Assembly (NCBI GenBank): GCA_002716945.1
Contig: PBCF01000002.1
Location: 62,001-126,000, forward strand
Length of the DNA: 64,000 bases
Reading direction: 5' to 3'
From: Gammaproteobacteria bacterium
GTDB taxonomy: Bacteria > Pseudomonadota > Gammaproteobacteria > GCA-002705445 > GCA-002716945
Shown here piece after piece: positions 1 to 64,000 of this stretch. Within the stretch, counting starts at the first letter, position 1, and each line of letters starts with the position of its first letter. The translations under genes and the position numbers were made by a program. Below the pieces are notes generated by a model. It did no database searches. It was not told where the DNA came from and worked only from the letters and a program-made list of their open reading frames with translations.

Positions 1-306
1 GGAAGCACCAATTCCAAATTATTGATACTAAAAGAATCAGCTATTGGATTTTTAAACGGTTTTTTATGGTCAAGTGTTGTTGCCGCTCTTACATATTTTT
101 GGTTTGACAGTCTTTTTTTAGGAATTGTCATTGCTTCAGCTTTGATGATTAATTTAATCATAGGTGCCATCAGCGGTGTAACCTTGCCGTTGATTTTAGC
201 TAAAATAAACATAGATCCTGCTCTTGCAGGGGGTGTAATTTTAACCACTATTACAGATGTTGTTGGTTTTATTTCTCTTTTAGGAATAGCCACATTTATG
301 ATGTAA
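1..306 (+). CDS. mgtE: MgtE magnesium transporter, C-terminal fragment
   Basis: The reading frame is open from the first base, so only the last ~101 residues are present and the true start lies upstream. MgtE is an inner-membrane Mg2+ channel made of a cytoplasmic N domain, CBS pair and a membrane domain. What is visible is the end of the membrane domain: three hydrophobic segments, with the conserved stretch PLILAKINIDPALAGGVILT followed by TTITDVVGF, which in the family contributes to the Mg2+ pore near the last two helices. The stop at 304-306 is followed by the nrdA regulatory region. The cytoplasmic domains cannot be assessed. Confidence 0.9.
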   Translation, partial: GSTNSKLLILKESAIGFLNGFLWSSVVAALTYFWFDSLFLGIVIASALMINLIIGAISGVTLPLILAKINIDPALAGGVILTTITDVVGFISLLGIATFMM

Positions 307-352
307 AAAGAATTAGAAAATAATAATATTCTAATATATATCTTTCAACAGC

Positions 353-361
353 TTATCCACA
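353..361 (+). promoter_or_regulatory. DnaA box upstream of nrdA
   Basis: TTATCCACA is an exact match to the consensus DnaA 9-mer. It sits about 45 bases upstream of the -35 element of the nrdA promoter. DnaA boxes upstream of nrdAB are known in E. coli, where they couple dNTP synthesis to replication initiation; the same role here is inferred from position. Only one perfect box is visible, so this is not a replication origin. Confidence 0.75.
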
Positions 362-378
362 ACTTATATACAACAAAA

Positions 379-394
379 ACACAAGATATTGTGT
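379..394 (+). promoter_or_regulatory. NrdR box 1
   Basis: The 16-base near-palindrome ACACAAGATATTGTGT fits the NrdR repressor consensus (acaCwAtATaTwGtgt). It lies just upstream of the -35 element. A second copy begins 32 bases downstream, the three-helical-turn spacing typical of paired NrdR boxes. Confidence 0.85.
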
Positions 395-404
395 TATCAA
401 GTAA

Positions 405-432
405 TTACAACCACAAGAAATAGTGTTATAAT
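405..432 (+). promoter_or_regulatory. nrdA promoter
   Basis: A TTACAA -35 element (405-410) and a perfect TATAAT -10 element (427-432) are separated by 16 bases. Transcription would begin near 440, giving a leader of about 30 bases before the nrdA ATG at 471. It overlaps NrdR box 2. Confidence 0.75.
411..426 (+). promoter_or_regulatory. NrdR box 2, inside the promoter spacer
   Basis: CCACAAGAAATAGTGT matches box 1 at most positions and begins 32 bases after it. It exactly fills the 16-base spacer between the predicted -35 and -10 elements, so NrdR binding here would occlude RNA polymerase. NrdR is the (d)ATP-sensing repressor of ribonucleotide reductase genes. The nrdR gene is not in this window. 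Confidence 0.8.
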
Positions 433-470
433 CGTATTTCATGCGAGAAGAATAATTTATAAAAAGCGAA

Positions 471-3323
471 ATGACAGAAGAACAACACAAAATTAATGTA
501 GAAAATCAAACCGATCAAGCTCATTTTGTTGGAAGCGATGAAACATCTCCAGTGCCAGGTCGTTATCGTGTTATGCGAAGAAATGGCAAAGTTACATCAT
601 TTGACTTAAATAAAATAGTTGTAGCAATGACTAAGGCTTTTTTGAGCTTGGAAGGAAGCAGCGCAGCTGCATCAACTCGTATTCACAATGAAGTACAGAT
701 TTTATCTGAAAAAGTATACAAGGCAATCAAAAGGAGATTCCCTGACGGTGGAGTCATTCATATAGAAGACATTCAAGATCAAGTTGAGTTAGCAATAATG
801 AGAGCTGGGTACCAGGATGTTGCAAGAGCCTATGTAATTTACCGAGAAGAAAGGTCGAAGGAAAGGAGCCAAAAGACCGTAAACAATATAGAAGATCTCC
901 CTATAACAAAGAGTGTTATACTTCCCGATGGCTCCACCGTTCCTTTAGATTTAAATAAACTCAGACTGATTATAAATGAGTGCTGTAAAGGTGTCAGTGA
1001 CGTATCTGAAGAACACGTTTACAACATAATTGATAAAAACATTTATGATGGAATAAAAAAAGAAGATTTATCTAGTTCAATATTAATTTCAGTTAGACCT
1101 CTTATTGAAAAAGAACCTAATTACTCAAAAGTTGTTGCTAGATTATTATTACATTCTATTAATGAAGAAGCTTTTACATTTTTAGGTTTCGAAGATTTTA
1201 ACCCTTCTTTGGCTGAAATCAAAAAAGTTTACCCAAATTATTTTAGTAGGTATCTTCAAAAAGCTTGTGAATTAAAATTGTTAGATCCGGAATTACTTCA
1301 TTTTGATTTGAACTATATTGCAAAGAATATTGATGTTAGCAAGGATTTAAATTTTAATTACCTTGGTCTACAAACACTGTATGATAGATATTTTATTCAC
1401 CACAAAGAAACTAGATTTGAACTACCTCAAGCATTTTTCATGAGAGTAGCTATGGGGCTTGCCATGAATGAGTCTAATCGTGAAGAAAAAACTGTTGAAT
1501 TTTATAATTTAATTTCTTCTTTTGATTTCATGTGTAGTACTCCGACATTGTTTAACTCTGGAACATTAAGGCCACAATTATCATCATGCTATCTTTCTAC
1601 ATTGCCAGATGATCTAAAAGGTATTTTTCAAGGTATAAGTGATGATGCAATGTTGTCTAAGTTTGCCGGAGGATTAGGAAACGATTGGTCGCAAGTTAGA
1701 GCTTTAGGTTCTTATATAAAAGGAACAAACGGGAAGAGCCAAGGTGTAATACCATTCTTAAAAGTGGCTAATGATACTGCAGTAGCTGTCAATCAGGGTG
1801 GAAAGAGAAAAGGAGCTATGTGCGCTTATCTTGAAACGTGGCACCTCGATATAGAACAATTTTTAGAATTAAGAAAAAATACTGGTGATGACAGAAGAAG
1901 AACTCATGATATGAATACTGCAAACTGGATACCAGATTTATTTATGAAAAGAGTTCATAACAACTCTTCTTGGACATTATTTTCTCCAAGTGATACCACA
2001 GATTTGCATGATTTGACTGGGTTAGAATTTGAAAAAAAATATGAAGATTATGAAAAACAAGCTGAAGATGGATTGATTGCTAATTATAAAAAAGTGAACG
2101 CTGTTGATCTTTGGAGAAAAATACTTAGTATGTTGTTTGAAACTGGCCATCCATGGATTACTTTTAAAGATCCGTGCAATATACGCTCTCCTCAACAACA
2201 TACAGGCGTTGTACATTCTTCTAATCTATGTACTGAAATCACTCTTAATACATCAAAAGACGAAATAGCCGTATGTAATTTAGGTTCGATAAATTTAGCT
2301 GCACATATTCGTGATGGTGAATTGGATTCTGACAAATTACATAAAACTATAAAGACGGCAATGCGTATGCTTGATAATGTAATTGATTACAATTATTACA
2401 GTGTTGATAAAGCAAGAGACTCGAATTTAAAACATAGACCTGTTGGCTTGGGATTAATGGGATTTCAAGATGCTTTATATAGATTAAGAATACCGTATGC
2501 ATCAGAGGAAGCTATTGAGTTTGCTGATAAAAGCATGGAGTACATAAGTTATTATGCACTTCAGTCATCCATGGAACTTGCAAAAGAAAGAGGATCATAT
2601 TCAACATTTGATGGCTCATTATGGAGTAAAGGTATTTTACCAATTGATAGTTTAAACATATTAAAGAAAGTTAGAGGTAAATATCTTGATGTAAATACCG
2701 ATCAAACTTTAGATTGGGATTCATTAAGACAAAGTATAAAATCCAATGGAATGAGAAATTCTAATACACTGGCAATTGCTCCAACAGCAACAATTTCAAA
2801 TATATGTGGAGTAGCACAATCTATAGAACCTACTTATCAAAACCTTTATGTTAAATCTAATCTTTCTGGAGAATTTACTGTGATTAATCCATATTTAATT
2901 GAAGATTTCAAGGAAGCAGGTATTTGGGATGAAGTCATGGTTAAAGATTTAAAATATTTTGATGGACAATTATCATCAATCAGTAGAGTGCCTGATAATT
3001 TGAAAAAACTTTATGCAACGTGTTTTGAAATTGATACAAGATGGTTGGTTGAATCAGCAGCTAGAAGACAAAAATGGATCGATCAATCACAATCATTAAA
3101 TTTGTATATATCTGGAACAGATGGAAAAAAATTAGACAGTGCATATAAACTAGCATGGATCAGAGGATTAAAAACAACTTATTATTTAAGATCATTAGGA
3201 GCTACACATGTAGAAAAAAGTACAACAGACAATTCAGACTCAAATTTAAATGCTGTAGAAACATCTAATGGTCAATCAAAAGAGTGTTTAATAGATGATC
3301 CTGACTGCGAGGCATGCCAATGA
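471..3323 (+). CDS. nrdA: Ribonucleoside-diphosphate reductase class Ia, alpha subunit, with two ATP cones
   Basis: Large catalytic subunit of aerobic ribonucleotide reductase, reducing NDPs to dNDPs. At 950 residues it is much longer than E. coli NrdA (761) and resembles the Pseudomonas type. Two ATP-cone regulatory domains are visible near residues 30-130 and 145-240. The catalytic barrel follows, with the NLCTEI motif (active-site Cys near 587, Glu near 589), AVCNLGS, and the radical-transfer tyrosine pair in TTYYLRSLG. The C-terminal tail ends in a DCEACQ thiol pair that re-reduces the active site. The upstream in-frame ATG at 441 runs into a stop, so 471 is the start. The downstream small gene overlaps its stop by 4 bases. 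Confidence 0.97.
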   Translation: MTEEQHKINVENQTDQAHFVGSDETSPVPGRYRVMRRNGKVTSFDLNKIVVAMTKAFLSLEGSSAAASTRIHNEVQILSEKVYKAIKRRFPDGGVIHIEDIQDQVELAIMRAGYQDVARAYVIYREERSKERSQKTVNNIEDLPITKSVILPDGSTVPLDLNKLRLIINECCKGVSDVSEEHVYNIIDKNIYDGIKKEDLSSSILISVRPLIEKEPNYSKVVARLLLHSINEEAFTFLGFEDFNPSLAEIKKVYPNYFSRYLQKACELKLLDPELLHFDLNYIAKNIDVSKDLNFNYLGLQTLYDRYFIHHKETRFELPQAFFMRVAMGLAMNESNREEKTVEFYNLISSFDFMCSTPTLFNSGTLRPQLSSCYLSTLPDDLKGIFQGISDDAMLSKFAGGLGNDWSQVRALGSYIKGTNGKSQGVIPFLKVANDTAVAVNQGGKRKGAMCAYLETWHLDIEQFLELRKNTGDDRRRTHDMNTANWIPDLFMKRVHNNSSWTLFSPSDTTDLHDLTGLEFEKKYEDYEKQAEDGLIANYKKVNAVDLWRKILSMLFETGHPWITFKDPCNIRSPQQHTGVVHSSNLCTEITLNTSKDEIAVCNLGSINLAAHIRDGELDSDKLHKTIKTAMRMLDNVIDYNYYSVDKARDSNLKHRPVGLGLMGFQDALYRLRIPYASEEAIEFADKSMEYISYYALQSSMELAKERGSYSTFDGSLWSKGILPIDSLNILKKVRGKYLDVNTDQTLDWDSLRQSIKSNGMRNSNTLAIAPTATISNICGVAQSIEPTYQNLYVKSNLSGEFTVINPYLIEDFKEAGIWDEVMVKDLKYFDGQLSSISRVPDNLKKLYATCFEIDTRWLVESAARRQKWIDQSQSLNLYISGTDGKKLDSAYKLAWIRGLKTTYYLRSLGATHVEKSTTDNSDSNLNAVETSNGQSKECLIDDPDCEACQ

Positions 3324-3523
3324 TAGATTTTTCTTTCTCAATTAATCAATTAACTTTTGAAATAATTATATATTTTATTTCAGTTGTGAGCGCAATCATT
3401 ATATTAGCGATATATTATGTTTTGGATAAAAAACGACTAAAAGAGGAAGATAATTTTAAGAAGAATTTTATAAATGGAAAATATATAAGTTTATATCACA
3501 ATAGATTCAAAGGAGGTATTTGA
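3320..3523 (+). CDS. Small single-span membrane protein between nrdA and nrdB
   Basis: A 67-residue frame whose ATG overlaps the nrdA stop as ATGA and whose TGA ends one base before the nrdB ATG, so it fills the whole nrdA-nrdB gap. A second ATG at 3314 would add two residues. The protein has one hydrophobic helix (about residues 12-35, [20 protein letters not shown]) followed by a Lys-rich cytoplasmic-looking tail. I recognise no family. The strong AAGGAGGT at 3510-3517 inside its end serves nrdB. Its own initiation would be by translational coupling. Tight packing and a clean TM-plus-basic-tail design favour a real gene, but a spacer frame cannot be excluded. Confidence 0.55.
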
Positions 3524-3524
3524 T

Positions 3525-4703
3525 ATGTATAACTGGGATGATCCAATTAAAGAAGCTTTAAACAAAACTGAAAAACCAGTTGTAAACAATAATACACAAG
3601 AAAGTGTGTTAAATGAAAATAAAAAATCACAAGTAGATTTAGGTTCACAAGAAGGTTTAACAGGAATTGAGAATATAGAGAAGGGCGGAGAAAGAATAAA
3701 AGTTGATGATAAAGCGATTATTAATTGTAGAGCTGATCTTAATCAACTTGTTCCTTTTAAATATGAATGGGCATGGCAAAAATATTTAGATGGTTCAGCT
3801 AATCATTGGATGCCCGAAGAAATACCTATGCATGATGACATTAAATTATGGCAAGATCCTAAAGGATTAACTGAAGACGAAAGACAAATTGTTGAAAGAA
3901 ATCTTGGTTTTTTCTCTACAGCTGATTCTCTTGTAGCTAATAATTTAGTTTTAGCAGTATATAAGCACATAACTAATCCAGAGTGTAGACAATATCTACT
4001 TAGACAAGCTTTTGAAGAAGCAATTCATACACATGCATATCAATACTGCGTCCAATCCCTTGGTTTAGATGAAAGCAGAATTTTTAATATGTATCGTGAA
4101 ATACCTTCTGTTGCAACTAAAGCAGAATGGGCTCTTCCTTTTACACAAAGTTTAGGCGATCCAAATTTTAAAACCGGAACCTTAGAAAACAATCAAAGAT
4201 TGCTAAGAGATTTAATAGCATTTTATGTTGTATTTGAAGGAATATTTTTCTATGTTGGATTTACTCAAATATTATCGTTAGGTAGAAGGAATAAATTGAC
4301 AGGTGTTTCTCAACAATTCCAATATATTTTAAGAGATGAATCCATGCATATGAATTTTGGAATAGATGTAATCAATCAGATCAAGAATGAAAATCCTGAA
4401 CTTTGGACAGAAGAGTTTCAAACAGAGATGATCGCATTGATTAAAACAGGTGTAGATTTAGAAACAAAGTATGCCTACGACACAATGCCTCGTCCTATTC
4501 TTGGTATGAGCGCACAAACATTTGAAGAATATTTGCAATTCATTGCAAACAGAAGGTTTACCCAAGTTGGTTTACCTCAGCAATATAAAGATGTATCAAA
4601 TCCTTTTGAATGGATGTCAGAAATTATGGATTTGAAAAAAGAAAAGAATTTCTTCGAAACTCGTGTAACTGAATATCAAACGGGTGGAAAACTAAAATTC
4701 TAA
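3525..4703 (+). CDS. nrdB: Ribonucleoside-diphosphate reductase class Ia, beta subunit
   Basis: Small subunit (392 residues) carrying the diiron centre and the tyrosyl radical. Metal ligands and radical site are intact: Asp134 in FSTADSL, Glu165 and His168 in EEAIHTHAY, the radical-bearing Tyr172, and the second EXXH in RDESMHMNF. The pattern matches E. coli D84/E115/H118/Y122. The first ~60 residues are a polar, low-conservation extension. The C-terminus ([11 protein letters not shown]) is the flexible tail that docks on NrdA. A near-perfect Shine-Dalgarno AAGGAGGT lies 7 bases before the ATG, stronger than at its neighbours, so the beta subunit is probably translated efficiently. Confidence 0.96.
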
Positions 4704-4711
4704 AATATTAT

Positions 4712-5212
4712 TTACGATGATTGCAGAGAAGCTTTCTTAACTATGGCTTTATGCAAAACAAGAATAGTGAATGAGAATAGTATTGTTGAAATTAGGGAAT
4801 ATTGAAAAAAGGGTATTCCAGCTAAATAACAACTCAGAAGACCTAATATATTTAACGGATACAATCCCATAGTTAACCAAACTCCAAAATTACTGATTAT
4901 AAAAAAAATAGACGGGCATAGTATAGATGCAAAAAAAACGGAAACTATGTCTAATTTTTTTATAATTAATGGGCTTAAGTATGTAATTAATAGGAACGAA
5001 GCATACACAAAAAACATTGAAGGATTATAACCAAGATATAAATCACTTAATACTTGAGAAGCCATAACAATAATTACCGCTAAACTTCTACTTTGTATAT
5101 AAAATCCAGTAAAAATCATAAGAGATAATGTTGGGGTAAAATTAGGTATATCAGAGAGCAATCTACTAATTATTAATAGAAAAAAAAGTGTAATGGGTAT
5201 TATTATTTTCAT
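4712..5212 (-). CDS. DUF6580 membrane protein, candidate B12 uptake partner
   Basis: A 166-residue, very hydrophobic protein with about five to six membrane segments. It resembles the DUF6580 family, which has an ECF S-component-like look: a PNFTPTLSL motif after helix 1, SDLYLGYNPS between helices, and SNFGVWLTMGLYP later. It lies 24 bases downstream of btuB on the same strand, so it is probably in the same cobalamin-riboswitch-controlled transcript. No btuFCD or ECF module is in the window. The natural inference is passage of cobalamin or a precursor across the inner membrane, unproven. Cysteines occur in SILCPS and LLSCYL. It shares its stop region with nrdB (8-base gap, convergent). Confidence 0.8.
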   Translation of the reverse strand: MKIIIPITLFFLLIISRLLSDIPNFTPTLSLMIFTGFYIQSRSLAVIIVMASQVLSDLYLGYNPSMFFVYASFLLITYLSPLIIKKLDIVSVFFASILCPSIFFIISNFGVWLTMGLYPLNILGLLSCYLAGIPFFQYSLISTILFSFTILVLHKAIVKKASLQSS

Positions 5213-5236
5213 ATTTATAGGGAATTATATCACATA

Positions 5237-7006
5237 TTAAAAATTTGTTGTTATAGTAACATAAGTAGAAATACCTTCTGTGTTATAATTATGAGCTCGT
5301 CTATACTTTTTATCAAACATATTATTGATTTTAAAAGAAATAATAAAGTTTTTTGTTTTATGTAAATAATTTGTATTAAATAGCATATAACCGCCTAATC
5401 GTTCATAATCATAAATTGAATTATCTCTTGTACTCTCACCTATCATAGATAGAGAAATAATATTATTCACATCAAAGTCATAAGAGAATTTACCAACTAT
5501 TTTATTTCTTGGTCGTCTTGAAAGTAGTGTATCATTAGTTAAATCATCCGATTCTTGATATGTATAATCAATTTTATAGTCAATTAATTTAAAGGAGTTT
5601 TTATAAGCTATTTCAATACCAGTTATTCTTGCTTTATTTAAATTTTGCATAATAGATCCATCAGACTCAATTAAATTTCTGATGTCATTATTAAACACAG
5701 ATAAAGTTATATAATTAACAGGTGAGAATTTATATTTTAATCCAATTTCAGTAGAAATTGATTCTTCAGGTTCTAAGTTTTTATTTCCACCATAGCCAAA
5801 TAAATCAGTTCCATCGGGAGATCTAAATGACTTACCTAAACCAGTTGTAACTATGGTGTTATTGTTTAAGTGATATCCAAAATTTATATTACCAGTAAGA
5901 TAATTACCATATCTTGAATGATTAATAAACCTCAAGCCTGTATTTATTATGCTATTTAAATTTGGAATATATTGTGATTGTATAAAAAATTCATTCACAT
6001 GATTTGTTATTTTAAAAGATGTCCCATATGATAATTCATATAGTGCTTCATCCGTATATGTAAAACCTAAAATTGTATTTGCATCAAAAAAATTATAATA
6101 ATTATTTTCTAAATTAATTTGATTTATTTTTGTATGAGTATAGTCAGTGGCAGATGAACTAGATTGGTCAATTTTATTTTGTTTCGAAATATAATTAATA
6201 TTTGTTTTATAATCAGTATACTTTTTTAATAGCGATAATTTGATATGTCTGTCTTTATGATCTTGCATTAAATTACTACCAAAACTATCATATTCTGTAG
6301 TTCCGTCACTTTGATAATAATCTGTTTCAAAAATAGTTTTATCTAACTGATATTGATAATTAATATTTATATTTCTGTTTTTATATTCATGATCTTGAGA
6401 CGAACTCACTTTTGCTTTATAAGAGTCAGATCTAATCTCTGAATAATTTAAATTCAGATTGTAAAGATTATTTGTATATTTTCTATAAAAATCAATTTTA
6501 TTAGTATTGAAACGTCCTGAACTTAATGAAAATGATCCTGAATTTTCTAGATCCTTCTTTGTTATAATATTGATTACTCCACCTATTGTGTTTCGCCCAT
6601 ATAAAGTTGACATGCTACCTTTTGCAATTTCAACTCTATCAATCATTTTAATTGATATATGTTGTATTGATGGAACTCCTAATGTTCCTGGATTTAATTC
6701 AACACCATTAACCAATACTTTTGTATGATTACTCTCAGTACCTCTTAGAAAAATTGATTTTGTTTGTCCTGGGCCACCATTGCTACCTATACTAATTGAA
6801 CTAGAAAAATTTAATAAATTATCAACAGTATCAAAGCCATATTTCTCGATCTCTTCTGATGTTATGATTTCAATAGCAGTCAGAGAGTCAAAAATAGAAC
6901 TAGGTCTCTTAGGAGTAATTACAATCTCATCTAAATTTGAATCTGCGAATACAATATTGAACGCAAGAATATTAATTAAAAATGTTTTTAAAAAGTTTCT
7001 ACCCAT
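5237..7006 (-). CDS. btuB: TonB-dependent vitamin B12 receptor, BtuB-like
   Basis: Outer-membrane, TonB-dependent transporter for cobalamins. A signal peptide (about residues 1-22, ending in NIVFA) is followed by a TonB-box-like segment DEIVITPKR, a plug domain (FLRGTESNHTKVLVNGVELN, then YGRNTIGGVINIITKK) and a 22-strand barrel ending in the aromatic terminus ITTNF. The length (589 residues) is normal for BtuB. I choose the ATG at 7006: the upstream GTG at 7021 overlaps the GGAGGTG Shine-Dalgarno at 7025-7019, although the resulting spacing of about 14 bases is long. Substrate assignment rests mainly on the cobalamin riboswitch directly upstream; a cobinamide or other corrinoid substrate is possible. 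Confidence 0.93.
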   Translation of the reverse strand: MGRNFLKTFLINILAFNIVFADSNLDEIVITPKRPSSIFDSLTAIEIITSEEIEKYGFDTVDNLLNFSSSISIGSNGGPGQTKSIFLRGTESNHTKVLVNGVELNPGTLGVPSIQHISIKMIDRVEIAKGSMSTLYGRNTIGGVINIITKKDLENSGSFSLSSGRFNTNKIDFYRKYTNNLYNLNLNYSEIRSDSYKAKVSSSQDHEYKNRNININYQYQLDKTIFETDYYQSDGTTEYDSFGSNLMQDHKDRHIKLSLLKKYTDYKTNINYISKQNKIDQSSSSATDYTHTKINQINLENNYYNFFDANTILGFTYTDEALYELSYGTSFKITNHVNEFFIQSQYIPNLNSIINTGLRFINHSRYGNYLTGNINFGYHLNNNTIVTTGLGKSFRSPDGTDLFGYGGNKNLEPEESISTEIGLKYKFSPVNYITLSVFNNDIRNLIESDGSIMQNLNKARITGIEIAYKNSFKLIDYKIDYTYQESDDLTNDTLLSRRPRNKIVGKFSYDFDVNNIISLSMIGESTRDNSIYDYERLGGYMLFNTNYLHKTKNFIISFKINNMFDKKYRRAHNYNTEGISTYVTITTNF

Positions 7007-7021
7007 CTTAGAAATAAGCAC

Positions 7022-7160
7022 CTCCGCTTTATGGGGTTCCCATCATGTTGGTCTTCGGACTCTATATACCGTTGCGGGGGCAGTGCAGATTATCTTTTAC
7101 TGACTTTCCCAACTTCATGAGACTTTTAATTTTTAATGCCTGTACCTTTTGATAAAAGGG
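7022..7160 (-). promoter_or_regulatory. Cobalamin (AdoCbl) riboswitch controlling btuB
   Basis: Read on the minus strand, the conserved 3' half is unmistakable: CTGCCCCCGCAACGGTA (near 7095-7065), then AGTCCGAAGACC, the hallmark of cobalamin riboswitches. Upstream are GTTGGGAA and AGATAATCTG, matching the GGGAA and AATC core segments. The 5' GGTACAGGC element appears to lie in the last codons of the upstream ABC permease. A small hairpin (ATGGG, loop AAC, CCCAT) and the GGAGGTG ribosome site follow the aptamer. I see no U-tract terminator, so control is probably at translation. The exact 5' limit is estimated. Confidence 0.93.
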
Positions 7161-7896
7161 ACAATGCAATGATGTATAATATAAATGTTATTGAAGTAAT
7201 AATCAAGATAGAAAATTCTATGTTCATTTCTTCTATACCTAAAAAACCATATCTAAATGCACTTACGATATAAGCAATGGGATTGAATAATGAAATGTTT
7301 TGCCAAATTTCAGGCAATAAATCAATAGCGAAGAATGTCCCCCCTAAATATGTTAGTGGTGCGAGAATAAAAGTAGGAACAATGTTTATATCATCCCAAG
7401 TTTTTGCAAATACAGCATTAATAAATCCGGCAGTTGAAAACAAAAATGCGGTCATGAATGTCATAAACACAGTCAACCATATATTAACAATTTCGAGATC
7501 AGTAAAAAAAGTTACAACTACATATACAGCTATTCCTACAGCAAAGCCTCGCAAAACACCACCAGTGATATAACCAAGTAAAATAATATTGTTTGGAACA
7601 GGAGAAACTAATAGTTCTTCAATACTTTTCATAAACCTTGAACTATAGAATGAACCTACTACATTCATATAAGAGTTTGATATTACGGGCATTATAATCA
7701 GTCCTGGTATTATATAATCCATATAACTGAAATTTTTTATTTCCCCAATTCTTTCACCGATGAAATTACCAAAAATTATTATATATAAAAACATGGTTAC
7801 TACCGATGGCAGAATAGTTTGTATCCATATTCTGGCAAATCTTAAAAATTCTTTTATTACTATGGTCTGATATGGAATTAAAATTTCTTTTTTCAT
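7126..7896 (-). CDS. yadH: ABC-2 type exporter permease, YadH-like
   Basis: Integral membrane subunit (256 residues, about six helices) of an ABC-2 exporter. Length and sequence are close to E. coli YadH, including MKSIEELLVSPVPNNIILLG and LSLFNPIAYIVSAFRYGFLG, typical of the ABC-2 family. It lies 6 bases downstream of its ATPase gene. Substrate is unknown in the family. The final codons (SKGTGIKN and stop) appear to double as the 5' part of the cobalamin riboswitch of btuB. That does not by itself link the exporter to B12. Confidence 0.9.
   Translation of the reverse strand: MKKEILIPYQTIVIKEFLRFARIWIQTILPSVVTMFLYIIIFGNFIGERIGEIKNFSYMDYIIPGLIIMPVISNSYMNVVGSFYSSRFMKSIEELLVSPVPNNIILLGYITGGVLRGFAVGIAVYVVVTFFTDLEIVNIWLTVFMTFMTAFLFSTAGFINAVFAKTWDDINIVPTFILAPLTYLGGTFFAIDLLPEIWQNISLFNPIAYIVSAFRYGFLGIEEMNIEFSILIITSITFILYIIALSLLSKGTGIKN
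7178..7206 (-). promoter_or_regulatory. Candidate promoter for the riboswitch-btuB transcript
   Basis: On the minus strand TTGATT (7206-7201) is followed after 17 bases by TATATT (7183-7178). Transcription would begin near 7170, just before the riboswitch 5' element. The promoter lies inside the 3' coding part of the ABC permease gene, so btuB could be transcribed independently of the exporter. Confidence 0.5.
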
Positions 7897-7902
7897 AATC
7901 GT

Positions 7903-8814
7903 CTAATCATCCGTAAGTTGAATAAAAACTTCTTCTAGTTTATTTCTTTTATTCAAAATACTTCCAACATCAATTTTCATATATTTTAATTTTTCAATTA
8001 TATCTGTTACAGACATTGTGTCCGTTGTTATTTCACACGTATATGAATCAATTTTATCTATCTCACAATCATCTATCACAGGCATACCATTAAGTGGTTG
8101 AGTAGTTTTCACAATATAAGTATGTTGATTTTTTATACGATAAATTTCATCCATAGTTGATTTCTGAACAATATTACCTTTATGAATAATTGCAAGATTT
8201 TTACATAGTCTTTCAGCCTCTTCTAGGTAATGGGTAGTTAGTATGATAGTGACACCTTGTTCATTTAGTTCCTTGAAAAAATCCCACATATTTAATCTAA
8301 GTTCTGTATCTACACCAGCCGTCGGTTCATCTAGTATTAATAATTTAGGATCATGAATCAATGCTTTGGCTATCATCATTCTTCTTTTCATCCCACCTGA
8401 TAATTCTCTTGGTGTATTTTTTCGTTTATTCCAAATACCTAATTGATTTAAAAGTTTATATATTTTTTCTGCAGCTAATCTTTTTTCTATACCAAAGTAT
8501 CCAGCAATATTAAACATTGTTTCTTCTACTGTAATAAATTGATTTAAATTATATTCTTGTGGAACCAAACCAATGTTTCTTTTAACTAGTTCTGGTTTTT
8601 GTTGAATATCATCACCAAACACACAAACTCTTCCGGATGTGATTGTAACTAGAGAAGAAATTATACCTATCACTGTTGATTTCCCCGCTCCATTTGGACC
8701 CAAAAATGCGAAAAGATCACCTTTTTTCACTGACAAATTGATACAATTCAATGCTTGAACACGATTTTTGTATATTTTATCTAAATTAATTATATCTATT
8801 GCATTTTCACTCAT
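7903..8814 (-). CDS. yadG: ABC exporter ATP-binding protein, YadG-like
   Basis: ATPase subunit (303 residues) that powers the adjacent ABC-2 permease. Walker A GPNGAGKST near residue 39, Q-loop LVPQEYNLN, signature LSGGMKRRMMIAKAL, Walker B LLILDEPTAGVD and the H-loop ILTTHYLEEAE are all intact. The C-terminal ~80 residues form the extension found in YadG/CcmA-like exporters, ending in NKLEEVFIQLTDD. It is the first gene of a minus-strand pair and is divergent from mcl. Confidence 0.93.
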   Translation of the reverse strand: MSENAIDIINLDKIYKNRVQALNCINLSVKKGDLFAFLGPNGAGKSTVIGIISSLVTITSGRVCVFGDDIQQKPELVKRNIGLVPQEYNLNQFITVEETMFNIAGYFGIEKRLAAEKIYKLLNQLGIWNKRKNTPRELSGGMKRRMMIAKALIHDPKLLILDEPTAGVDTELRLNMWDFFKELNEQGVTIILTTHYLEEAERLCKNLAIIHKGNIVQKSTMDEIYRIKNQHTYIVKTTQPLNGMPVIDDCEIDKIDSYTCEITTDTMSVTDIIEKLKYMKIDVGSILNKRNKLEEVFIQLTDD

Positions 8815-8853
8815 ATAAATACCTTAATAAAAAGAAGTTTTTTTTCAAAATAT

Positions 8854-8881
8854 TTGACAATGTTATATACTAACGTAAACT
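8854..8881 (+). promoter_or_regulatory. Candidate mcl promoter
   Basis: A perfect TTGACA (8854-8859) is followed after 16 bases by TAAACT (8876-8881) in the 125-base gap between yadG and mcl. The -10 is only a partial match. A weaker alternative -10, TATTAT, lies closer to the gene. Confidence 0.4.
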
Positions 8882-8939
8882 TATCGAGTTATAACAGATA
8901 AACAGTATATATCAAGACCATATTATAGATAAAAGAAAA

Positions 8940-9881
8940 ATGAGTCATACATCCTATAAGAGCGCAAAAGTTAGACTTCAAAGAAGTGAATTAGCCGTAC
9001 CTGGCTCGTCACCAAAAATGTTTGATAAAGCCCTAAATTCTGATGCAGATTATGTGTTTTTGGATTTAGAAGATGCGGTTGCGCCAAATGATAAAGTTAC
9101 TGCTAGAGAAAATGTAATAAAATCTCTTAAAGAAATGGACTGGAGAAGTAAAGGCAAGACTATTTCAGTCCGAATAAATGGTTTAGATACTCATTACATG
9201 TACAAAGATGTTATTGAGCTAATGACTGAAGCGGGAGAATATATTGATACCATCCTTATACCTAAAGTTGGCGTGAGAGACGATGTTTATGTAGTGGATT
9301 GTTTAGTTTCACAAATAGAACAAGAGAGAAATCTCAGTTCAAAAATTGGATTAGAGTGTCTTATAGAAAGTGCTTTAGGAATGGTTAATATTGCAGAGAT
9401 TGCACAATCCAGTTCTAGATTAGAAGCATTGCATTTTGGTGTAGCAGATTATGCGGCAAGTTTGAGAGCAAGAACTGTTGTAATAGGTGGGCTCAATCCT
9501 AATTATCCAGGCGATCAATGGCATCATGGTTTATCAAAATTAGTTGCAACTTGTAGAGCATTTGGTTTAAGACCAATTGACGGTCCATTTGGAGATATTA
9601 AAGATTCTAATGGTTATATAGATGCTGCTAAAAGAGGAGCAGCGATTGGTATAGAAGGTAAATGGGCAATTCATCCATCTCAAATTGAACATGCTAATGA
9701 AGTTTTTTCTCCACCGTCGGAAGAAGTAGAGAAAGCTAAAAGAATAATAGAAGAATTAAAAAAAGCTGCTGATGAAGGACGAGGTGCAGCGCAATTAGAT
9801 GGTCGTATGATTGATGCGGCATCAGAAAGGATGGCTGAAAATATTGTCAATATTGACAATTTGATACAATCAAAAAAATAA
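8940..9881 (+). CDS. mcl: Malyl-CoA lyase
   Basis: A 313-residue CitE/HpcH-family lyase that cleaves L-malyl-CoA to glyoxylate and acetyl-CoA, or runs in reverse. The protein resembles the Methylobacterium MclA / Rhodobacter Mcl1 branch: [18 protein letters not shown] at the start, [13 protein letters not shown] (acidic Mg2+ and CoA-site region), [13 protein letters not shown] (metal-binding Glu), [11 protein letters not shown], and [10 protein letters not shown] near the C-terminus. It overlaps mtkA by one base (TAATG), so the malyl-CoA-forming and malyl-CoA-cleaving enzymes are one operon. A pure citrate lyase beta subunit is excluded by the neighbours and length. Confidence 0.93.
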
Positions 9882-11050
9882 TGAATATACACGAATATCA
9901 AGCAAAAGAAATTTTAACTAAATTTGGAGTATCTATACCTAGAGGTGGCATTGCATACAGTCCTGAAAATGCTAAAGATAGAGCAGCAGAATTAGGCGGA
10001 GAAATGTGGGTTGTTAAAGCACAGATACATTCTGGTGCAAGAGGTAAAGCTGGTGGTATAATAATTTGTAAAAGTCTGCAAGAAGTTTCTGATGCTGCAA
10101 ATAAATTATTAGGTAAAACTTTAGTCACACATCAAACAGGTCCGGCAGGCAAAACAGTTCAAAGAATTTATATTGAAGAAGCTACTGATATTAAAAAAGA
10201 ATTTTATTTGGGTTTAGTTTTTGATAGAAGTTCCGAAAGTATTATGGTTGTTGCGTCTTCTGAAGGTGGTATGAGTGTAGAGGAAATAGCGAAAGAAAAA
10301 CCTGAGACACTAATTAGAGCCAAAGTAGAGGCAGCAGTTGGAATGCAAAGCTTTCAAGCTAGAGAAATTGCTTTTAGTTTAGGAATAGAAGCTAAAGCAA
10401 TATCAAGATGTGCTGAAGCAATTTTAGGTTGTTATAAAGCATTCAGTACATCTGATGCTACTATGGTAGAAATTAACCCTTTAGTGTTAACTGGAGATGA
10501 TCATATTTTGGCGCTGGACTGTAAAATGTCATTCGATGATAATGCCTTGTATAGAATTCCAAATATTGCAGAACTCAGAGATAAATCTCAAGAAGATCCA
10601 AAAGAAACATATGCTGCAGACAGAGGGTTGAACTATATATCGCTTGATGGTGATATAGGTAATATTATTAATGGTGCTGGTCTGGCAATGGCATCTATGG
10701 ATATGATTCAATTAGCAGGTGGTCAACCAGCAAATTTTCTTGATGTGGGTGGCGGCGCAACTCCTGAGAAGTTTGTAAAAGCATTTAAACTAATTTCTGG
10801 AGATCCAAAAGTCAAAGTAATTTTAATTAATATTTTTGCTGGCATCAATAGATGTGATTGGGTAGCGCAGGGCATTGTTGATGCGCTTGATCAGTTAAAT
10901 ATTAAACAACCTTTGATTATTAGGTTAGCAGGCACGAATGTAAATGAAGGTATGAAAATATTAAAAGAAAGTAAGATTGATTATATAGAGGCTTCTACAC
11001 TTGAAGAGGCTGCAAACAAAGCTGTAAAAGCTTTGGCAGATTTAGGATAA
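9881..11050 (+). CDS. mtkA: Malate-CoA ligase (malate thiokinase) beta subunit
   Basis: A 389-residue ATP-grasp subunit of the succinyl-CoA synthetase family. It starts [12 protein letters not shown], and carries [14 protein letters not shown] in the nucleotide site, [11 protein letters not shown], and the GGGATPEK / [11 protein letters not shown] loops of the beta subunit. The family alone cannot separate sucC from mtkA. The assignment to malate (malate + ATP + CoA to malyl-CoA) is inferred from the directly adjacent malyl-CoA lyase and the presence of its own alpha subunit. Its TTG/ATG ambiguity is absent: ATG overlaps the mcl stop. Confidence 0.88.
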
Positions 11051-11058
11051 ATTTAAAT

Positions 11059-11946
11059 ATGGCAATATTGATAGACGAAAAATCTAAGATTATCATTCAA
11101 GGTTTTACAGGAAAAATAGGTACTTTCCATGCTAAAGAAATGATGGAGTACGGAACAAATGTAGTTGGCGGTGTTACGCCAGGTAAGGGCGGCCAAACAC
11201 ATCTCGATAAGCCAGTTTTTAATACAGTTAAAGAAGCAGTTAGCGAAACTGGAGCTGAGGCAAGCATACTATTTGTTCCGCCTGCTTTTGCAGCAGACTC
11301 AGCTATGGAAGCAGCTGACGCTGGAATCAAGACACTTGTGGCTATAACTGACGGTATACCAGCTCATGATATGATTAAAGTAAAACGTTATATGAGAAGA
11401 TATAAAAATGAAGATAGGATGACTATGGTTGGACCTAATTGCGCAGGAGTTATAAGTCCTGGTAAGTGTATGTTAGGTATTATGCCTGGACATATATATA
11501 AAGAAGGTAATGTTGGAGTAATAGGCAGATCTGGAACCCTAGGATATGAAGCAGCTCAACAAATGAAAAACCTTAATATAGGGATTTCTACAAGCGTAGG
11601 TATTGGTGGAGATCCAATAAATGGAAGTTCATTTAGAGACCACCTTGAAAAATTTGAAGAAGACAACAATACAAAAGTTATTTTAATGATTGGAGAAATT
11701 GGTGGTCCTCAAGAAGCAGAAGCAGCATCATATGCAAAAGCAAATGTATCTAAACCTGTCATCGCATATATTGCTGGATTAACCGCACCAAAAGGTAAAA
11801 GAATGGGACATGCTGGTGCAATTGTAAGTGCTTTTGGTGAATCAGCTGCTGAAAAAGTTGAGATTTTAAAAGAAGCAGGAATTACAATTGCTAAAAACCC
11901 ATCAGTAATTGGAGATACAGTTGCTTCTATTTTAAAAAATCTATAA
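11059..11946 (+). CDS. mtkB: Malate-CoA ligase (malate thiokinase) alpha subunit
   Basis: A 295-residue CoA-binding subunit. The N-terminal Rossmann-type CoA domain contains IIQGFTGKIGTFHAKEMM and GGVTPGKGGQTH; the phosphohistidine loop is KRMGHAGAIVS near the C-terminus; MVGPNCAGVISPG and GRSGTLGYEAAQQ are standard. It is slightly longer at residues 120-130 (an insertion around RYMRRYKNED) than canonical SucD, a feature I associate with MtkB but did not verify by alignment. It lies 8 bases after mtkA and abuts tatD with no gap. Confidence 0.88.
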   Translation: MAILIDEKSKIIIQGFTGKIGTFHAKEMMEYGTNVVGGVTPGKGGQTHLDKPVFNTVKEAVSETGAEASILFVPPAFAADSAMEAADAGIKTLVAITDGIPAHDMIKVKRYMRRYKNEDRMTMVGPNCAGVISPGKCMLGIMPGHIYKEGNVGVIGRSGTLGYEAAQQMKNLNIGISTSVGIGGDPINGSSFRDHLEKFEEDNNTKVILMIGEIGGPQEAEAASYAKANVSKPVIAYIAGLTAPKGKRMGHAGAIVSAFGESAAEKVEILKEAGITIAKNPSVIGDTVASILKNL

Positions 11947-12741
11947 ATGGAAATTAAATATAGTTTAATTGATATAGGTGCGAATTTAACTCATCCTGAA
12001 TTACATAAAAAGATAGAAACTGTAGTAGATAACATACGTAAAGCAAATATAGAAAAAGTTATTATTACATCATCGAATATAGATGACACAATCATGGCAC
12101 TGAAAATTATCGATTTATATCCAGATCTATTTTATACAACAGTTGGATTTCACCCACATAATGCTAAAGATTGTACTGACACTGCATTGGAACATATAAA
12201 AAAATTACTTCATAATGCACATATAGTTGCCATTGGAGAATGCGGATTGGATTATTACAGGGAATATTCTCCTAAAGAAAAACAACTTTATTGTTTTGAA
12301 AAACATTTAGAGATTGCATCAACTACCACAAAACCACTTTTTCTACATGAACGACACGCATTCAAAGATTTTTTTAATTTGCTGAATAAATATGTAAATA
12401 GTTTAAATAAGTATGTAGTTCATTGTTTTACAGGCGATAAAACCCAATTAAAATCTTATATAGATATTGGCTGCTATATTGGCATCACTGGATGGATTAC
12501 AGATAATTCGAGGGGTCAACATCTACAAGATCTAATCAAATATATACCAGAAGATAGACTTATGATTGAGACAGATGCTCCATATTTAATACCTCATAAC
12601 ATTAATTTCAAACATGATGGTATTAATGAGCCTGCATTTCTTACATATGTGGCAGAAAAAATTTCTAAATGCTTATCTAAGGATGTAAACTATATAAAAG
12701 ATAAAACTACTAATAATGCTAAAACATTTTTTAATATATAA
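11947..12741 (+). CDS. tatD: TatD family 3'-5' DNase
   Basis: A 264-residue TIM-barrel metal-dependent nuclease. It follows E. coli TatD closely rather than YcfH: DIGANLTHPEL at the start, TVGFHPHNAK, AIGECGLDYYR with the metal-bridging Glu, FLHERHAF, VHCFTGD, and IETDAPYLIPHN with the metal Asp. E. coli TatD acts on single-stranded DNA and RNA in DNA repair. The ATG follows the mtkB stop with no spacer, so it is co-transcribed with the malyl-CoA genes. I see no functional link between them. Confidence 0.93.
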   Translation: MEIKYSLIDIGANLTHPELHKKIETVVDNIRKANIEKVIITSSNIDDTIMALKIIDLYPDLFYTTVGFHPHNAKDCTDTALEHIKKLLHNAHIVAIGECGLDYYREYSPKEKQLYCFEKHLEIASTTTKPLFLHERHAFKDFFNLLNKYVNSLNKYVVHCFTGDKTQLKSYIDIGCYIGITGWITDNSRGQHLQDLIKYIPEDRLMIETDAPYLIPHNINFKHDGINEPAFLTYVAEKISKCLSKDVNYIKDKTTNNAKTFFNI

Positions 12742-12750
12742 GAATAAATC

Positions 12751-13407
12751 ATGGAAAAATTAGAATTACCCCATAATAAAAAAAGATTATTATTACATTC
12801 ATGTTGTGCTCCATGTTCAGGCGATATTATGTTGCAGCTCAAAGAATCTCAAATAAATTATACTGTCTATTTTTATAATCCAAATATACATCCCAAGAAG
12901 GAATATTTATTGAGAAAGGAAGAAAACATGAAGTTTGCTGATAAAAACAATATCTCTTTTGTTGATGCAGATTATGATCCAGCTAATTGGTTTAATTTAA
13001 CAAAAGGAATGGAATGGGAGCCTGAAAGAGGCATAAGATGTTCCAAGTGTTTTGATATGCGTTTTTTAAATACAGCCCAATATGCACATATTAACGGTTT
13101 TGATATTTTTTCAAGCACATTAGGTATATCAAGATGGAAAGATTTTAATCAAATTAATGTATCAGGAGCTTATGCAGCATCTAAATTTGAAGATTTATCT
13201 TATTGGTCATTTAACTGGCGCAAAAATAATGGTTCACAAAGAATGTTAGAAGTTTCAAAAAAGGAACAATTTTATCAACAAGAGTATTGCGGTTGTGTCT
13301 ATTCATTAAGAGATACCAATATATGGAGACATCAAAACAATAGACCAAGCATTAAGATAGGTAAGAAGTATTATAATTTCTTAGATAAAAAAACCACCAA
13401 AAACTAA
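12751..13407 (+). CDS. queH: Epoxyqueuosine reductase QueH
   Basis: A 218-residue DUF208 protein that performs the last step of queuosine biosynthesis in tRNA (epoxyqueuosine to queuosine), the non-cobalamin alternative to QueG. The ligand-rich motifs of QueH are visible: [11 protein letters not shown] near residue 17, [11 protein letters not shown] near residue 90, and [13 protein letters not shown] near residue 178, giving the cysteines for the Fe-S cluster and adjacent metal. [10 protein letters not shown] is also typical. The last 27 bases overlap the convergent ampE-like gene. Use of QueH rather than B12-dependent QueG lowers cobalamin demand. Confidence 0.93.
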
Positions 13408-14253
13408 TAATAGAATTATACTTAGCCAGGCTAATAGAGCTCTAGCAATTAAAGTTTGAATATAAGAGATTTTATGATTCCAAAAATTTTCATCTTCTTC
13501 TATATGTGGTGATTGTGATGCAGATTCACCAACATTGGTTATTAACTCAACATTCGATTGATATGTATCTGTTGACGTAATAGTCGTTCTTAATGCTTGT
13601 AATGCGTTTTCAAAATTACCGACAACCGCAAAAGAATATATACTTAATCTAATAGGAACAAATTCAATAATGCCCAATGTTTTTTTAATGTAAATTCTAG
13701 ATTTTTGATCAATTCGTATTATGGATGTGTATACAAAATTATCTAAAAGTTTATAGCCTAGAGCGCCGCCAGGTCCCAACAATAAAAACCAAAACAAAAC
13801 ATTAAAAATATTTCTAGTGGAATTAAAAAAAAGACTTTTCGAAATTGATTCTGATAAATTTTTTGTTAAATTAATTTTTTTTAGATTTGGGGCAATTTCT
13901 TCAATGATGTCAGACTTATCTATATCTTGTTTGTTATCCATCAAAAACTTAAAATCTTCAATTTTTTGATTAAATTCATTAGGAGACAGACAAAATAATA
14001 ATACTAATAGAGTAATTATGAATGATAATATAGGATGGATAAATTCAACTATATTGATAATTAAAGTTATAATTACGATAACGACTATAGAGCATAAAAC
14101 ATAAGAAAGAGATTTATCATCAAAGTATAATTTATAGAATGAATAATACTTTTCATACATATTTTTAAAAATATTCTCATTCCTAAATTTTGTAATAGGA
14201 TCATATAAAAATTCAATAATCAGAGATAATAAAATAACTATAATTGTTTCCAT
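13381..14253 (-). CDS. ampE: AmpE-like membrane protein
   Basis: A 290-residue inner-membrane protein related to AmpE/CobD. Hydrophobic segments lie near residues 1-15, 50-90, 148-170 and 268-290. The diagnostic [14 protein letters not shown] is present, after a polar central region. AmpE is a putative sensory or transport protein encoded with AmpD; its biochemical role is not settled. The gene begins 6 bases after ampD on the same strand and ends inside the queH coding region. I am fairly sure of the family because of the motif plus the ampD linkage. Confidence 0.85.
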
Positions 14254-14259
14254 TATAAA

Positions 14260-14799
14260 TTATTTGATTTTGTTCCAATTAAAAAACGGGCCAGGATCAC
14301 TTTTTCTATCAGGAGATATATCACTATGTCCTAGTATATTATTATCCTCGATGCTTGTGTAGCTAGACTTCAAAGTTTTAATCACATTTTTTAATATATC
14401 ATATTGAATTTCTTCAAAAACCGAGGTTGTGGTACCTTCTAGCTCTATACCGATCGAGAAATCGTTAAAATTTTCTCTTCCTTTGAAAGATGATTTTCCA
14501 GCGTGCCAAGCTCTTAAATCAAAAGGTACAAATTGAATAATATCTCCATTCCGTCTTATAAATATGTGAGATGAGACTTTTATATCTTTTAATTTTTGAA
14601 AAGATGAATGAGCATTTAGGTTTAATTTGTTTAAGAAAAAATCAATAACATAATCAGTTGAATAATTACCTTCAGGTAAACTAATACAGTGTAAAATTAT
14701 AGTATCTATTTCAACATCAGTAGGGCGATTATCACAATTATTTGAAGGCAAATATTCTGCATTCAAGAGCACACTGTTAGTTTTATTCAATTTCAGCAT
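14260..14799 (-). CDS. ampD: 1,6-anhydro-N-acetylmuramyl-L-alanine amidase
   Basis: Cytoplasmic Zn2+ amidase (179 residues) of the N-acetylmuramyl-L-alanine amidase 2 family, recycling anhydro-muropeptides. Zinc ligands are the His in IILHCISLP and the His/Asp in ILGHSDISPDRKSDPGP; HAGKSSFKGRENFNDFSIGIELEG is the conserved core. There is no signal peptide, which supports the AmpD role over periplasmic AmiD. First gene of ampD-ampE, divergent from rnd. Mpl, which re-uses the tripeptide product, is encoded 4 kb away at 18594-19919. Confidence 0.94.
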   Translation of the reverse strand: MLKLNKTNSVLLNAEYLPSNNCDNRPTDVEIDTIILHCISLPEGNYSTDYVIDFFLNKLNLNAHSSFQKLKDIKVSSHIFIRRNGDIIQFVPFDLRAWHAGKSSFKGRENFNDFSIGIELEGTTTSVFEEIQYDILKNVIKTLKSSYTSIEDNNILGHSDISPDRKSDPGPFFNWNKIK

Positions 14800-14851
14800 T
14801 ATTTATTTAATAAGTTCACTTAGACTGTTACTATAATAGCTAATCTTAATT

Positions 14852-15910
14852 ATGACAAATTTTCTCATCAATACAGATAAAAAACTTCAAAAAGTTGTAA
14901 CAAATTTAAATAAATCTGCTTGCATAGGGCTTGATACAGAATTTATTAGAGAATCGAGTTATTATCCAATACTTGCTTTAATTCAACTTTCAAATAACAG
15001 ACATACATATTGCATCGATGTTCTTGCAATACAGAATACAAATAGCATAAAACAACTACTACTCAATAAAAATATCACAAAAATAATTCATTCTTCAAAA
15101 CAAGACTTAGAGGTTTTACATAGTTATTTTAAATGTTATCCATGTAATCTATTTGATACTCAAATTGCTGCTAGTATGACCGGTTATGGATTAAATGTAA
15201 GTTATTCAGAAATGGTTGATGAATTATTAAATATTAAAATAAAAAAAGGATCATGGAGAACAGATTGGCTTAAGAGACCACTATCGCCAGAAAAAATTGA
15301 ATATGCATCAAATGATGTAAAATATTTAATAAAAATATACGTTAAACTAAATAAGAAACTAATCAAACTAAAAAGAACACTATGGTTTAAAGAAGAACAA
15401 AACAATGATTTGGAACGAAAAAATGTTATTACAAACCCAATAGATGCATGGAAAAAAATTAACTACCCGTTACATCTTAATAATCAAGAATTGAAGAAAT
15501 TAAAAAAATTAGCAGAATGCAGAGAAATTATAGCCAAAGAAAAGAATACTCCAAAAAGATGGATAATAAGTGATAATTGTTTGACAAAATTATGTCAATC
15601 TACTGCAAAAGAATCTGATTTGTTTAAATCTTCAAAAATTGATTTAAAGGCATCTGAAAAAGAATTACTTATAAAATCTTTTCGAACTATCAACACTCAT
15701 CAATCAAAAAGAAGACAATCAAACAATCATAATATAAAGAATAGAATAAACAAATACAAGAAATTGCTGCTAGATGTTTCAAATAAGTATAATATCCCAT
15801 CCAGTTTGATTGCAAACAAGCGAGATATTGAAATATTCTCAAAAAATCATGCGTGCGTTAGATTTATGCGTGGATGGAGATTTAAAATTTTTGGTAAGTT
15901 GTTACAATAA
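14852..15910 (+). CDS. rnd: Ribonuclease D
   Basis: A 352-residue 3'-5' exoribonuclease acting in tRNA 3' maturation. The DEDD exonuclease residues are visible: IGLDTEFIRES (D, E), KIIHSSKQDLEVLHSYF (D), and YASNDVKYLIKIY (Y/D). The Exo III-like FDTQIAASMTGYG is also intact. One HRDC-like helical region follows at about 200-280. It is 3 bases upstream of ilvD, so probably co-transcribed. Its substrate tRNA-Leu at 62899 lacks an encoded CCA, so end trimming precedes CCA addition. Confidence 0.94.
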   Translation: MTNFLINTDKKLQKVVTNLNKSACIGLDTEFIRESSYYPILALIQLSNNRHTYCIDVLAIQNTNSIKQLLLNKNITKIIHSSKQDLEVLHSYFKCYPCNLFDTQIAASMTGYGLNVSYSEMVDELLNIKIKKGSWRTDWLKRPLSPEKIEYASNDVKYLIKIYVKLNKKLIKLKRTLWFKEEQNNDLERKNVITNPIDAWKKINYPLHLNNQELKKLKKLAECREIIAKEKNTPKRWIISDNCLTKLCQSTAKESDLFKSSKIDLKASEKELLIKSFRTINTHQSKRRQSNNHNIKNRINKYKKLLLDVSNKYNIPSSLIANKRDIEIFSKNHACVRFMRGWRFKIFGKLLQ

Positions 15911-15913
15911 GCA

Positions 15914-17587
15914 ATGAGAAAATTTTCTTCAAAAATTGTTGATGGGATTGATAGATCACCTAGTCGATCAATGTTGAGAGCCGTTGGATTTAAAGATAAG
16001 GACTTCAAGTTGCCTCAAATTGGCATAGCGTCTACTTGGAGTATGGTAACACCATGCAATATGCACATCAATAAGCTTGCTGAGTTTGCTGCATCGTCAG
16101 TTGACTCTAATGGGGCTAAATCAATTATTTTTAATACAATTACTATTTCTGATGGAATTTCCATGGGAACAGATGGAATGAGATACTCTTTAGTATCAAG
16201 AGAAGTAATAGCTGATTCTATTGAAACCGTAGTTGGCTGTGAAGGTTTTGATGGTTTCTTAACAATAGGTGGTTGTGATAAAAATATGCCAGCTTGTGTA
16301 ATGGCCATGGCTCGTCTTAATAGACCATCTATTTTTATTTATGGTGGAACTATACTTCCAGGAAAACATAAAAATAAAGATATTGATATTGTTTCAGTGT
16401 TTGAAGCTGTTGGTAAACATGCCAACAAAGAAATCTCTGATAGTGAATTAAATCAGATAGAAAAAAAAGCTATACCTGGACCAGGATCGTGCGGTGGTAT
16501 GTATACTGCTAATACTATGGCATGTGCCATAGAAGCTATGGGGCTGAGTTTAACAAATAGTTCAACGCAAACGGCAATTTCTAAAGATAAAAAATTAGAT
16601 TGTAAAAACTCCGCTAAGGCATTAATTAGTTGTATCAAGAAAAATATATGCCCTAGAGATATAATAACTAAAAAATCAATAGAAAATGCTATAACTATTG
16701 TCATGGCTTTAGGTGGTTCTACTAATGCAGTATTACATTTACTAGCTATTGCAAATGCTGCTAATGTCAGATTAACATTGAGTGATTTTGATAGAATAGG
16801 CAAGAAAACTCCACTATTAGCAGATTTGAAACCAAGCGGGAAATATTCCATGTCTGAATTTGTTAAAATCGGTGGTCTTGCCCCTTTGATGAAAATACTA
16901 TTGAAAAAAAAATTATTACATGGGGATTGTTTGACTGTTTCTGGTAAATCAATTAAGGAGAATTTAAAAAAGATTAAACATTTTGATAAACAGCAAAAAA
17001 TTATAAAACCATTTAATAAACCAATTAAATCCAATGGCCACATTGTTATATTACATGGAAATTTATCTCCTAAAGGTGCTGTAGCAAAAATTACAGGAAA
17101 AGAAGGTGAATATTTTACTGGAAAAGCAAAAGTTTATGATTCTGAAGAAAAAGCTTTAAAAGATATTCTTGATGATAAAATTCAAAAAGGAACTGTTATT
17201 GTTATTAGAAACGAAGGACCAGTTGGAGGGCCTGGCATGAGAGAAATGCTTTCACCTACTTCTGCTGTTATGGGGAAAGGATTAGGCAAGGATGTAGCTC
17301 TGATTACAGATGGAAGATTTTCAGGTGGAAGCCATGGTTTTGTTGTCGGACATATAAGCCCAGAGGCTTATATTGGAGGACCTCTTGCTATAGTAAAGAA
17401 TGGCGACACTATAGAAATTAATGTCATCAAAAAAGAGCTTAATATTAAAATATCACAGTCTATGATAAAGGAAAGATTCAAAAGATGGAGAAAACCAAAA
17501 AGAAATCTCGTTACTGGTGTTTTAACCAAATATTCAAGACTTGTTAGTCAAGCTAGTTTGGGAGCAATTACAAATTCTACAGACTAA
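15914..17587 (+). CDS. ilvD: Dihydroxy-acid dehydratase
   Basis: A 557-residue IlvD/Edd-family Fe-S dehydratase converting 2,3-dihydroxy-isovalerate and -methylvalerate to the keto acids of valine and isoleucine synthesis. Cluster-ligand cysteines are in TPCNMHI, GGCDKNMPAC and GPGSCGGMYTANTM. The C-terminus has GRFSGGSHGFVVGHISPEA. The length fits the shorter IlvD class, not 6-phosphogluconate dehydratase (Edd, about 600 residues). It overlaps the convergent LON-domain gene by 4 bases. Confidence 0.94.
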   Translation: MRKFSSKIVDGIDRSPSRSMLRAVGFKDKDFKLPQIGIASTWSMVTPCNMHINKLAEFAASSVDSNGAKSIIFNTITISDGISMGTDGMRYSLVSREVIADSIETVVGCEGFDGFLTIGGCDKNMPACVMAMARLNRPSIFIYGGTILPGKHKNKDIDIVSVFEAVGKHANKEISDSELNQIEKKAIPGPGSCGGMYTANTMACAIEAMGLSLTNSSTQTAISKDKKLDCKNSAKALISCIKKNICPRDIITKKSIENAITIVMALGGSTNAVLHLLAIANAANVRLTLSDFDRIGKKTPLLADLKPSGKYSMSEFVKIGGLAPLMKILLKKKLLHGDCLTVSGKSIKENLKKIKHFDKQQKIIKPFNKPIKSNGHIVILHGNLSPKGAVAKITGKEGEYFTGKAKVYDSEEKALKDILDDKIQKGTVIVIRNEGPVGGPGMREMLSPTSAVMGKGLGKDVALITDGRFSGGSHGFVVGHISPEAYIGGPLAIVKNGDTIEINVIKKELNIKISQSMIKERFKRWRKPKRNLVTGVLTKYSRLVSQASLGAITNSTD

Positions 17588-18186
17588 CGGTTTTTCATTT
17601 CGTCATTATATAATTTTTGCATTAAAGAATTAATTTTTTCTAACCTCTCAAGGGAATTATTTGTTGCAATTAAATCAGCCTTTGTTTGTAGATCAATAGG
17701 TAGGCATTCTGTGAGACGATAGCTTAACCAACTAGCATCAGAATATTTTTCTTGCTTATATGCGATAAAATCTTTCAAACCAGGTGAAATTTTTCTGTAA
17801 AAATCAGATAGAGATCTATACTTTTGAGGCACTAAATACTGTTTTTCAAACTCTAAAGTATTAATTTCCCCGTTAAGTAGTCCATTTTTATCAAGAGAAC
17901 TATTTAATATTTTAACAATACATCTTCCTTCAACTGTTATACCAAGTAATCCATCAGGAAGTTTATTCCAGTCTGCTATCTTAACATGCGATCCATATTC
18001 ATATACATCAGTGATATAATTATTTGAACTTTCTTTTTTAACAAGAGCTATACAAAAGCCTTTGTCATCTTTTATACATTTCGCAACCATATCTAAATAC
18101 CTTCTTTCAAATATTCTCAATGGAAATAAGCCGCCAGGTAAAACTATGCTTCTTAAAGGAAAAATAGGCAAAATTTCTGAATTCAT
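17584..18186 (-). CDS. LON N-terminal substrate-binding domain protein
   Basis: A 200-residue protein consisting only of the Lon N-terminal (PUA-like plus helical) domain: EILPIFPLRSIVLPGGLFPLRIFERRYLDMV at the start, split here as the family signature LPIFPLRSIVLPGG followed by LRIFERRYLDM. There is no AAA+ or protease domain. Stand-alone LON-domain proteins are common in Proteobacteria and of unknown function; a substrate-recognition role is inferred. It lies 2 bases downstream of msrB. Confidence 0.9.
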   Translation of the reverse strand: MNSEILPIFPLRSIVLPGGLFPLRIFERRYLDMVAKCIKDDKGFCIALVKKESSNNYITDVYEYGSHVKIADWNKLPDGLLGITVEGRCIVKILNSSLDKNGLLNGEINTLEFEKQYLVPQKYRSLSDFYRKISPGLKDFIAYKQEKYSDASWLSYRLTECLPIDLQTKADLIATNNSLERLEKINSLMQKLYNDEMKNR

Positions 18187-18188
18187 AA

Positions 18189-18584
18189 TTATTTATCTTC
18201 TATAAAATCAAGTGCAAGAGAATTTATACAATATCTGAGACCAGTTGGCTTTGGACCGTCTTCAAATACATGCCCAAGATGAGAATCACATTTTTTGCAA
18301 ATTACTTCAATTCTCAGCATATTATGTGAATTATCTTTTTTACAATCTACGGAATCATTAGAATATACTTTAAAGAAACTTGGCCAGCCTGAACCAGAAT
18401 TAAATTTATGTTCTGATGAGAATAAAATATTTTTACAGCAAATACATTTATACAGTCCATCTTTATAATTTTTATCATACTGACCACTAAATGGAGCTTC
18501 AGTGCCTTTTTCTCTTACAACAGAGTAAACATCATTTGCGAGCTCTTTTTTCCACATTTCATTTGTTTTAGATATTTTTTTCAT
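18189..18584 (-). CDS. msrB: Peptide-methionine (R)-S-oxide reductase
   Basis: A 131-residue MsrB that repairs methionine-R-sulfoxide in proteins. Two Zn-binding CXXC pairs (CICC and CKKC) are present, together with SGSGWPSFFK, HLGHVFEDGPKPTGLRYCINS and the catalytic Cys in RYCINSLAL. The start (KKELANDVYSVVREKGTE) is normal. It lies 9 bases after mpl and 2 before the LON-domain gene. Confidence 0.95.
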   Translation of the reverse strand: MKKISKTNEMWKKELANDVYSVVREKGTEAPFSGQYDKNYKDGLYKCICCKNILFSSEHKFNSGSGWPSFFKVYSNDSVDCKKDNSHNMLRIEVICKKCDSHLGHVFEDGPKPTGLRYCINSLALDFIEDK

Positions 18585-18593
18585 TTGTAAGAA

Positions 18594-19919
18594 TCAACGT
18601 TTAATATACTTTACAATTTCCTTTGTATCAACATTACTCATAATTAATATTAGATCAAAGTTATTAAGATTTTTTTTGATATAATCTTTAATCTTTTCCA
18701 AGGAATCTATCATAAATATTTTATTATTATTTGCAAATTTCCAATTAACTTTTTTACTGGCAATAACAAGATTTATATCAGACGAGTTTAATGCCTTATA
18801 TAGTTCATCTTTATGTGTCCCACGAATCATTGAATTTGAACGTATTTCACATATTGATAATAATTTTTTTTCAGGAAATTTTCCTTTGAGTGATTCTATA
18901 GAAAATTTAATTTCTGTTGGATGATGGGCAAAATCATCATAAATCTCAATCTTTTTGTTCTCCAAATTTATTGTTGAAGCTTTTTCCATTCTTCTTTTGA
19001 CACCAGAAAAATTTGCAATAGCATCAATTGATTTTGATATTGGTATTTTTAATATAGTTGCAGCAATTATTGCTAATGAAGCATTTTTATAATTATGTAT
19101 ACCTATTAAATCCATTTTTATTTCTTTACCATTTAATAGATATTTATTTTTTTTCTTCACTAAATTCCATTTGATATTTTTTCTTTTCTTTAGTGTTAAT
19201 GGAATCAATTTGGACCAAGATCCATGTTTTAGCAAATTATGAATATTATTATCTTCATAATCATAAATTATATTTCCAGTATTTGGGATTAATTTAACTA
19301 AATCATGAAAACTATTTATAATTGAATTTATATTGTCAAAAATATCAGCGTGGTCGAACTCAATATTATTAATTACAAGAATATCCGGCTTATAATGAAT
19401 AAACTTAGATCTTTTATCAAAGAAAGCAGTATCATACTCGTCAGCCTCTAAAACAAAATATTCTGACTGTTCTAATTTTGCTGGTGTCGTGAAATTTTTC
19501 GGCAAGCCACCAATTATATAACTTGGTTTTAATTTGGCAAATTCCAATATCCAGGCAATCATTGAAGAAGTTGTGGTTTTACCATGTGTCCCAGATACAG
19601 CTATAACTTTTTTATTAACAAGTATGTTTTCTTTTAACCATTGAGGACCAGATGTAAATTCTAGATTCGATTTTAAAAGCTTTTCTATTATTGGCATGCC
19701 CCTTGACATAACATTTCCAACTATTACTAAATCTAATTTATCATCTAAAACATTTGGATTATAATTGTTGAAAACTTTAATCTTAGCCTTACTTAATACG
19801 GATTTCATTGGTTCGTAAATATTTCTATCAGATCCAGTCACTTTATGTCCAAGTTGTTTTGCTAAAATTGCAACACCTGTCATAAATGTTCCGGAGATTC
19901 CAAGTATATGTATTTTCAT
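18594..19919 (-). CDS. mpl: UDP-N-acetylmuramate:L-Ala-gamma-D-Glu-meso-DAP ligase
   Basis: A 441-residue Mur ligase that reattaches recycled murein tripeptide to UDP-MurNAc. N-terminal HILGISGTFMTGVAILAKQLGHKVTGSD (start of the Rossmann domain), the ATP loop VSGTHGKTTTSSM, the VLEADEYDTAFFDKRSKF motif diagnostic of Mpl over MurC, and DDFAHHPTEIK are visible. Together with AmpD it forms the murein tripeptide recycling route. Its start overlaps the stop of the upstream membrane-protein gene by 4 bases. Confidence 0.94.
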   Translation of the reverse strand: MKIHILGISGTFMTGVAILAKQLGHKVTGSDRNIYEPMKSVLSKAKIKVFNNYNPNVLDDKLDLVIVGNVMSRGMPIIEKLLKSNLEFTSGPQWLKENILVNKKVIAVSGTHGKTTTSSMIAWILEFAKLKPSYIIGGLPKNFTTPAKLEQSEYFVLEADEYDTAFFDKRSKFIHYKPDILVINNIEFDHADIFDNINSIINSFHDLVKLIPNTGNIIYDYEDNNIHNLLKHGSWSKLIPLTLKKRKNIKWNLVKKKNKYLLNGKEIKMDLIGIHNYKNASLAIIAATILKIPISKSIDAIANFSGVKRRMEKASTINLENKKIEIYDDFAHHPTEIKFSIESLKGKFPEKKLLSICEIRSNSMIRGTHKDELYKALNSSDINLVIASKKVNWKFANNNKIFMIDSLEKIKDYIKKNLNNFDLILIMSNVDTKEIVKYIKR

Positions 19920-20440
19920 AAGAAAAATGCTTGTAGAAATAATAACATTATAAATCCAGCCACCATACTATATAGGAAAGAGATTGCTAAACCAAACACC
20001 ATTGAAGTGTCAAAAGTATATTTAAATATATGTCCATATACTATCCAAGAGTATAGACTTGTTAATAAAACAATCGTCATTACTGTATTGGGATCATTTT
20101 TAGTTATCAGGAATAATAAACTCGCAACTAAACCAATTAGTGCATGAATTCCCAAAACAGCACTCGATGTTTGTAAATAACGTGGTTTATATATATTGGA
20201 CATTCCAGTATTTGCCTCTTTAACATGTAAACATATTTGAATGAAAATCAAGGTAATTCCAATAAAAATAATTGTTGTCAAGAGAGATGCTAAAAAATTA
20301 TATTGAGCATCTGACGGTATTTGCCCAACTAAAATATTAGCAAGAATAGTTTTATTGAGTAATCTTATATTAGTTGGGAGATCTTGAGGACCTCTATTGA
20401 ATCTAATAATTTCAAAAAAAATTTTTAAATCATTTACCAT
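19916..20440 (-). CDS. Uncharacterised four- to five-helix membrane protein
   Basis: A 174-residue hydrophobic protein with helices near residues 48-68, 95-112, 117-140 and 148-172. The N-terminal soluble part contains FNRGPQDLPTN, a motif I recall from unnamed proteobacterial proteins. It may be Yip1-like, but I cannot confirm that. Its last four bases overlap the start of mpl (ATGA), so translation is probably coupled. The link with murein recycling is only positional. Divergent from the methyltransferase with 39 bases between. Confidence 0.75.
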   Translation of the reverse strand: MVNDLKIFFEIIRFNRGPQDLPTNIRLLNKTILANILVGQIPSDAQYNFLASLLTTIIFIGITLIFIQICLHVKEANTGMSNIYKPRYLQTSSAVLGIHALIGLVASLLFLITKNDPNTVMTIVLLTSLYSWIVYGHIFKYTFDTSMVFGLAISFLYSMVAGFIMLLFLQAFFL

Positions 20441-20479
20441 AATGATGTATAATATCTACTTATATAACAGGATAACATA

Positions 20480-21103
20480 TTGAACAAAAACTCTATAATT
20501 AATTCTTACAAACGTGTTTCAAGTTTTTATGATTATACATTTGGTCAAGTATTTAGACCCGGTAGAAAAAAACTCATCAAAATGATGGAATGCGATAAAT
20601 CTGATAAAGTTCTTGAAATTGGAATTGGAACTGGTTCATCATTTCAGTATTATCCCAGAGAAACCAATGTTATTGGTGTTGATATATCTCCTGACATGTT
20701 AAAACTTGCAACGAAAAAAATAAAAAAGAACCAATATAATAATAAATATATATCCATGATGAATGGTGAATATTTATCATTTGCGGACAATACTTTTGAT
20801 AAAGTGGTTGCTATGTACGTTATATCTGTTACAGAGAACCCCAAAAAACTTATTCAAGAAATGAAGCGTGTTTGCAAAGATGACGGCGATATTTTTATTG
20901 TTAACCATTTTAGCTCAGATAATGATAGTGTATTGTGCAAAATATTTGAAAAATCCTTAATGCCAGTTAGTAGAATTCTTGGCTGGAAACCATATTTTCC
21001 TTTCAAAGATTTTAATAATTACGCAAATCTCAACATCAAAGAAGTTACAAAAACTAACCTTTTTGATTATTGGGATATTATTCATGCGACGAACAGTAAG
21101 TAA
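20480..21103 (+). CDS. Class I SAM-dependent methyltransferase, PmtA-like
   Basis: A 207-residue Rossmann-fold methyltransferase with motif I VLEIGIGTGSSFQYYP, the acidic GVDISPDMLKLA, and motif AMYVISVTENPKKLIQEMKRVCKDDG. The N-terminal YDYTFGQVFRPGRKK resembles the Rhodobacter-type phosphatidylethanolamine N-methyltransferase PmtA. That would make phosphatidylcholine-type lipids, but UbiE-like quinone methylation is a possible alternative. TTG is the only reasonable start, with AGGA 8 bases upstream. It is monocistronic, convergent with grxD. Confidence 0.8.
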   Translation: MNKNSIINSYKRVSSFYDYTFGQVFRPGRKKLIKMMECDKSDKVLEIGIGTGSSFQYYPRETNVIGVDISPDMLKLATKKIKKNQYNNKYISMMNGEYLSFADNTFDKVVAMYVISVTENPKKLIQEMKRVCKDDGDIFIVNHFSSDNDSVLCKIFEKSLMPVSRILGWKPYFPFKDFNNYANLNIKEVTKTNLFDYWDIIHATNSK

Positions 21104-21109
21104 AAATTT

Positions 21110-21424
21110 TTATTTTACAGCGGCATCTATCATTTTTTTTAGTTCACCAGAATCATATAATTCTAGAGTTATGTCACAGCCACCAACTAATTCACCGTTG
21201 ATATAGAGCTGAGGAAAAGTTGGCCAATCTGCAAATTTTGGCAGATCGTTCATGATTTCTTGATCAAGTATTACATTGACCCACGCAAATTCCTTACCAC
21301 ATTTTTTTAGAGCCTCGACGGCTTTTGATGAAAAGCCACACATAGGCATTTTAGGATCCCCTTTCATATAGATGATTACTGGATTCTCAGTTACTTGTTG
21401 TTTGATTTTTTCTAAACCTGCCAT
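21110..21424 (-). CDS. grxD: Monothiol glutaredoxin, Grx4/GrxD type
   Basis: A 104-residue CGFS-type glutaredoxin that carries and transfers [2Fe-2S] clusters. Motifs: IIYMKGDPKMPMCGFSSKA with the single active Cys, WPTFPQLYINGELVGGCDI for glutathione binding. The length is normal for a single-domain Grx4. It lies between the methyltransferase and asnB with its own short upstream gap. Confidence 0.95.
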   Translation of the reverse strand: MAGLEKIKQQVTENPVIIYMKGDPKMPMCGFSSKAVEALKKCGKEFAWVNVILDQEIMNDLPKFADWPTFPQLYINGELVGGCDITLELYDSGELKKMIDAAVK

Positions 21425-21461
21425 AATCTTATGTGTTTAATAGAATTATATTATAGTTCTT

Positions 21462-23240
21462 TCATTCGTCAACATTTAGTTGTAACCATCTTTCCAGTAA
21501 TGTTAAATGCCAAAGTTTATTTCCCTCTAATTTAGTGTAGTATTTATTTGGATTATCTAAAAGTGTATTGATATTATCACTTTTAAATAGACCACGATCT
21601 CTACATCTTTCAGAAAGCAAGATATTCTTCATATATTCATAGAATTTACCTTGTATTATTTTTAATGGTGGTACAGGGAAATAGAATTTTTTTCTATTTA
21701 TTATTTCATCATTTAAATATTTTCTTGCTAGTCTTTTAAGATGATATTTACCTTCATTCTTAATTTTCAATTTTGCAGGAATTTTTAGAACATATTCTAT
21801 CAACTCTATATCTAAAAATGGCACTCTAGTTTCTAGCCCCCATGACATAGTCATGTTATCTATTCTTTTTACTGGATCATCTACAATTAACATACTTAAA
21901 TCAATTCGTAATATCTTGTCTAAAAAATTGATCGAATTATCGTAACCAGATAATAATTTTTTTATTAATAAAGAACTATAATCTACATCAGTATATTTTT
22001 TTGTAATTGTTTTACAAAAATTATAATGATTTCGGTCAAAGTAATTATCACTGAAAGTACTAAAATTTTGTGTTTTGGACTCATGCATCTTTTTATACCA
22101 AAAATAACCACCAAAAAGTTCATCAGCTCCTTGTCCGCTCAACACAACCTTTTGTGTTTTTGAGACATTTTTAGCCAGAAGATAGAAGGCTGATGAATCC
22201 TGACTAACCATAGGTTCTGACATACATTTAATAACTTCATCAATATTCTCAAATAAATCATTATCGTTGATTGAATATTTTTTATGTCGGGTATTAAATT
22301 TTTCTGCGATCATATCTGAATAATAATACTCATCTCCAATTTCTTTATTTATAGAGGAAAAACCAATAGAGAAAGTGTTTACATCGACATCAAAATGTTT
22401 AGCAGCCATTGCCACAATCAAACTTGAATCTATGCCACCAGATAATAGTATTCCAACCGGAACATCAGACACAGTTAGTCTTTTTTCAATAGATGCGCAC
22501 AACAATCTTTCTATTTCATCTTGGATATCATTCTCATCAGTATTTTCGTCAATTAAACTATCGTCAAATTTGTAATAACAATTTTGTTTTATTATTCCAT
22601 CCATATCAAATTGCATTGTATGTCCTGGTGGTAATTTTTTTATTTCCTTTATTATGGTATTAGGAGCAGGTATAACAGAATGAAGTGTAAATTGATAATG
22701 TAAGCTCTCTATATCAATTTTATTTTTATTCAAATTAAGTTTTAATAAAGCTTTAGAATTAGATGAAAATCTCAAACAATTATTATCATAATAATAATAT
22801 AATGGCTTTATACCTAACTTGTCTCTGGCAAGGAAAAATGAATTTTTTTTATGATTAAATATGCAGAATGAAAATATTCCATCTAACTTATTAACACATT
22901 GTTCTCCAAAGAAGTCATATGCTTTTAATATTACTTCAGTATCTCCGCTAGTATTAAAAACATAACCTTTTTTGATTAGAATAGTTTTTAGTTTTTTATA
23001 ATTGTATATAACACCATTGAATATAATCGTGAGATGTAACTTTGCGTCATGAAGCGGTTGATTAGATTTTTCTGAAACATCTATTACGCTTAATCTTCTA
23101 TGACCTAAAAAAATATGATTATCTATAAAAACCCCTTTATTATCGGGACCTCTTCTTGCAATATCATCCATCATTATATTTATTGAATTCTTATCAACTT
23201 CTTTTCGATCAAATCTTATTTCACCACAAATGCCACACAT
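21462..23240 (-). CDS. asnB: Asparagine synthase (glutamine-hydrolysing)
   Basis: A 592-residue class II amidotransferase. Cys2 is the glutaminase nucleophile (MCGICGEIRF). The N-terminal Ntn domain has LGHRRLSVIDVSEKSNQPL and FNGVIYNY; the synthetase domain has the PP-loop LLSGGIDSSLI, LSGQGADELFGGYFWYK and LETRVPFLD. The family includes both true AsnB and enzymes amidating cell-surface or exopolysaccharide components. Lack of glycosyltransferase neighbours favours asparagine synthesis. Monocistronic by spacing. Confidence 0.88.
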   Translation of the reverse strand: MCGICGEIRFDRKEVDKNSINIMMDDIARRGPDNKGVFIDNHIFLGHRRLSVIDVSEKSNQPLHDAKLHLTIIFNGVIYNYKKLKTILIKKGYVFNTSGDTEVILKAYDFFGEQCVNKLDGIFSFCIFNHKKNSFFLARDKLGIKPLYYYYDNNCLRFSSNSKALLKLNLNKNKIDIESLHYQFTLHSVIPAPNTIIKEIKKLPPGHTMQFDMDGIIKQNCYYKFDDSLIDENTDENDIQDEIERLLCASIEKRLTVSDVPVGILLSGGIDSSLIVAMAAKHFDVDVNTFSIGFSSINKEIGDEYYYSDMIAEKFNTRHKKYSINDNDLFENIDEVIKCMSEPMVSQDSSAFYLLAKNVSKTQKVVLSGQGADELFGGYFWYKKMHESKTQNFSTFSDNYFDRNHYNFCKTITKKYTDVDYSSLLIKKLLSGYDNSINFLDKILRIDLSMLIVDDPVKRIDNMTMSWGLETRVPFLDIELIEYVLKIPAKLKIKNEGKYHLKRLARKYLNDEIINRKKFYFPVPPLKIIQGKFYEYMKNILLSERCRDRGLFKSDNINTLLDNPNKYYTKLEGNKLWHLTLLERWLQLNVDE

Positions 23241-23333
23241 TTTATTTTCCTTTCTTATAGAAACTTATAATAGATAAATTCATTTATATCATTTATTATA
23301 AATCAAATATCTAATAATTTATGGAGAGTGCTT

Positions 23334-23924
23334 ATGAATCCCTTACTATCAATAAAAGGTACTATTATTTCAGGTTTTATCCTAACTATCATTTTAACGT
23401 TAATTATAGCCGATGGAGCTATTCCAATCGAGGCTGAAGGTTATTTACGCTGGTTTCACTATTTATCAGGGATCACTTGGATTGGGTTGTTGTATTATTT
23501 CAATTTTGTACAAGTTCCCGCAATGGCTCAAGCCACCGCTGACAAAGATCCAGGTCCGGCCGCGATAGGAAAGTATGTAGCTCCTTTAGCTCTCTTGTGG
23601 TTTAGATGGGGTGCCGTTGTTACATGGGTAACAGGTGCTGCATATTTGGCCCATCACGGTCAATTTGTGGCTGCATTTACCTTGGCAGGTGGTTATAGCA
23701 CAGTTATTGGTACTGGAGCATGGTTAGGTACAATCATGTTTTTTAATGTATGGGTTTTAATTTGGCCAAATCAACAAAAAGTCTTAGGATTAGTTGAAGC
23801 AACTGACGAAGAAAAAGCTAAAGCTAAAAAAATAGCTCTACTAGCATCTAGAACGAATACCGTATTAAGCATACCGATGTTACTCTTTATGGGAGCTAGT
23901 CATCATCCCGGTTTAACGATGTAG
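23334..23924 (+). CDS. PuuD-like (urate hydroxylase membrane-domain) protein
   Basis: A 196-residue membrane protein of the DUF989/PuuD N-terminal type. Four main helices carry conserved His and Trp residues: LRWFHYLSGITWIGLLYYFN, WFRWGAVVTWVTG, GAWLGTIMFFNVWVLIWP, GASHHPGL. The C-terminal cytochrome c domain of full PuuD is absent, and there are no purine-catabolism genes nearby, so urate oxidation should not be assumed. I start at ATG 23334, 7 bases after GGAGAG; the GTG at 23328 overlaps that ribosome site. Codons such as GCC/GGT look higher-expression than neighbours. A terminator follows directly. Confidence 0.82.
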   Translation: MNPLLSIKGTIISGFILTIILTLIIADGAIPIEAEGYLRWFHYLSGITWIGLLYYFNFVQVPAMAQATADKDPGPAAIGKYVAPLALLWFRWGAVVTWVTGAAYLAHHGQFVAAFTLAGGYSTVIGTGAWLGTIMFFNVWVLIWPNQQKVLGLVEATDEEKAKAKKIALLASRTNTVLSIPMLLFMGASHHPGLTM

Positions 23925-23933
23925 GTTAAAAAA

Positions 23934-23963
23934 AACCTAACCCTCTATAAAAAGGGTTAGGTT
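23934..23963. terminator. Bidirectional Rho-independent terminator
   Basis: An 11-bp perfect stem (AACCTAACCCT / AGGGTTAGGTT) with an 8-base loop lies between the convergent PuuD-like and porin genes. On the plus strand it is followed by AATTTTA; on the minus strand by a run of eight T. It should terminate both transcripts, the porin side more strongly. Confidence 0.9.
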
Positions 23964-23997
23964 AATTTTACGTTTTATCTTTTACTTATATTATGCT

Positions 23998-25080
23998 TTA
24001 AAAGCCGTGTGTCATGCCAATTGTCCAAGTACGAACAGCATTTCCTGAGTCTTCATATCCTTGACGAGCATAACCAAATAATAGACTGCTGCTTTTACTT
24101 AAAGCAGTTTCTGCTGCAATAGCAACAGTGTCATAGTCCTCTGTATCGGCACCAGCAGAATCACCTTCAGATTTGGCTAGTTGCCACATAGTGTTTCCTG
24201 ATTTATAATGCGCGCCAAAAGTTTGGATTTTTCCATCACCATTGGTAGCAAAAGTATCTGAAATTTCAGTATCTTCGTTAGTCATAAAAACACCTAGTCC
24301 AGGCATTACTTTATATGATGCAAAAAGTTTATCATTGGTTGAGCCATTATTTGAATTACCTGAGTCTATATTGTCATGTGAAGTGGCTATACCAATCTCA
24401 AAACCAGGTAAAAATAAATCTTTTAGTTTCAACGCATATGAGTAGTCCCTTTTTTGAACACTAGCATTTGTTTGTTCGCTAAGTCCATACATATAAGCAA
24501 ACTCAATTGGACCCATAGCTGCGTGGTAGGATAATACTCCGCCCCATGTGCTTGCTATACCAAAGGTACCTTTTGAAAAACCACCATGTTGATTTAAAGC
24601 AACGGCTGTATCCATTGTCGTATCATACATACCAAAAGTTTTGTATGGTGATTCAAATGTACCAAATCCGATATAACCCAAAGGAGTTTCTAGTCCTAGA
24701 TTACCAACATGTAAATCAAACGTTTGACAGTCATTTTTACCAGCAGTGGTATCATTTCTATCACAAGTAGTTCCATCATCAGTTGAAATACCGTCGCCAA
24801 TATCAAATTTGTATTCCATTCTTCCAACAAGCGTCATACCGCCCATTGGTTCCTTAAATTTAAGTCCGATTCTACTTTTACCTCCATTATCTCTCAGGCT
24901 ATCAGAAGTAGCTGCTGCTCCAGTGCTCTTTTCCTCATACCCAAGGTATATTTTTCCATAAAAATGCACTCCTTTTGAGTGAGCCATATGAGAAGACATT
25001 GATTGCGAATTACTAGCACCACCCGCAAAAGTTATGCTAGATATTGACAAAAGTAGAACAAATGTACATATTCTGTTCAT
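23998..25080 (-). CDS. Outer-membrane porin
   Basis: A 360-residue Gram-negative porin. A signal peptide (about residues 1-19, cleaving after ITFA) is followed by alternating amphipathic strands with Gly/aromatic girdles. GKIYLGYEEKS opens the barrel, GFGTFESPYKTFGMYDTTMD is the region before the constriction loop L3, and the C-terminal strand ends in the porin-type MTHGF for BAM recognition. DKRSGLKLK-like blocks such as GGKSRIGLKFKEP are typical of the porin_4/OmpC family. It should be a general diffusion pore for small hydrophilic solutes; specificity is not visible. It has its own promoter and terminator. Confidence 0.9.
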   Translation of the reverse strand: MNRICTFVLLLSISSITFAGGASNSQSMSSHMAHSKGVHFYGKIYLGYEEKSTGAAATSDSLRDNGGKSRIGLKFKEPMGGMTLVGRMEYKFDIGDGISTDDGTTCDRNDTTAGKNDCQTFDLHVGNLGLETPLGYIGFGTFESPYKTFGMYDTTMDTAVALNQHGGFSKGTFGIASTWGGVLSYHAAMGPIEFAYMYGLSEQTNASVQKRDYSYALKLKDLFLPGFEIGIATSHDNIDSGNSNNGSTNDKLFASYKVMPGLGVFMTNEDTEISDTFATNGDGKIQTFGAHYKSGNTMWQLAKSEGDSAGADTEDYDTVAIAAETALSKSSSLLFGYARQGYEDSGNAVRTWTIGMTHGF

Positions 25081-25148
25081 GAATTTCCCCTTATTGTATT
25101 AGTGTACTTTCGTTATTTTCTCCCAAATAACATCTATATTCAAGCTAA

Positions 25149-25178
25149 AGTATAGTAAAATAAACTTTTTAGTCACAA
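25149..25178 (-). promoter_or_regulatory. Porin promoter
   Basis: On the minus strand TTGTGA (25178-25173) and TATACT (25154-25149) are separated by 18 bases. The start of transcription would be near 25142, giving a leader of about 60 bases before the ATG at 25080, with AGGGGAA as the ribosome site. Confidence 0.6.
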
Positions 25179-25259
25179 ATCTAGCCAAAATTAGAAAAAA
25201 ATATAGATTTATGGATACAATTCATTAGAATATTGTTTTTCTAGAAATATGGGTAAATT

Positions 25260-26429
25260 ATGAATAATCATCTCATGCCAACATATAAACGAAAAGATGT
25301 CTCTTTTGTTCGTGGAGATGGAGTTTATTTGTGGGACACTGAAGGTAAAAAATATATTGATGCATTGTCAGGACTAGCTGTAACCAATCTGGGACACTCT
25401 AATTTAGAAATCACACAAGTATTAACCTCACAATCTCAAGAATTAATACATACATCAAATGCATTCAATATTACGAATCAAGAAAAGTTGGCAGAAAAAC
25501 TTTGCAAATTGACATGCATGGAAAAGGCATTTTTTTGTAATTCTGGTACAGAAGCAGTTGAAGCTGCTCTTAAAATTGCAAAAAAACATGCAAATGATAA
25601 AAATGTTGTTAATCCAAAAATAATATCTATGAACAATGGATTTCATGGAAGAACTCTGGGAGCGCTCAGTGCAACGTTTAATGGTAAAGCGCAGGATGGT
25701 TTTGAGCCACTATTAGAAGGTTTTTGTCCTGCACCATATAATAATTCTCAATGGTTAATAGATTTTGCTAAAGATAACAACAATGTAGTAGCTGTATTAC
25801 TGGAATCTATCCAAGGAGAGGGAGGTATCATTATTCCAGATTCTGACTATCTAGAAAATGTAAGAAAAATTTGTGACACCCACGGATGGTTGATGTTAGT
25901 GGATGAAGTACAATCTGGATTTTGTAGAACAGGCAAATGGTTTGGCTATCAACATAGTAATATTTTACCAGACGTTGTGATGTTGGCAAAAGCATTAGGT
26001 AATGGTGTTCCAATAGGTGTTTGTTTAGCAAAAGGAGAGGCTGCTGGGACATTAACTATTGGTGATCATGGATCAACTTTTGGTGGTAATTTTCTGTCCA
26101 CTGCTGTTGGATTAAAAGTGGTTGAGATTATGGAAAATCAAAGTATTTGCAAGCATGTTACTGAGATTGGTAAATATTTTAGCACAGAGCTTCAAAAAAA
26201 ATTGAAACATTACAAAATTATAAAAGAGATAAGATCAAAAGGATTGATGGTAGGTATAGAATTAAATAAAGAGAGTACTAATTTAGCTATTGATGCACTA
26301 AAAATTGGATTAGTTATTAACATAACAAGAGGCAATATTATTAGATTGCTTCCCCCTTTAATTATAAAAAAAGAACATGTTGATGAAATTATAGAGAAAA
26401 TTAGTTTATTATTAAAGAATTATGAATAA
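25260..26429 (+). CDS. argD: Acetylornithine aminotransferase
   Basis: A 389-residue class III PLP aminotransferase forming N-acetylornithine in arginine synthesis. Visible are YIDALSGLAVTNLGHS, FCNSGTEAVEAALKIA, MNNGFHGRTLGALSAT, LVDEVQSGFCRTGKWF and the PLP lysine in LAKALGNGVPIG. The argF gene overlaps its end by 8 bases, which fixes the pathway assignment over other ornithine-type transaminases, though ArgD enzymes often double as DapC. Confidence 0.95.
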   Translation: MNNHLMPTYKRKDVSFVRGDGVYLWDTEGKKYIDALSGLAVTNLGHSNLEITQVLTSQSQELIHTSNAFNITNQEKLAEKLCKLTCMEKAFFCNSGTEAVEAALKIAKKHANDKNVVNPKIISMNNGFHGRTLGALSATFNGKAQDGFEPLLEGFCPAPYNNSQWLIDFAKDNNNVVAVLLESIQGEGGIIIPDSDYLENVRKICDTHGWLMLVDEVQSGFCRTGKWFGYQHSNILPDVVMLAKALGNGVPIGVCLAKGEAAGTLTIGDHGSTFGGNFLSTAVGLKVVEIMENQSICKHVTEIGKYFSTELQKKLKHYKIIKEIRSKGLMVGIELNKESTNLAIDALKIGLVINITRGNIIRLLPPLIIKKEHVDEIIEKISLLLKNYE

Positions 26430-27339
26430 AGTCAGACATTTTAAATCATTGTTAGATGTTAATAAGAAAGAATTTTTAAAAATAATTAATAATGCTATTG
26501 ATATTAAAAATAAAATAAACTCTAACGAAAAACTTGATCTATTCAAGAACAAAACATTGGCTATGATTTTTAAAAAAAACTCTACTCGAACTCGTATAGC
26601 GTTTGAGGTGGCAATGTCAAAAATGGGCGGACATGCAATTTTTTTGTCAGAAGAATCATCACAAATTAGTAGAGGTGAAAATTTGTCTGATACTGCAAAA
26701 GTATTATCCGGTATGGTTGATTTAGTGTTAATTAGAACTAGTAATCATAATGACATACTTGAACTTTCTAATAATTCGGATGTACCTATAATAAATGGCT
26801 TATCTAATATGTTTCATCCGTGTCAACTACTAGCAGATATACAAACATTTACCGAGATAAAGGGATCTATTGAAAATAAGAAAGTAGCATGGATTGGAGA
26901 TGGTTGTAATATGTGCAACTCATATATTAATGCTGCAAAAATACTAGATTTTAATTTGAAAATTTCGATACCGACTGGTTATGAACCAGATGAAAGGACT
27001 TTAGAATTAGCAAGTGATCATGTTGAATTATGTGATTTACCTGGTAACGCTGTTGAAGATTGTGACTTAGTAACTACTGATGTCTGGGCTAGTATGGGTT
27101 TAGAATCCGAGTCTGACAAAAGAAAAAATGTTTTTAAAGGATATCAAGTCAATTCTAATTTGATGAGTAAAGCAAAAAAAGATGCAATTTTTATGCACTG
27201 TCTACCAGCTCATCGAGGTGAAGAGGTTGAAGCTGATGTTATAGATGGTAAACAGAGCGTAGTTTGGCAACAAGCTCACAATAGGTTATATACTAGCATC
27301 GCCTTAATAGATTTTTTATTGAACGAGAATAGTAATTAG
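26422..27339 (+). CDS. argF: Ornithine carbamoyltransferase
   Basis: A 305-residue anabolic OTCase: ornithine + carbamoyl phosphate to citrulline. Motifs FKKNSTRTRIAFEVAM (carbamoyl-phosphate loop), FHPCQLLADIQT, and MHCLPAHRGEEVEADV are complete. Carbamoyl phosphate comes from CarAB encoded at 49965-54311. It overlaps argD by 8 bases and the convergent ptsI by 4. Confidence 0.96.
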   Translation: MNKVRHFKSLLDVNKKEFLKIINNAIDIKNKINSNEKLDLFKNKTLAMIFKKNSTRTRIAFEVAMSKMGGHAIFLSEESSQISRGENLSDTAKVLSGMVDLVLIRTSNHNDILELSNNSDVPIINGLSNMFHPCQLLADIQTFTEIKGSIENKKVAWIGDGCNMCNSYINAAKILDFNLKISIPTGYEPDERTLELASDHVELCDLPGNAVEDCDLVTTDVWASMGLESESDKRKNVFKGYQVNSNLMSKAKKDAIFMHCLPAHRGEEVEADVIDGKQSVVWQQAHNRLYTSIALIDFLLNENSN

Positions 27340-29075
27340 AAATTGTTATTTAAATAATTTAGTAATTTATTTTTTTGTTCCAAATCATCACAATTTATAA
27401 TTTTATTTGTAATCTTTTCAAGATTAGAAGTGTCTGTATTGAGTATGATATCCTTTATTTCTGGAAGTGCACTTGGATGCATGCTAAATGAACGTAACCC
27501 CATACCTAACAGTAATTTTGTACAATTGATATCTCCAGCCATCTCTCCACATAAAGCAACTGAAATATTATTTTTTTTGCCCGCATCAATAGTCATTTTA
27601 ATTAAGCTTAAAACAGCGGAATTTAATGGGTCATATAAATAATTAACTTCTTCGTCTATCCTATCTATAGCAAGTGTGTATTGTACCAAATCATTTGTTC
27701 CAATCGAAAAAAAATCAACATATTTTGCAAATCTATTTGCAAGTACTGCCGAAGATGGAACCTCTATCATTATTCCAGTTTCAAAATTTTTTATAAATTT
27801 TTTCTTTTCTTTTTTTAAAATACTTTTTGCTTTTTCAATTAGATTAAATGCTGTATAAATTTCTGATACATTGGTAATCATTGGAAGTAGAATTTTTATC
27901 TTTCCATAGTAACCAGCCCTCATAATTGCTTTAACTTGATTAATAAAAATGGTTTCATCATTCAAACTATGTCTAATGCCTCTCAAGCCCAAAGCAGGAT
28001 TCCTGGCAATAGAACCTTTTTTAATATTTTCTGGTACTTCTTTATCAGATCCAATATCTAAAGTTCTAAAAATTACGGGTTTATTCTTGATTTTCTGAAC
28101 TATTTTTTTATATGCTAAAAATTGCTCTTTTTCTGATGGCACATCTTCTCTTTCTGTATAAAGATATTCTGTTCTGAACAAACCAATCCCATCTGTACTA
28201 GTTTTATTTATTATTTTTAACTCCTGAGGCAATTCTAAATTCACCATTAGTTCAATTCTTTGGTTATTTTTTGTTGTATTTTTTTTGTTTAAGACTTTAG
28301 TTAATTGTTTTTTCTTTTTTAAAGATTCAATTTGTTTGGACTTATAATATTTAAGTGCTTCATTATCTGGATTGACTATCACGACACCTTTGTCTCCATC
28401 AATTATAATGTGATCATCGTTATATACCACCTTTTGTATATCTTTAACATTAACAACGGTTGGAATTTCTAAACTCCTTGTCAGGATAGAGCTATGTGAA
28501 GATTGGCCACCAAATTCAGAAATTAATCCAAGCCCTTTAGATTCATGTGTTAACAGAACATCAGATGGAGTTAAATCATTGGCTACAATAATTCTGTTTT
28601 TAAAATATTTTAAATTTGTTTTAACTTGGGATGTTTTATCAGAAAGGTTATCAAGAATTGTATGTACAACATGTTTGATATCATCAATTCTTTGCTTTAT
28701 ATATAGATCATCAATTTTATCAAAAGACTTTTCTAGATTTTGAAACTCATTATATATAGACCATTCAGCAGTAAATCCCTTATTTTTGATATTCTTTATA
28801 ATACTATTCAAAAATATTTTATCTTTAGTTAATTGAATTTGAGTTTCTAATAACTGGGAAACATTTTTAGATATAGAATTTCCAACATTTTTTTTTAAAA
28901 TAATGAATTGATTGAGAGTTATTTGAACTGCTTTATCAAATCTACTTACTTCTTTAGATAATTTTTCTTTTTTTATAAATTTTTTTTTAATAATAGGTTG
29001 TCCTTTCTCAATTATGTAACATTTCCCAATTGAGATACCTTTTGAAACCGGATCACCTTGTAATACTATTGCCAT
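27336..29075 (-). CDS. ptsI: PTS enzyme I
   Basis: A 579-residue phosphoenolpyruvate-protein phosphotransferase. The phosphorylated His lies in GGQSSHSSILTRSLEIPTV (near 190); GIGLFRTEYLYTERE, EVPSSAVLANRFAKYVDFFSIGTNDLVQY and CGEMAGD belong to the PEP-binding barrel. There is no N-terminal GAF domain, so it is PtsI-like rather than PtsP-like. It is the last gene of a long operon with HPr, EIIA-Man and PtsN, and no EIIB/EIIC permease is seen in the window, so the cascade is likely regulatory. Confidence 0.94.
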   Translation of the reverse strand: MAIVLQGDPVSKGISIGKCYIIEKGQPIIKKKFIKKEKLSKEVSRFDKAVQITLNQFIILKKNVGNSISKNVSQLLETQIQLTKDKIFLNSIIKNIKNKGFTAEWSIYNEFQNLEKSFDKIDDLYIKQRIDDIKHVVHTILDNLSDKTSQVKTNLKYFKNRIIVANDLTPSDVLLTHESKGLGLISEFGGQSSHSSILTRSLEIPTVVNVKDIQKVVYNDDHIIIDGDKGVVIVNPDNEALKYYKSKQIESLKKKKQLTKVLNKKNTTKNNQRIELMVNLELPQELKIINKTSTDGIGLFRTEYLYTEREDVPSEKEQFLAYKKIVQKIKNKPVIFRTLDIGSDKEVPENIKKGSIARNPALGLRGIRHSLNDETIFINQVKAIMRAGYYGKIKILLPMITNVSEIYTAFNLIEKAKSILKKEKKKFIKNFETGIMIEVPSSAVLANRFAKYVDFFSIGTNDLVQYTLAIDRIDEEVNYLYDPLNSAVLSLIKMTIDAGKKNNISVALCGEMAGDINCTKLLLGMGLRSFSMHPSALPEIKDIILNTDTSNLEKITNKIINCDDLEQKNKLLNYLNNNF

Positions 29076-29076
29076 T

Positions 29077-29343
29077 TTATTCTTCTTTAAATTTACTATT
29101 AATAAGTTTTTCTAGTTCTATTATAGCTTTACTCTCATCTTCTCCACTAGCTTTAACTTTTAACAAAGTGCCTTTCGGAGCTGATAGCATAAGAATTTTC
29201 ATGATACTTTTTGCATCTGCAGATTTTTTACCATTAAAAATTGTTATTTTTGATTTATATTTAGATGATAATGTAACAATTTTTGCAGCTGCTCTAGCAT
29301 GTAGACCTAGTTTATTTTCAATTTTTACTATTTTTTCTAACAT
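29077..29343 (-). CDS. ptsH: Phosphocarrier protein HPr
   Basis: An 88-residue HPr. The phospho-accepting His is in NKLGLHARAAAKIV; the second site region is KSADAKSIMKILMLSAPKG. It passes phosphate from enzyme I to the EIIA proteins encoded upstream. It begins 26 bases inside the end of the EIIA-Man gene and stops one base before ptsI, so the three are translationally linked. Whether it is HPr or NPr cannot be told from sequence. Confidence 0.93.
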   Translation of the reverse strand: MLEKIVKIENKLGLHARAAAKIVTLSSKYKSKITIFNGKKSADAKSIMKILMLSAPKGTLLKVKASGEDESKAIIELEKLINSKFKEE

Positions 29344-29728
29344 TTTTTATATTTACTATACTATTAACACCACCCTCAATTGCTTTCTTTGTCATTTCTT
29401 TAAGCGAACAAGATGGATAATTAAAAACATTCAGTAACATAGAAAGGTTAACTCCTGAAACTATAGATACATTGCTTTTATTACTAAAATTACTAGCTAT
29501 ATTGCTTGGAGTGGCCCCAAAAACATCTGTTAATACTAATACACCTTTTCCTTCATCAAGAACTTTTATATATTGTTTAGCTAGATTAGTAACATCAGCT
29601 GGATTATCATATTGATCAACAGATAGAATTTCCACTCTAGTTGGTATGCTGCCATAAACAGATTTAGCAGCTAGCAATAATTGTGAGCCAATATCATTAT
29701 GTGTTAATAATAATAATCCTACGTTCAT
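29318..29728 (-). CDS. PTS EIIA component, mannose (fructose) family
   Basis: A 136-residue EIIA-Man domain. The active His is in GLLLLTHNDIGSQLLLAA; VLVLTDVFGATPSNIASNF and SGVNLSMLLNVFNY are the conserved core. It has no IIB domain attached, and no EIIC/EIID is nearby. In Proteobacteria such lone EIIA-Man proteins occur in regulatory PTS operons next to ptsH and ptsI. It overlaps the RapZ-domain gene by 4 bases at its start. Confidence 0.9.
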   Translation of the reverse strand: MNVGLLLLTHNDIGSQLLLAAKSVYGSIPTRVEILSVDQYDNPADVTNLAKQYIKVLDEGKGVLVLTDVFGATPSNIASNFSNKSNVSIVSGVNLSMLLNVFNYPSCSLKEMTKKAIEGGVNSIVNIKNVRKNSKN

Positions 29729-30111
29729 TTTATATCCCTATGTTTAATTAAGATATTATTATATTTTACAGACAATAGTTTATAAAGAACTTCTGTTAAA
29801 TAGACTGATCGATGTTTGCCTCCAGTACAACCAATTGAAATTGTTATTAATTCACGATCCATGCTTAAAAAAGTAGGAATCCATTTTTCAAGAAATTTTT
29901 GAATAGATTTCCTCATATCATTAGTTTGTTTGTCTGTTTCAAAAAAAGTGATAACTTTTTTACTTTTTCCATTCAAGTTTTTCAATTTTTTATCCCAAAA
30001 AGGATTCTTCAAACAACGCACATCAAACATAAAGTCACTATTATTTGGTATTTTATTTTTGAAACCAAAGGATTGGAGTAATATTGGGATATTATTTTTG
30101 CTTTTTTTCAT
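29725..30111 (-). CDS. Stand-alone RapZ C-terminal domain protein
   Basis: A 128-residue protein equal to the C-terminal half of RapZ, which binds small RNA and senses glucosamine-6-phosphate in E. coli. Diagnostic blocks: LLQSFGFKNKIPNNSDFMFD, DVRCLKNPFWDKKL, and ISIGCTGGKHRSVYL near the end, followed by IKHRDIK. Normal RapZ is about 285 residues with an N-terminal P-loop kinase-like half. That half is absent, and ptsN abuts upstream. I use the ATG at 30111 (20-base overlap with ptsN); an earlier in-frame ATG at 30186 would extend over ptsN coding sequence with unrelated residues. The gene is not visibly damaged. Confidence 0.85.
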   Translation of the reverse strand: MKKSKNNIPILLQSFGFKNKIPNNSDFMFDVRCLKNPFWDKKLKNLNGKSKKVITFFETDKQTNDMRKSIQKFLEKWIPTFLSMDRELITISIGCTGGKHRSVYLTEVLYKLLSVKYNNILIKHRDIK

Positions 30112-30556
30112 CAAAATTTCTAATAATTTCTGCCAAATTTTTAGATGAAGATGCATTTTTGATTTGTTGTCTAATTGATTTATCATCTAACATTTCCGTA
30201 ATACCACCTAAAACTTTTACATGATCATCTGATTTACAATTTGGAACTAATAATGCAAAAATTAGATCGACCTTATCCCCGTCATTAGCATCAAACTCTA
30301 TACCTTCATTGAGTATAATAATAATTAAGTTAATTTTATCTAAATTATCTAATCGAGCGTGTGGAATAGCAACGCCATTTCCAAGAGCAGTAGGACCTAA
30401 TTTTTCTCTTTCATATAATTTTTCAAAAACTAAATCTTCATTGATATTAGTTTTTGAGGCAAGCGATTTACTTAATTTTTCTAATACGCTTTTTTTGCTT
30501 TCTAAAGTCATATTAAGAAAAATAAGATCTTCATCTAATATTTGATACAAATTCAT
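30092..30556 (-). CDS. ptsN: Nitrogen-regulatory EIIA protein PtsN
   Basis: A 154-residue EIIA-Ntr. The phosphorylated His is in LGNGVAIPHARLDNL; FEKLYEREKLGPTALG and DLIFALLVPN are typical. I start at ATG 30556, one base after the rpoN stop, because it gives the normal length (MNLYQILDEDL); the longer frame from 30643 would run through rpoN sequence. PtsN tunes potassium transport and nitrogen and envelope responses in Proteobacteria. The location next to rpoN matches the classical arrangement, but hpf, usually between them, is missing. Confidence 0.94.
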   Translation of the reverse strand: MNLYQILDEDLIFLNMTLESKKSVLEKLSKSLASKTNINEDLVFEKLYEREKLGPTALGNGVAIPHARLDNLDKINLIIIILNEGIEFDANDGDKVDLIFALLVPNCKSDDHVKVLGGITEMLDDKSIRQQIKNASSSKNLAEIIRNFDEKKQK

Positions 30557-30557
30557 T

Positions 30558-31904
30558 TTATTTAATTTTTCTATCGTTTGCTTTAGGTATTGATAACATC
30601 TCTCGATATTTAGATATAGTTCTTCGTGCAACTTTAATTCCATTTTTGCTTAATGAATCAGATATCTGTAAATCACTTAAGGGGTCCAATTTATCTTCTT
30701 TTTTGATAATATTCTCTAATAATGACTTTATAGCTCTAGATGAAATACTCTCACCCAGATTTGTTTTAAGTTCAGAAGAAAAAAAATATTTCATTTCATA
30801 TACACCTCTAGGCGTTTGTACAAATTTATTATTTGTGCATCTAGATACTGTAGACTCATGCATGTTTATAGTTTTGGAAATATCTTTGAGTGTAAGTGGT
30901 TTTATTCCAATTTCACCTTGATTTAGAAATTCTCTTTGTTCCTCAAAAATTAATTTAGCAACTTGCAATATTGTTAAGTTTCTGTTTTTTAGAGCTTTTA
31001 AAAAGAATTTAGCATTTTGAAGATTAGATTTTAAATATTCTTTATCTTCTTTATTTTTTATATTGGTTATCATATCAACATAAATTTTATTTATTTTTAT
31101 TTTTGGATTAATCGTCGGATTTAGTTCTGTAACCCATTTACCTTCTTTTTTTGATACAACAATATCTGGTATGATCTGATGTTGATCTAGATTACCAACG
31201 AACATAAGTCCAGGCTTAGGGTTGAGGGATTTTATAAGCTCCATAACTGAGACAGATTCATCGTGTTGGTTAATTTCATTTAGTAACAGATCCAATTCCA
31301 CTATATTTGCATTAGGATTATTTTTTACTTTATTTAATATATTAGTAGTAATACTGTAATTTTCATGATTTTTATAAAAATGATTTAGCTGTATTTCCAA
31401 GCATTCGATTAAATTATTTGCCCCTACACCAATTGGATCAAAAGTTTGTACTCTATGAAGCACTGCAAATATTTCTTGAAAATTTATTTCCATATTTTTA
31501 TTTAACATTAAGAATAAATCTTTAGCATTAATTGTCAGATATCCATCGTCATTAATATAATCAATTATATGATATGCAATTAATCTATCTTTATCTGTTA
31601 ATGATGATAATCTGAGTTGCCATATTAAATAGTCACGTAAGTTTTCTTGGTTGACAGGGATATCATTCAATTGATCAACTGATTTTACTTCAAGGTTCCC
31701 TGTACTTATAGACATTTCTTGAGAAATTGCTGATAATTCTATATAGTTTTCATGCTCTAAAAATGGATTAGAAATAATTTGTTCGTCAATTTCTTTTTGT
31801 AAATCTAATGAATTCAATTGTAATAATTTGATAGCTAATTGAATTTGCGTTGTCATTGCAAGTTTATTTGTTATAGACAGTGATTGTTTATTTTTAATCT
31901 TCAT
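30558..31904 (-). CDS. rpoN: RNA polymerase sigma-54 factor
   Basis: A 448-residue sigma-54. The N-terminal activator region is glutamine/leucine-rich (TTQIQLAIKLLQLNSLDLQ); the core-binding middle and the C-terminal RpoN box ARRTISKYREMLSIP, which reads the -24 element, are intact, as is the HTH region TLKDISKTINMHESTVSR. The start overlaps lptB by 4 bases. No clear -24/-12 promoter or sigma-54 activator was noticed in the window. Confidence 0.95.
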   Translation of the reverse strand: MKIKNKQSLSITNKLAMTTQIQLAIKLLQLNSLDLQKEIDEQIISNPFLEHENYIELSAISQEMSISTGNLEVKSVDQLNDIPVNQENLRDYLIWQLRLSSLTDKDRLIAYHIIDYINDDGYLTINAKDLFLMLNKNMEINFQEIFAVLHRVQTFDPIGVGANNLIECLEIQLNHFYKNHENYSITTNILNKVKNNPNANIVELDLLLNEINQHDESVSVMELIKSLNPKPGLMFVGNLDQHQIIPDIVVSKKEGKWVTELNPTINPKIKINKIYVDMITNIKNKEDKEYLKSNLQNAKFFLKALKNRNLTILQVAKLIFEEQREFLNQGEIGIKPLTLKDISKTINMHESTVSRCTNNKFVQTPRGVYEMKYFFSSELKTNLGESISSRAIKSLLENIIKKEDKLDPLSDLQISDSLSKNGIKVARRTISKYREMLSIPKANDRKIK

Positions 31905-32629
31905 AATTTAAAATCTTTTCCTAGATATACTTCACGCACCGTTTTGTCTTTTACTATATCACTGGCACTGCCTTTCGCAATAACTCTTCCACTACTTATA
32001 ATGTATGCTTCGTTACAGACACCCAATGTTTCTCTTACATTATGATCTGTTATGAGGACACCAATTCCTGAATCAGCTAACGATTTTATAATTGCTTGTA
32101 TATCAATTACAGATATCGGGTCTATACCTGCGAAAGGCTCATCTAATAATAAAAATTTAGGATCGGTAGTTAGTGCTCTTGCTATTTCAACCCTTCTTCT
32201 TTCTCCGCCTGACAAACTACTCCCTATAGTATTTAGTATATTTTTTATCCGTAATTTATCTACAAGTTCATCAAACCTTTCTTTTTTTTGTTTTTTATTT
32301 AAATCATTTCTTGTTTCTAAAATTGCTAATATATTATCTTTTGCTGTAAGGTTTCTAAATATTGAAGCTTCTTGTGGAAGGTAGCTTATTCCCATTTTAG
32401 CTCTAAGATGCATTGGATGCTCAATAATATTAGAATTTCCATCAATATTTATCTGGCCACTATTACATCTTATTAAGCCAACAATTATAAAGAATGTAGT
32501 TGTTTTACCAGCACCATTTGGACCTAACAATCCAACAACTTTTTTTGTTTCAAGTGATATATTAATATCATTAACGACTGCCTTATCGCCATATTTTTTT
32601 ATTAAATTTTTGCAAACTAAAGAAGACAT
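31901..32629 (-). CDS. lptB: LPS export ABC transporter ATPase LptB
   Basis: A 242-residue ATPase of the LptB2FG complex that drives lipopolysaccharide extraction from the inner membrane. Walker A GPNGAGKTT, Q-loop YLPQEASIFRNLT (the phenylalanine-rich coupling helix region), signature LSGGERRRVEIARAL, Walker B LLLDEPFAGIDP and H-loop ITDHNVRETL are present. It directly abuts the lptC gene. lptF and lptG are not in the window. Confidence 0.95.
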   Translation of the reverse strand: MSSLVCKNLIKKYGDKAVVNDINISLETKKVVGLLGPNGAGKTTTFFIIVGLIRCNSGQINIDGNSNIIEHPMHLRAKMGISYLPQEASIFRNLTAKDNILAILETRNDLNKKQKKERFDELVDKLRIKNILNTIGSSLSGGERRRVEIARALTTDPKFLLLDEPFAGIDPISVIDIQAIIKSLADSGIGVLITDHNVRETLGVCNEAYIISSGRVIAKGSASDIVKDKTVREVYLGKDFKL

Positions 32630-33367
32630 TTATTTTGCAACCTTTTTCTTTGTTTTTAATATTGTTTTCACTCTTCCACTTATTTTATCTTTATTATCTT
32701 TATTGATATTTATAACCTGCCAGGATTCTGTATTAAGATTATACAACATTTGCCCACCTTCCAACGATTCTGATCTTTCATCACTTGCAGAAATTCTTTT
32801 TGCATTAGACAATATCTTTACATATCCATCTTTAATATTCGCAATGACACCATCGCCTGTAGTTTTTGAATCTGGCGTTACTATTGTAGCATAGGCATCT
32901 GTTTCAACTATTTCTTTAGTAGGATATACAATTGCGCTTGTTGTCATGACTGACACTAAACTCTTTTTTGATTCATCAAATTTTTCAAATTTTACATTAT
33001 CTGTAAGATATATAGATTGAAATTGCGAATCCGGATCAAGTGCATGCTTAGCAGTTACATTCCATTTTTCATTATTTGTAGAATTGACAATCATCTTAGG
33101 GTTTATTACTTCCGATCTATCACTATTTGGATATTTCTCTAATCTATCTCCAGCAAGGTTCCATTTGATATTACCTTGATTGTCAGTCTGATCCATAGAA
33201 AATTTATTAATGTAGTGATTGGTAATATCGATATCAGTATTTTTTTTAAAATTTACTGATTGAGATAAAATATTTTCTAACCAGATTAATGATGCTAGCA
33301 ATATTAATATAAAGATCTTTTGCTTTATATTTGTTTTAATATCTAAAAATTTTTTAAAATAATTCAT
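32630..33367 (-). CDS. lptC: LptC-type LPS transport protein with LptA-like tail
   Basis: A 245-residue bitopic protein. One N-terminal helix (about residues 17-34) precedes a periplasmic beta-jellyroll: NKFSMDQTDNQGNIKWNLAG is the LptC N-terminal strand motif and ETDAYATIVTPDSKTTGDG the later one. LptC domains usually end near residue 190. Here a further ~50 residues follow (GGQMLYNLNTES, then ISGRVKTILKTKKK) that look like the last strands and basic end of LptA. No separate lptA lies between this gene and lptB, where it normally sits. The tail identity is my reading, not an alignment result. The stop abuts lptB. Confidence 0.85.
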   Translation of the reverse strand: MNYFKKFLDIKTNIKQKIFILILLASLIWLENILSQSVNFKKNTDIDITNHYINKFSMDQTDNQGNIKWNLAGDRLEKYPNSDRSEVINPKMIVNSTNNEKWNVTAKHALDPDSQFQSIYLTDNVKFEKFDESKKSLVSVMTTSAIVYPTKEIVETDAYATIVTPDSKTTGDGVIANIKDGYVKILSNAKRISASDERSESLEGGQMLYNLNTESWQVININKDNKDKISGRVKTILKTKKKVAK

Positions 33368-33870
33368 GACTTTTGTATATTATAAATAAGGTCACAAACG
33401 TCTCTAACAGCTCCAGATCCACCGACTCTTGGTGTAACCCAATCAACATATTCATCAATGCCATTTAAATTAGCATTAGGTACTGTTATTGATAAACCAG
33501 CATATTTAAGCAAAGCTAGGTCTACAATATCATCACCTACAAAACATACTTCTTTTTTGTCATATTTTTTTTCAAACAATTTAATAAAATCGTTAAGTTT
33601 ATTTTTTGAGTTTTGTACAATTTTTTTTATACCTAATTCTTTAGCTCTATGGTTTACTGCCTCAGATTCGCGCCCACTAATAATTGCCACTTCTAGACCT
33701 ATACTTTGTATCATTTTAATTCCATGACCATCTTGTGCGAAGAATTTTTTTGATTCAACTCCATCATCAGACATATAAATACCACCGTCGGTTAACACGC
33801 CGTCTACGTCCAAGACTAATAATTTTATTTTTTTTGCTTTTTCATTAATTTTATAATCAATATTTTTCAT
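33364..33870 (-). CDS. kdsC: 3-deoxy-D-manno-octulosonate 8-phosphate phosphatase
   Basis: A 168-residue HAD phosphatase making free Kdo for LPS. Motif I is LLVLDVDGVLTDGGIYM (two catalytic Asp), motif II AIISGRES, and motif IV VCFVGDDIVDLALL. There is no cap domain, as expected of this C0 HAD family. It overlaps lptC by 4 bases and lies 46 bases downstream of kdsD. Confidence 0.95.
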   Translation of the reverse strand: MKNIDYKINEKAKKIKLLVLDVDGVLTDGGIYMSDDGVESKKFFAQDGHGIKMIQSIGLEVAIISGRESEAVNHRAKELGIKKIVQNSKNKLNDFIKLFEKKYDKKEVCFVGDDIVDLALLKYAGLSITVPNANLNGIDEYVDWVTPRVGGSGAVRDVCDLIYNIQKS

Positions 33871-33916
33871 TATATTATGTTCTATCTTTTTACCTTATGA
33901 TTGTATTATGAACCAT

Positions 33917-34882
33917 TTATATGCCAGATCTAATAAGTTCATTTAATGTCAATAATCCAATTAATTTTTTATTTTTATCCACTACAATTAATGAAGAAAT
34001 CTTACTTTCTTCCATAATTGTTAAGGCTTCAGCTGCGAGTATATCTTGTTCGATACATTTAGGTTTCTTTGTCATGACATCTTTTACTATAATATTAGTG
34101 ACATTGGGATTAGCTTTTAAAGTTCTTCTTAAATCACCATCTGTAAAGATACCAACAATGCTTTTATTTTGATTTATAATTATTGCAACACCAAATTTAC
34201 ATTTACTGATTTTATCAATAGCTTTTAGCAGTAAGGTGTTTTGGCTAATTGTTGGAAGTTTGTTTGTAAACATTACATTTTTTACATTTTTTAGCAATCT
34301 CTTCCCTAGATAACCTTGTGGGTGTGATTTTGCAAAATCTTTAGAAGTAAAACCTCGAGATTCTAATAAAGTGATAGCTATTGCATCTGAAAGTCCCATT
34401 GCAGTTATAACACTAGAAGTTGGTGTTAAATTAAGTGGACAGGCTTCTTTTTTTACACCTGCATTTAAATGGATATGAGATATTTTAGCCAGAGACGATG
34501 AATCTGAACCCGTCACAGATAAAATTTTTAATTTCAAATATTTTAGTAATGGAATAACCAATAATAATTCTTTGGTTTCACCGGAATTTGAAAAGAAAAT
34601 AACCACATCATTTTTATCAATCATGCCCATATCGCCATGTAAAGCTTCTGATGCATGGAGGAAAGCAGATGGTGTTCCAGTGCTAGATAGAGTTGCAGAA
34701 AATTTTGCAGCTATGTGTCCTGATTTACCTAAACCTATGGTAATTATTTTTCCTTTACACTTTAATATAACATCACAAAAATCTTCAAATTTTTTTCCCA
34801 ATTTTTTCGATAAAGTGACTAAAGCATTTGCTTCGTCTTTTAAAACTTTTTTTGCAATTTTATTTTTATTTACTTTTTTCAT
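33917..34882 (-). CDS. kdsD: Arabinose 5-phosphate isomerase
   Basis: A 321-residue isomerase converting ribulose 5-phosphate to arabinose 5-phosphate, the first step of Kdo synthesis. A SIS domain (ITIGLGKSGHIAAKFSATLSS split as IGLGKSGHIAAK, then HASEALHGDMGMI) is followed by two CBS domains (about residues 205-320; IVGIFTDGDLRR). This is the standard KdsD layout. It abuts the CaxA-like gene, as in E. coli (yrbG-kdsD). Confidence 0.95.
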   Translation of the reverse strand: MKKVNKNKIAKKVLKDEANALVTLSKKLGKKFEDFCDVILKCKGKIITIGLGKSGHIAAKFSATLSSTGTPSAFLHASEALHGDMGMIDKNDVVIFFSNSGETKELLLVIPLLKYLKLKILSVTGSDSSSLAKISHIHLNAGVKKEACPLNLTPTSSVITAMGLSDAIAITLLESRGFTSKDFAKSHPQGYLGKRLLKNVKNVMFTNKLPTISQNTLLLKAIDKISKCKFGVAIIINQNKSIVGIFTDGDLRRTLKANPNVTNIIVKDVMTKKPKCIEQDILAAEALTIMEESKISSLIVVDKNKKLIGLLTLNELIRSGI

Positions 34883-35827
34883 TTATGCACCATAAAGAGA
34901 GATTTGGTATACACTAAATAAAGCCAATAAACCAAGACCAATTATTTTAGAATATTTTATTATATTGGTAGTAATTATAGCGTAAAAAACAAAAGTTGTA
35001 ATACATAGAAGAATCAAGTCCATATAAATACTATCCGATTCTATTACAGCAGGATGGATTATGCTAGATAAGCCAATGACTAAACTAGCATTAAAAATAT
35101 TTGAACCTAAAATATTCCCAACAACGTAATCAAAATGATTTTTTCTTATCGATTGAATTGAGGCCGCCAGTTCTGGCAAACTTGTGCCAATTGCAGCTAA
35201 CGATAAACCTATAACATATTCTGATATTCCAATAAATTTAGCAATAATTATTGAACTATATAAGAACAATTCAGTACCAACTAACAACAAAATTAAACCT
35301 AATATCATCCAAAAATATATATATTCTATTTTTCTTTTTTTATTAAAATCTTCATCAGTTGATCTAATATTTTTTTTAGAATTTTTTAGAATATATACTA
35401 TTCCTATAAATAATGTTAAGAAGAATAAAGATTCAATTTGATTAAATTTTCCATTATATGTAGCAAAGACCACAAATATTGAAAGTGAAACTAAGATTAG
35501 TAAATACCTATTTAGAGATTTATCTCTAGTGATATTAAGTAAAAAATTTCCTGAAGTCATTATTAGGGCTATTGCGAAAACAAGAGCTATATTTGCTATA
35601 TTTGATCCAATTGCATTTCCTACAGCAATTTCAGATTCATTGGACAATCCAGAAAAAATAGATATGAAAATTTCTGGAGATGATGTTGCTATTCCTATAA
35701 ATAAAAAACTAGCAAAAAATCCAGATATATTATGTTTAATAGAAAAATTTTCTGTTGCTACAACTAGTAGATTTGCACCATACATTAACAGCAATAAGGA
35801 AAGCAGAAAATATAAAATAGGTTCCAT
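34883..35827 (-). CDS. Calcium/sodium antiporter, YrbG/CaxA family
   Basis: A 314-residue membrane antiporter with ten hydrophobic segments in two inverted repeats. The alpha-1 motif is IGIATSSPEIFISIFSG with GNAIGSNIANIAL; the alpha-2 motif is AAIGTSLPELAASIQSI with GNILGSNIFNASL. These acidic residues bind Ca2+ and Na+. A long Lys-rich cytoplasmic loop lies at about 145-170. It heads the operon that continues into kdsD. The E. coli homologue has unclear physiology. Confidence 0.92.
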   Translation of the reverse strand: MEPILYFLLSLLLLMYGANLLVVATENFSIKHNISGFFASFLFIGIATSSPEIFISIFSGLSNESEIAVGNAIGSNIANIALVFAIALIMTSGNFLLNITRDKSLNRYLLILVSLSIFVVFATYNGKFNQIESLFFLTLFIGIVYILKNSKKNIRSTDEDFNKKRKIEYIYFWMILGLILLLVGTELFLYSSIIIAKFIGISEYVIGLSLAAIGTSLPELAASIQSIRKNHFDYVVGNILGSNIFNASLVIGLSSIIHPAVIESDSIYMDLILLCITTFVFYAIITTNIIKYSKIIGLGLLALFSVYQISLYGA

Positions 35828-35859
35828 TTTAATTTCTTTAAATCAAATATAATTTAAAG

Positions 35860-36624
35860 TTAATAATCAACTCCAATTACATCAATTTCAAAATCTTCTT
35901 CATCCTCGCCATCATTAACTAGACTCTCTCTTCTTTGTAGATATGATTCTCTAATAAATACATATTTATCTTTGGCTGCTGTTTCAAGAATTTGAGTAGC
36001 TTTTAATAATCTTGCTCTTGTATCAACCACCTCTACAATTGAAATAGCATCTCTTTCTTCATGATGTAGTTCAGTTCTTACTGGCGAAACAGATTCATTA
36101 GTCTGATAATCTGCATACATACCTGGAGCATCTCTTAATGAACTTGGACCAAAAAACGGAAGAACTAAATAAGGACCTGATTCTATTCCCCAATAACCGA
36201 GTGTTTGACCAAAATCTTCTTTGTTCCTTTTTAATCCCATATCTGATGCAACATCAAATATACCTAGCACTCCAATTGTTGAGTTAATAACTAAGCGAGT
36301 AAAATCAAATCCAGCTTGTTTAAATTTAAGTTGAAAAATATCATTAATAATTGTATTTATTTCTCCTAAATTGTTAAAAAAGTTAGAGACTCCGACCTCC
36401 ACTGGATCAGGAGTAATATATTTGTATGTTTTTGCAATTGGTTCTAATACAGTTTTATCTACTACTTCGTTGAAACCAAAAATAGCTCGATTCATTGGTT
36501 CTAAAGGGTCATGTTTTGCAGTATTCGTGGTTGAGCAACCAGATATCAATATCACTGCCAAAACTAGCCATTTGGGAATCGATGTGCTGGTAGATGTTGT
36601 ATTGTGGTTTAGATGATCCTGCAT
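35860..36624 (-). CDS. mlaA: Outer-membrane lipoprotein MlaA (VacJ)
   Basis: A 254-residue lipoprotein of the Mla system, which removes mislocalised phospholipids from the outer leaflet. I start at ATG 36624, so the signal peptide (about 38 residues, long) ends in the lipobox LISGC. The VacJ core follows: DPLEPMNRAIFGFNEVVDK, FFNNLGEI, TLGYWGIESGPYLVLPFFGPS. The C-terminus is acidic (EDEEDFEID). A start at 36675 would add a 17-residue non-signal extension. mlaC is divergent, 56 bases away; mlaFEDB are not in the window. Confidence 0.92.
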   Translation of the reverse strand: MQDHLNHNTTSTSTSIPKWLVLAVILISGCSTTNTAKHDPLEPMNRAIFGFNEVVDKTVLEPIAKTYKYITPDPVEVGVSNFFNNLGEINTIINDIFQLKFKQAGFDFTRLVINSTIGVLGIFDVASDMGLKRNKEDFGQTLGYWGIESGPYLVLPFFGPSSLRDAPGMYADYQTNESVSPVRTELHHEERDAISIVEVVDTRARLLKATQILETAAKDKYVFIRESYLQRRESLVNDGEDEEDFEIDVIGVDY

Positions 36625-36680
36625 ATTTTCGTGATATGTTATACCTTTTTTATATAATACAATGTAGTATATCATTTTAT

Positions 36681-37265
36681 ATGTTGAAGATTAATAAGTA
36701 CATATTAATAATTTTCTTTTTTACTTTACCTTTATTTGCCGGTGAGATGCCCGATGATTTTTTGAAATCTAGTGTTAATGAAATAAGCCAATTTATCAGT
36801 GAGAATAAAGATATGCTCGAGAATGATGAAAGATATCTAAAAGCAAAAGTAAATGAACTTATAATTCCTAAATTTAACATGACGTTAATGGCTAAAATAG
36901 TTCTGGGTAAAAAAAATTGGATCTCAGCGTCTAACAACCAAAGGAACGATTTTGTAGGAGCGTTTAGAGATTTGATGGTTAGGACATATATGAAATCTAT
37001 AACGGTTTTCGATGGAGATAAAATTGAATTTGCGCCGTATACACCCGGCAAAAGACATGACATTGCAAAAGTGAAATCACATTATGTAACCTCTGATGGC
37101 AATATTGCCGTTGATTATAGACTCAAGCTTGATTCTGATGGTAAGTGGCGAGTTTATGATGTTGTGTTTGATGGAGTTAGTTTATTAAAAAATTATAGAG
37201 TAGATTTCAGAGAACATATTCAAAAAGATGGTCTTGATTCTTTGATTAATAGCTTGAAAAATTAA
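36681..37265 (+). CDS. mlaC: Periplasmic phospholipid-binding protein MlaC
   Basis: A 194-residue protein that shuttles phospholipid between MlaA and the inner-membrane Mla complex. The signal peptide is MLKINKYILIIFFFTLPLFA, and the domain shows IIPKFNMTLMAKIVLGKKNW, FRDLMVRTYMKSITVFDGD, VDYRLKLDSDGKWRVYDVVF and GVSLLKNYRVDFREHI. I use ATG 36681, which gives the signal peptide; the frame is open further up but overlaps mlaA. It overlaps the end of the convergent RND gene by 4 bases. Confidence 0.93.
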   Translation: MLKINKYILIIFFFTLPLFAGEMPDDFLKSSVNEISQFISENKDMLENDERYLKAKVNELIIPKFNMTLMAKIVLGKKNWISASNNQRNDFVGAFRDLMVRTYMKSITVFDGDKIEFAPYTPGKRHDIAKVKSHYVTSDGNIAVDYRLKLDSDGKWRVYDVVFDGVSLLKNYRVDFREHIQKDGLDSLINSLKN

Positions 37266-39751
37266 AAAGGCCTTATAAGTATTATTAATCTTGGTAATAG
37301 AGTTAGCACTGCAAGTAATGCTACAAACATTGCTAGACCTGTCAATAATCCAAAGATAATGGTAGGTATAAAATTAGATAAGATGAGTATTGAGAAGCCA
37401 AAAATTATTGTAATACCAGTAAAAAATATTGCTCTTCCTATAGTGTCATGACATAGATAAACTGTTTGTTCATAATTATTAGTTTTCCTAAATTCCTCTC
37501 TAAACCTATAAATATAATGTATGCTATTATCTACTGCGATGCCAATTGTTATTGCAGCAATAGTTATAGTCATCATATCTAATGGCAACTTCATAAGCCC
37601 CATTAAACCAAGAACAAAAACCGCAGCAATTAAGTTTGGAATAATTCCAATAAAAGATAAAACAGATGATTTAAATAATATCATAAACATAATAGCAATA
37701 CCTAACATTACAAATCCTAGAGATAAAATTTGAGAATCAAATAAACTTTGTAACATATTATTGTATAACACAAGAATTCCGGTAATTATAAATTTATCTT
37801 CATTCAAGTTGAGTTTATTAATGAGATCAAAACGTACTTTATCTATAAATTCTTTTCTTCTTAAATCTTTTTTAGAATCTAGTATTCTTAAATTGATTCG
37901 AGCCTCATTATTTTCAATAGATATATATGGATGTACTGCAACTTTTTTAACTTCTTCCGGCGCTCTTTTATAAAGCAATGACATTTCTAGACTGGTTAAT
38001 TCCTGATTATCATTTAATTCCTCTGCAACTCTGATTGTTGAAGCCAATGATAGTACTTTTCCTACCTCTGGCAAGCTATCTAAATAATCGTGTATGGATT
38101 TGATTTGGTTTATTTTTGATGTAGTAAACCAATTTGCACTTAAATCTTTTTCAGTTTCATCTAACAAACCATCAGTTTCATCTAATAAATCACCAAACTC
38201 ATCATCTTCTTGTTCAAAATTGATTTGTGATTCGTCATCAAATTTTATAATGACATCCAATGGAGTTGTTCCTCCGAGTTTATCATCTATTTGTTTCATA
38301 CCTTGATATATTTCAGTATCACTTTTAAAGTAGTTTATGAAACTATTTTCAACTTTCAATTGAAATACACCATAAATTGTTAAAATTAGTATAAAAAAAG
38401 TTATGGCGGTTATACTCTTCCCATTTTCAATAGTTTGTTTGGCTAAAAAGTTAGTCAAAAAAAAAGTTTTATTAGTTACTTGGTAAGTGTCACTATCTTT
38501 TTCTAGAAGACAAAGTATTGATGGTAATAATAAAAAGGAAGTTAAAAATAAAACAACTAAGCCCAAAACCATCATATATCCAAAATCAATAACTGGTTTT
38601 ATATCACTAAAAACCAAGGATAGAAAAGCAACTATTGTAGTTAAAGCCGTATAAAGACAAGGACGTACCATTTTTGATGTCATCAATTTTACGGTATTTA
38701 ATTGATTATCTTTTAATTCTACACTTATTTGACGATAACGAACAATCATATGTATGTTCATTGATAATGTTAATATCAACATTAATGATATAAAGTTTGA
38801 AGAAATAACTGTGACCTTCCATTCCATCATACCTAAAAATCCAAGCATAATAGCGACAGAATAAATACAACTTAATAGTGGTAGCACAATCCATTTTATT
38901 TGTCGAAATATGATAGTTAATGTAATTATAATAAAAATAAAAACACCTATTCCAAAATTTGTAAGATCATTTTTAACATAAGTAATCATGTCATCAGCAA
39001 TCATTGGAATTCCTCCCAACCTCAACTTTACGTTATTTTTTTCAAATGCATCTCTTTCTAAACGGATTTTAGCCAATAAATTATGAACAAAATTGTCATT
39101 ATCTTTTTTTAACTTTGTATAATGTTTTTCAATATTGATAAGTTCAACTTTTTCTGTATTAGTTAAAGTTCCATCATGTTGTTTGGCAATTAATATGCTT
39201 TTTTCATTCACTAAATTAATTAGTTTTTGATTTGATTTAAGATTAATCTGCATCGCAGTCGTTTTAGCATCATCACTTATTATCAAATTCTTATATATTG
39301 GGCTATTAAGTATTTCTTCCCTTGCCTTATTAATATCTACACTTTCAGAGAAAATTGTTGGAACATCTGCAATCATTTCTGTTAATGGTTTATTTGAACT
39401 TTTGACAAGAGGCACATCTATTAGAGAAGTTATTGATTCGACCCCATCAATTTTTAATAACTTCTCTTTTAGTTTGCTAATTAAATTTAAATTTTTCTCA
39501 TCAAAGATATCTCCATCGTGAGGTGTAAACGTCATAATCAAAAAATCTTTGGTCTGATATCTATGTAATGATTCTCTATATATTCTTAAATCTTTGTCAT
39601 TTTCAAGAATTAACGTGTCAGCAGATGCATCCAGTTCAAAATCCGACATATAGAATGATGATAAAACTAGTAATGATAAGAGAATGAATAGAATTTTTTT
39701 TGGTTTCTCTAATATAGATTTAGAATAAATATGTGAAATATCATTAATCAT
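37262..39751 (-). CDS. RND/MMPL-family transporter
   Basis: An 829-residue membrane protein with one N-terminal helix, a large periplasmic domain, five or so helices (about 265-430), a second helix near 445 and periplasmic domain, and a final bundle (about 675-825). It lacks the full AcrB length. LKLPLDMMTITIAAITIGIAVDNSIHYIYRFREE (split: TIAAITIGIAVDNSIHYIYR) is the RND helix-4-type motif with the conserved Asp. Acidic low-complexity repeats (LLDETDGLLDETEKDL) occur near residue 530. Related to HpnN/MMPL predicted lipid exporters. Position beside mlaA and mlaC suggests a lipid or envelope role, unproven. Confidence 0.85.
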   Translation of the reverse strand: MINDISHIYSKSILEKPKKILFILLSLLVLSSFYMSDFELDASADTLILENDKDLRIYRESLHRYQTKDFLIMTFTPHDGDIFDEKNLNLISKLKEKLLKIDGVESITSLIDVPLVKSSNKPLTEMIADVPTIFSESVDINKAREEILNSPIYKNLIISDDAKTTAMQINLKSNQKLINLVNEKSILIAKQHDGTLTNTEKVELINIEKHYTKLKKDNDNFVHNLLAKIRLERDAFEKNNVKLRLGGIPMIADDMITYVKNDLTNFGIGVFIFIIITLTIIFRQIKWIVLPLLSCIYSVAIMLGFLGMMEWKVTVISSNFISLMLILTLSMNIHMIVRYRQISVELKDNQLNTVKLMTSKMVRPCLYTALTTIVAFLSLVFSDIKPVIDFGYMMVLGLVVLFLTSFLLLPSILCLLEKDSDTYQVTNKTFFLTNFLAKQTIENGKSITAITFFILILTIYGVFQLKVENSFINYFKSDTEIYQGMKQIDDKLGGTTPLDVIIKFDDESQINFEQEDDEFGDLLDETDGLLDETEKDLSANWFTTSKINQIKSIHDYLDSLPEVGKVLSLASTIRVAEELNDNQELTSLEMSLLYKRAPEEVKKVAVHPYISIENNEARINLRILDSKKDLRRKEFIDKVRFDLINKLNLNEDKFIITGILVLYNNMLQSLFDSQILSLGFVMLGIAIMFMILFKSSVLSFIGIIPNLIAAVFVLGLMGLMKLPLDMMTITIAAITIGIAVDNSIHYIYRFREEFRKTNNYEQTVYLCHDTIGRAIFFTGITIIFGFSILILSNFIPTIIFGLLTGLAMFVALLAVLTLLPRLIILIRPF

Positions 39752-39810
39752 GGCATAATTTCTTATAAAATTTTAGAATATCGAATCAATGAGGTATTTT
39801 AAAGATAATT

Positions 39811-41073
39811 ATGGATAAATTAATAGTTGAGGGCAAAAATATATTATCTGGAACAGTATCAGTTTCTGGCGCTAAGAATGCTGTTTTGCCCATGCTTTGC
39901 GCGTCTGTGATGATATCAGATGGCCTAGTAATAATAAAAAATATACCTCATCTAAATGATGTCACAACAACTACCAGTCTATTAGCTAAAATGGGTATGA
40001 CAATTACTATGGATGAATCGATGAATATACAGCTAGATTCATCAACTATAAATAATACCTTTGCACCTTATGAATTGGTAAAAACAATGCGATCGTCTAT
40101 ATTAGTACTCGGTCCATTACTAGCAAAACATGGCAATGCGAAAGTTTCATTGCCTGGTGGATGTGCTATTGGTACGAGACCAGTGAATCTCCATATTGAA
40201 GCATTAAGGAAGATGGGTGCAAAATTAGATATTTTTAATGGTTATATTCATGCAAAATGCAAAAAATTACAAGGAGTTACTATTGAGTTTCCTCAAATAT
40301 CTGTTACAGGTACAGAAAATATACTGATGGCCGGATGTTTAGCGGATGGAATAACAACTATACGTAATGCTGCCAGAGAACCTGAAGTTGTAGATTTATG
40401 TAATTTTTTGAATAAGATGGGAGCTAAAATTTCTGGACAAGGGACTGAAACAATCATTATAGAAGGCGTTGAAAAACTTAAAGGGGCAAGTTATACTGCG
40501 CTACCAGACAGAATAGAGACCGGCACATTTCTAATAGCAGCAGCAATAACTGGAGGTAAAATCTTAATAAAAGATACAATATCTTCGCATGTTGCAATTA
40601 TTTTAGAAAAATTGAAAGAAGCTGGAGCGTATATTAAAACCACTGAAAGTACTATTGAATTAGATATGAAAAAAAAACGCCCAACACCCGTTAACATAAC
40701 AACAGGACCATATCCAATGTTTCCTACAGATATGCAAGCACAAATGACCGCTTTAAATTCTATAGCTAAAGGTAAAAGCGAGGTTTTGGAAAATGTTTTT
40801 GAAAATAGATTTATGCACGTGCAGGAAATGAATAGAATGGGAGCTCAAATTGAAGTAAAAGAGAATTGCGCATCTATTGTTGGGCAAGATACTTTAAAAG
40901 GAGCGCCAGTTATGGCAACTGATTTAAGAGCTTCTGCAAGTTTGATCTTAGCTGGTCTTGCGGCCGAGGGAGTTACAGAAGTTGGAAGAATTTATCATAT
41001 AGATAGAGGTTATGACTGTATAGAAGAAAAACTAAAACAACTTGGAGCAAAAATCACTAGGGAACCGATGTGA
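39811..41073 (+). CDS. murA: UDP-N-acetylglucosamine 1-carboxyvinyltransferase
   Basis: A 420-residue EPSP-synthase-fold enzyme performing the first committed step of peptidoglycan synthesis. The active-site Cys is Cys118 in [20 protein letters not shown], so the enzyme should be fosfomycin-sensitive. N-terminal [15 protein letters not shown] and C-terminal [18 protein letters not shown] are intact. The stop overlaps the hisG GTG. Confidence 0.96.
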
Positions 41074-41711
41074 TTAGAAATAATATGGAAAGATTAAAAC
41101 TTGCAATTTCAAAAGGGAAAATACTTGATCAAGGATTGAAAATTCTAGATAAATCAGGAATTAGATGTAGAGAAAACCCTCTGACATCTAGAAAACTAAT
41201 TTTCAAAACAAATTTGGATTATGTTGATATCATTGTCGTAAGAGCAAGTGATGTTCCGGCATATATTGAATCTGGTAAAGTGGATATGGGGATTGTTGGG
41301 AAAGACACTCTACTTGAAAGTAAAAATAATAATCATTATAGATTGCTGGATTTAAAAATTGCAAAATGTAAATTAATCGTTGCTGGTAAAAAAGACAAAA
41401 TATTGAAAAATAATTTAAAAGTTGCAACTAAATATCCAAGCATAACTAAAAAATTTTTTCATGATAAAGGTTTACAATGCTCAGTTCTTAAATTGTATGG
41501 ATCTATAGAATTAGCGGCAGTGTTAGATATGACAGATGTAATTGTAGATTTAGTTGAGACTGGGAAGACATTAAAAGAAAATGGATTAGTTCAAATAGAG
41601 GAAATACAACAAATAACATCGTATTTAATAGTAAATAAGGGATCATTTAAATTAAGTAATGATAAAATAAGGAATGTAGTTAAAAAAATAGAATCAGGTA
41701 TTTTGTTATGA
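41070..41711 (+). CDS. hisG: ATP phosphoribosyltransferase, short form
   Basis: A 213-residue (or 208) catalytic subunit for the first step of histidine synthesis. The start region [18 protein letters not shown], the PRPP-binding [22 protein letters not shown] and [20 protein letters not shown] are visible. The C-terminal regulatory domain is absent, so a HisZ partner is expected elsewhere. GTG 41070 has AGGGA 6 bases upstream; ATG 41085 is the alternative. The preceding murA link is common in Proteobacteria. Confidence 0.93.
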
Positions 41712-42766
41712 ACCAAAAAAGTCTCACAGATGATTTGAAAATTTCCTTAACAAGAGAACTCATTACGCCAAAAGTTGTGATGGATGAATTTCCAATGACT
41801 AAGAAAGCTACGGAAACAGTAGTTAACGCTAGACAAGATATAATAAATATTTTAAATAATTCTGATAATCGATTCATGTTGGTTGTTGGGCCATGTTCGA
41901 TTCATGATATAGATGCTGCTATGGAATATGGCGAAAAATTAAAAGAAATAAACAAAACAGTCAAGCAAAATATTTTGATTATTATGAGGGTATATTTTGA
42001 AAAACCAAGGACGGTTATTGGATGGAAAGGATTAATTAACGATCCAAATCTTGATAATAGTTTCGAGATTAACAAAGGAGTAAAGATAGCAAGAAAACTT
42101 TTGCTTGATTTAGCTGAGATAGGTATTCCTTCAGGACATGAATATTTAGATTTAATCAGTCCTCAATATATTTCTGATTTGGTTAGTTGGGGTGCTATAG
42201 GAGCAAGGACAACTGAAAGTCAAAGTCACAGAGAATTAGCGTCCGGCCTTTCCTGTCCAGTAGGTTTTAAAAACGGAACTAATGGAGAAGTTCAAATTGC
42301 TATTGACGCCATGAAGGCTGCACAAAGATCTCACAACTTTCTTTCTGTAACAAAAGATGGTAAATCTGCTATTTTTTCTACTACAGGAAATCAAGATTGT
42401 CATATTATATTGAGAGGCGGTAAAACTACAAATTATTCTCATAAACATGTGGAAGAAGTATCAACCTTGTTACAAAAAAATAAATTCAGACCAATTGTTA
42501 TGATTGATGCAAGTCATGCAAATAGCAATAAAGATCACACGCAACAGAGTGTTGTGATAGAAGATATATGCAAGCAAATAAAAAAAGGAAGTAAAAGTAT
42601 TTTTGGAATTATGATCGAAAGCAATTTAGTTGAAGGTAAGCAAAATATAACAGAGAGATCTAAACTCAGATATGGGCAAAGTATTACAGATGCTTGCATT
42701 GGATGGAATGAAACTGAAGACTTGATTCACAAACTGAATAATTCATTAATCAACGCTCACAAATGA
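41708..42766 (+). CDS. aroG: 3-deoxy-7-phosphoheptulonate synthase (AroG type)
   Basis: A 352-residue class I-alpha DAHP synthase, first step of aromatic amino acid synthesis from PEP and erythrose 4-phosphate. Motifs: VVGPCSIHDIDAAMEYGEKL, IIMRVYFEKPRTVIGWKGLI, GARTTESQSHRELASGLSCP, IMIDASHANSNKDHTQQ and FGIMIESNLVEGKQ. Subtype (Phe, Tyr or Trp-sensitive) cannot be told by eye. It lies between hisG and hisD with 4-base overlaps at both ends (ATGA), which is an unusual placement. Confidence 0.94.
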   Translation: MNQKSLTDDLKISLTRELITPKVVMDEFPMTKKATETVVNARQDIINILNNSDNRFMLVVGPCSIHDIDAAMEYGEKLKEINKTVKQNILIIMRVYFEKPRTVIGWKGLINDPNLDNSFEINKGVKIARKLLLDLAEIGIPSGHEYLDLISPQYISDLVSWGAIGARTTESQSHRELASGLSCPVGFKNGTNGEVQIAIDAMKAAQRSHNFLSVTKDGKSAIFSTTGNQDCHIILRGGKTTNYSHKHVEEVSTLLQKNKFRPIVMIDASHANSNKDHTQQSVVIEDICKQIKKGSKSIFGIMIESNLVEGKQNITERSKLRYGQSITDACIGWNETEDLIHKLNNSLINAHK

Positions 42767-44061
42767 TTGATATAACTTTATTAAATACATCTAGTAAGCA
42801 GTTTAGTCAAATTCTTGAAAAGAAATTGAAAATGGAAAATATTATTAATAAAAAAGTTGATAGAGAAGTCTCGAAAATTATTAATACAATTAAGAAAAAT
42901 GGTGATTTATCACTAACCAAATATATCAATAAATACGATGGTTATTATTTAAAAAATAGTAAAAAAATTTTATTATCTAAATCAGAAATTAATAATGCAT
43001 ATAAAAGAGTTACCAAAGTTCAAATACGTAGTTTAAAACAAAGTATGAAAAGGATTAAATCCTTCGCCAAGAATCAACTTTCATCTAGCTGGGGTAAAAC
43101 TTTAGATCAAACATATCTAGGAGAAAAAATTACTCCTATTAAATCAGTAGGCATATATGTTCCTGGTGGTACAGCATCATACCCATCAACTGTAATGATG
43201 AACGCCATACCTGCAAAAGTAGCTGGTGTGAAAAATATCATCATGGCTTGTCCAATGGGGAATTTAGAGGATCATAGTTTGGTCATAGTTGCTGCTGATT
43301 TATGTGGAATAAGCAAGATATATAGAATGGGAGGAGCACATGCTATAGGAGCGCTAGCGTATGGAACAAAAGTAGTACCCAAGGTAGATAAAATAGTCGG
43401 ACCAGGAAATATATTTGTTACACTTGCCAAAAAAATGGTCTTTGGTGAGGTTGGAATTGATAACATAGCAGGACCTTCAGAGATCCTTGTTATAGCTGAT
43501 GATTCATGCAATTCAGATTGGATAGCAATGGATTTATTTTCACAAGCTGAACATGATGAACTAGCACAACCAATTTTGTTAACAACCAGTAGTATATTCA
43601 TAAAAAAAGTAATAACCTCTATGAATAAATTATTACCAATGTTACCTAGAAAAAAAATTATACTAAAATCACTAAAAAATCGTGGATTAATAATAAAAGC
43701 AAAGAGTATTAGAGAAATATGTAATATAGCAAATGAAATTGCACCTGAACATCTTGAAATTGCTGTAAAAAATAATAAAAAAGTTTTTAATTCAATTCAA
43801 AATGCTGGTGCAATTTTTTTAGGACAATTTAGTCCTGAAGTTTTTGGAGATTATTGTGCTGGACCAAATCATGTTTTGCCGACATCAGGTTCTGCAAAAT
43901 TTTCGTCACCCTTAGGAGTCTATGATTTTCAAAAAAGATCAAGCGTGATCAAAGTTTCTTATAAAACTGCAAAAGAGTTGAGCAAATTATCATCAATACT
44001 TGCAGAAGCTGAAGGACTTCATGCCCATGCTTATTCTGCTCGTTTTAGACATAAAAAATAA
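42763..44061 (+). CDS. hisD: Histidinol dehydrogenase
   Basis: A 432-residue Zn2+ enzyme for the last two steps of histidine synthesis. Visible are SVGIYVPGGTASYPSTVMMN, KIVGPGNIFVTLAKKMVFG, DNIAGPSEILVIAD, SQAEHDELAQPILLT, IAPEHLEIAV and GPNHVLPTSGSAKFSSPLGV. The N-terminal ~90 residues are diverged but hydrophilic as usual. It ends at 44061 directly against the degS stop at 44062, with no base between. Confidence 0.95.
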   Translation: MIDITLLNTSSKQFSQILEKKLKMENIINKKVDREVSKIINTIKKNGDLSLTKYINKYDGYYLKNSKKILLSKSEINNAYKRVTKVQIRSLKQSMKRIKSFAKNQLSSSWGKTLDQTYLGEKITPIKSVGIYVPGGTASYPSTVMMNAIPAKVAGVKNIIMACPMGNLEDHSLVIVAADLCGISKIYRMGGAHAIGALAYGTKVVPKVDKIVGPGNIFVTLAKKMVFGEVGIDNIAGPSEILVIADDSCNSDWIAMDLFSQAEHDELAQPILLTTSSIFIKKVITSMNKLLPMLPRKKIILKSLKNRGLIIKAKSIREICNIANEIAPEHLEIAVKNNKKVFNSIQNAGAIFLGQFSPEVFGDYCAGPNHVLPTSGSAKFSSPLGVYDFQKRSSVIKVSYKTAKELSKLSSILAEAEGLHAHAYSARFRHKK

Positions 44062-45132
44062 TTATTGATTGGGAATAGGTCTTTTTGTAACTTTAATTTC
44101 CACTTTCCGGATAATATCTTTTCTTAAAATATTTAATGTCAGTATCTCACCAATTTTTATTTCAGAAATTATCTTTTGTACTTTACGTATATCATTTACT
44201 TCTATTTCATTAATTGTTTTTATTATATCACCTACTTGTAATCCTGCTATATCAGCTGGACCATTAGTATATATAGCGTTTACTAAAACTCCCTCTCCTT
44301 TATAACTCGGTACCGCGGATGCTCCAATAAATCCACGTGATACACTACCAAATTCTATTATTTGAAATAATATATTTTTTACCATGTCTATTGGGATCGC
44401 AAAACCTATGCCGTCTGACCCTCGACTTTCAGATATAATTGCAGTATTTATTCCAATTAATTCACCATTTACATTCACCAATGCTCCACCCGAATTTCCA
44501 GAATTAATTGCAGCGTCAGTCTGTATAAAATTCTCGAAAGTATTAATTCCTATTTTGTCTCTACCTGTTGCAGAAATAATCCCTAAAGTTAATGTTTGTC
44601 CTACACCAAGTGGATTGCCAATAGCTAATGAAATATCTCCGACATTTACATTGTTCATATTCCCTAAAGTAATAGGTTTAAGATTACCTTTAATTTTTAA
44701 AACTGCTAAATCAGATTCAGGATCTACGCCTACTAGTGCAGTTTCATAGTCATTACCTTCATAATCTCTTACAGAAAATCTATCTGCACCTCGCAGAACA
44801 TGATAATTAGTCACTATATGTCCAGTATTTGTAACTACTACACCAGAACCCTGACCGCCTGGTCTTACATCTCTATATTCTGGAAAGCCTGTTCTTGGAT
44901 TAATTACTACAACTCTCTTTGTTGATCCTGAGGCATATACAGTAACAACAGAATCCTTTACTTTATTAAATGTTTTTGAATATGAAATTCGCGAATCTAA
45001 ACCTTTTTTTTCTTTCTCTTGTACAGAAGATTCTATTACCTCAATTTTATTGGTAAAAAGATTTGGAGATAATATATATATTGCGAACGCAACAATTATT
45101 CCAAGTACTATGTAATTAAATATTTCTTTCAT
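44062..45132 (-). CDS. degS: Membrane-anchored periplasmic serine protease, DegS-like
   Basis: A 356-residue HtrA-family protease. One N-terminal helix (about 5-25) anchors it without a cleavable signal. The triad is His in ITNYHVLRGAD, Asp in DPESDLAVLKIKG and Ser in NSGNSGGALVN. A single PDZ domain follows (GFIGASAVPSYKGEGVLVN, IAGLQVGDIIKTINEIEV). A single PDZ plus anchor points to DegS rather than DegP/DegQ, and so to a sigma-E-type response, inferred. I choose ATG 45132 (GGTGA 8 bases upstream) over 45165. Confidence 0.9.
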   Translation of the reverse strand: MKEIFNYIVLGIIVAFAIYILSPNLFTNKIEVIESSVQEKEKKGLDSRISYSKTFNKVKDSVVTVYASGSTKRVVVINPRTGFPEYRDVRPGGQGSGVVVTNTGHIVTNYHVLRGADRFSVRDYEGNDYETALVGVDPESDLAVLKIKGNLKPITLGNMNNVNVGDISLAIGNPLGVGQTLTLGIISATGRDKIGINTFENFIQTDAAINSGNSGGALVNVNGELIGINTAIISESRGSDGIGFAIPIDMVKNILFQIIEFGSVSRGFIGASAVPSYKGEGVLVNAIYTNGPADIAGLQVGDIIKTINEIEVNDIRKVQKIISEIKIGEILTLNILRKDIIRKVEIKVTKRPIPNQ

Positions 45133-45199
45133 TTTTAATTTCACCAACGTATAAAAACAAAGCAACTAGTATTATATATTAGAGTAAGTTTTAATTATA

Positions 45200-45208
45200 T
45201 GCTATAAT
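45200..45208 (+). promoter_or_regulatory. petABC promoter, extended -10
   Basis: TGCTATAAT is an extended -10 element (TGn plus perfect TATAAT at 45203-45208), 38 bases before the petA ATG. The -35 match upstream (TTAGAG, 45179-45184) is poor, which fits extended -10 promoters. Confidence 0.6.
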
Positions 45209-45245
45209 CCAAAGCGAGCAGAAATGGGATATCCTCAAAACAAAC

Positions 45246-45839
45246 ATGAAGGAATCAGAGAACACATCGGGTAGAAGAAAATTTTTAAGAAATCTATCCC
45301 AGGTAATGGGTGGAATAGGAGCGGTTTTTGCTCTAATACCTTTTCTCTCATCGATGTCACCTAGTGAAAAAACAAAAACAGCCGCCGCGCCAGTTGAAAT
45401 TGATATATCAAAAATACAACCTGGAACGTTCAAAGTTGTTGCATGGAGAGGAAAGCCGGTTTGGATTGTTAGGAGAACAGATGAAATGATTTCAAACATT
45501 AAAGATAATAACAATATTTTGAGTGATCCAGAATCGTCAAAAGAACATCAACCAATATATGCAAAAAATAAATATAGATCAATAAAACCAGAATATCTTG
45601 TTCTGCTTGGAATATGCACTCATTTAGGTTGCTCTCCAACATATAAGCCTGATAATAAATCAACAGAATTAGGTTTGGATTGGGAAGGAGGATTTTTTTG
45701 TCCGTGCCATGGTTCTAAATTTGATTTATCAGGCAGAGTATATAAGGGCATGCCAGCGCCGCATAATCTAGAGGTTCCACCACATCATTATATGTCAGAT
45801 AATATAATTGTTATTGGCCAAGATGGAGAGGATGTATAA
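45246..45839 (+). CDS. petA: Ubiquinol-cytochrome c reductase, Rieske iron-sulfur subunit
   Basis: A 197-residue Rieske protein. The N-terminus has a twin-arginine-type SGRRKFLRNL before a transmembrane helix (about 18-38). The [2Fe-2S] ligands are in GICTHLGCSP and FCPCHGSKFDLSGR, with two Cys and two His as required. It receives the first electron from quinol and passes it to cytochrome c1. First gene of petABC; petB starts at the next base. Confidence 0.96.
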   Translation: MKESENTSGRRKFLRNLSQVMGGIGAVFALIPFLSSMSPSEKTKTAAAPVEIDISKIQPGTFKVVAWRGKPVWIVRRTDEMISNIKDNNNILSDPESSKEHQPIYAKNKYRSIKPEYLVLLGICTHLGCSPTYKPDNKSTELGLDWEGGFFCPCHGSKFDLSGRVYKGMPAPHNLEVPPHHYMSDNIIVIGQDGEDV

Positions 45840-47057
45840 ATGAGTAAATTTATGGCATGGATTGATCAACGTTTACCTGTCAGCAGTTTCTTCAGAAATC
45901 ATTTATCAAAATATTACGCCCCAAAAAATTTTAATTTTTTTTATTATTTTGGAGGTTTAGCTTTATTCATTTTTATTCTGCAAATTGTTACAGGGATTTT
46001 TCTTACAATAAATTATAAGCCGGATGCAGCACAGGCATTTGCATCTGTAGAATATATTATGAGAGATGTAAATTATGGATGGCTAATTAGATATCTTCAT
46101 TCTACAGGCGCATCTTTTTTCTTTTTAGTAATTTATTTACATATGTTTAGGGCTTTACTCTATGGCTCATTCAAAAAACCTAGAGAATTGCTTTGGATAT
46201 TTGGGATGTTAATTTTTGTTTTATTAATAGCAGAAGCATTTATGGGTTATTTGTTACCTTGGGGTCAAATGTCTTACTGGGGCGCGCAAGTAATCATTTC
46301 TTTATTTGGGGCTATACCATTTTTTGGAGAATCATTGGCACTATGGATACGAGGAGATTATGTGGTTTCCGATGTTACACTAAATAGATTTTTCGCATTT
46401 CATGTTATTGCATTACCATTACTATTGTTTGCATTAATTTATCTTCATCTTGCCGCTCTTCACACTGTAGGCTCGAACAATCCAGATGGAATTGAAATTA
46501 AGGAGATGAAAGATTCTGAAGGCATTCCAAGAGATGGTATTCCATTTCATCCATATTACACAGTCAAAGATATATATGGTTTGATGGTTTTTTTAACAAT
46601 TTTTATGTTTATAGTTTTTTTTCTGCCAGAATTTGGTGGTTATTTCTTAGAAAAAGATAACTTTGTTCCAGCTAATCCTTTAAAAACTCCAGAACATATA
46701 GTTCCATTATGGTATTTAACTCCTTTTTATGGAATCTTAAGAGCTATTCCTGATAAATTGGGAGGTGTGTTGGCAATGGGCTTGGCAATATTAGTTTTGT
46801 TTATTTTGCCATGGATAGATAGATGTCCTGTTAAATCTATAAGATATAGATCAGTGAGTTATAAAATTTTATTAACATTATTTATAATTAGTTTTATTGG
46901 ACTTGGTTATACGGGCATGCAGACACCAACAACAATTATTACGTGGATGGGTAGACTATTTACATTAATATATTTTGGTTTTTTTATAGCATTATATTAT
47001 ATGAGCCCGAACGAGAAGACTAAAGAGGTGCCTGAACGTGTTCAGATGGATGAATAA
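45840..47057 (+). CDS. petB: Cytochrome b subunit of the bc1 complex
   Basis: A 405-residue, eight-helix cytochrome b. Heme His pairs are in RYLHSTGASFFFLVIYLHMF and AFHVIALPLLLFALIYLHL. The Qo-site motif that is PEWY in many organisms reads PLWYLTPFYGILRA, so the usual Glu is Leu; Val or Leu at this place is, as I recall, common in beta/gammaproteobacteria. petC overlaps the 3' end by 8 bases (from ATG 47050). Confidence 0.96.
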   Translation: MSKFMAWIDQRLPVSSFFRNHLSKYYAPKNFNFFYYFGGLALFIFILQIVTGIFLTINYKPDAAQAFASVEYIMRDVNYGWLIRYLHSTGASFFFLVIYLHMFRALLYGSFKKPRELLWIFGMLIFVLLIAEAFMGYLLPWGQMSYWGAQVIISLFGAIPFFGESLALWIRGDYVVSDVTLNRFFAFHVIALPLLLFALIYLHLAALHTVGSNNPDGIEIKEMKDSEGIPRDGIPFHPYYTVKDIYGLMVFLTIFMFIVFFLPEFGGYFLEKDNFVPANPLKTPEHIVPLWYLTPFYGILRAIPDKLGGVLAMGLAILVLFILPWIDRCPVKSIRYRSVSYKILLTLFIISFIGLGYTGMQTPTTIITWMGRLFTLIYFGFFIALYYMSPNEKTKEVPERVQMDE

Positions 47058-47772
47058 GATATCTATTAGTGTGTTTATTTTAATAGTCGCATCCTCGAAT
47101 ATACATGCATCAGAAAAACTAACACTTGATACAGTTAGGATTGACTTAAATAACAAACCATCACTTCAAAGAGGTGCGCAAATTTACATTAATAATTGTT
47201 TAGGATGCCATACATTACAATACCAAAGGTATAGTAGGCTTGTAACTGATTTGGGTATACCAAAAGAAATACTACAAAAAAATTTAATTTTTACATCTGA
47301 CAGACATGGCCAACCAAGTAAATTAGGCTCGCTAATGATAAATTCCGTAAATCCTAATGCATCTGCCGAAGCTTTTGGAATACACCCGCCAGACTTATCA
47401 TTAATAGCACGTTCGCGAGGCCCTGATTGGGTTTATACTTTTTTAAATTCTTTTTATTATGATCAACAAAGACCTATGGGGGTCAATAATTATTTGTATC
47501 CTAATATTAACATGCCTCATGTTTTATGGTGGATGGAAGGAATAAAAGAAAAATCTACAGGCACAGATAAAGTATCATATATTGTCGAAGGGAATATGAG
47601 TGATAGAGAATATAAAGCTGCTATTACAGATCTTGTGAATTTTTTAACATATGTTTCAGAGCCAGCGCAATTAAAAAGGTATAAACTTGGATTTTGGGTG
47701 GTTTCATTTTTAGCATTTTTTGCATTTATTGCATTTTTATTGAAACAAGAATACTGGAAAGATGTAGAATAA
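47050..47772 (+). CDS. petC: Cytochrome c1 of the bc1 complex
   Basis: A 240-residue cytochrome c1. A signal peptide (about residues 1-20, ending in SSNIHA) precedes the heme site CLGCHTLQYQRYSR. PPDLSLIARSRGPDWVYTFL and NINMPHVLWWMEG are typical of c1; the C-terminal anchor helix is about 205-228. I use ATG 47050 over GTG 47038 because it gives a cleaner signal peptide. sspA follows 4 bases later. Confidence 0.95.
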   Translation: MNKISISVFILIVASSNIHASEKLTLDTVRIDLNNKPSLQRGAQIYINNCLGCHTLQYQRYSRLVTDLGIPKEILQKNLIFTSDRHGQPSKLGSLMINSVNPNASAEAFGIHPPDLSLIARSRGPDWVYTFLNSFYYDQQRPMGVNNYLYPNINMPHVLWWMEGIKEKSTGTDKVSYIVEGNMSDREYKAAITDLVNFLTYVSEPAQLKRYKLGFWVVSFLAFFAFIAFLLKQEYWKDVE

Positions 47773-47776
47773 AAAT

Positions 47777-48391
47777 ATGACAACTTTAGCTAATAGACGT
47801 TCAGCCATTTTATTATTTTCTTTACCTGACTGCCTTCATAGTCATAGAACGAGACTTGTTATAAAAGAGAAAGAAATTACTGCAGAAATGTATGAAATTG
47901 ATAAAGATAATATTTCTCAGGAAATTAAGGAAATCAGTCCATATGATGAATTCCCTACATTAGTAGATAGAGATTTGGTGTTACAAAATTCAAGAGTTAT
48001 TATTGAATACTTAGACGAAAGATTTCCGCATCCACCATTATTGCCTGTTGATCCAGTTTCTAGAGCAAAATTTCGTTTAGCTTTAAATAAAATTGAGCAC
48101 CAATGGTACCCAGAATTTTCACAGGCTTATCAAAAAGGATCGCTTGATCCTATGTTTATTGAAAAAATCAAAGCATATTTCTTAGAAATACTACCATTAA
48201 TTTCTAATAAATATTTTATGAGTGATGATTTTGGGTTAGTAGATTGTAGTTTGGCACCATTGCTATGGAGAATTAAAGATTTAGATATTGAATTATCAGA
48301 AAATAAAAAAGCCTTTTTAAATTATTCAGAAAGAATTTTTGATCGAGAATCTTTTCAAGAGAGTCTTACAGAAACAGAAAAGGAAATATAA
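47777..48391 (+). CDS. sspA: Stringent starvation protein A
   Basis: A 204-residue GST-fold protein binding RNA polymerase and controlling stationary-phase and stress genes in E. coli. RSAILLFSLPDCLHSHRTRLV is the thioredoxin-like start; EFPTLVDRDLVLQNSRVIIEYLDERFPHPPLLP is the family core (split here as LVLQNSRVIIEYLDERFP). It follows petC, the normal beta/gammaproteobacterial order. sspB does not follow; a convergent SIS gene does. Confidence 0.92.
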   Translation: MTTLANRRSAILLFSLPDCLHSHRTRLVIKEKEITAEMYEIDKDNISQEIKEISPYDEFPTLVDRDLVLQNSRVIIEYLDERFPHPPLLPVDPVSRAKFRLALNKIEHQWYPEFSQAYQKGSLDPMFIEKIKAYFLEILPLISNKYFMSDDFGLVDCSLAPLLWRIKDLDIELSENKKAFLNYSERIFDRESFQESLTETEKEI

Positions 48392-48393
48392 AT

Positions 48394-48975
48394 TTAGTTT
48401 ATATGATGATCTATACATTCGCAGATAGAGTGAATAATAATTAAATGAATTTCTTGTATTCTGCTTGTTCTGTTACTAGGCACTCTTATTTCTATGTCAT
48501 TATCATTTAATAGTTTAGATGCATTACCACCGTTATTACCAGTAATTAAAAGTATAGAAACTTGTTTTGTTTTTGCAGATTTTATTGCTTCAAGAATATT
48601 TTCTGAGTTACCACTAGTAGTGAATGCTACTAATAAATCTTTTGAATTTGCTAATGCATTAATTTGTTTTGCAAAAATATATTTATAATCATAATCATTT
48701 GCTATTGCTGTCATGATTGCTGTATCAGAATTTAAAGAAATACCAGCTATTTCTTTACGTTCTTTTTCAAACCTATTTACCAGTTCAGATGATAAATGTT
48801 GTGCATCTCCAGATGATCCACCATTGCCACATGAAAGAATTTTTCCGCCAGAATCAATTATTTTTATAACTTTTTGAGTTGCTGATTGAATAGATGTTAA
48901 TAACTCGCTACTACTTGCGTTACTCGTCTTTACACTTTCTTCAAAATTTTCTTTAATTATTTTTTTTATATCCAT
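48394..48975 (-). CDS. diaA: SIS-domain protein, DiaA/GmhA family
   Basis: A 193-residue phosphosugar-binding protein. The SIS core reads ILSCGNGGSSGDAQHLSSEL, FTTSGNSENILEAI and IRVPSNRTSRIQEIHL. Its sequence and position next to rsmI match DiaA (E. coli yraO), which binds DnaA and times replication initiation. The close paralogue GmhA (phosphoheptose isomerase) has the same fold and length and cannot be fully excluded. No heptose genes are in the window. Confidence 0.82.
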   Translation of the reverse strand: MDIKKIIKENFEESVKTSNASSSELLTSIQSATQKVIKIIDSGGKILSCGNGGSSGDAQHLSSELVNRFEKERKEIAGISLNSDTAIMTAIANDYDYKYIFAKQINALANSKDLLVAFTTSGNSENILEAIKSAKTKQVSILLITGNNGGNASKLLNDNDIEIRVPSNRTSRIQEIHLIIIHSICECIDHHIN

Positions 48976-49048
48976 TATTGTATACTATTGTACATTGCTT
49001 ATATTACAATGTAATCTAATAAATATAAAATAAAATTTATTTTTAAGT

Positions 49049-49876
49049 ATGTCCGGAACACTTTACATTGTATCCACGCCTATAGGTAATTTAAAAGATA
49101 TTACATTAAGGGCGCTTGATATCTTAAAAAACTCTGACTATATTTTGGCTGAGAGTTCAGCTAGAACGTCAAAATTATTGCACGAATATAATATAGAAAA
49201 AAAAATTATCACTTTTAATAAAGATAATGAAAAAAAGAAAAGCAACTCAATTAAGAAGGATTTAAATCAGGGAGGAAAAATATCATTAGTAACAGATGCT
49301 GGTACGCCATCTGTTTCTGACCCTGGGTTTGAATTAGTTCGAAAAATGAATAGCAAATACGATGTTATACCGATACCTGGACCTAGTTCGTTAACTTGTG
49401 CAATTTCTGTTTCAGAAATTCCAATGAATAATTTTATCTTTGTTGGATTTCTGCCGAAAAAAATGAATGAAAAAAAAAGGAAAATTCAAGAATTAGCGAA
49501 ATCAGCTATGCCAATTGTAATTTTTGAGAACAAGCATAGACTGAAATCCTTAATTCAGCTTATTTCTGAGATTTTAGGCGAATCTGTTCAAATTGGAATT
49601 ATGAGAGAATTAACTAAACTCAATGAATCAATTACATTTAGCCCGGCTAAAAAAGCACTAAGAGCAATAGAAGCAAAAAACCCTCAAGGAGAAATAGTAT
49701 TGATCGTTGAGGCAATAAAGAAAGAAAACTCTCTTTCTGATACTAGTAAAAAAAATATAAGAATCTTATTAAAAAAATTTAGCCCAAAAGAAGTTGTTGA
49801 TATCATTAGGGTATATACCAATTTAGATAAGAGAGAATTGTATAAATATGTATTAATGATTAGACAGGAGCTATAG
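49049..49876 (+). CDS. rsmI: 16S rRNA (cytidine-1402-2'-O)-methyltransferase
   Basis: A 275-residue tetrapyrrole-methylase-fold enzyme using SAM to 2'-O-methylate C1402 in the ribosomal P site. LYIVSTPIGNLKDITLRALD at the start, LVTDAGTPSVSDPG, IPGPSSLTCAISVSEIPMN and VGFLPKK are diagnostic. Divergent from diaA with 73 bases between. The candidate carA promoter overlaps its last codons. Confidence 0.95.
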   Translation: MSGTLYIVSTPIGNLKDITLRALDILKNSDYILAESSARTSKLLHEYNIEKKIITFNKDNEKKKSNSIKKDLNQGGKISLVTDAGTPSVSDPGFELVRKMNSKYDVIPIPGPSSLTCAISVSEIPMNNFIFVGFLPKKMNEKKRKIQELAKSAMPIVIFENKHRLKSLIQLISEILGESVQIGIMRELTKLNESITFSPAKKALRAIEAKNPQGEIVLIVEAIKKENSLSDTSKKNIRILLKKFSPKEVVDIIRVYTNLDKRELYKYVLMIRQEL

Positions 49877-49890
49877 TTTCATCGTATTAT
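49861..49890 (+). promoter_or_regulatory. Candidate carA promoter
   Basis: TAGACA (49861-49866) and TATTAT (49885-49890) are separated by 18 bases and overlap the end of rsmI. Transcription would start near 49897, placing the terminator at 49924-49956 inside the carA leader. A transcript coming through rsmI would also meet it. Confidence 0.45.
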
Positions 49891-49900
49891 ATAGCTTTAG

Positions 49901-49978
49901 ATGGAGCTAGAAAAAACATATAGAAAGATGACTCAGATTGAGCCATCTTTTTTTTTACCAAAAAATGAAAGAAAATAA
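49901..49978 (+). other. Possible carA leader peptide frame
   Basis: A 25-codon ATG-to-TAA frame spans the whole terminator hairpin and ends 11 bases inside carA. This is the layout of the pyrBI leader peptide, where ribosome coupling prevents termination when UTP is low. No good Shine-Dalgarno precedes it, and a frame this short arises often by chance. Confidence 0.25.
49924..49956 (+). terminator. Rho-independent terminator or attenuator before carA
   Basis: A hairpin AAAGATG-A-CTCA, loop GAT, TGAG-C-CATCTTT (one A.C mismatch) runs into nine T. It ends only 8 bases before the carA ATG at 49965. There is no room for a separate promoter between it and carA, so either carA is attenuated here or a leaderless start follows. 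Confidence 0.75.
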
Positions 49979-51104
49979 CAAACAAGATTCATTACTTGCG
50001 CTTGAAGATGGATCGATTTTTTATGGGTTTTCATTAGGAGTTTCTGGTTGTGTGGTGGGAGAAGTTGTTTTTAATACTGCGATAACCGGTTATCAAGAGA
50101 TTATTACTGATCCTTCTTATGATTCCCAAATAATAACATTTACAAATCCACATATAGGGAATACTGGTTTTAACCAAGATGATTTTGAGTCTAATCAATC
50201 ATTTTGTCCTGCAATCATTATTAGAGAACAACCAATTTATGAGAGTAGTTGGAGAAAACAACTAAGTTTGAAAGAATTTTTAAAAAAACAAAATCTGGTT
50301 GCAATATCTGGTATAGATACGAGGCTTTTAACAAAAATATTACGTGACAAAGGATCTCAAAATGGATGTATTATTGCTAATAAAGAGTTGAACATTGAAA
50401 CAGCCAAAAACAAATTAAAAACTTTTAGTGGTTTATTAGGACTAGATCTTGCAAAAGAGGTTACTACAAAAAAAATATATAAATGGAATTATGGCAAAAA
50501 ACATTTAAATGAAAAGAAACCAATACAACAAAACAAGCCTTTCAATGTAATTGCATATGATTTTGGTATAAAACATAATATTTTGAGAATATTAAATGAT
50601 TTGGGTTGCAATATAACGATTGTACCTGCTGAACATCCATCAGATGATGTCTTGTCAATGAAACCAGATGGTATTTTTTTATCTAATGGACCTGGCGATC
50701 CTAAAGCCTGTACATATGCCATTGACAATATAAAACATTTCTTGGATTCATCTATACCAATATTTGGAATTTGTCTGGGGTTTCAATTATTAGCCTTGGC
50801 TAGTGGAGCGAAGACTATCAAAATGAAATTTGGTCATCATGGTGCTAACCATCCTGTGATTGATTTAAAATCAAAAAAAGTATTCATAACGAGCCAAAAT
50901 CATGGATTTATGGTTGATAGAAAAGCATTACCACAAAAAATTGTTGAAACCCATGTATCTCTTTTTGATGATTCTCTGCAAGGATTTGAACGAAAAGATG
51001 TTCCTGCATTTGGTTTTCAAGGACATCCTGAGGCAAGTCCTGGACCTCATGATATTGACGTTATATTCAAAAAATTTATTGATTTAATGAGGAAAAAAAA
51101 TTAA
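49965..51104 (+). CDS. carA: Carbamoyl-phosphate synthase small chain
   Basis: A 379-residue glutamine amidotransferase subunit that supplies ammonia to CarB for arginine and pyrimidine synthesis. The N-terminal domain has FYGFSLGVSGCVVGEVVFNTAITGYQEII, and the class I GATase has the nucleophile in IFGICLGFQLLALASG with the His/Glu pair in FGFQGHPEASPGP. An upstream in-frame TTG lies in the terminator stem, so ATG 49965 is the start. carB starts at the base after its stop. Confidence 0.95.
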   Translation: MKENNKQDSLLALEDGSIFYGFSLGVSGCVVGEVVFNTAITGYQEIITDPSYDSQIITFTNPHIGNTGFNQDDFESNQSFCPAIIIREQPIYESSWRKQLSLKEFLKKQNLVAISGIDTRLLTKILRDKGSQNGCIIANKELNIETAKNKLKTFSGLLGLDLAKEVTTKKIYKWNYGKKHLNEKKPIQQNKPFNVIAYDFGIKHNILRILNDLGCNITIVPAEHPSDDVLSMKPDGIFLSNGPGDPKACTYAIDNIKHFLDSSIPIFGICLGFQLLALASGAKTIKMKFGHHGANHPVIDLKSKKVFITSQNHGFMVDRKALPQKIVETHVSLFDDSLQGFERKDVPAFGFQGHPEASPGPHDIDVIFKKFIDLMRKKN

Positions 51105-54100
51105 ATGCCTAAGGATTTAAAAATTAAAAGTGTGTTAATTGTTGGTGCGGGACCAATTATTATTGGACAAGCTTGTGAGTTTGATTATTCAGGAGTACAG
51201 GCATGTAGAGCATTAAAAGAAGAAGGTATAAAGGTAATTCTAGTAAATTCAAATCCAGCGACAATCATGACAGATCCAGATATGGCCGATAAAATCTATA
51301 TTGAACCAATACACTGGCGAAATCTAGAAAAGATAATTATCAAAGAGAAACCAGATGCAATCTTGCCAACAATGGGAGGACAGACGGCATTGAATACAAC
51401 ACTTGATTTGAATAGACATAAAATACTTGAACAAAATAATGTCAAGATTATAGGAGCTAGTGTTGATTCTATTGATATGGCTGAGGATCGTGAATTATTC
51501 AAGAATGCCATGAAAGAGATAGGTCTAGAGACTCCAAGAGCAGAAATTGCCCACAGTTTTAATGACGCTTTAAAAATACAAAAAAATATTGGTTTTCCAA
51601 CCATAATTAGACCTTCGTTCACTTTAGGAGGAACGGGAGGAGGTATAGCTTATAATGTTGAAGATTTTGAATCAATTGTTAAAAGAGGTCTTGAGTTATC
51701 ACCGACAAACGAAGTATTGCTTGAAGAGTCTGTTATAGGATGGAAAGAATTTGAAATGGAAGTTGTCCGAGATAAGAATGACAACTGCATAATCATTTGT
51801 TCGATTGAGAATGTCGATCCAATGGGAATACATACAGGTGATTCTATAACAGTGGCACCTGCACAAACACTTACCGATAAAGAATATCAATTATTAAGAG
51901 ATGCTTCGCTTAAGGTTTTAAGAAAGATCGGTGTTGATACTGGTGGTTCAAATGTACAATTTGCTATATCTCCTAAAAATGGAAAGATACTCGTAATTGA
52001 GATGAACCCTAGAGTTTCACGATCATCAGCTTTAGCTTCAAAAGCAACTGGATTTCCAATAGCAAAAGTAGCAGCAAAATTAGCTATTGGATATACATTG
52101 GATGAATTAAAAAATGAAATTACTGGCAATGTTATACCGGCATCTTTTGAGCCGACAATAGATTATGTAGTAACCAAGATACCAAGATTTGCTTTTGAAA
52201 AATTCAAAGAAGCAGAAAACAAGCTAACAACTCAAATGAAATCAGTTGGAGAAGTTATGGCTATAGGAAGGAATTTTCAAGAATCTATTCAAAAAGCTTT
52301 AAGAGGTTTAGAAATTGGGATTGATGGATTTGTAAATTTAAATATAACTGATAACAAGATCATTGAAAATAAAATTCGCAATACTACGCCAGATAGGATT
52401 TTATATATAGCTCAAGCTTTTAGAAAAAATTTTGATTTAAATAAAGTAAACAAGCTATCCAATATTGATAAATGGTTTTTAGCACAAATACAAAATTTAG
52501 TAGAAAATGAAAAAAATTTAGCAAACAAAAACAAACAAAGTATAACAGCTGACGATATTTTACAACTTAAAAAACAAGGATTTTCTGATTCATATTTATC
52601 ATCTACACTAAATATAAGTGAAGTAGATTTTAGAAACTTACGGTTATCATTGAAAATAAAACCTGTCTATAAAAGGGTCGATGCGTGTGCGGCAGAGTTT
52701 GAAGCTAAAACCGCGTATATGTATTCAACATATGACAGCGAATGCGAGTCCATCCCAACTAATAATAAAAAAATAATAATATTAGGAGGAGGGCCGAATA
52801 GGATTGGACAGGGAATTGAATTTGATTATTGTTGCGTACATGCTTCACTTGCTTTAAAAGATATTGGGTTTGAAACTATTATGGTAAATTGTAATCCAGA
52901 GACTGTATCCACAGATTTTGACATATCCAATAGGCTTTATTTTGAACCTTTAACCTACGAGGATGTGATGTCAATTATTGATATTGAGAAACCATGGGGA
53001 GTGATAGTTCAATATGGCGGACAGACCCCTTTAAAACTAGCAACTAAACTTAAAAATAGTGGAGTAAAAATAATTGGGACTTCACCAGAAGCTATTGATG
53101 TAGCTGAAGATCGTGAGAAATTTAAAAGGCTCGTCGAAAAATTACATTTAAAACAACCTATTAATTCAACAGCAACTAATATCTCTAGTGCACTTAAAGC
53201 TGCAGAAAACATAGGGTACCCATTAGTTGTTAGACCTTCATATGTTTTGGGTGGAAGAGCAATGGAAATAGTGACCAATGATAATGATTTGAAAAAATAT
53301 ATGCATGATGCTGTAGATGTTTCAAATAATTCTCCAGTATTATTAGATAAATTTTTAAATGATGCAATAGAAGTTGACGTAGATATAATTTCTGATGGCA
53401 AAGATGTATTTATTGGTGCAATTATGGAGCACATTGAAGAAGCTGGAATACATTCTGGTGACTCAGGATGTTCTATACCACCCTATACATTAAATAAACA
53501 CATTTTGGAGACATTAAGAACTCAAGTAAAAAAACTTGCGTTAGAATTAAAAGTTGTTGGATTAATGAATACTCAATTTGCAATTAAAGATGAAGAAATT
53601 TTCCTTTTAGAAGTAAATCCTCGAGCATCGAGAACAGTGCCATTCGTTTCTAAAGCAATTGGTATTCAACTTGCAAAAATTGCGGCATTAGTTATGACTG
53701 GAAAATCTTTATCTGAATTATCACTTAAAGATGAAATACAAACAAAATATTATTCTGTTAAAGAAGCTGTTTTTCCATTTTCAAAATTTCCAGAAGTAGA
53801 TGTGTTATTAGGCCCAGAAATGAAGTCAACTGGAGAAGTTATGGGATTTGGAAAGACATTTGGCGAAGCATATTTTAAAGCACAAAGAGCTGCAGGTGTA
53901 ATTTTACCTAAAAACGGGAATGCATTTATTAGTGTTAGAGATAAAGATAAACCTGCTATGTGTGATATTGCGAAAGATTTAATAAAAATTGGCTTTGATA
54001 TATTTGCAACTTCTGGAACGTGTGATTATTTAAATAAAAGAAATATTTCCTGCAAACAAATCAATAAAGTAAAACAAGGTCAACCTAATGTTGTAGATAT

Positions 54101-54311
54101 GATTAAAAACGGAGAAGTGCATTTAATTATAAATACTTCTGAGGGAGCTCAATCAATCAAAGATTCATTTTCTATAAGACAAGAAGCACAAAATAATAAT
54201 GTTTGTCTAACAACTACAGTTTCTGGTGCTAAGGCTTTTTGTAAAGCTATTTTATTTATTGATAATTTTGACGCTAATGATCTTCAGAGTTTACATAAAA
54301 CTATAAACTAG
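51105..54311 (+). CDS. carB: Carbamoyl-phosphate synthase large chain
   Basis: A 1068-residue double ATP-grasp enzyme (full length). The first half opens [20 protein letters not shown] and has [16 protein letters not shown] and [22 protein letters not shown]; the second half repeats [29 protein letters not shown] and [16 protein letters not shown]. The C-terminal MGS-like allosteric domain covers about residues 940-1068. Its product feeds ArgF (encoded here) and PyrB. It overlaps the convergent symporter gene by 4 bases. Confidence 0.97.
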
Positions 54312-55552
54312 ATTTTTTTTGAATCATATTTTTTTATATCAATCATATTTTCACTTTTTGCCACAATACATGTAATACAAGTATCACCGCTAACATTTAC
54401 ACTTGTCCTTATCATGTCAAGCAATCTATCTACACCAAGTAACAATGTTATTCCTTCCAAAGGTATTCCTATTTCAACGAGGATAATAGATAACATCAAA
54501 ATACCAGCACTTGGTATACCAGCTGTACCTATAGATGCTAATGTTGCAGTGAGAATAATTGTTATATAATCTTGAAATTGTAAATCAATTCCATAAAAAG
54601 TAGCTAAGAAAAAAGTTGCACAACCTTGCATAATAGCAGTCCCATCCATATTTATAGTTGCTCCTAATGGAATAGAAAAAGATGCTATAGATTTATTTAC
54701 ACCAAATTTATTTACTACTCTTTCTAACGTAAATGGTATAGAAGCATTACTGCTAGCCGTGCTAAATGTAAAGGCAAGAATAGGTTTAATTTTATTATAA
54801 AAAATTGCTATATTTAATGATCCAAAAAATTTCAATAACAAAGAATAAGTAATAAAGAAATGGGATAATAAAACAATAATTACAAGAAAAAAATACTTTG
54901 CTAGAGGAATGAAAACTTCTATACCTTGTGTTGCAAATGTCTTGGACAAAAGACAAAATACGGCAATAGGTGTAAGTTTTATTATAAATAAAACCAATTT
55001 GTTGAATATTTTATTAATATCTTCGATAAGATCAATATATATTTTTATTTCATTCTTAATTGATGAAATTGCAATTCCAAAAAATATTGCAAATACTAAA
55101 ACATGTATTACATTGCCACTTGCTAAAGATGCAAAAATATTTTCTGGAAAAAATGACAGAATATAATTTTCAGATTCAAAAATTTCTAGATTATTTGTTG
55201 TTGTATTATTTAAGATTAAATTTTCTTGGTTATAATTTATTAATGTAGATGCAACCAACGCTAAACTTATAGCAATTATGGTGGTTAAAACATATAACCC
55301 CATGGTCTTAATACCTATTCTTCCAAGTGTAGATGTATCATTAATGGATATAATACCTGCAACTAATGATACGAAAATCAAAGGAAGAACAATCATTTTT
55401 AATAGTGTTATAAAAATTGTAGAGATAGTTACAAAAATATTTTCTACTAATATGATTTCAATAAATTCATTAGGTAGAACAAAAAAGTTTAATACTAGAC
55501 CAAAAATAATACCCAACAACATTGATAACAATACTTGTTTGGTAAAATTCAT
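54308..55552 (-). CDS. Dicarboxylate/amino acid:cation symporter (DAACS)
   Basis: A 414-residue secondary transporter of the GltP/DctA family, coupled to H+ or Na+. Eight helices and two hairpins are indicated; key motifs are [17 protein letters not shown] (serine-rich HP1), [21 protein letters not shown] (helix 7), [19 protein letters not shown] (HP2) and [17 protein letters not shown] (helix 8, substrate-binding Asp and Asn). The substrate may be glutamate/aspartate or C4-dicarboxylates. Malate would fit the malyl-CoA genes but this is speculation. Confidence 0.9.
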
Positions 55553-55556
55553 TAAT

Positions 55557-56057
55557 TTATTTCAAGGAATCTAAAACAGAATTATAATCAGGTTCGTCCG
55601 TAATTTCATTGACAAGTTGTGTATATATAACATTATTTTCTTTATTGATAGCAATCACCGCTCTTGCTGTTATACCAGCTAAAGGACCATCTTCAATTAA
55701 TACGCCATAGTCTTTTGCAAAATTTCTAGATCGCATCATTGATAGGGGGGTAATATTATCTAGATTTTCTGATGAACAAAATCTTTTCATAGCAAATGGT
55801 AAATCTGCCGATACAGCTAATATTACCGTTTGATCGATATCAGATGCTTTTTGATTAAATAGTTTAGTTGACTTCTGACATACAGGGGTATCTAAACTTG
55901 GTATTATATTAAGGATTATATTTTTCTTTTCAAAATCTTTTAGAGATACATTATTAAGTTCAGAATTGACCAATATAAAATCAGGTGCTGATTCACCTAC
56001 TTTTGGTAAATCGCCAATTGTATGAATTTCATTTCCTTGTAATGTAATCGTAGCCAT
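55557..56057 (-). CDS. tpx: Thiol peroxidase
   Basis: A 166-residue atypical 2-Cys peroxiredoxin. Peroxidatic Cys is in PSLDTPVCQKSTKLF, resolving Cys in MKRFCSSENLDN. I start at ATG 56057 (MATITLQGNEIHTIGDLPKVG in two parts: MATITLQGNEI, then LPKVGESAPDF), the usual family start; the longer frame from 56096 adds an unlikely extension. It reduces peroxides using thioredoxin. It lies 4 bases upstream of the symporter gene on the same strand, and divergent from rlmE. Confidence 0.94.
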   Translation of the reverse strand: MATITLQGNEIHTIGDLPKVGESAPDFILVNSELNNVSLKDFEKKNIILNIIPSLDTPVCQKSTKLFNQKASDIDQTVILAVSADLPFAMKRFCSSENLDNITPLSMMRSRNFAKDYGVLIEDGPLAGITARAVIAINKENNVIYTQLVNEITDEPDYNSVLDSLK

Positions 56058-56127
56058 ATTCGCTATTATATTAACAATCTTGTCTAACCTATTCAATCAC
56101 AATTAACAATGTTATACTTTTACAGAA

Positions 56128-56739
56128 ATGTCAAAAACCAAAAAAACAGCTAATTGGTTTTCTAAACACACAAAAGATCCTTATGTAAAAAAGTCTCAAA
56201 AGGATAAATATCGATCAAGAGCAGTTTATAAATTAATAGAGATAGATAAAAAATTTAGAATACTTAATCATTGTGGCTCTGTCTTAGATTTGGGTTCTGC
56301 TCCAGGATCATGGTTACAATATTTGCAAGAATTTAAGAATATTTCTAATGTTATTGGAGTTGATATTTTAGATATAGAATCAATTCCAGGAGTCAAATTT
56401 TTCAGAGAAGATATAAATAACCCAAATTTATATAAGTTATTAAGTGAAAATGATATAAAAACAGACCTTGTTTTATCAGATATTGCCCCCAGTATTACTG
56501 GTATAGTTGATATAGATCAAAGTAACTTTGAAAATACTGCAAAATCAGTAATGGAATGTTGCAGATCTATGCTAAAAGATGGAGGCGCCTTGATTATGAA
56601 GTATTTTTTGGGGAGTAGTTTTGATGAGTTAAATTTATTACTCAAAAGAAACTTTACAAAGGTTAATGTTTTTAAACCAACGTCATCAAAAAAAAGCAGC
56701 AAAGAAATATACTTTGTTTGTAAAGGGTTTCAATCCTGA
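56128..56739 (+). CDS. rlmE: 23S rRNA (uridine-2552-2'-O)-methyltransferase
   Basis: A 203-residue RrmJ/FtsJ protein for ribosome 50S maturation. The K-D-K-E tetrad is visible: Lys in KYRSRAVYKLIEIDKKFRI, Asp in LVLSDIAPSITGI, Lys in ALIMKYFLGSS, Glu in SSKEIYFVCKGF. SAM binding is VLDLGSAPGSWLQYL. It is followed by ftsH, the classical heat-shock pair, though ftsH also has its own promoter here. Confidence 0.95.
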   Translation: MSKTKKTANWFSKHTKDPYVKKSQKDKYRSRAVYKLIEIDKKFRILNHCGSVLDLGSAPGSWLQYLQEFKNISNVIGVDILDIESIPGVKFFREDINNPNLYKLLSENDIKTDLVLSDIAPSITGIVDIDQSNFENTAKSVMECCRSMLKDGGALIMKYFLGSSFDELNLLLKRNFTKVNVFKPTSSKKSSKEIYFVCKGFQS

Positions 56740-56761
56740 TATGATGGTATTAGAGCTTGGT

Positions 56762-56790
56762 TTGACAATACTATTCCATCAATTTAGAAT
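56762..56790 (+). promoter_or_regulatory. ftsH promoter
   Basis: TTGACA (56762-56767, perfect) and TAGAAT (56785-56790) have an ideal 17-base spacer, 27 bases before the ftsH ATG. An overlapping heat-shock-like pair (GCTTGG ... CCATCA) is conceivable but poor. Confidence 0.7.
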
Positions 56791-56816
56791 AGTTCTAATT
56801 AATAAGTAAAAATTTT

Positions 56817-58715
56817 ATGGGCGAATTAGTAAAAAACTTAGTTATTTGGACAATAGTAGCAGTAGTTATTATGTCATTGTTCTCAGGAATCAGTGGTAGA
56901 AATACAGCTGTGGACGAATACAATTATACTCAATTTATGCAGCAAGTTCAGACTGGGCAAGTTGAAGAAGTTACTATTAGTGGCAAAGAAATTATTGGAA
57001 CTCTTAAATCAGGTCAAGCATTTACAACTTACAGCCCTGAGATGGATAATTCTGCTTTAGTAGGAGAATTATTAAATAGTAAAGTAAAAATCAATGGTAA
57101 AGCGCCTGAAAAACAATCATTTTTATCTCAAATATTTTTACATTGGTTTCCTTTTTTATTGTTAATTGGTGTTTGGATATTTTTTATGAGACAAATGCAA
57201 GGAGGCGGTGGAACACGTGGAGCTATGTCTTTTGGTAAAAGCAAAGCCAAAATGCAAACGGAAGATCAAGTAAAAGTAACTTTCAATGATGTAGCAGGTG
57301 TTGAAGAAGCAAAAGAAGAAGTGAAAGAACTTGTTGATTTCTTAAAGGATCCAGCAAAATTTCAAAATCTGGGTGGAAAAATACCCCGTGGTGTATTAAT
57401 GGTAGGTTCACCTGGAACTGGTAAAACATTGTTGGCTAGAGCTATTGCTGGCGAAGCAAAGGTACCATTTTTTACAATCTCAGGTTCTGATTTTGTTGAA
57501 ATGTTCGTTGGTGTCGGAGCATCAAGAGTTAGAGATATGTTTGAGCAAGCTAAAAAGCATTCTCCATGTATAATTTTTATTGATGAAATTGATGCTGTTG
57601 GTAGACATCGTGGTGCTGGATTAGGCGGTGGCCATGATGAAAGAGAACAAACGCTTAATCAGTTACTTGTTGAAATGGATGGGTTCGAAGGAAATGAAGG
57701 AGTCATTGTTATTGCTGCAACAAACAGACCTGATGTATTAGATCCAGCTTTGTTACGACCAGGTAGATTTGATAGACAGGTTGTAGTGCCTTTACCAGAT
57801 ATTCGTGGCAGAGAACAAATCCTCAAAGTGCATATAAGAAAAATTCCAATTGCAAATGATGTTAAACCAAAAATTTTAGCTAGAGGCACACCTGGCTTTT
57901 CTGGAGCAGATCTTGCGAACCTTGCTAATGAAGCTGCATTATTTGCTGCAAGAGCCAATAAAAAAATGGTTGATATGGAAGATTTTGAAAAAGCTAAAGA
58001 CAAAATTATGATGGGTGGCGAAAGAAAATCTATGGTGATGAATGATGACGAGAAAAAACTTACCGCTTATCATGAAGCTGGCCATGCAATTGTTGGCAGG
58101 TTGGTTCCAGATCATGATCCTGTTTATAAAGTAAGTATTATTCCAAGAGGAAGGGCTCTTGGAGTGACAATGTTCTTGCCAGAGGAAGATAGATACAGTA
58201 ACAGTAAGCAAAGAATAAACAGTATGATTGCTGCTTTGTTTGGTGGTAGGGTTGCAGAAGAATTAATTTTTGGATCGGATGCAGTTACTACTGGTGCATC
58301 AAATGATATTGAGCGTGCAACTGATCTTGCAAGAAGCATGGTAACAAAATGGGGTCTTTCTGATAAAATGGGACCATTAGCGTACAATGAGGAACAGAAT
58401 GAAGTCTTTTTGGGTAAGTCAGTTTCTCAGCAAAAAAAAGTTTCTGATGAAACTGCCCATTCTATTGATTCGGAAATAAGAAAAATCATAGATGTTCAAT
58501 ACAAACGTGCCACAAAACTAATTAAAGATAATCTTGATAAAATGCATATTATGGCAGAGGCATTAATAAAATATGAAACTATAGATAGTAAACAAATCGA
58601 TCAGATTATGAATGGTAAGGCGCCTGGAGCTCCTGAAAACTGGTCTGATGATGATTCAACTGGGGGCGTCACACCTCCGTCAAAAGAAAACCCGGCTACA
58701 ACACCGGCATCATAA
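56817..58715 (+). CDS. ftsH: ATP-dependent zinc metalloprotease FtsH
   Basis: A 632-residue membrane AAA+ protease. Two N-terminal helices (about 6-24 and 100-122) flank a periplasmic domain. Walker [19 protein letters not shown] begins near residue 197, the pore motif is [16 protein letters not shown], the second region of homology [19 protein letters not shown], and the zinc site HEAGH at 419-423. It degrades membrane proteins and, in E. coli, LpxC and sigma-32. The C-terminus is a low-complexity tail. Confidence 0.97.
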
Positions 58716-58784
58716 AATCTTTTTTAATATAGTAGTTTTAATCTTATGTTAATATGTAAGATACGATATATCTGGGTTTAAATA

Positions 58785-59621
58785 TTGAAGTGGATTAATG
58801 ATTTCAAGTACCATACTTTAAGTAAAATTAAAGATATTAATGGTCTTCGGTTATATAAAGTTGGTAATAAAAACATACCATCGGTCACAACTATTCTTGA
58901 TCAGACTAAATCTAGTAAAGACAAAGAAAGCTTGCTTAGATGGCGTAAAAATGTTGGTGAAAAAGAAGCTGACAAAATTATCAGAAAAAGCTTATTAAGA
59001 GGCACAAGGATGCATTCATTTATTGAAAAATATTTAGTTAATTTAAAACCCAAAACAATTAATCCGCAAATTTCATTAAATTTAGATATTAATAATGATG
59101 AGAAAGCACAACCAGAAGTTATATCTCCACTAATGGATGAACAATTAATGGCAGATAAAATAATATTTAAAGGATTGAATAAATACGGAGAAATCAAAAA
59201 TCTACAAGAAATATGGGGTAATGAAGTAAATCTTTTTTATGATTCATCTTTACTTCAATTTGCAGGCACATGTGATTTATGTGGTATTTACGAGGACCGT
59301 CAATCTATTATAGATTTTAAATCTTCAGGAAAAGAAAAGAAAATTGAACATTGTGAAGATTATTTTTTACAGACAGCAGCATATGCTATTGCACATGATT
59401 ATTTATATAAAACACAAATAACTCAAGCGGTATTATTAATATGCACACCACCACCACAACTTTTATTTACACGATATTTAATTAAAGATAGCGAGCTTGA
59501 GAATTATAAAAAAAGTTTTTTAGAAAGAGTAAAACAATACAATATATTAACTAACAACAATCCAGTAAATAATAAAAAATCTCAAGGAATTTTGAATGAG
59601 TCTGATTTTAACATCAAATAA
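58785..59621 (+). CDS. PD-(D/E)XK nuclease, MGME1-like
   Basis: A 278-residue RecB-type exonuclease-like protein. The order of motifs is SVTTILDQTKSSKDKESLLRW, GTRMHSFIEKYL, ELQWGNEV-type EIWGNEVNLFYDSSLLQFAGTCDLCGIY, IIDFKSSGKE (the Asp-X-Lys active core: DFKSS), and YFLQTAAYAIAHDYLY. This arrangement resembles mitochondrial MGME1 and phage-type exonucleases that trim single-stranded flaps. The start is TTG 58785, right after an in-frame TAA, with no strong ribosome site. It overlaps folP by 26 bases. Base use is like its neighbours, so there is no clear sign of recent transfer. Confidence 0.75.
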   Translation: MKWINDFKYHTLSKIKDINGLRLYKVGNKNIPSVTTILDQTKSSKDKESLLRWRKNVGEKEADKIIRKSLLRGTRMHSFIEKYLVNLKPKTINPQISLNLDINNDEKAQPEVISPLMDEQLMADKIIFKGLNKYGEIKNLQEIWGNEVNLFYDSSLLQFAGTCDLCGIYEDRQSIIDFKSSGKEKKIEHCEDYFLQTAAYAIAHDYLYKTQITQAVLLICTPPPQLLFTRYLIKDSELENYKKSFLERVKQYNILTNNNPVNNKKSQGILNESDFNIK

Positions 59622-60402
59622 GAAACCTATAATTATGGGCATCTTAAATGTTACTCCTGATTCTTTTTTTGATGGTGGATTGTATTTAAAAAAATCTAAA
59701 GCATTAAAACGTGTTAAAAAAATGATAAATGATGGTGTTGATATTATTGATATTGGCGCAGAATCATCGAGACCCGGTTCATTGCAAATATCATCTGATG
59801 AAGAAATTGCTAGACTATCACCTATTATCAGAGAGATTAGAAATTATACCGATATACCAATCTCAATAGACACTAGAAAATCAGATGTTATAGAAGAATT
59901 ATTAAAATATAAAATTCAATTAATAAATGATATTTCATCATTAAGTGATATAAACTTAATACCACTAATAAAAAAGCACAATCTTTTTATATGCCTGATG
60001 CACATGCAAGGTAATCCAGCTACAATGCAAAACAACCCAAAATATAAAAACATAATTACAGACATTTCTGCTTTTTTTAAGAAAAAACTTAACTTATGTA
60101 TCAAAAATAAAATTAAAAAGGATCGTATCATTATTGATCCTGGTTTTGGTTTTGGAAAGACATTAAACCACAATTATCAAATATTAAAAAATTTAGAACA
60201 TTTTAAGAAAATACATAAAAATTTACTAATAGGAATATCAAGAAAAAGCATGATAGGAGATTTATTAAAAAAAGATCCAGAAGATAGATTATATGGAACT
60301 TTAACTGCAACAATTTTGTCTATTAAAAATGGAGCTAGTATTATCAGAACCCATGATGTTAGACAAACTAAGTTATTATTAGATATGAAACCGGTATTTT
60401 AA
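59596..60402 (+). CDS. folP: Dihydropteroate synthase
   Basis: A 268-residue TIM-barrel enzyme joining p-aminobenzoate to pterin pyrophosphate in folate synthesis; sulfonamide target. MGILNVTPDSFFDGGLYL, DIIDIGAESSRPGS, ISIDTRKSDV, INDISSL, LMHMQGNPATMQ, DPGFGFGKTLNHNY and GISRKSMIGDLL are all present. It sits in the classical ftsH-folP-glmM order, apart from the inserted nuclease gene. Confidence 0.96.
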   Translation: MSLILTSNKKPIIMGILNVTPDSFFDGGLYLKKSKALKRVKKMINDGVDIIDIGAESSRPGSLQISSDEEIARLSPIIREIRNYTDIPISIDTRKSDVIEELLKYKIQLINDISSLSDINLIPLIKKHNLFICLMHMQGNPATMQNNPKYKNIITDISAFFKKKLNLCIKNKIKKDRIIIDPGFGFGKTLNHNYQILKNLEHFKKIHKNLLIGISRKSMIGDLLKKDPEDRLYGTLTATILSIKNGASIIRTHDVRQTKLLLDMKPVF

Positions 60403-60407
60403 ATCAA

Positions 60408-61781
60408 ATGATATTATTTGGAACGGATGGCATAAGAGGAAAATTTGGTAAATTTCCTTTAATTGAAAATGAAATTAGGAAAATTGGTTATTCTATAGCT
60501 TCTATATTATTTCCTGATAAACCAGGCACTATTTACATTTCTAATGATGGTAGGGCGTCGGCTGATGATATTGAGACTGCCTTAATCGATGGAATTAATA
60601 CACATGGATCTAAGACTATTTCTCTAGGAATGTTACATACTCCTGCATTGAGTGTAATTGTGAACACTTTGCAAGATAATTTATCTGCAGGCATACAAAT
60701 TACAGCTTCACACAATCCTTATCATGATAATGGTATAAAAATATTTAATTGTGATGGGCTTAAGATTTCCAGTAAATTAGAAAAAGATATAGAAGAATCT
60801 TTTGGAAAAACTTCAAATATTAAAAAATTAAAAAAAACTATTCAAAATTTAACCAATAGATCTGAAGAAAAAAAATACATAAAAATGGTACGAGATTATT
60901 TTGATAAGAAAATTAAAAAAATTAATGTAAATCAAAATAAAAATATTTGTGTATTGATTGATTGCGCGAATGGCGCTACTTCAAAAATCATTAATAAGAT
61001 TTTTGACAACAGCTGTTATAAGATAATTACTATTTTCGACAAACCTAACGGAAAAAATATTAATTATAACTGCGGATCAACAAACCCTCAATTTATAAGT
61101 AATTATATAAATCATTTTAATACAACAAATAATACAAAAATTGATTTAGGTGTTGCTTTTGATGGTGATGGTGATAGAGCTATTTTTGTAACTAAAACTG
61201 GTAAAATTATTGATGGTGATGAAATTTTATTTGTACTGTCAAAATATAAAAAGGAACATGAAAATTATCATCAATCTGTTGTTGGTACGAATATGACTAA
61301 TTTTGGAATACAATCTGAATACAAAAAATCTGAAATAGATTTTATTAAAACAGATGTTGGTGATAAATATGTACTTGAAGGCATGTTTAAGCATAATGCT
61401 CAAATAGGTGGAGAATCATCTGGACATATTATTATTTCAGACTTTATTGATATACCTGTTGGTGATAGTATTCTAACACTCATTAATATCCTATATATTT
61501 TATATGTTTTAGAAATTTCTTTAGATAATCTCGTTAAAAATATAAAAAAAACACCAAGTAAATTAATAAATATACCGGTTAAAGATAAATTAAAATTTAT
61601 GAAAAATAAGCACAATAAGGAAATTACTAATATTTTAGAATCTAAAATTAAAGGTCATGGCAGGATTCTGTTAAGATCGTCAGGAACTGAAAATTTAATT
61701 AGATTATTAGTTGAACACCCAGATGAAAAACAAATAGATTCTCTTATAGATTATTTTTGTGATAATATTATTAAGACATAA
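60408..61781 (+). CDS. glmM: Phosphoglucosamine mutase
   Basis: A 457-residue alpha-D-phosphohexomutase converting glucosamine-6-P to glucosamine-1-P for UDP-GlcNAc. Start LFGTDGIRGKFGKFPL; the phosphoserine loop QITASHNPYHDNGIK; the metal loop AFDGDGDRAIF; sugar loop IGGESSGHI; and C-terminal LLRSSGTENLIRLLVE. It feeds MurA encoded at 39811-41073. No glmS is in the window. Confidence 0.96.
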   Translation: MILFGTDGIRGKFGKFPLIENEIRKIGYSIASILFPDKPGTIYISNDGRASADDIETALIDGINTHGSKTISLGMLHTPALSVIVNTLQDNLSAGIQITASHNPYHDNGIKIFNCDGLKISSKLEKDIEESFGKTSNIKKLKKTIQNLTNRSEEKKYIKMVRDYFDKKIKKINVNQNKNICVLIDCANGATSKIINKIFDNSCYKIITIFDKPNGKNINYNCGSTNPQFISNYINHFNTTNNTKIDLGVAFDGDGDRAIFVTKTGKIIDGDEILFVLSKYKKEHENYHQSVVGTNMTNFGIQSEYKKSEIDFIKTDVGDKYVLEGMFKHNAQIGGESSGHIIISDFIDIPVGDSILTLINILYILYVLEISLDNLVKNIKKTPSKLINIPVKDKLKFMKNKHNKEITNILESKIKGHGRILLRSSGTENLIRLLVEHPDEKQIDSLIDYFCDNIIKT

Positions 61782-61784
61782 ACT

Positions 61785-62558
61785 ATGAATAGAAAAATAA
61801 TCATTGCTGCTAATTGGAAACAAAACGGCACATCAAAATCTTTAAATAAGCTGGCTTCTAGTATCATAAAAGGTATAAACAAAACAACAAGAAAATGTGA
61901 AATAGTTTTATTACCTCCATCAATATATGTAAATGAGATTAAAAAATTATTAGAAACAAAAAAACCATACAATGTTTTTTTAGGAATACAAAATATTTCT
62001 CCATATAATAATGGAGCTTATACAGGAGAAATATCTATTAGTATGGCTAAAGAATTGCAATGTAAATTCTGTATCATAGGACATTCTGAAAGACGTATCA
62101 TATTCAATGAAGATCAAATATCTCTTGCAAAAAAACTTACTCTTGCCATTGAAAATCAAGTGAAAGCTATTTATTGTGTTGGAGAAACTTTATCAGAATT
62201 CCGGAAAAACATGACTAAAAAAATTATAAATAATCAATTAAAACAAGGATTAGATAGATCTTTAAAATTACTTCGAAAAAATCCAGAAAAATTAATAATT
62301 GCTTACGAGCCAGTCTGGGCTATTGGGACTGGTAAAAACGCAAGTGAAAAAGATATAGTTAATACCCACAAATATATAAGGAAAATTTTATTTTCAATGT
62401 TTGGGACTTTATCTGAAAAGATTAGAATTATTTATGGTGGTAGTGTAAATAATAAAAACGCCAATACTATACTTAATTTAAATGATGTAGATGGTGTTCT
62501 AGTAGGGGGAGCCTCATTAAATGCTAAAAAATTTGTTGAAATTTGTTCATCAATCTGA
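61785..62558 (+). CDS. tpiA: Triosephosphate isomerase
   Basis: A 257-residue TIM. Lys of AANWKQNGTSK, His of CIIGHSERRIIF, Glu of IAYEPVWAIGTGKN and the YGGSVNNKNA phosphate loop are intact. It starts 3 bases after glmM and is followed by secG 12 bases later, the standard order. Confidence 0.96.
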   Translation: MNRKIIIAANWKQNGTSKSLNKLASSIIKGINKTTRKCEIVLLPPSIYVNEIKKLLETKKPYNVFLGIQNISPYNNGAYTGEISISMAKELQCKFCIIGHSERRIIFNEDQISLAKKLTLAIENQVKAIYCVGETLSEFRKNMTKKIINNQLKQGLDRSLKLLRKNPEKLIIAYEPVWAIGTGKNASEKDIVNTHKYIRKILFSMFGTLSEKIRIIYGGSVNNKNANTILNLNDVDGVLVGGASLNAKKFVEICSSI

Positions 62559-62570
62559 GTAAATAATGTC

Positions 62571-62894
62571 ATGCAAACTATAATCTTAAGCATACATATA
62601 ATTCTTGCGATATCGCTTATAATATTGATACTCGTTCAACATGGCAAGGGAGCTGATGCCGGAGCTGCTTTTGGAGCCGGTGCTTCATCAACTGTTTTTG
62701 GAGCACGTGGCAATGCCACATTTTTAACTAAAATAACAACACTTATAGCTTTAGTATTTTTTGTAACAAGTTTATCATTGGCATATTTTGCATCAAACAA
62801 ACCATCTACTGAAAGCAGTATTATTGATAGTCAACTAGAAACTGAACAACAAAATAAAAAATTATCTAACGATAAAATTAAAGATCTTCCATAA
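62571..62894 (+). CDS. secG: Protein translocase subunit SecG
   Basis: A 107-residue inner-membrane subunit of SecYEG. Two helices (about 3-22 and 54-72) flank the conserved loop QHGKGADAGAAFGAGASSTVFG. The C-terminal tail is charged. It is followed by tRNA-Leu, typical of gamma- and betaproteobacteria. Confidence 0.94.
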   Translation: MQTIILSIHIILAISLIILILVQHGKGADAGAAFGAGASSTVFGARGNATFLTKITTLIALVFFVTSLSLAYFASNKPSTESSIIDSQLETEQQNKKLSNDKIKDLP

Positions 62895-62898
62895 TTTT

Positions 62899-62980
62899 GC
62901 CGATGTGGTGGAATTGGTAGACACGCTGTCTTGAGGGGGCAGTGGCGCAAGTCGTGCCGGTTCGAGTCCGGCCATCGGCA
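62899..62980 (+). tRNA. tRNA-Leu (anticodon GAG)
   Basis: An 82-base class II tRNA. The acceptor stem pairs GCCGATG with CATCGGC, with discriminator A at 62980. The anticodon stem CTGTC/GGCAG encloses loop TTGAGGG, giving anticodon GAG at 62933-62935 (reads CUC/CUU). A long variable arm (GTGGCGCAAGTCGTG region) and the T arm CCGGTTCGAGTCCGG complete it. The 3' CCA is not encoded; TTT follows. Confidence 0.96.
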
Positions 62981-62982
62981 TT

Positions 62983-63564
62983 TTACGGAACAATCCAATC
63001 ACCGACGAATGAATTCTCTTTATTAAAAGATACACGTCTATGACCAGAACTAGATAAATATAACCACTCTATACTTTGTATATTTATATTTATTAATGAA
63101 AAATTTTTATTAGCTTTATTTTCTGTATTTTTCTTAATGCTCTTTGGGTTTTTTATACGTGTACCAGGTTTTTCATCATACATATAACAATCACGCGCAT
63201 CCTGACTCATATTCTTCCAAATTGTATGACAGATATCTACATCATTAAAAATTAAAGCCTGGCCAGAGATTCTAATTTGTATTTTTTTATTTTTGCTATA
63301 AAAAAGTCCTTCTACATTCGAGTTTTCTTTGATTTCATTAATTTTATTAGAATAATTATTTGTATGAAAAGAAATAGATAACTCTTTTTTGCTACAACTT
63401 CTTAACACTACTGTTCTAACTGCACTTCTTTTACCGTCGGTTGTTGCTAGAGCGAATGTGTGAAAGTCAGAAGATCTATTATTTACTCCTTCAACTAAAC
63501 TTCGCCAGATTGTCTCGTAAATAATATTGATTTCATTATAGTGTTTAGGGTTTTCTTTTAACAT
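62983..63564 (-). CDS. PNPOx-like FMN-binding protein (Alr4036 type)
   Basis: A 193-residue split-barrel flavin protein of the pyridoxamine 5'-phosphate oxidase superfamily, Alr4036-like branch. Visible are WRSLVEGVNNRSSDFHTFAL, TDGKRSAVRTVVLRS, SISFHTNNYSNKINEI and QIRISGQALIF, ending SSGHRRVSFNKEN. It lacks the canonical PdxH C-terminal residues, so vitamin B6 oxidation should not be assumed. Convergent with the tRNA, 2 bases apart. Confidence 0.85.
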   Translation of the reverse strand: MLKENPKHYNEINIIYETIWRSLVEGVNNRSSDFHTFALATTDGKRSAVRTVVLRSCSKKELSISFHTNNYSNKINEIKENSNVEGLFYSKNKKIQIRISGQALIFNDVDICHTIWKNMSQDARDCYMYDEKPGTRIKNPKSIKKNTENKANKNFSLININIQSIEWLYLSSSGHRRVSFNKENSFVGDWIVP

Positions 63565-63714
63565 TTTTTTGTCAGTTCAATTAAGTAATATATTATTCAA
63601 AAATTTTTTAAAAAGATATTAAAAAACGTTTATAAAATAGCCATATCAAAGGATACAATAGCATAATATAGTATGTCTGAGCTTATTAGGATATACTTAT
63701 GATAGGAGAAATGA

Positions 63715-64000
63715 ATGCTGATAGAATACCTTCCAATACTAATTTTTTTAGTATTCGCATTAATCTTTGCCTCATTAATGATAAGTGTGGGGTTCGCTGC
63801 TGGACCTAGTAATCCTGATTCAGAAAAAAACTCTCCTTATGAGTGTGGCTTTGATCCTTTTGAAGATTCTAGAATGAAATTTGATGTTAGATATTATTTA
63901 GTTGCAATCTTATTTATAATATTTGATTTAGAAATAGCTTTTTTATTTCCTTGGGCTGTTGTCATTCATGAAATTGGTTTAACTGGACTCTTAGCCATGG
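63715..64000 (+). CDS. nuoA: NADH-quinone oxidoreductase subunit A, N-terminal part
   Basis: The first 95 residues of NuoA, cut by the window end. [20 protein letters not shown] is the first helix; the diagnostic [24 protein letters not shown] loop (in two parts: [20 protein letters not shown], then [19 protein letters not shown]) follows. ATG 63715 has TAGGAG 6 bases upstream; the earlier ATG at 63711 is out of frame. It should open the Complex I operon. Confidence 0.96.

Follow-up and report, generated by a model that had tools for sequence, protein, structure and literature searches.

DUF6580, a candidate solitary importer of vitamin B12 encoded behind btuB under a cobalamin riboswitch

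DUF6580, a small membrane protein encoded directly behind the outer-membrane B12 receptor BtuB, very likely acts in the inner membrane as a solitary importer of cobalamin or other corrinoids, akin to BtuM, and does the job of BtuCDF. The original prediction had named it a good candidate for such an inner-membrane B12 importer, and that proposal is supported by its B12-related gene context, its near-mutual exclusion with BtuC-type permeases, and its predicted fold. Because transport has not been shown, the importer role remains a strong inference rather than proof. What we computed here is the operon, the class of its riboswitch, the fold, the absence of BtuC-type permeases and EcfT, the displacement pattern across genomes and the recurrent B12 context.

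The btuB-DUF6580 operon and its riboswitch

The stretch of DNA analyzed (64,000 nucleotides; hereafter the window) belongs to a gammaproteobacterial genome of 1.09 Mb in 6 contigs, with an estimated completeness of 100%. In order of transcription, its minus strand carries a riboswitch, btuB and the DUF6580 gene:

7042-7121, minus strand: aptamer of an AdoCbl-II (cobalamin) riboswitch, btuB leader (cmscan, RF01689, 35.4 bits)
7022-7035, minus strand: GCGGAGG stretch with the likely btuB Shine-Dalgarno; possible pairing with the C-rich aptamer loop, inferred
5237-7021, minus strand: btuB, TonB-dependent outer-membrane B12 receptor, likely start 7006 (TIGR01779, PDB 1NQF, Pfam Plug and TonB_dep_Rec)
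4712-5212, minus strand: DUF6580 gene (PF20221) at the end of the operon, product of 166 aa with six membrane helices (120 bits, S-component fold)

All three elements of the unit originally proposed are thus confirmed, with a gap of 24 bp between btuB and DUF6580. At its end the operon converges with nrdB, which belongs to a class I ribonucleotide reductase, and it therefore contains no further gene. An ABC-2 type pair (permease and ATPase, 7126-8814, PRK15066/YadGH-like) is encoded on this strand upstream of the riboswitch, a position that it keeps across the window's family. Homologous pairs flank DUF6580, in another orientation, in L109, L110, L112, L125, L136 and L159, and the permease alone was seen in L135.

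DUF6580 is present in 21 of the 25 genomes of the window's GTDB family, including all 11 of high quality. Of the 20 sister loci that were read, all but those cut or broken at the ends of contigs, such as L033, repeat the gene order of the window: DUF6580 is flanked by btuB and the ABC-2 pair and, at its other end, by convergent nrdAB. In these loci btuB immediately precedes DUF6580, save in two genomes (G020 and G022) where the two are separated by an inserted gene on the opposite strand, which encodes a 529-aa radical SAM protein carrying a B12-binding domain (L024:6932-8521 and L033:1891-3480). Since the family shares one inherited locus, this synteny counts as a single piece of evidence.

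A scan of the window at Rfam gathering thresholds returned tRNA only and no riboswitch. A focused scan of 501 bases placed AdoCbl-II at 7042-7121 on the minus strand with an E-value of 9.8e-7, 1.1 bits below the gathering cut-off of 36.5 bits. Of nine sister loci scanned, seven (L022, L024, L028, L029, L031, L032 and L034) have the same element before btuB at 38.6-53.5 bits, above the cut-off; L030 scores 35.1 bits, under it, and L033, with btuB at the edge of a contig, yielded no AdoCbl-II match in the focused scan. The motif is also visible in a 15-locus alignment, in which its core positions are near-invariant. Given the seven matches above cut-off and this alignment, we take the btuB leader element to be a genuine riboswitch of the AdoCbl-II class. 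The window copy resembles other members in core, spacing and position before btuB, differing only in its small shortfall in score, and is otherwise ordinary. How it acts is inferred: pairing of GCGGAGG with the aptamer loop is a probable translational off-switch. In the minimum-energy fold of the leader, GCCCCCGC pairs with GCGGAGGUGC. That fold is no better than those of shuffled sequences (z 0.33), and single-sequence folding is uninformative here.

The assignment of btuB rests on several searches. The best NCBIfam model for its product is TIGR01779 (TonB-B12; E 1.5e-77, below the strict, equivalog cut-off), the best PDB chain is E. coli BtuB (1NQF; E 2.9e-40), and the Pfam domains are Plug and TonB_dep_Rec. 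Judging from the sequence, with its signal-peptide-like MGRNFLKTFLINILAFNIVFA, translation more probably starts at the ATG at 7006 than at the GTG at 7021.

Predicted fold of DUF6580 and comparison with BtuM and CbrT

The window protein matches PF20221 at 120.4 bits over profile positions 7-156 of 162, far above the gathering score of 27. AlphaFold2, given this protein and 64 relatives, predicted six helices with a pLDDT of 95.3 and a pTM of 0.88. When this model was compared with all of the PDB by Foldseek, the top match was BtuM of Thiobacillus denitrificans with hydroxocobalamin (8OVV; probability 1.00, TM 0.74, E 0.089); PanT and ThiT, both S-components, were other high-probability matches. 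A member from Patescibacteria, modeled with a pLDDT of 92.5, matched FolT, BtuM, RibU and ThiT, and among these leading matches BtuM again had the highest query TM-score (0.60, probability 1.00). The E-values are weak (0.09 and 0.14) despite probabilities of 1.00. Weak values are usual for small all-helical membrane proteins, and the weight of the comparison lies in the agreement of two models and their hit lists on one fold class. The earlier guess from the letters alone, that the protein is S-component-like and akin to BtuM, is thus matched by the predicted fold.

At the level of sequence, the likeness to BtuM is faint. Structural alignment gives 13-17% identity, and the BtuM chain among the PDB sequences was not matched by three DUF6580 profiles or by a single sequence; no BtuM alignment was available, so no profile-profile comparison was made. 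One DUF6580 profile matched CbrT (6FNP; E 7e-4), the only PDB chain matched and the only link by sequence to a known B12 protein. Since two other DUF6580 profiles failed to reproduce this match, we take it as a hint only.

Across 65 DUF6580 sequences R17, D57, N108 and W112 are invariant. H21 is shared by 59 of them, and 48 have a histidine in loop 3. The window protein itself has D21 and N64 at the positions of the two commonest histidines (alignment positions 21 and 64), its loop 3 holding an asparagine. The BtuM pocket comprises H28, D67 and Y85 together with an essential C80 in loop 3 (PMC6072759). By eye and without superposition, H21, D57 and Y70 of most DUF6580 members may correspond to the first three of these residues. 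No cysteine is invariant across the 65 sequences, and the axial cysteine of BtuM has no invariant counterpart, which makes BtuM-type thiolate ligation and decyanation unlikely in DUF6580.

It is useful to set DUF6580 beside the known systems. BtuM shares its small six-helix S-component fold, is likewise found beside btuB in genomes that lack ECF modules, and has been proposed to be a solitary B12 importer (PMC6072759). The two differ in the absence of a detected sequence match, in the lack of an invariant cysteine and in range: BtuM has been reported mostly in Proteobacteria, whereas DUF6580 reaches Bacteroidota, Marinimicrobia, Omnitrophota, Planctomycetota and Patescibacteria. CbrT, the cobalamin S-component of ECF-CbrT, also has the S-component fold, but it requires an ECF module and alone fails to complement E. 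coli (PMC5997447), whereas most DUF6580 genomes have no EcfT. The BtuCDF ABC importer is unrelated to DUF6580 in fold, yet would perform the same task after BtuB; in 369 genomes the two are nearly mutually exclusive.

Distribution against BtuC-type permeases and recurrent B12 neighborhoods

The original prediction had noted that the window holds no BtuFCD and had proposed searching the rest of the genome for btuFCD and ECF genes. Whole-genome searches with family models found no FecCD/BtuC-type permease and no CbiQ/EcfT in the window's genome, BtuD and BtuF being outside these searches. The same searches in 14 control genomes matched FecCD in 13 and CbiQ/EcfT in 10. Without a FecCD permease BtuCDF cannot be complete in this genome; the absence noted for the window therefore holds, and for the permease it extends genome-wide.

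The same exclusion is seen across the class. In an even sample of 369 genomes of the class, which is taken to be Gammaproteobacteria, DUF6580 occurs in 57 and FecCD, counted at E <= 1e-20, in 196. This threshold excludes weak FecCD matches (20-35 bits), which cover the model only partially and are probably other ABC permeases. The two are found together in only 2 genomes, against about 30 expected (Fisher p 2e-18); put differently, a BtuC-type permease is present in 2 of the 57 genomes with DUF6580 versus 194 of the 312 without it. The p value overstates the significance, since the genomes are related and no phylogenetic correction was applied. Both kinds of genome occur within nine GTDB families, eight of which include no sampled genome that has DUF6580 together with FecCD. 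This family-level pattern is what the repeated swap of one B12 importer for another would look like.

An ECF module as partner of DUF6580 was considered and rejected. No EcfT is present in the window's genome, and EcfT is convincing in only 3 of 80 DUF6580 genomes. BtuM genomes have likewise been reported to lack an ECF module (PMC6072759). Given this scarcity and the BtuM precedent, a solitary importer is the simplest reading.

Beyond the window's family, B12 genes recur around DUF6580 in other arrangements. Among 53 loci of the class outside that family, a cobalamin riboswitch lies within 6 kb of DUF6580 in 18, a TonB receptor is a neighbor in 21 (in 20 of them on the strand of DUF6580), and a PduO-type cobalamin adenosyltransferase in 15; L069-L071 read riboswitch-btuB-tonB-pduO-DUF6580. 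A cobalamin riboswitch (RF00174) scores above cut-off in 37 of 58 DUF6580 genomes. A scan of named genomes, with an 11-sequence alignment as query, yielded a further 80 loci from Gammaproteobacteria, Bacteroidota, Balneolota, Ignavibacteria, Marinimicrobia, Omnitrophota, Planctomycetota and Patescibacteria, including the Xanthomonas relatives Lysobacter, Thermomonas and Vulcaniibacterium; viral contigs searched for DUF6580 had none. Here the TonB receptor and the adenosyltransferase were again the top two neighbors, and 43 of 50 named DUF6580 genomes searched have a cobalamin riboswitch over cut-off. All 35 TonB receptors scanned match TIGR01779, many of them matching other TonB models as well.

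Over the 133 loci of both sets, 58 have one or more B12 features no farther than 6 kb away: BtuB in 40, a cobalamin riboswitch in 36, an adenosyltransferase in 27, NrdJ-model matches and BtuG-like proteins in 7 each, and MetH in 5. By chance, a gene present once per genome, like the adenosyltransferase with its 27 of 133, would be expected at about half a percent, an estimate made from genome sizes. The other 75 loci show no such feature in that range, some of them being cut by contig ends. Several mapped riboswitch positions, probably on other contigs, did not look like a riboswitch; a motif test and inspection of the sequence served to remove them. Seven that the automatic test did not pass were retained after such inspection, so the riboswitch count for the named loci is partly a matter of judgment. 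On a tree of 135 DUF6580 proteins, B12 linkage changes at least 33 times by parsimony, and at least 9 of these changes are forced by well-supported branches. The linkage is thus not one inherited accident. The association of DUF6580 with B12 genes and cobalamin riboswitches, which the original prediction had proposed to count in other genomes, recurs across many families and phyla. A full btuFCD elsewhere in the genome together with no such association would have refuted that prediction; no BtuC-type permease was found, and the association is repeated.

In the Patescibacteria loci BtuB was not found beside DUF6580. L118 reads nrdJ-cobO-DUF6580, and L145 reads nrdR-nrdJ-riboswitch-x-DUF6580-pduO-x-cobS-cobC-like. 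In both, NrdJ is over the cut-off of TIGR02504 (B12-dependent ribonucleotide reductase); the riboswitch-like matches upstream in L113 and L145 are below the Rfam cut-off. L145:978-8586 forms a B12 salvage cluster (nrdR, nrdJ, DUF6580, pduO, cobS, cobC-like) in a genome of 0.8 Mb. These loci, with their nrdJ and pduO, come close to the nrdJ-cbrS-cbrT-pduO cluster from which the function of CbrT was first predicted and later proven (PMC5997447).

Several other neighbors were observed. A beta-propeller beside DUF6580 in several loci matches BtuG-type chains. Among these chains is 8BLW, a BtuB-BtuG complex. In Marinimicrobia and Planctomycetota a Dph6-like ATP-pyrophosphatase (PF01902 in L121) adjoins DUF6580 in L121, L150, L158 and L175. 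In six Marinimicrobia loci (L116, L140, L151, L152, L156 and L174) a fixed gene lies ~40-60 bp downstream of DUF6580; its product of ~520 aa is secreted or outer-membrane-like, a possible receptor worth a look.

Alternative readings and a proposed route for B12

Might the cargo be a small molecule related to B12, such as cobinamide, alpha-ribazole/dimethylbenzimidazole or cobalt, rather than intact cobalamin? Cobalamin riboswitches also control the uptake of cobalt and precursors, and the cobS and cobC-like genes downstream of DUF6580 in L145, with a CobS match in L143, look as if precursors were assembled there. CbrT, moreover, accepts cobinamide besides cobalamin (PMC5997447). We consider this reading unlikely, however, because the common neighbors of DUF6580 include BtuB and BtuG-like proteins, which handle whole corrinoids, and adenosyltransferases, which act on corrinoids, and because the exclusion between DUF6580 and BtuC-type permeases is as expected if both move the same cargo.

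There are two further readings. In one, DUF6580 is a B12 S-component driven by a borrowed ABC motor, the ABC-2 pair at 7126-8814 being one possibility. Throughout the window's family that pair does adjoin the operon, and other gammaproteobacterial loci have a homologous pair beside DUF6580 in another orientation. Yet the pair in the window lies upstream of the riboswitch and so escapes its control, the models that its permease matches are those of ABC-2 exporters (PRK15066, drrB) and do not include CbiQ, and most of the 133 DUF6580 loci outside the window's family do not show such a pair. Homologues of the pair, E. coli YadGH, sit in a genome that has BtuCDF. EcfT is not convincing in 77 of the 80 DUF6580 genomes, and BtuM is functional in E. 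coli, a host without an ECF module (PMC6072759). A borrowed motor is thus quite improbable, and the ABC-2 pair remains a rival that is not favored. In the other, DUF6580 is a passenger or an accessory beside btuB, such as a sensor or chaperone, and another importer moves B12 across the inner membrane. The 75 DUF6580 genes without a B12 neighbor would fit this, and BtuM and BacA/SbmA-like importers are not excluded in the window's genome. A passenger, however, would not exclude BtuC-type permeases, and the association with B12 recurs in unrelated gene orders and phyla, including Patescibacteria in which no BtuB was found alongside; the predicted fold, too, is that of known vitamin-binding transport proteins. 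We regard this reading as very improbable.

If DUF6580 is a solitary importer, B12 could take the following route. At low cellular cobalamin the AdoCbl-II riboswitch would leave btuB and DUF6580 expressed, and TonB-energized BtuB would load B12 into the periplasm. DUF6580 would bind it in an outward-facing pocket of its six-helix S-component fold and move it across the inner membrane with no ABC or ECF motor, the driving force probably being the gradient created by BtuB. Inside, B12 would be trapped by adenosylation and by binding to enzymes, and rising cobalamin would shut the riboswitch. The adenosyltransferase genes next door suggest such trapping; this, like the substrate of DUF6580, the direction of transport and the lack of a motor, is inferred only.

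In the window's genome, a search for B12-binding domains found only a 505-aa radical SAM protein, beside ABC transporter genes:

G000:C4:355656 (L185:1453-2970): radical SAM/B12-binding protein, from the B12-binding-domain search

MetH or a mutase as B12 user was not found by this search, which did not extend to class II ribonucleotide reductase or QueG, and most sister genomes show no B12-binding domain; this lack of an evident B12 user counts against the importer reading. The gene at 12751-13407 of the window, plus strand, is QueH-like by eye, with no NCBIfam match; QueH is a B12-independent replacement of QueG, and this genome seems to import B12.

In the literature searched (main texts, without supplements or subscription papers) there is no mention of DUF6580, and nothing relevant linked it to "BtuN". 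The S-component fold was surveyed in 2024 (PMC11109136); that survey lists BtuM and some BioY among cases without a motor, and its main text mentions no DUF. A wider proposal, which we hold tentatively and would as a whole lean slightly against, is that DUF6580 is a major unnamed class of motor-less B12 importers, extending from Gammaproteobacteria to Bacteroidota and Patescibacteria, that replaced BtuCDF many times. It would be driven by BtuB-made gradients or, without BtuB, by adenosyltransferase trapping, and most of its members would hold cobalt via histidine and not via the cysteine of BtuM.

Overall, DUF6580 looks like a widespread, unrecognized single-protein B12 importer. If this is true, it would provide a B12 route for streamlined bacteria and for Patescibacteria with B12-dependent ribonucleotide reductase, genome annotation could call B12 uptake correctly, and a second B12 family would join the puzzle of S-component folds that possibly transport without a motor.
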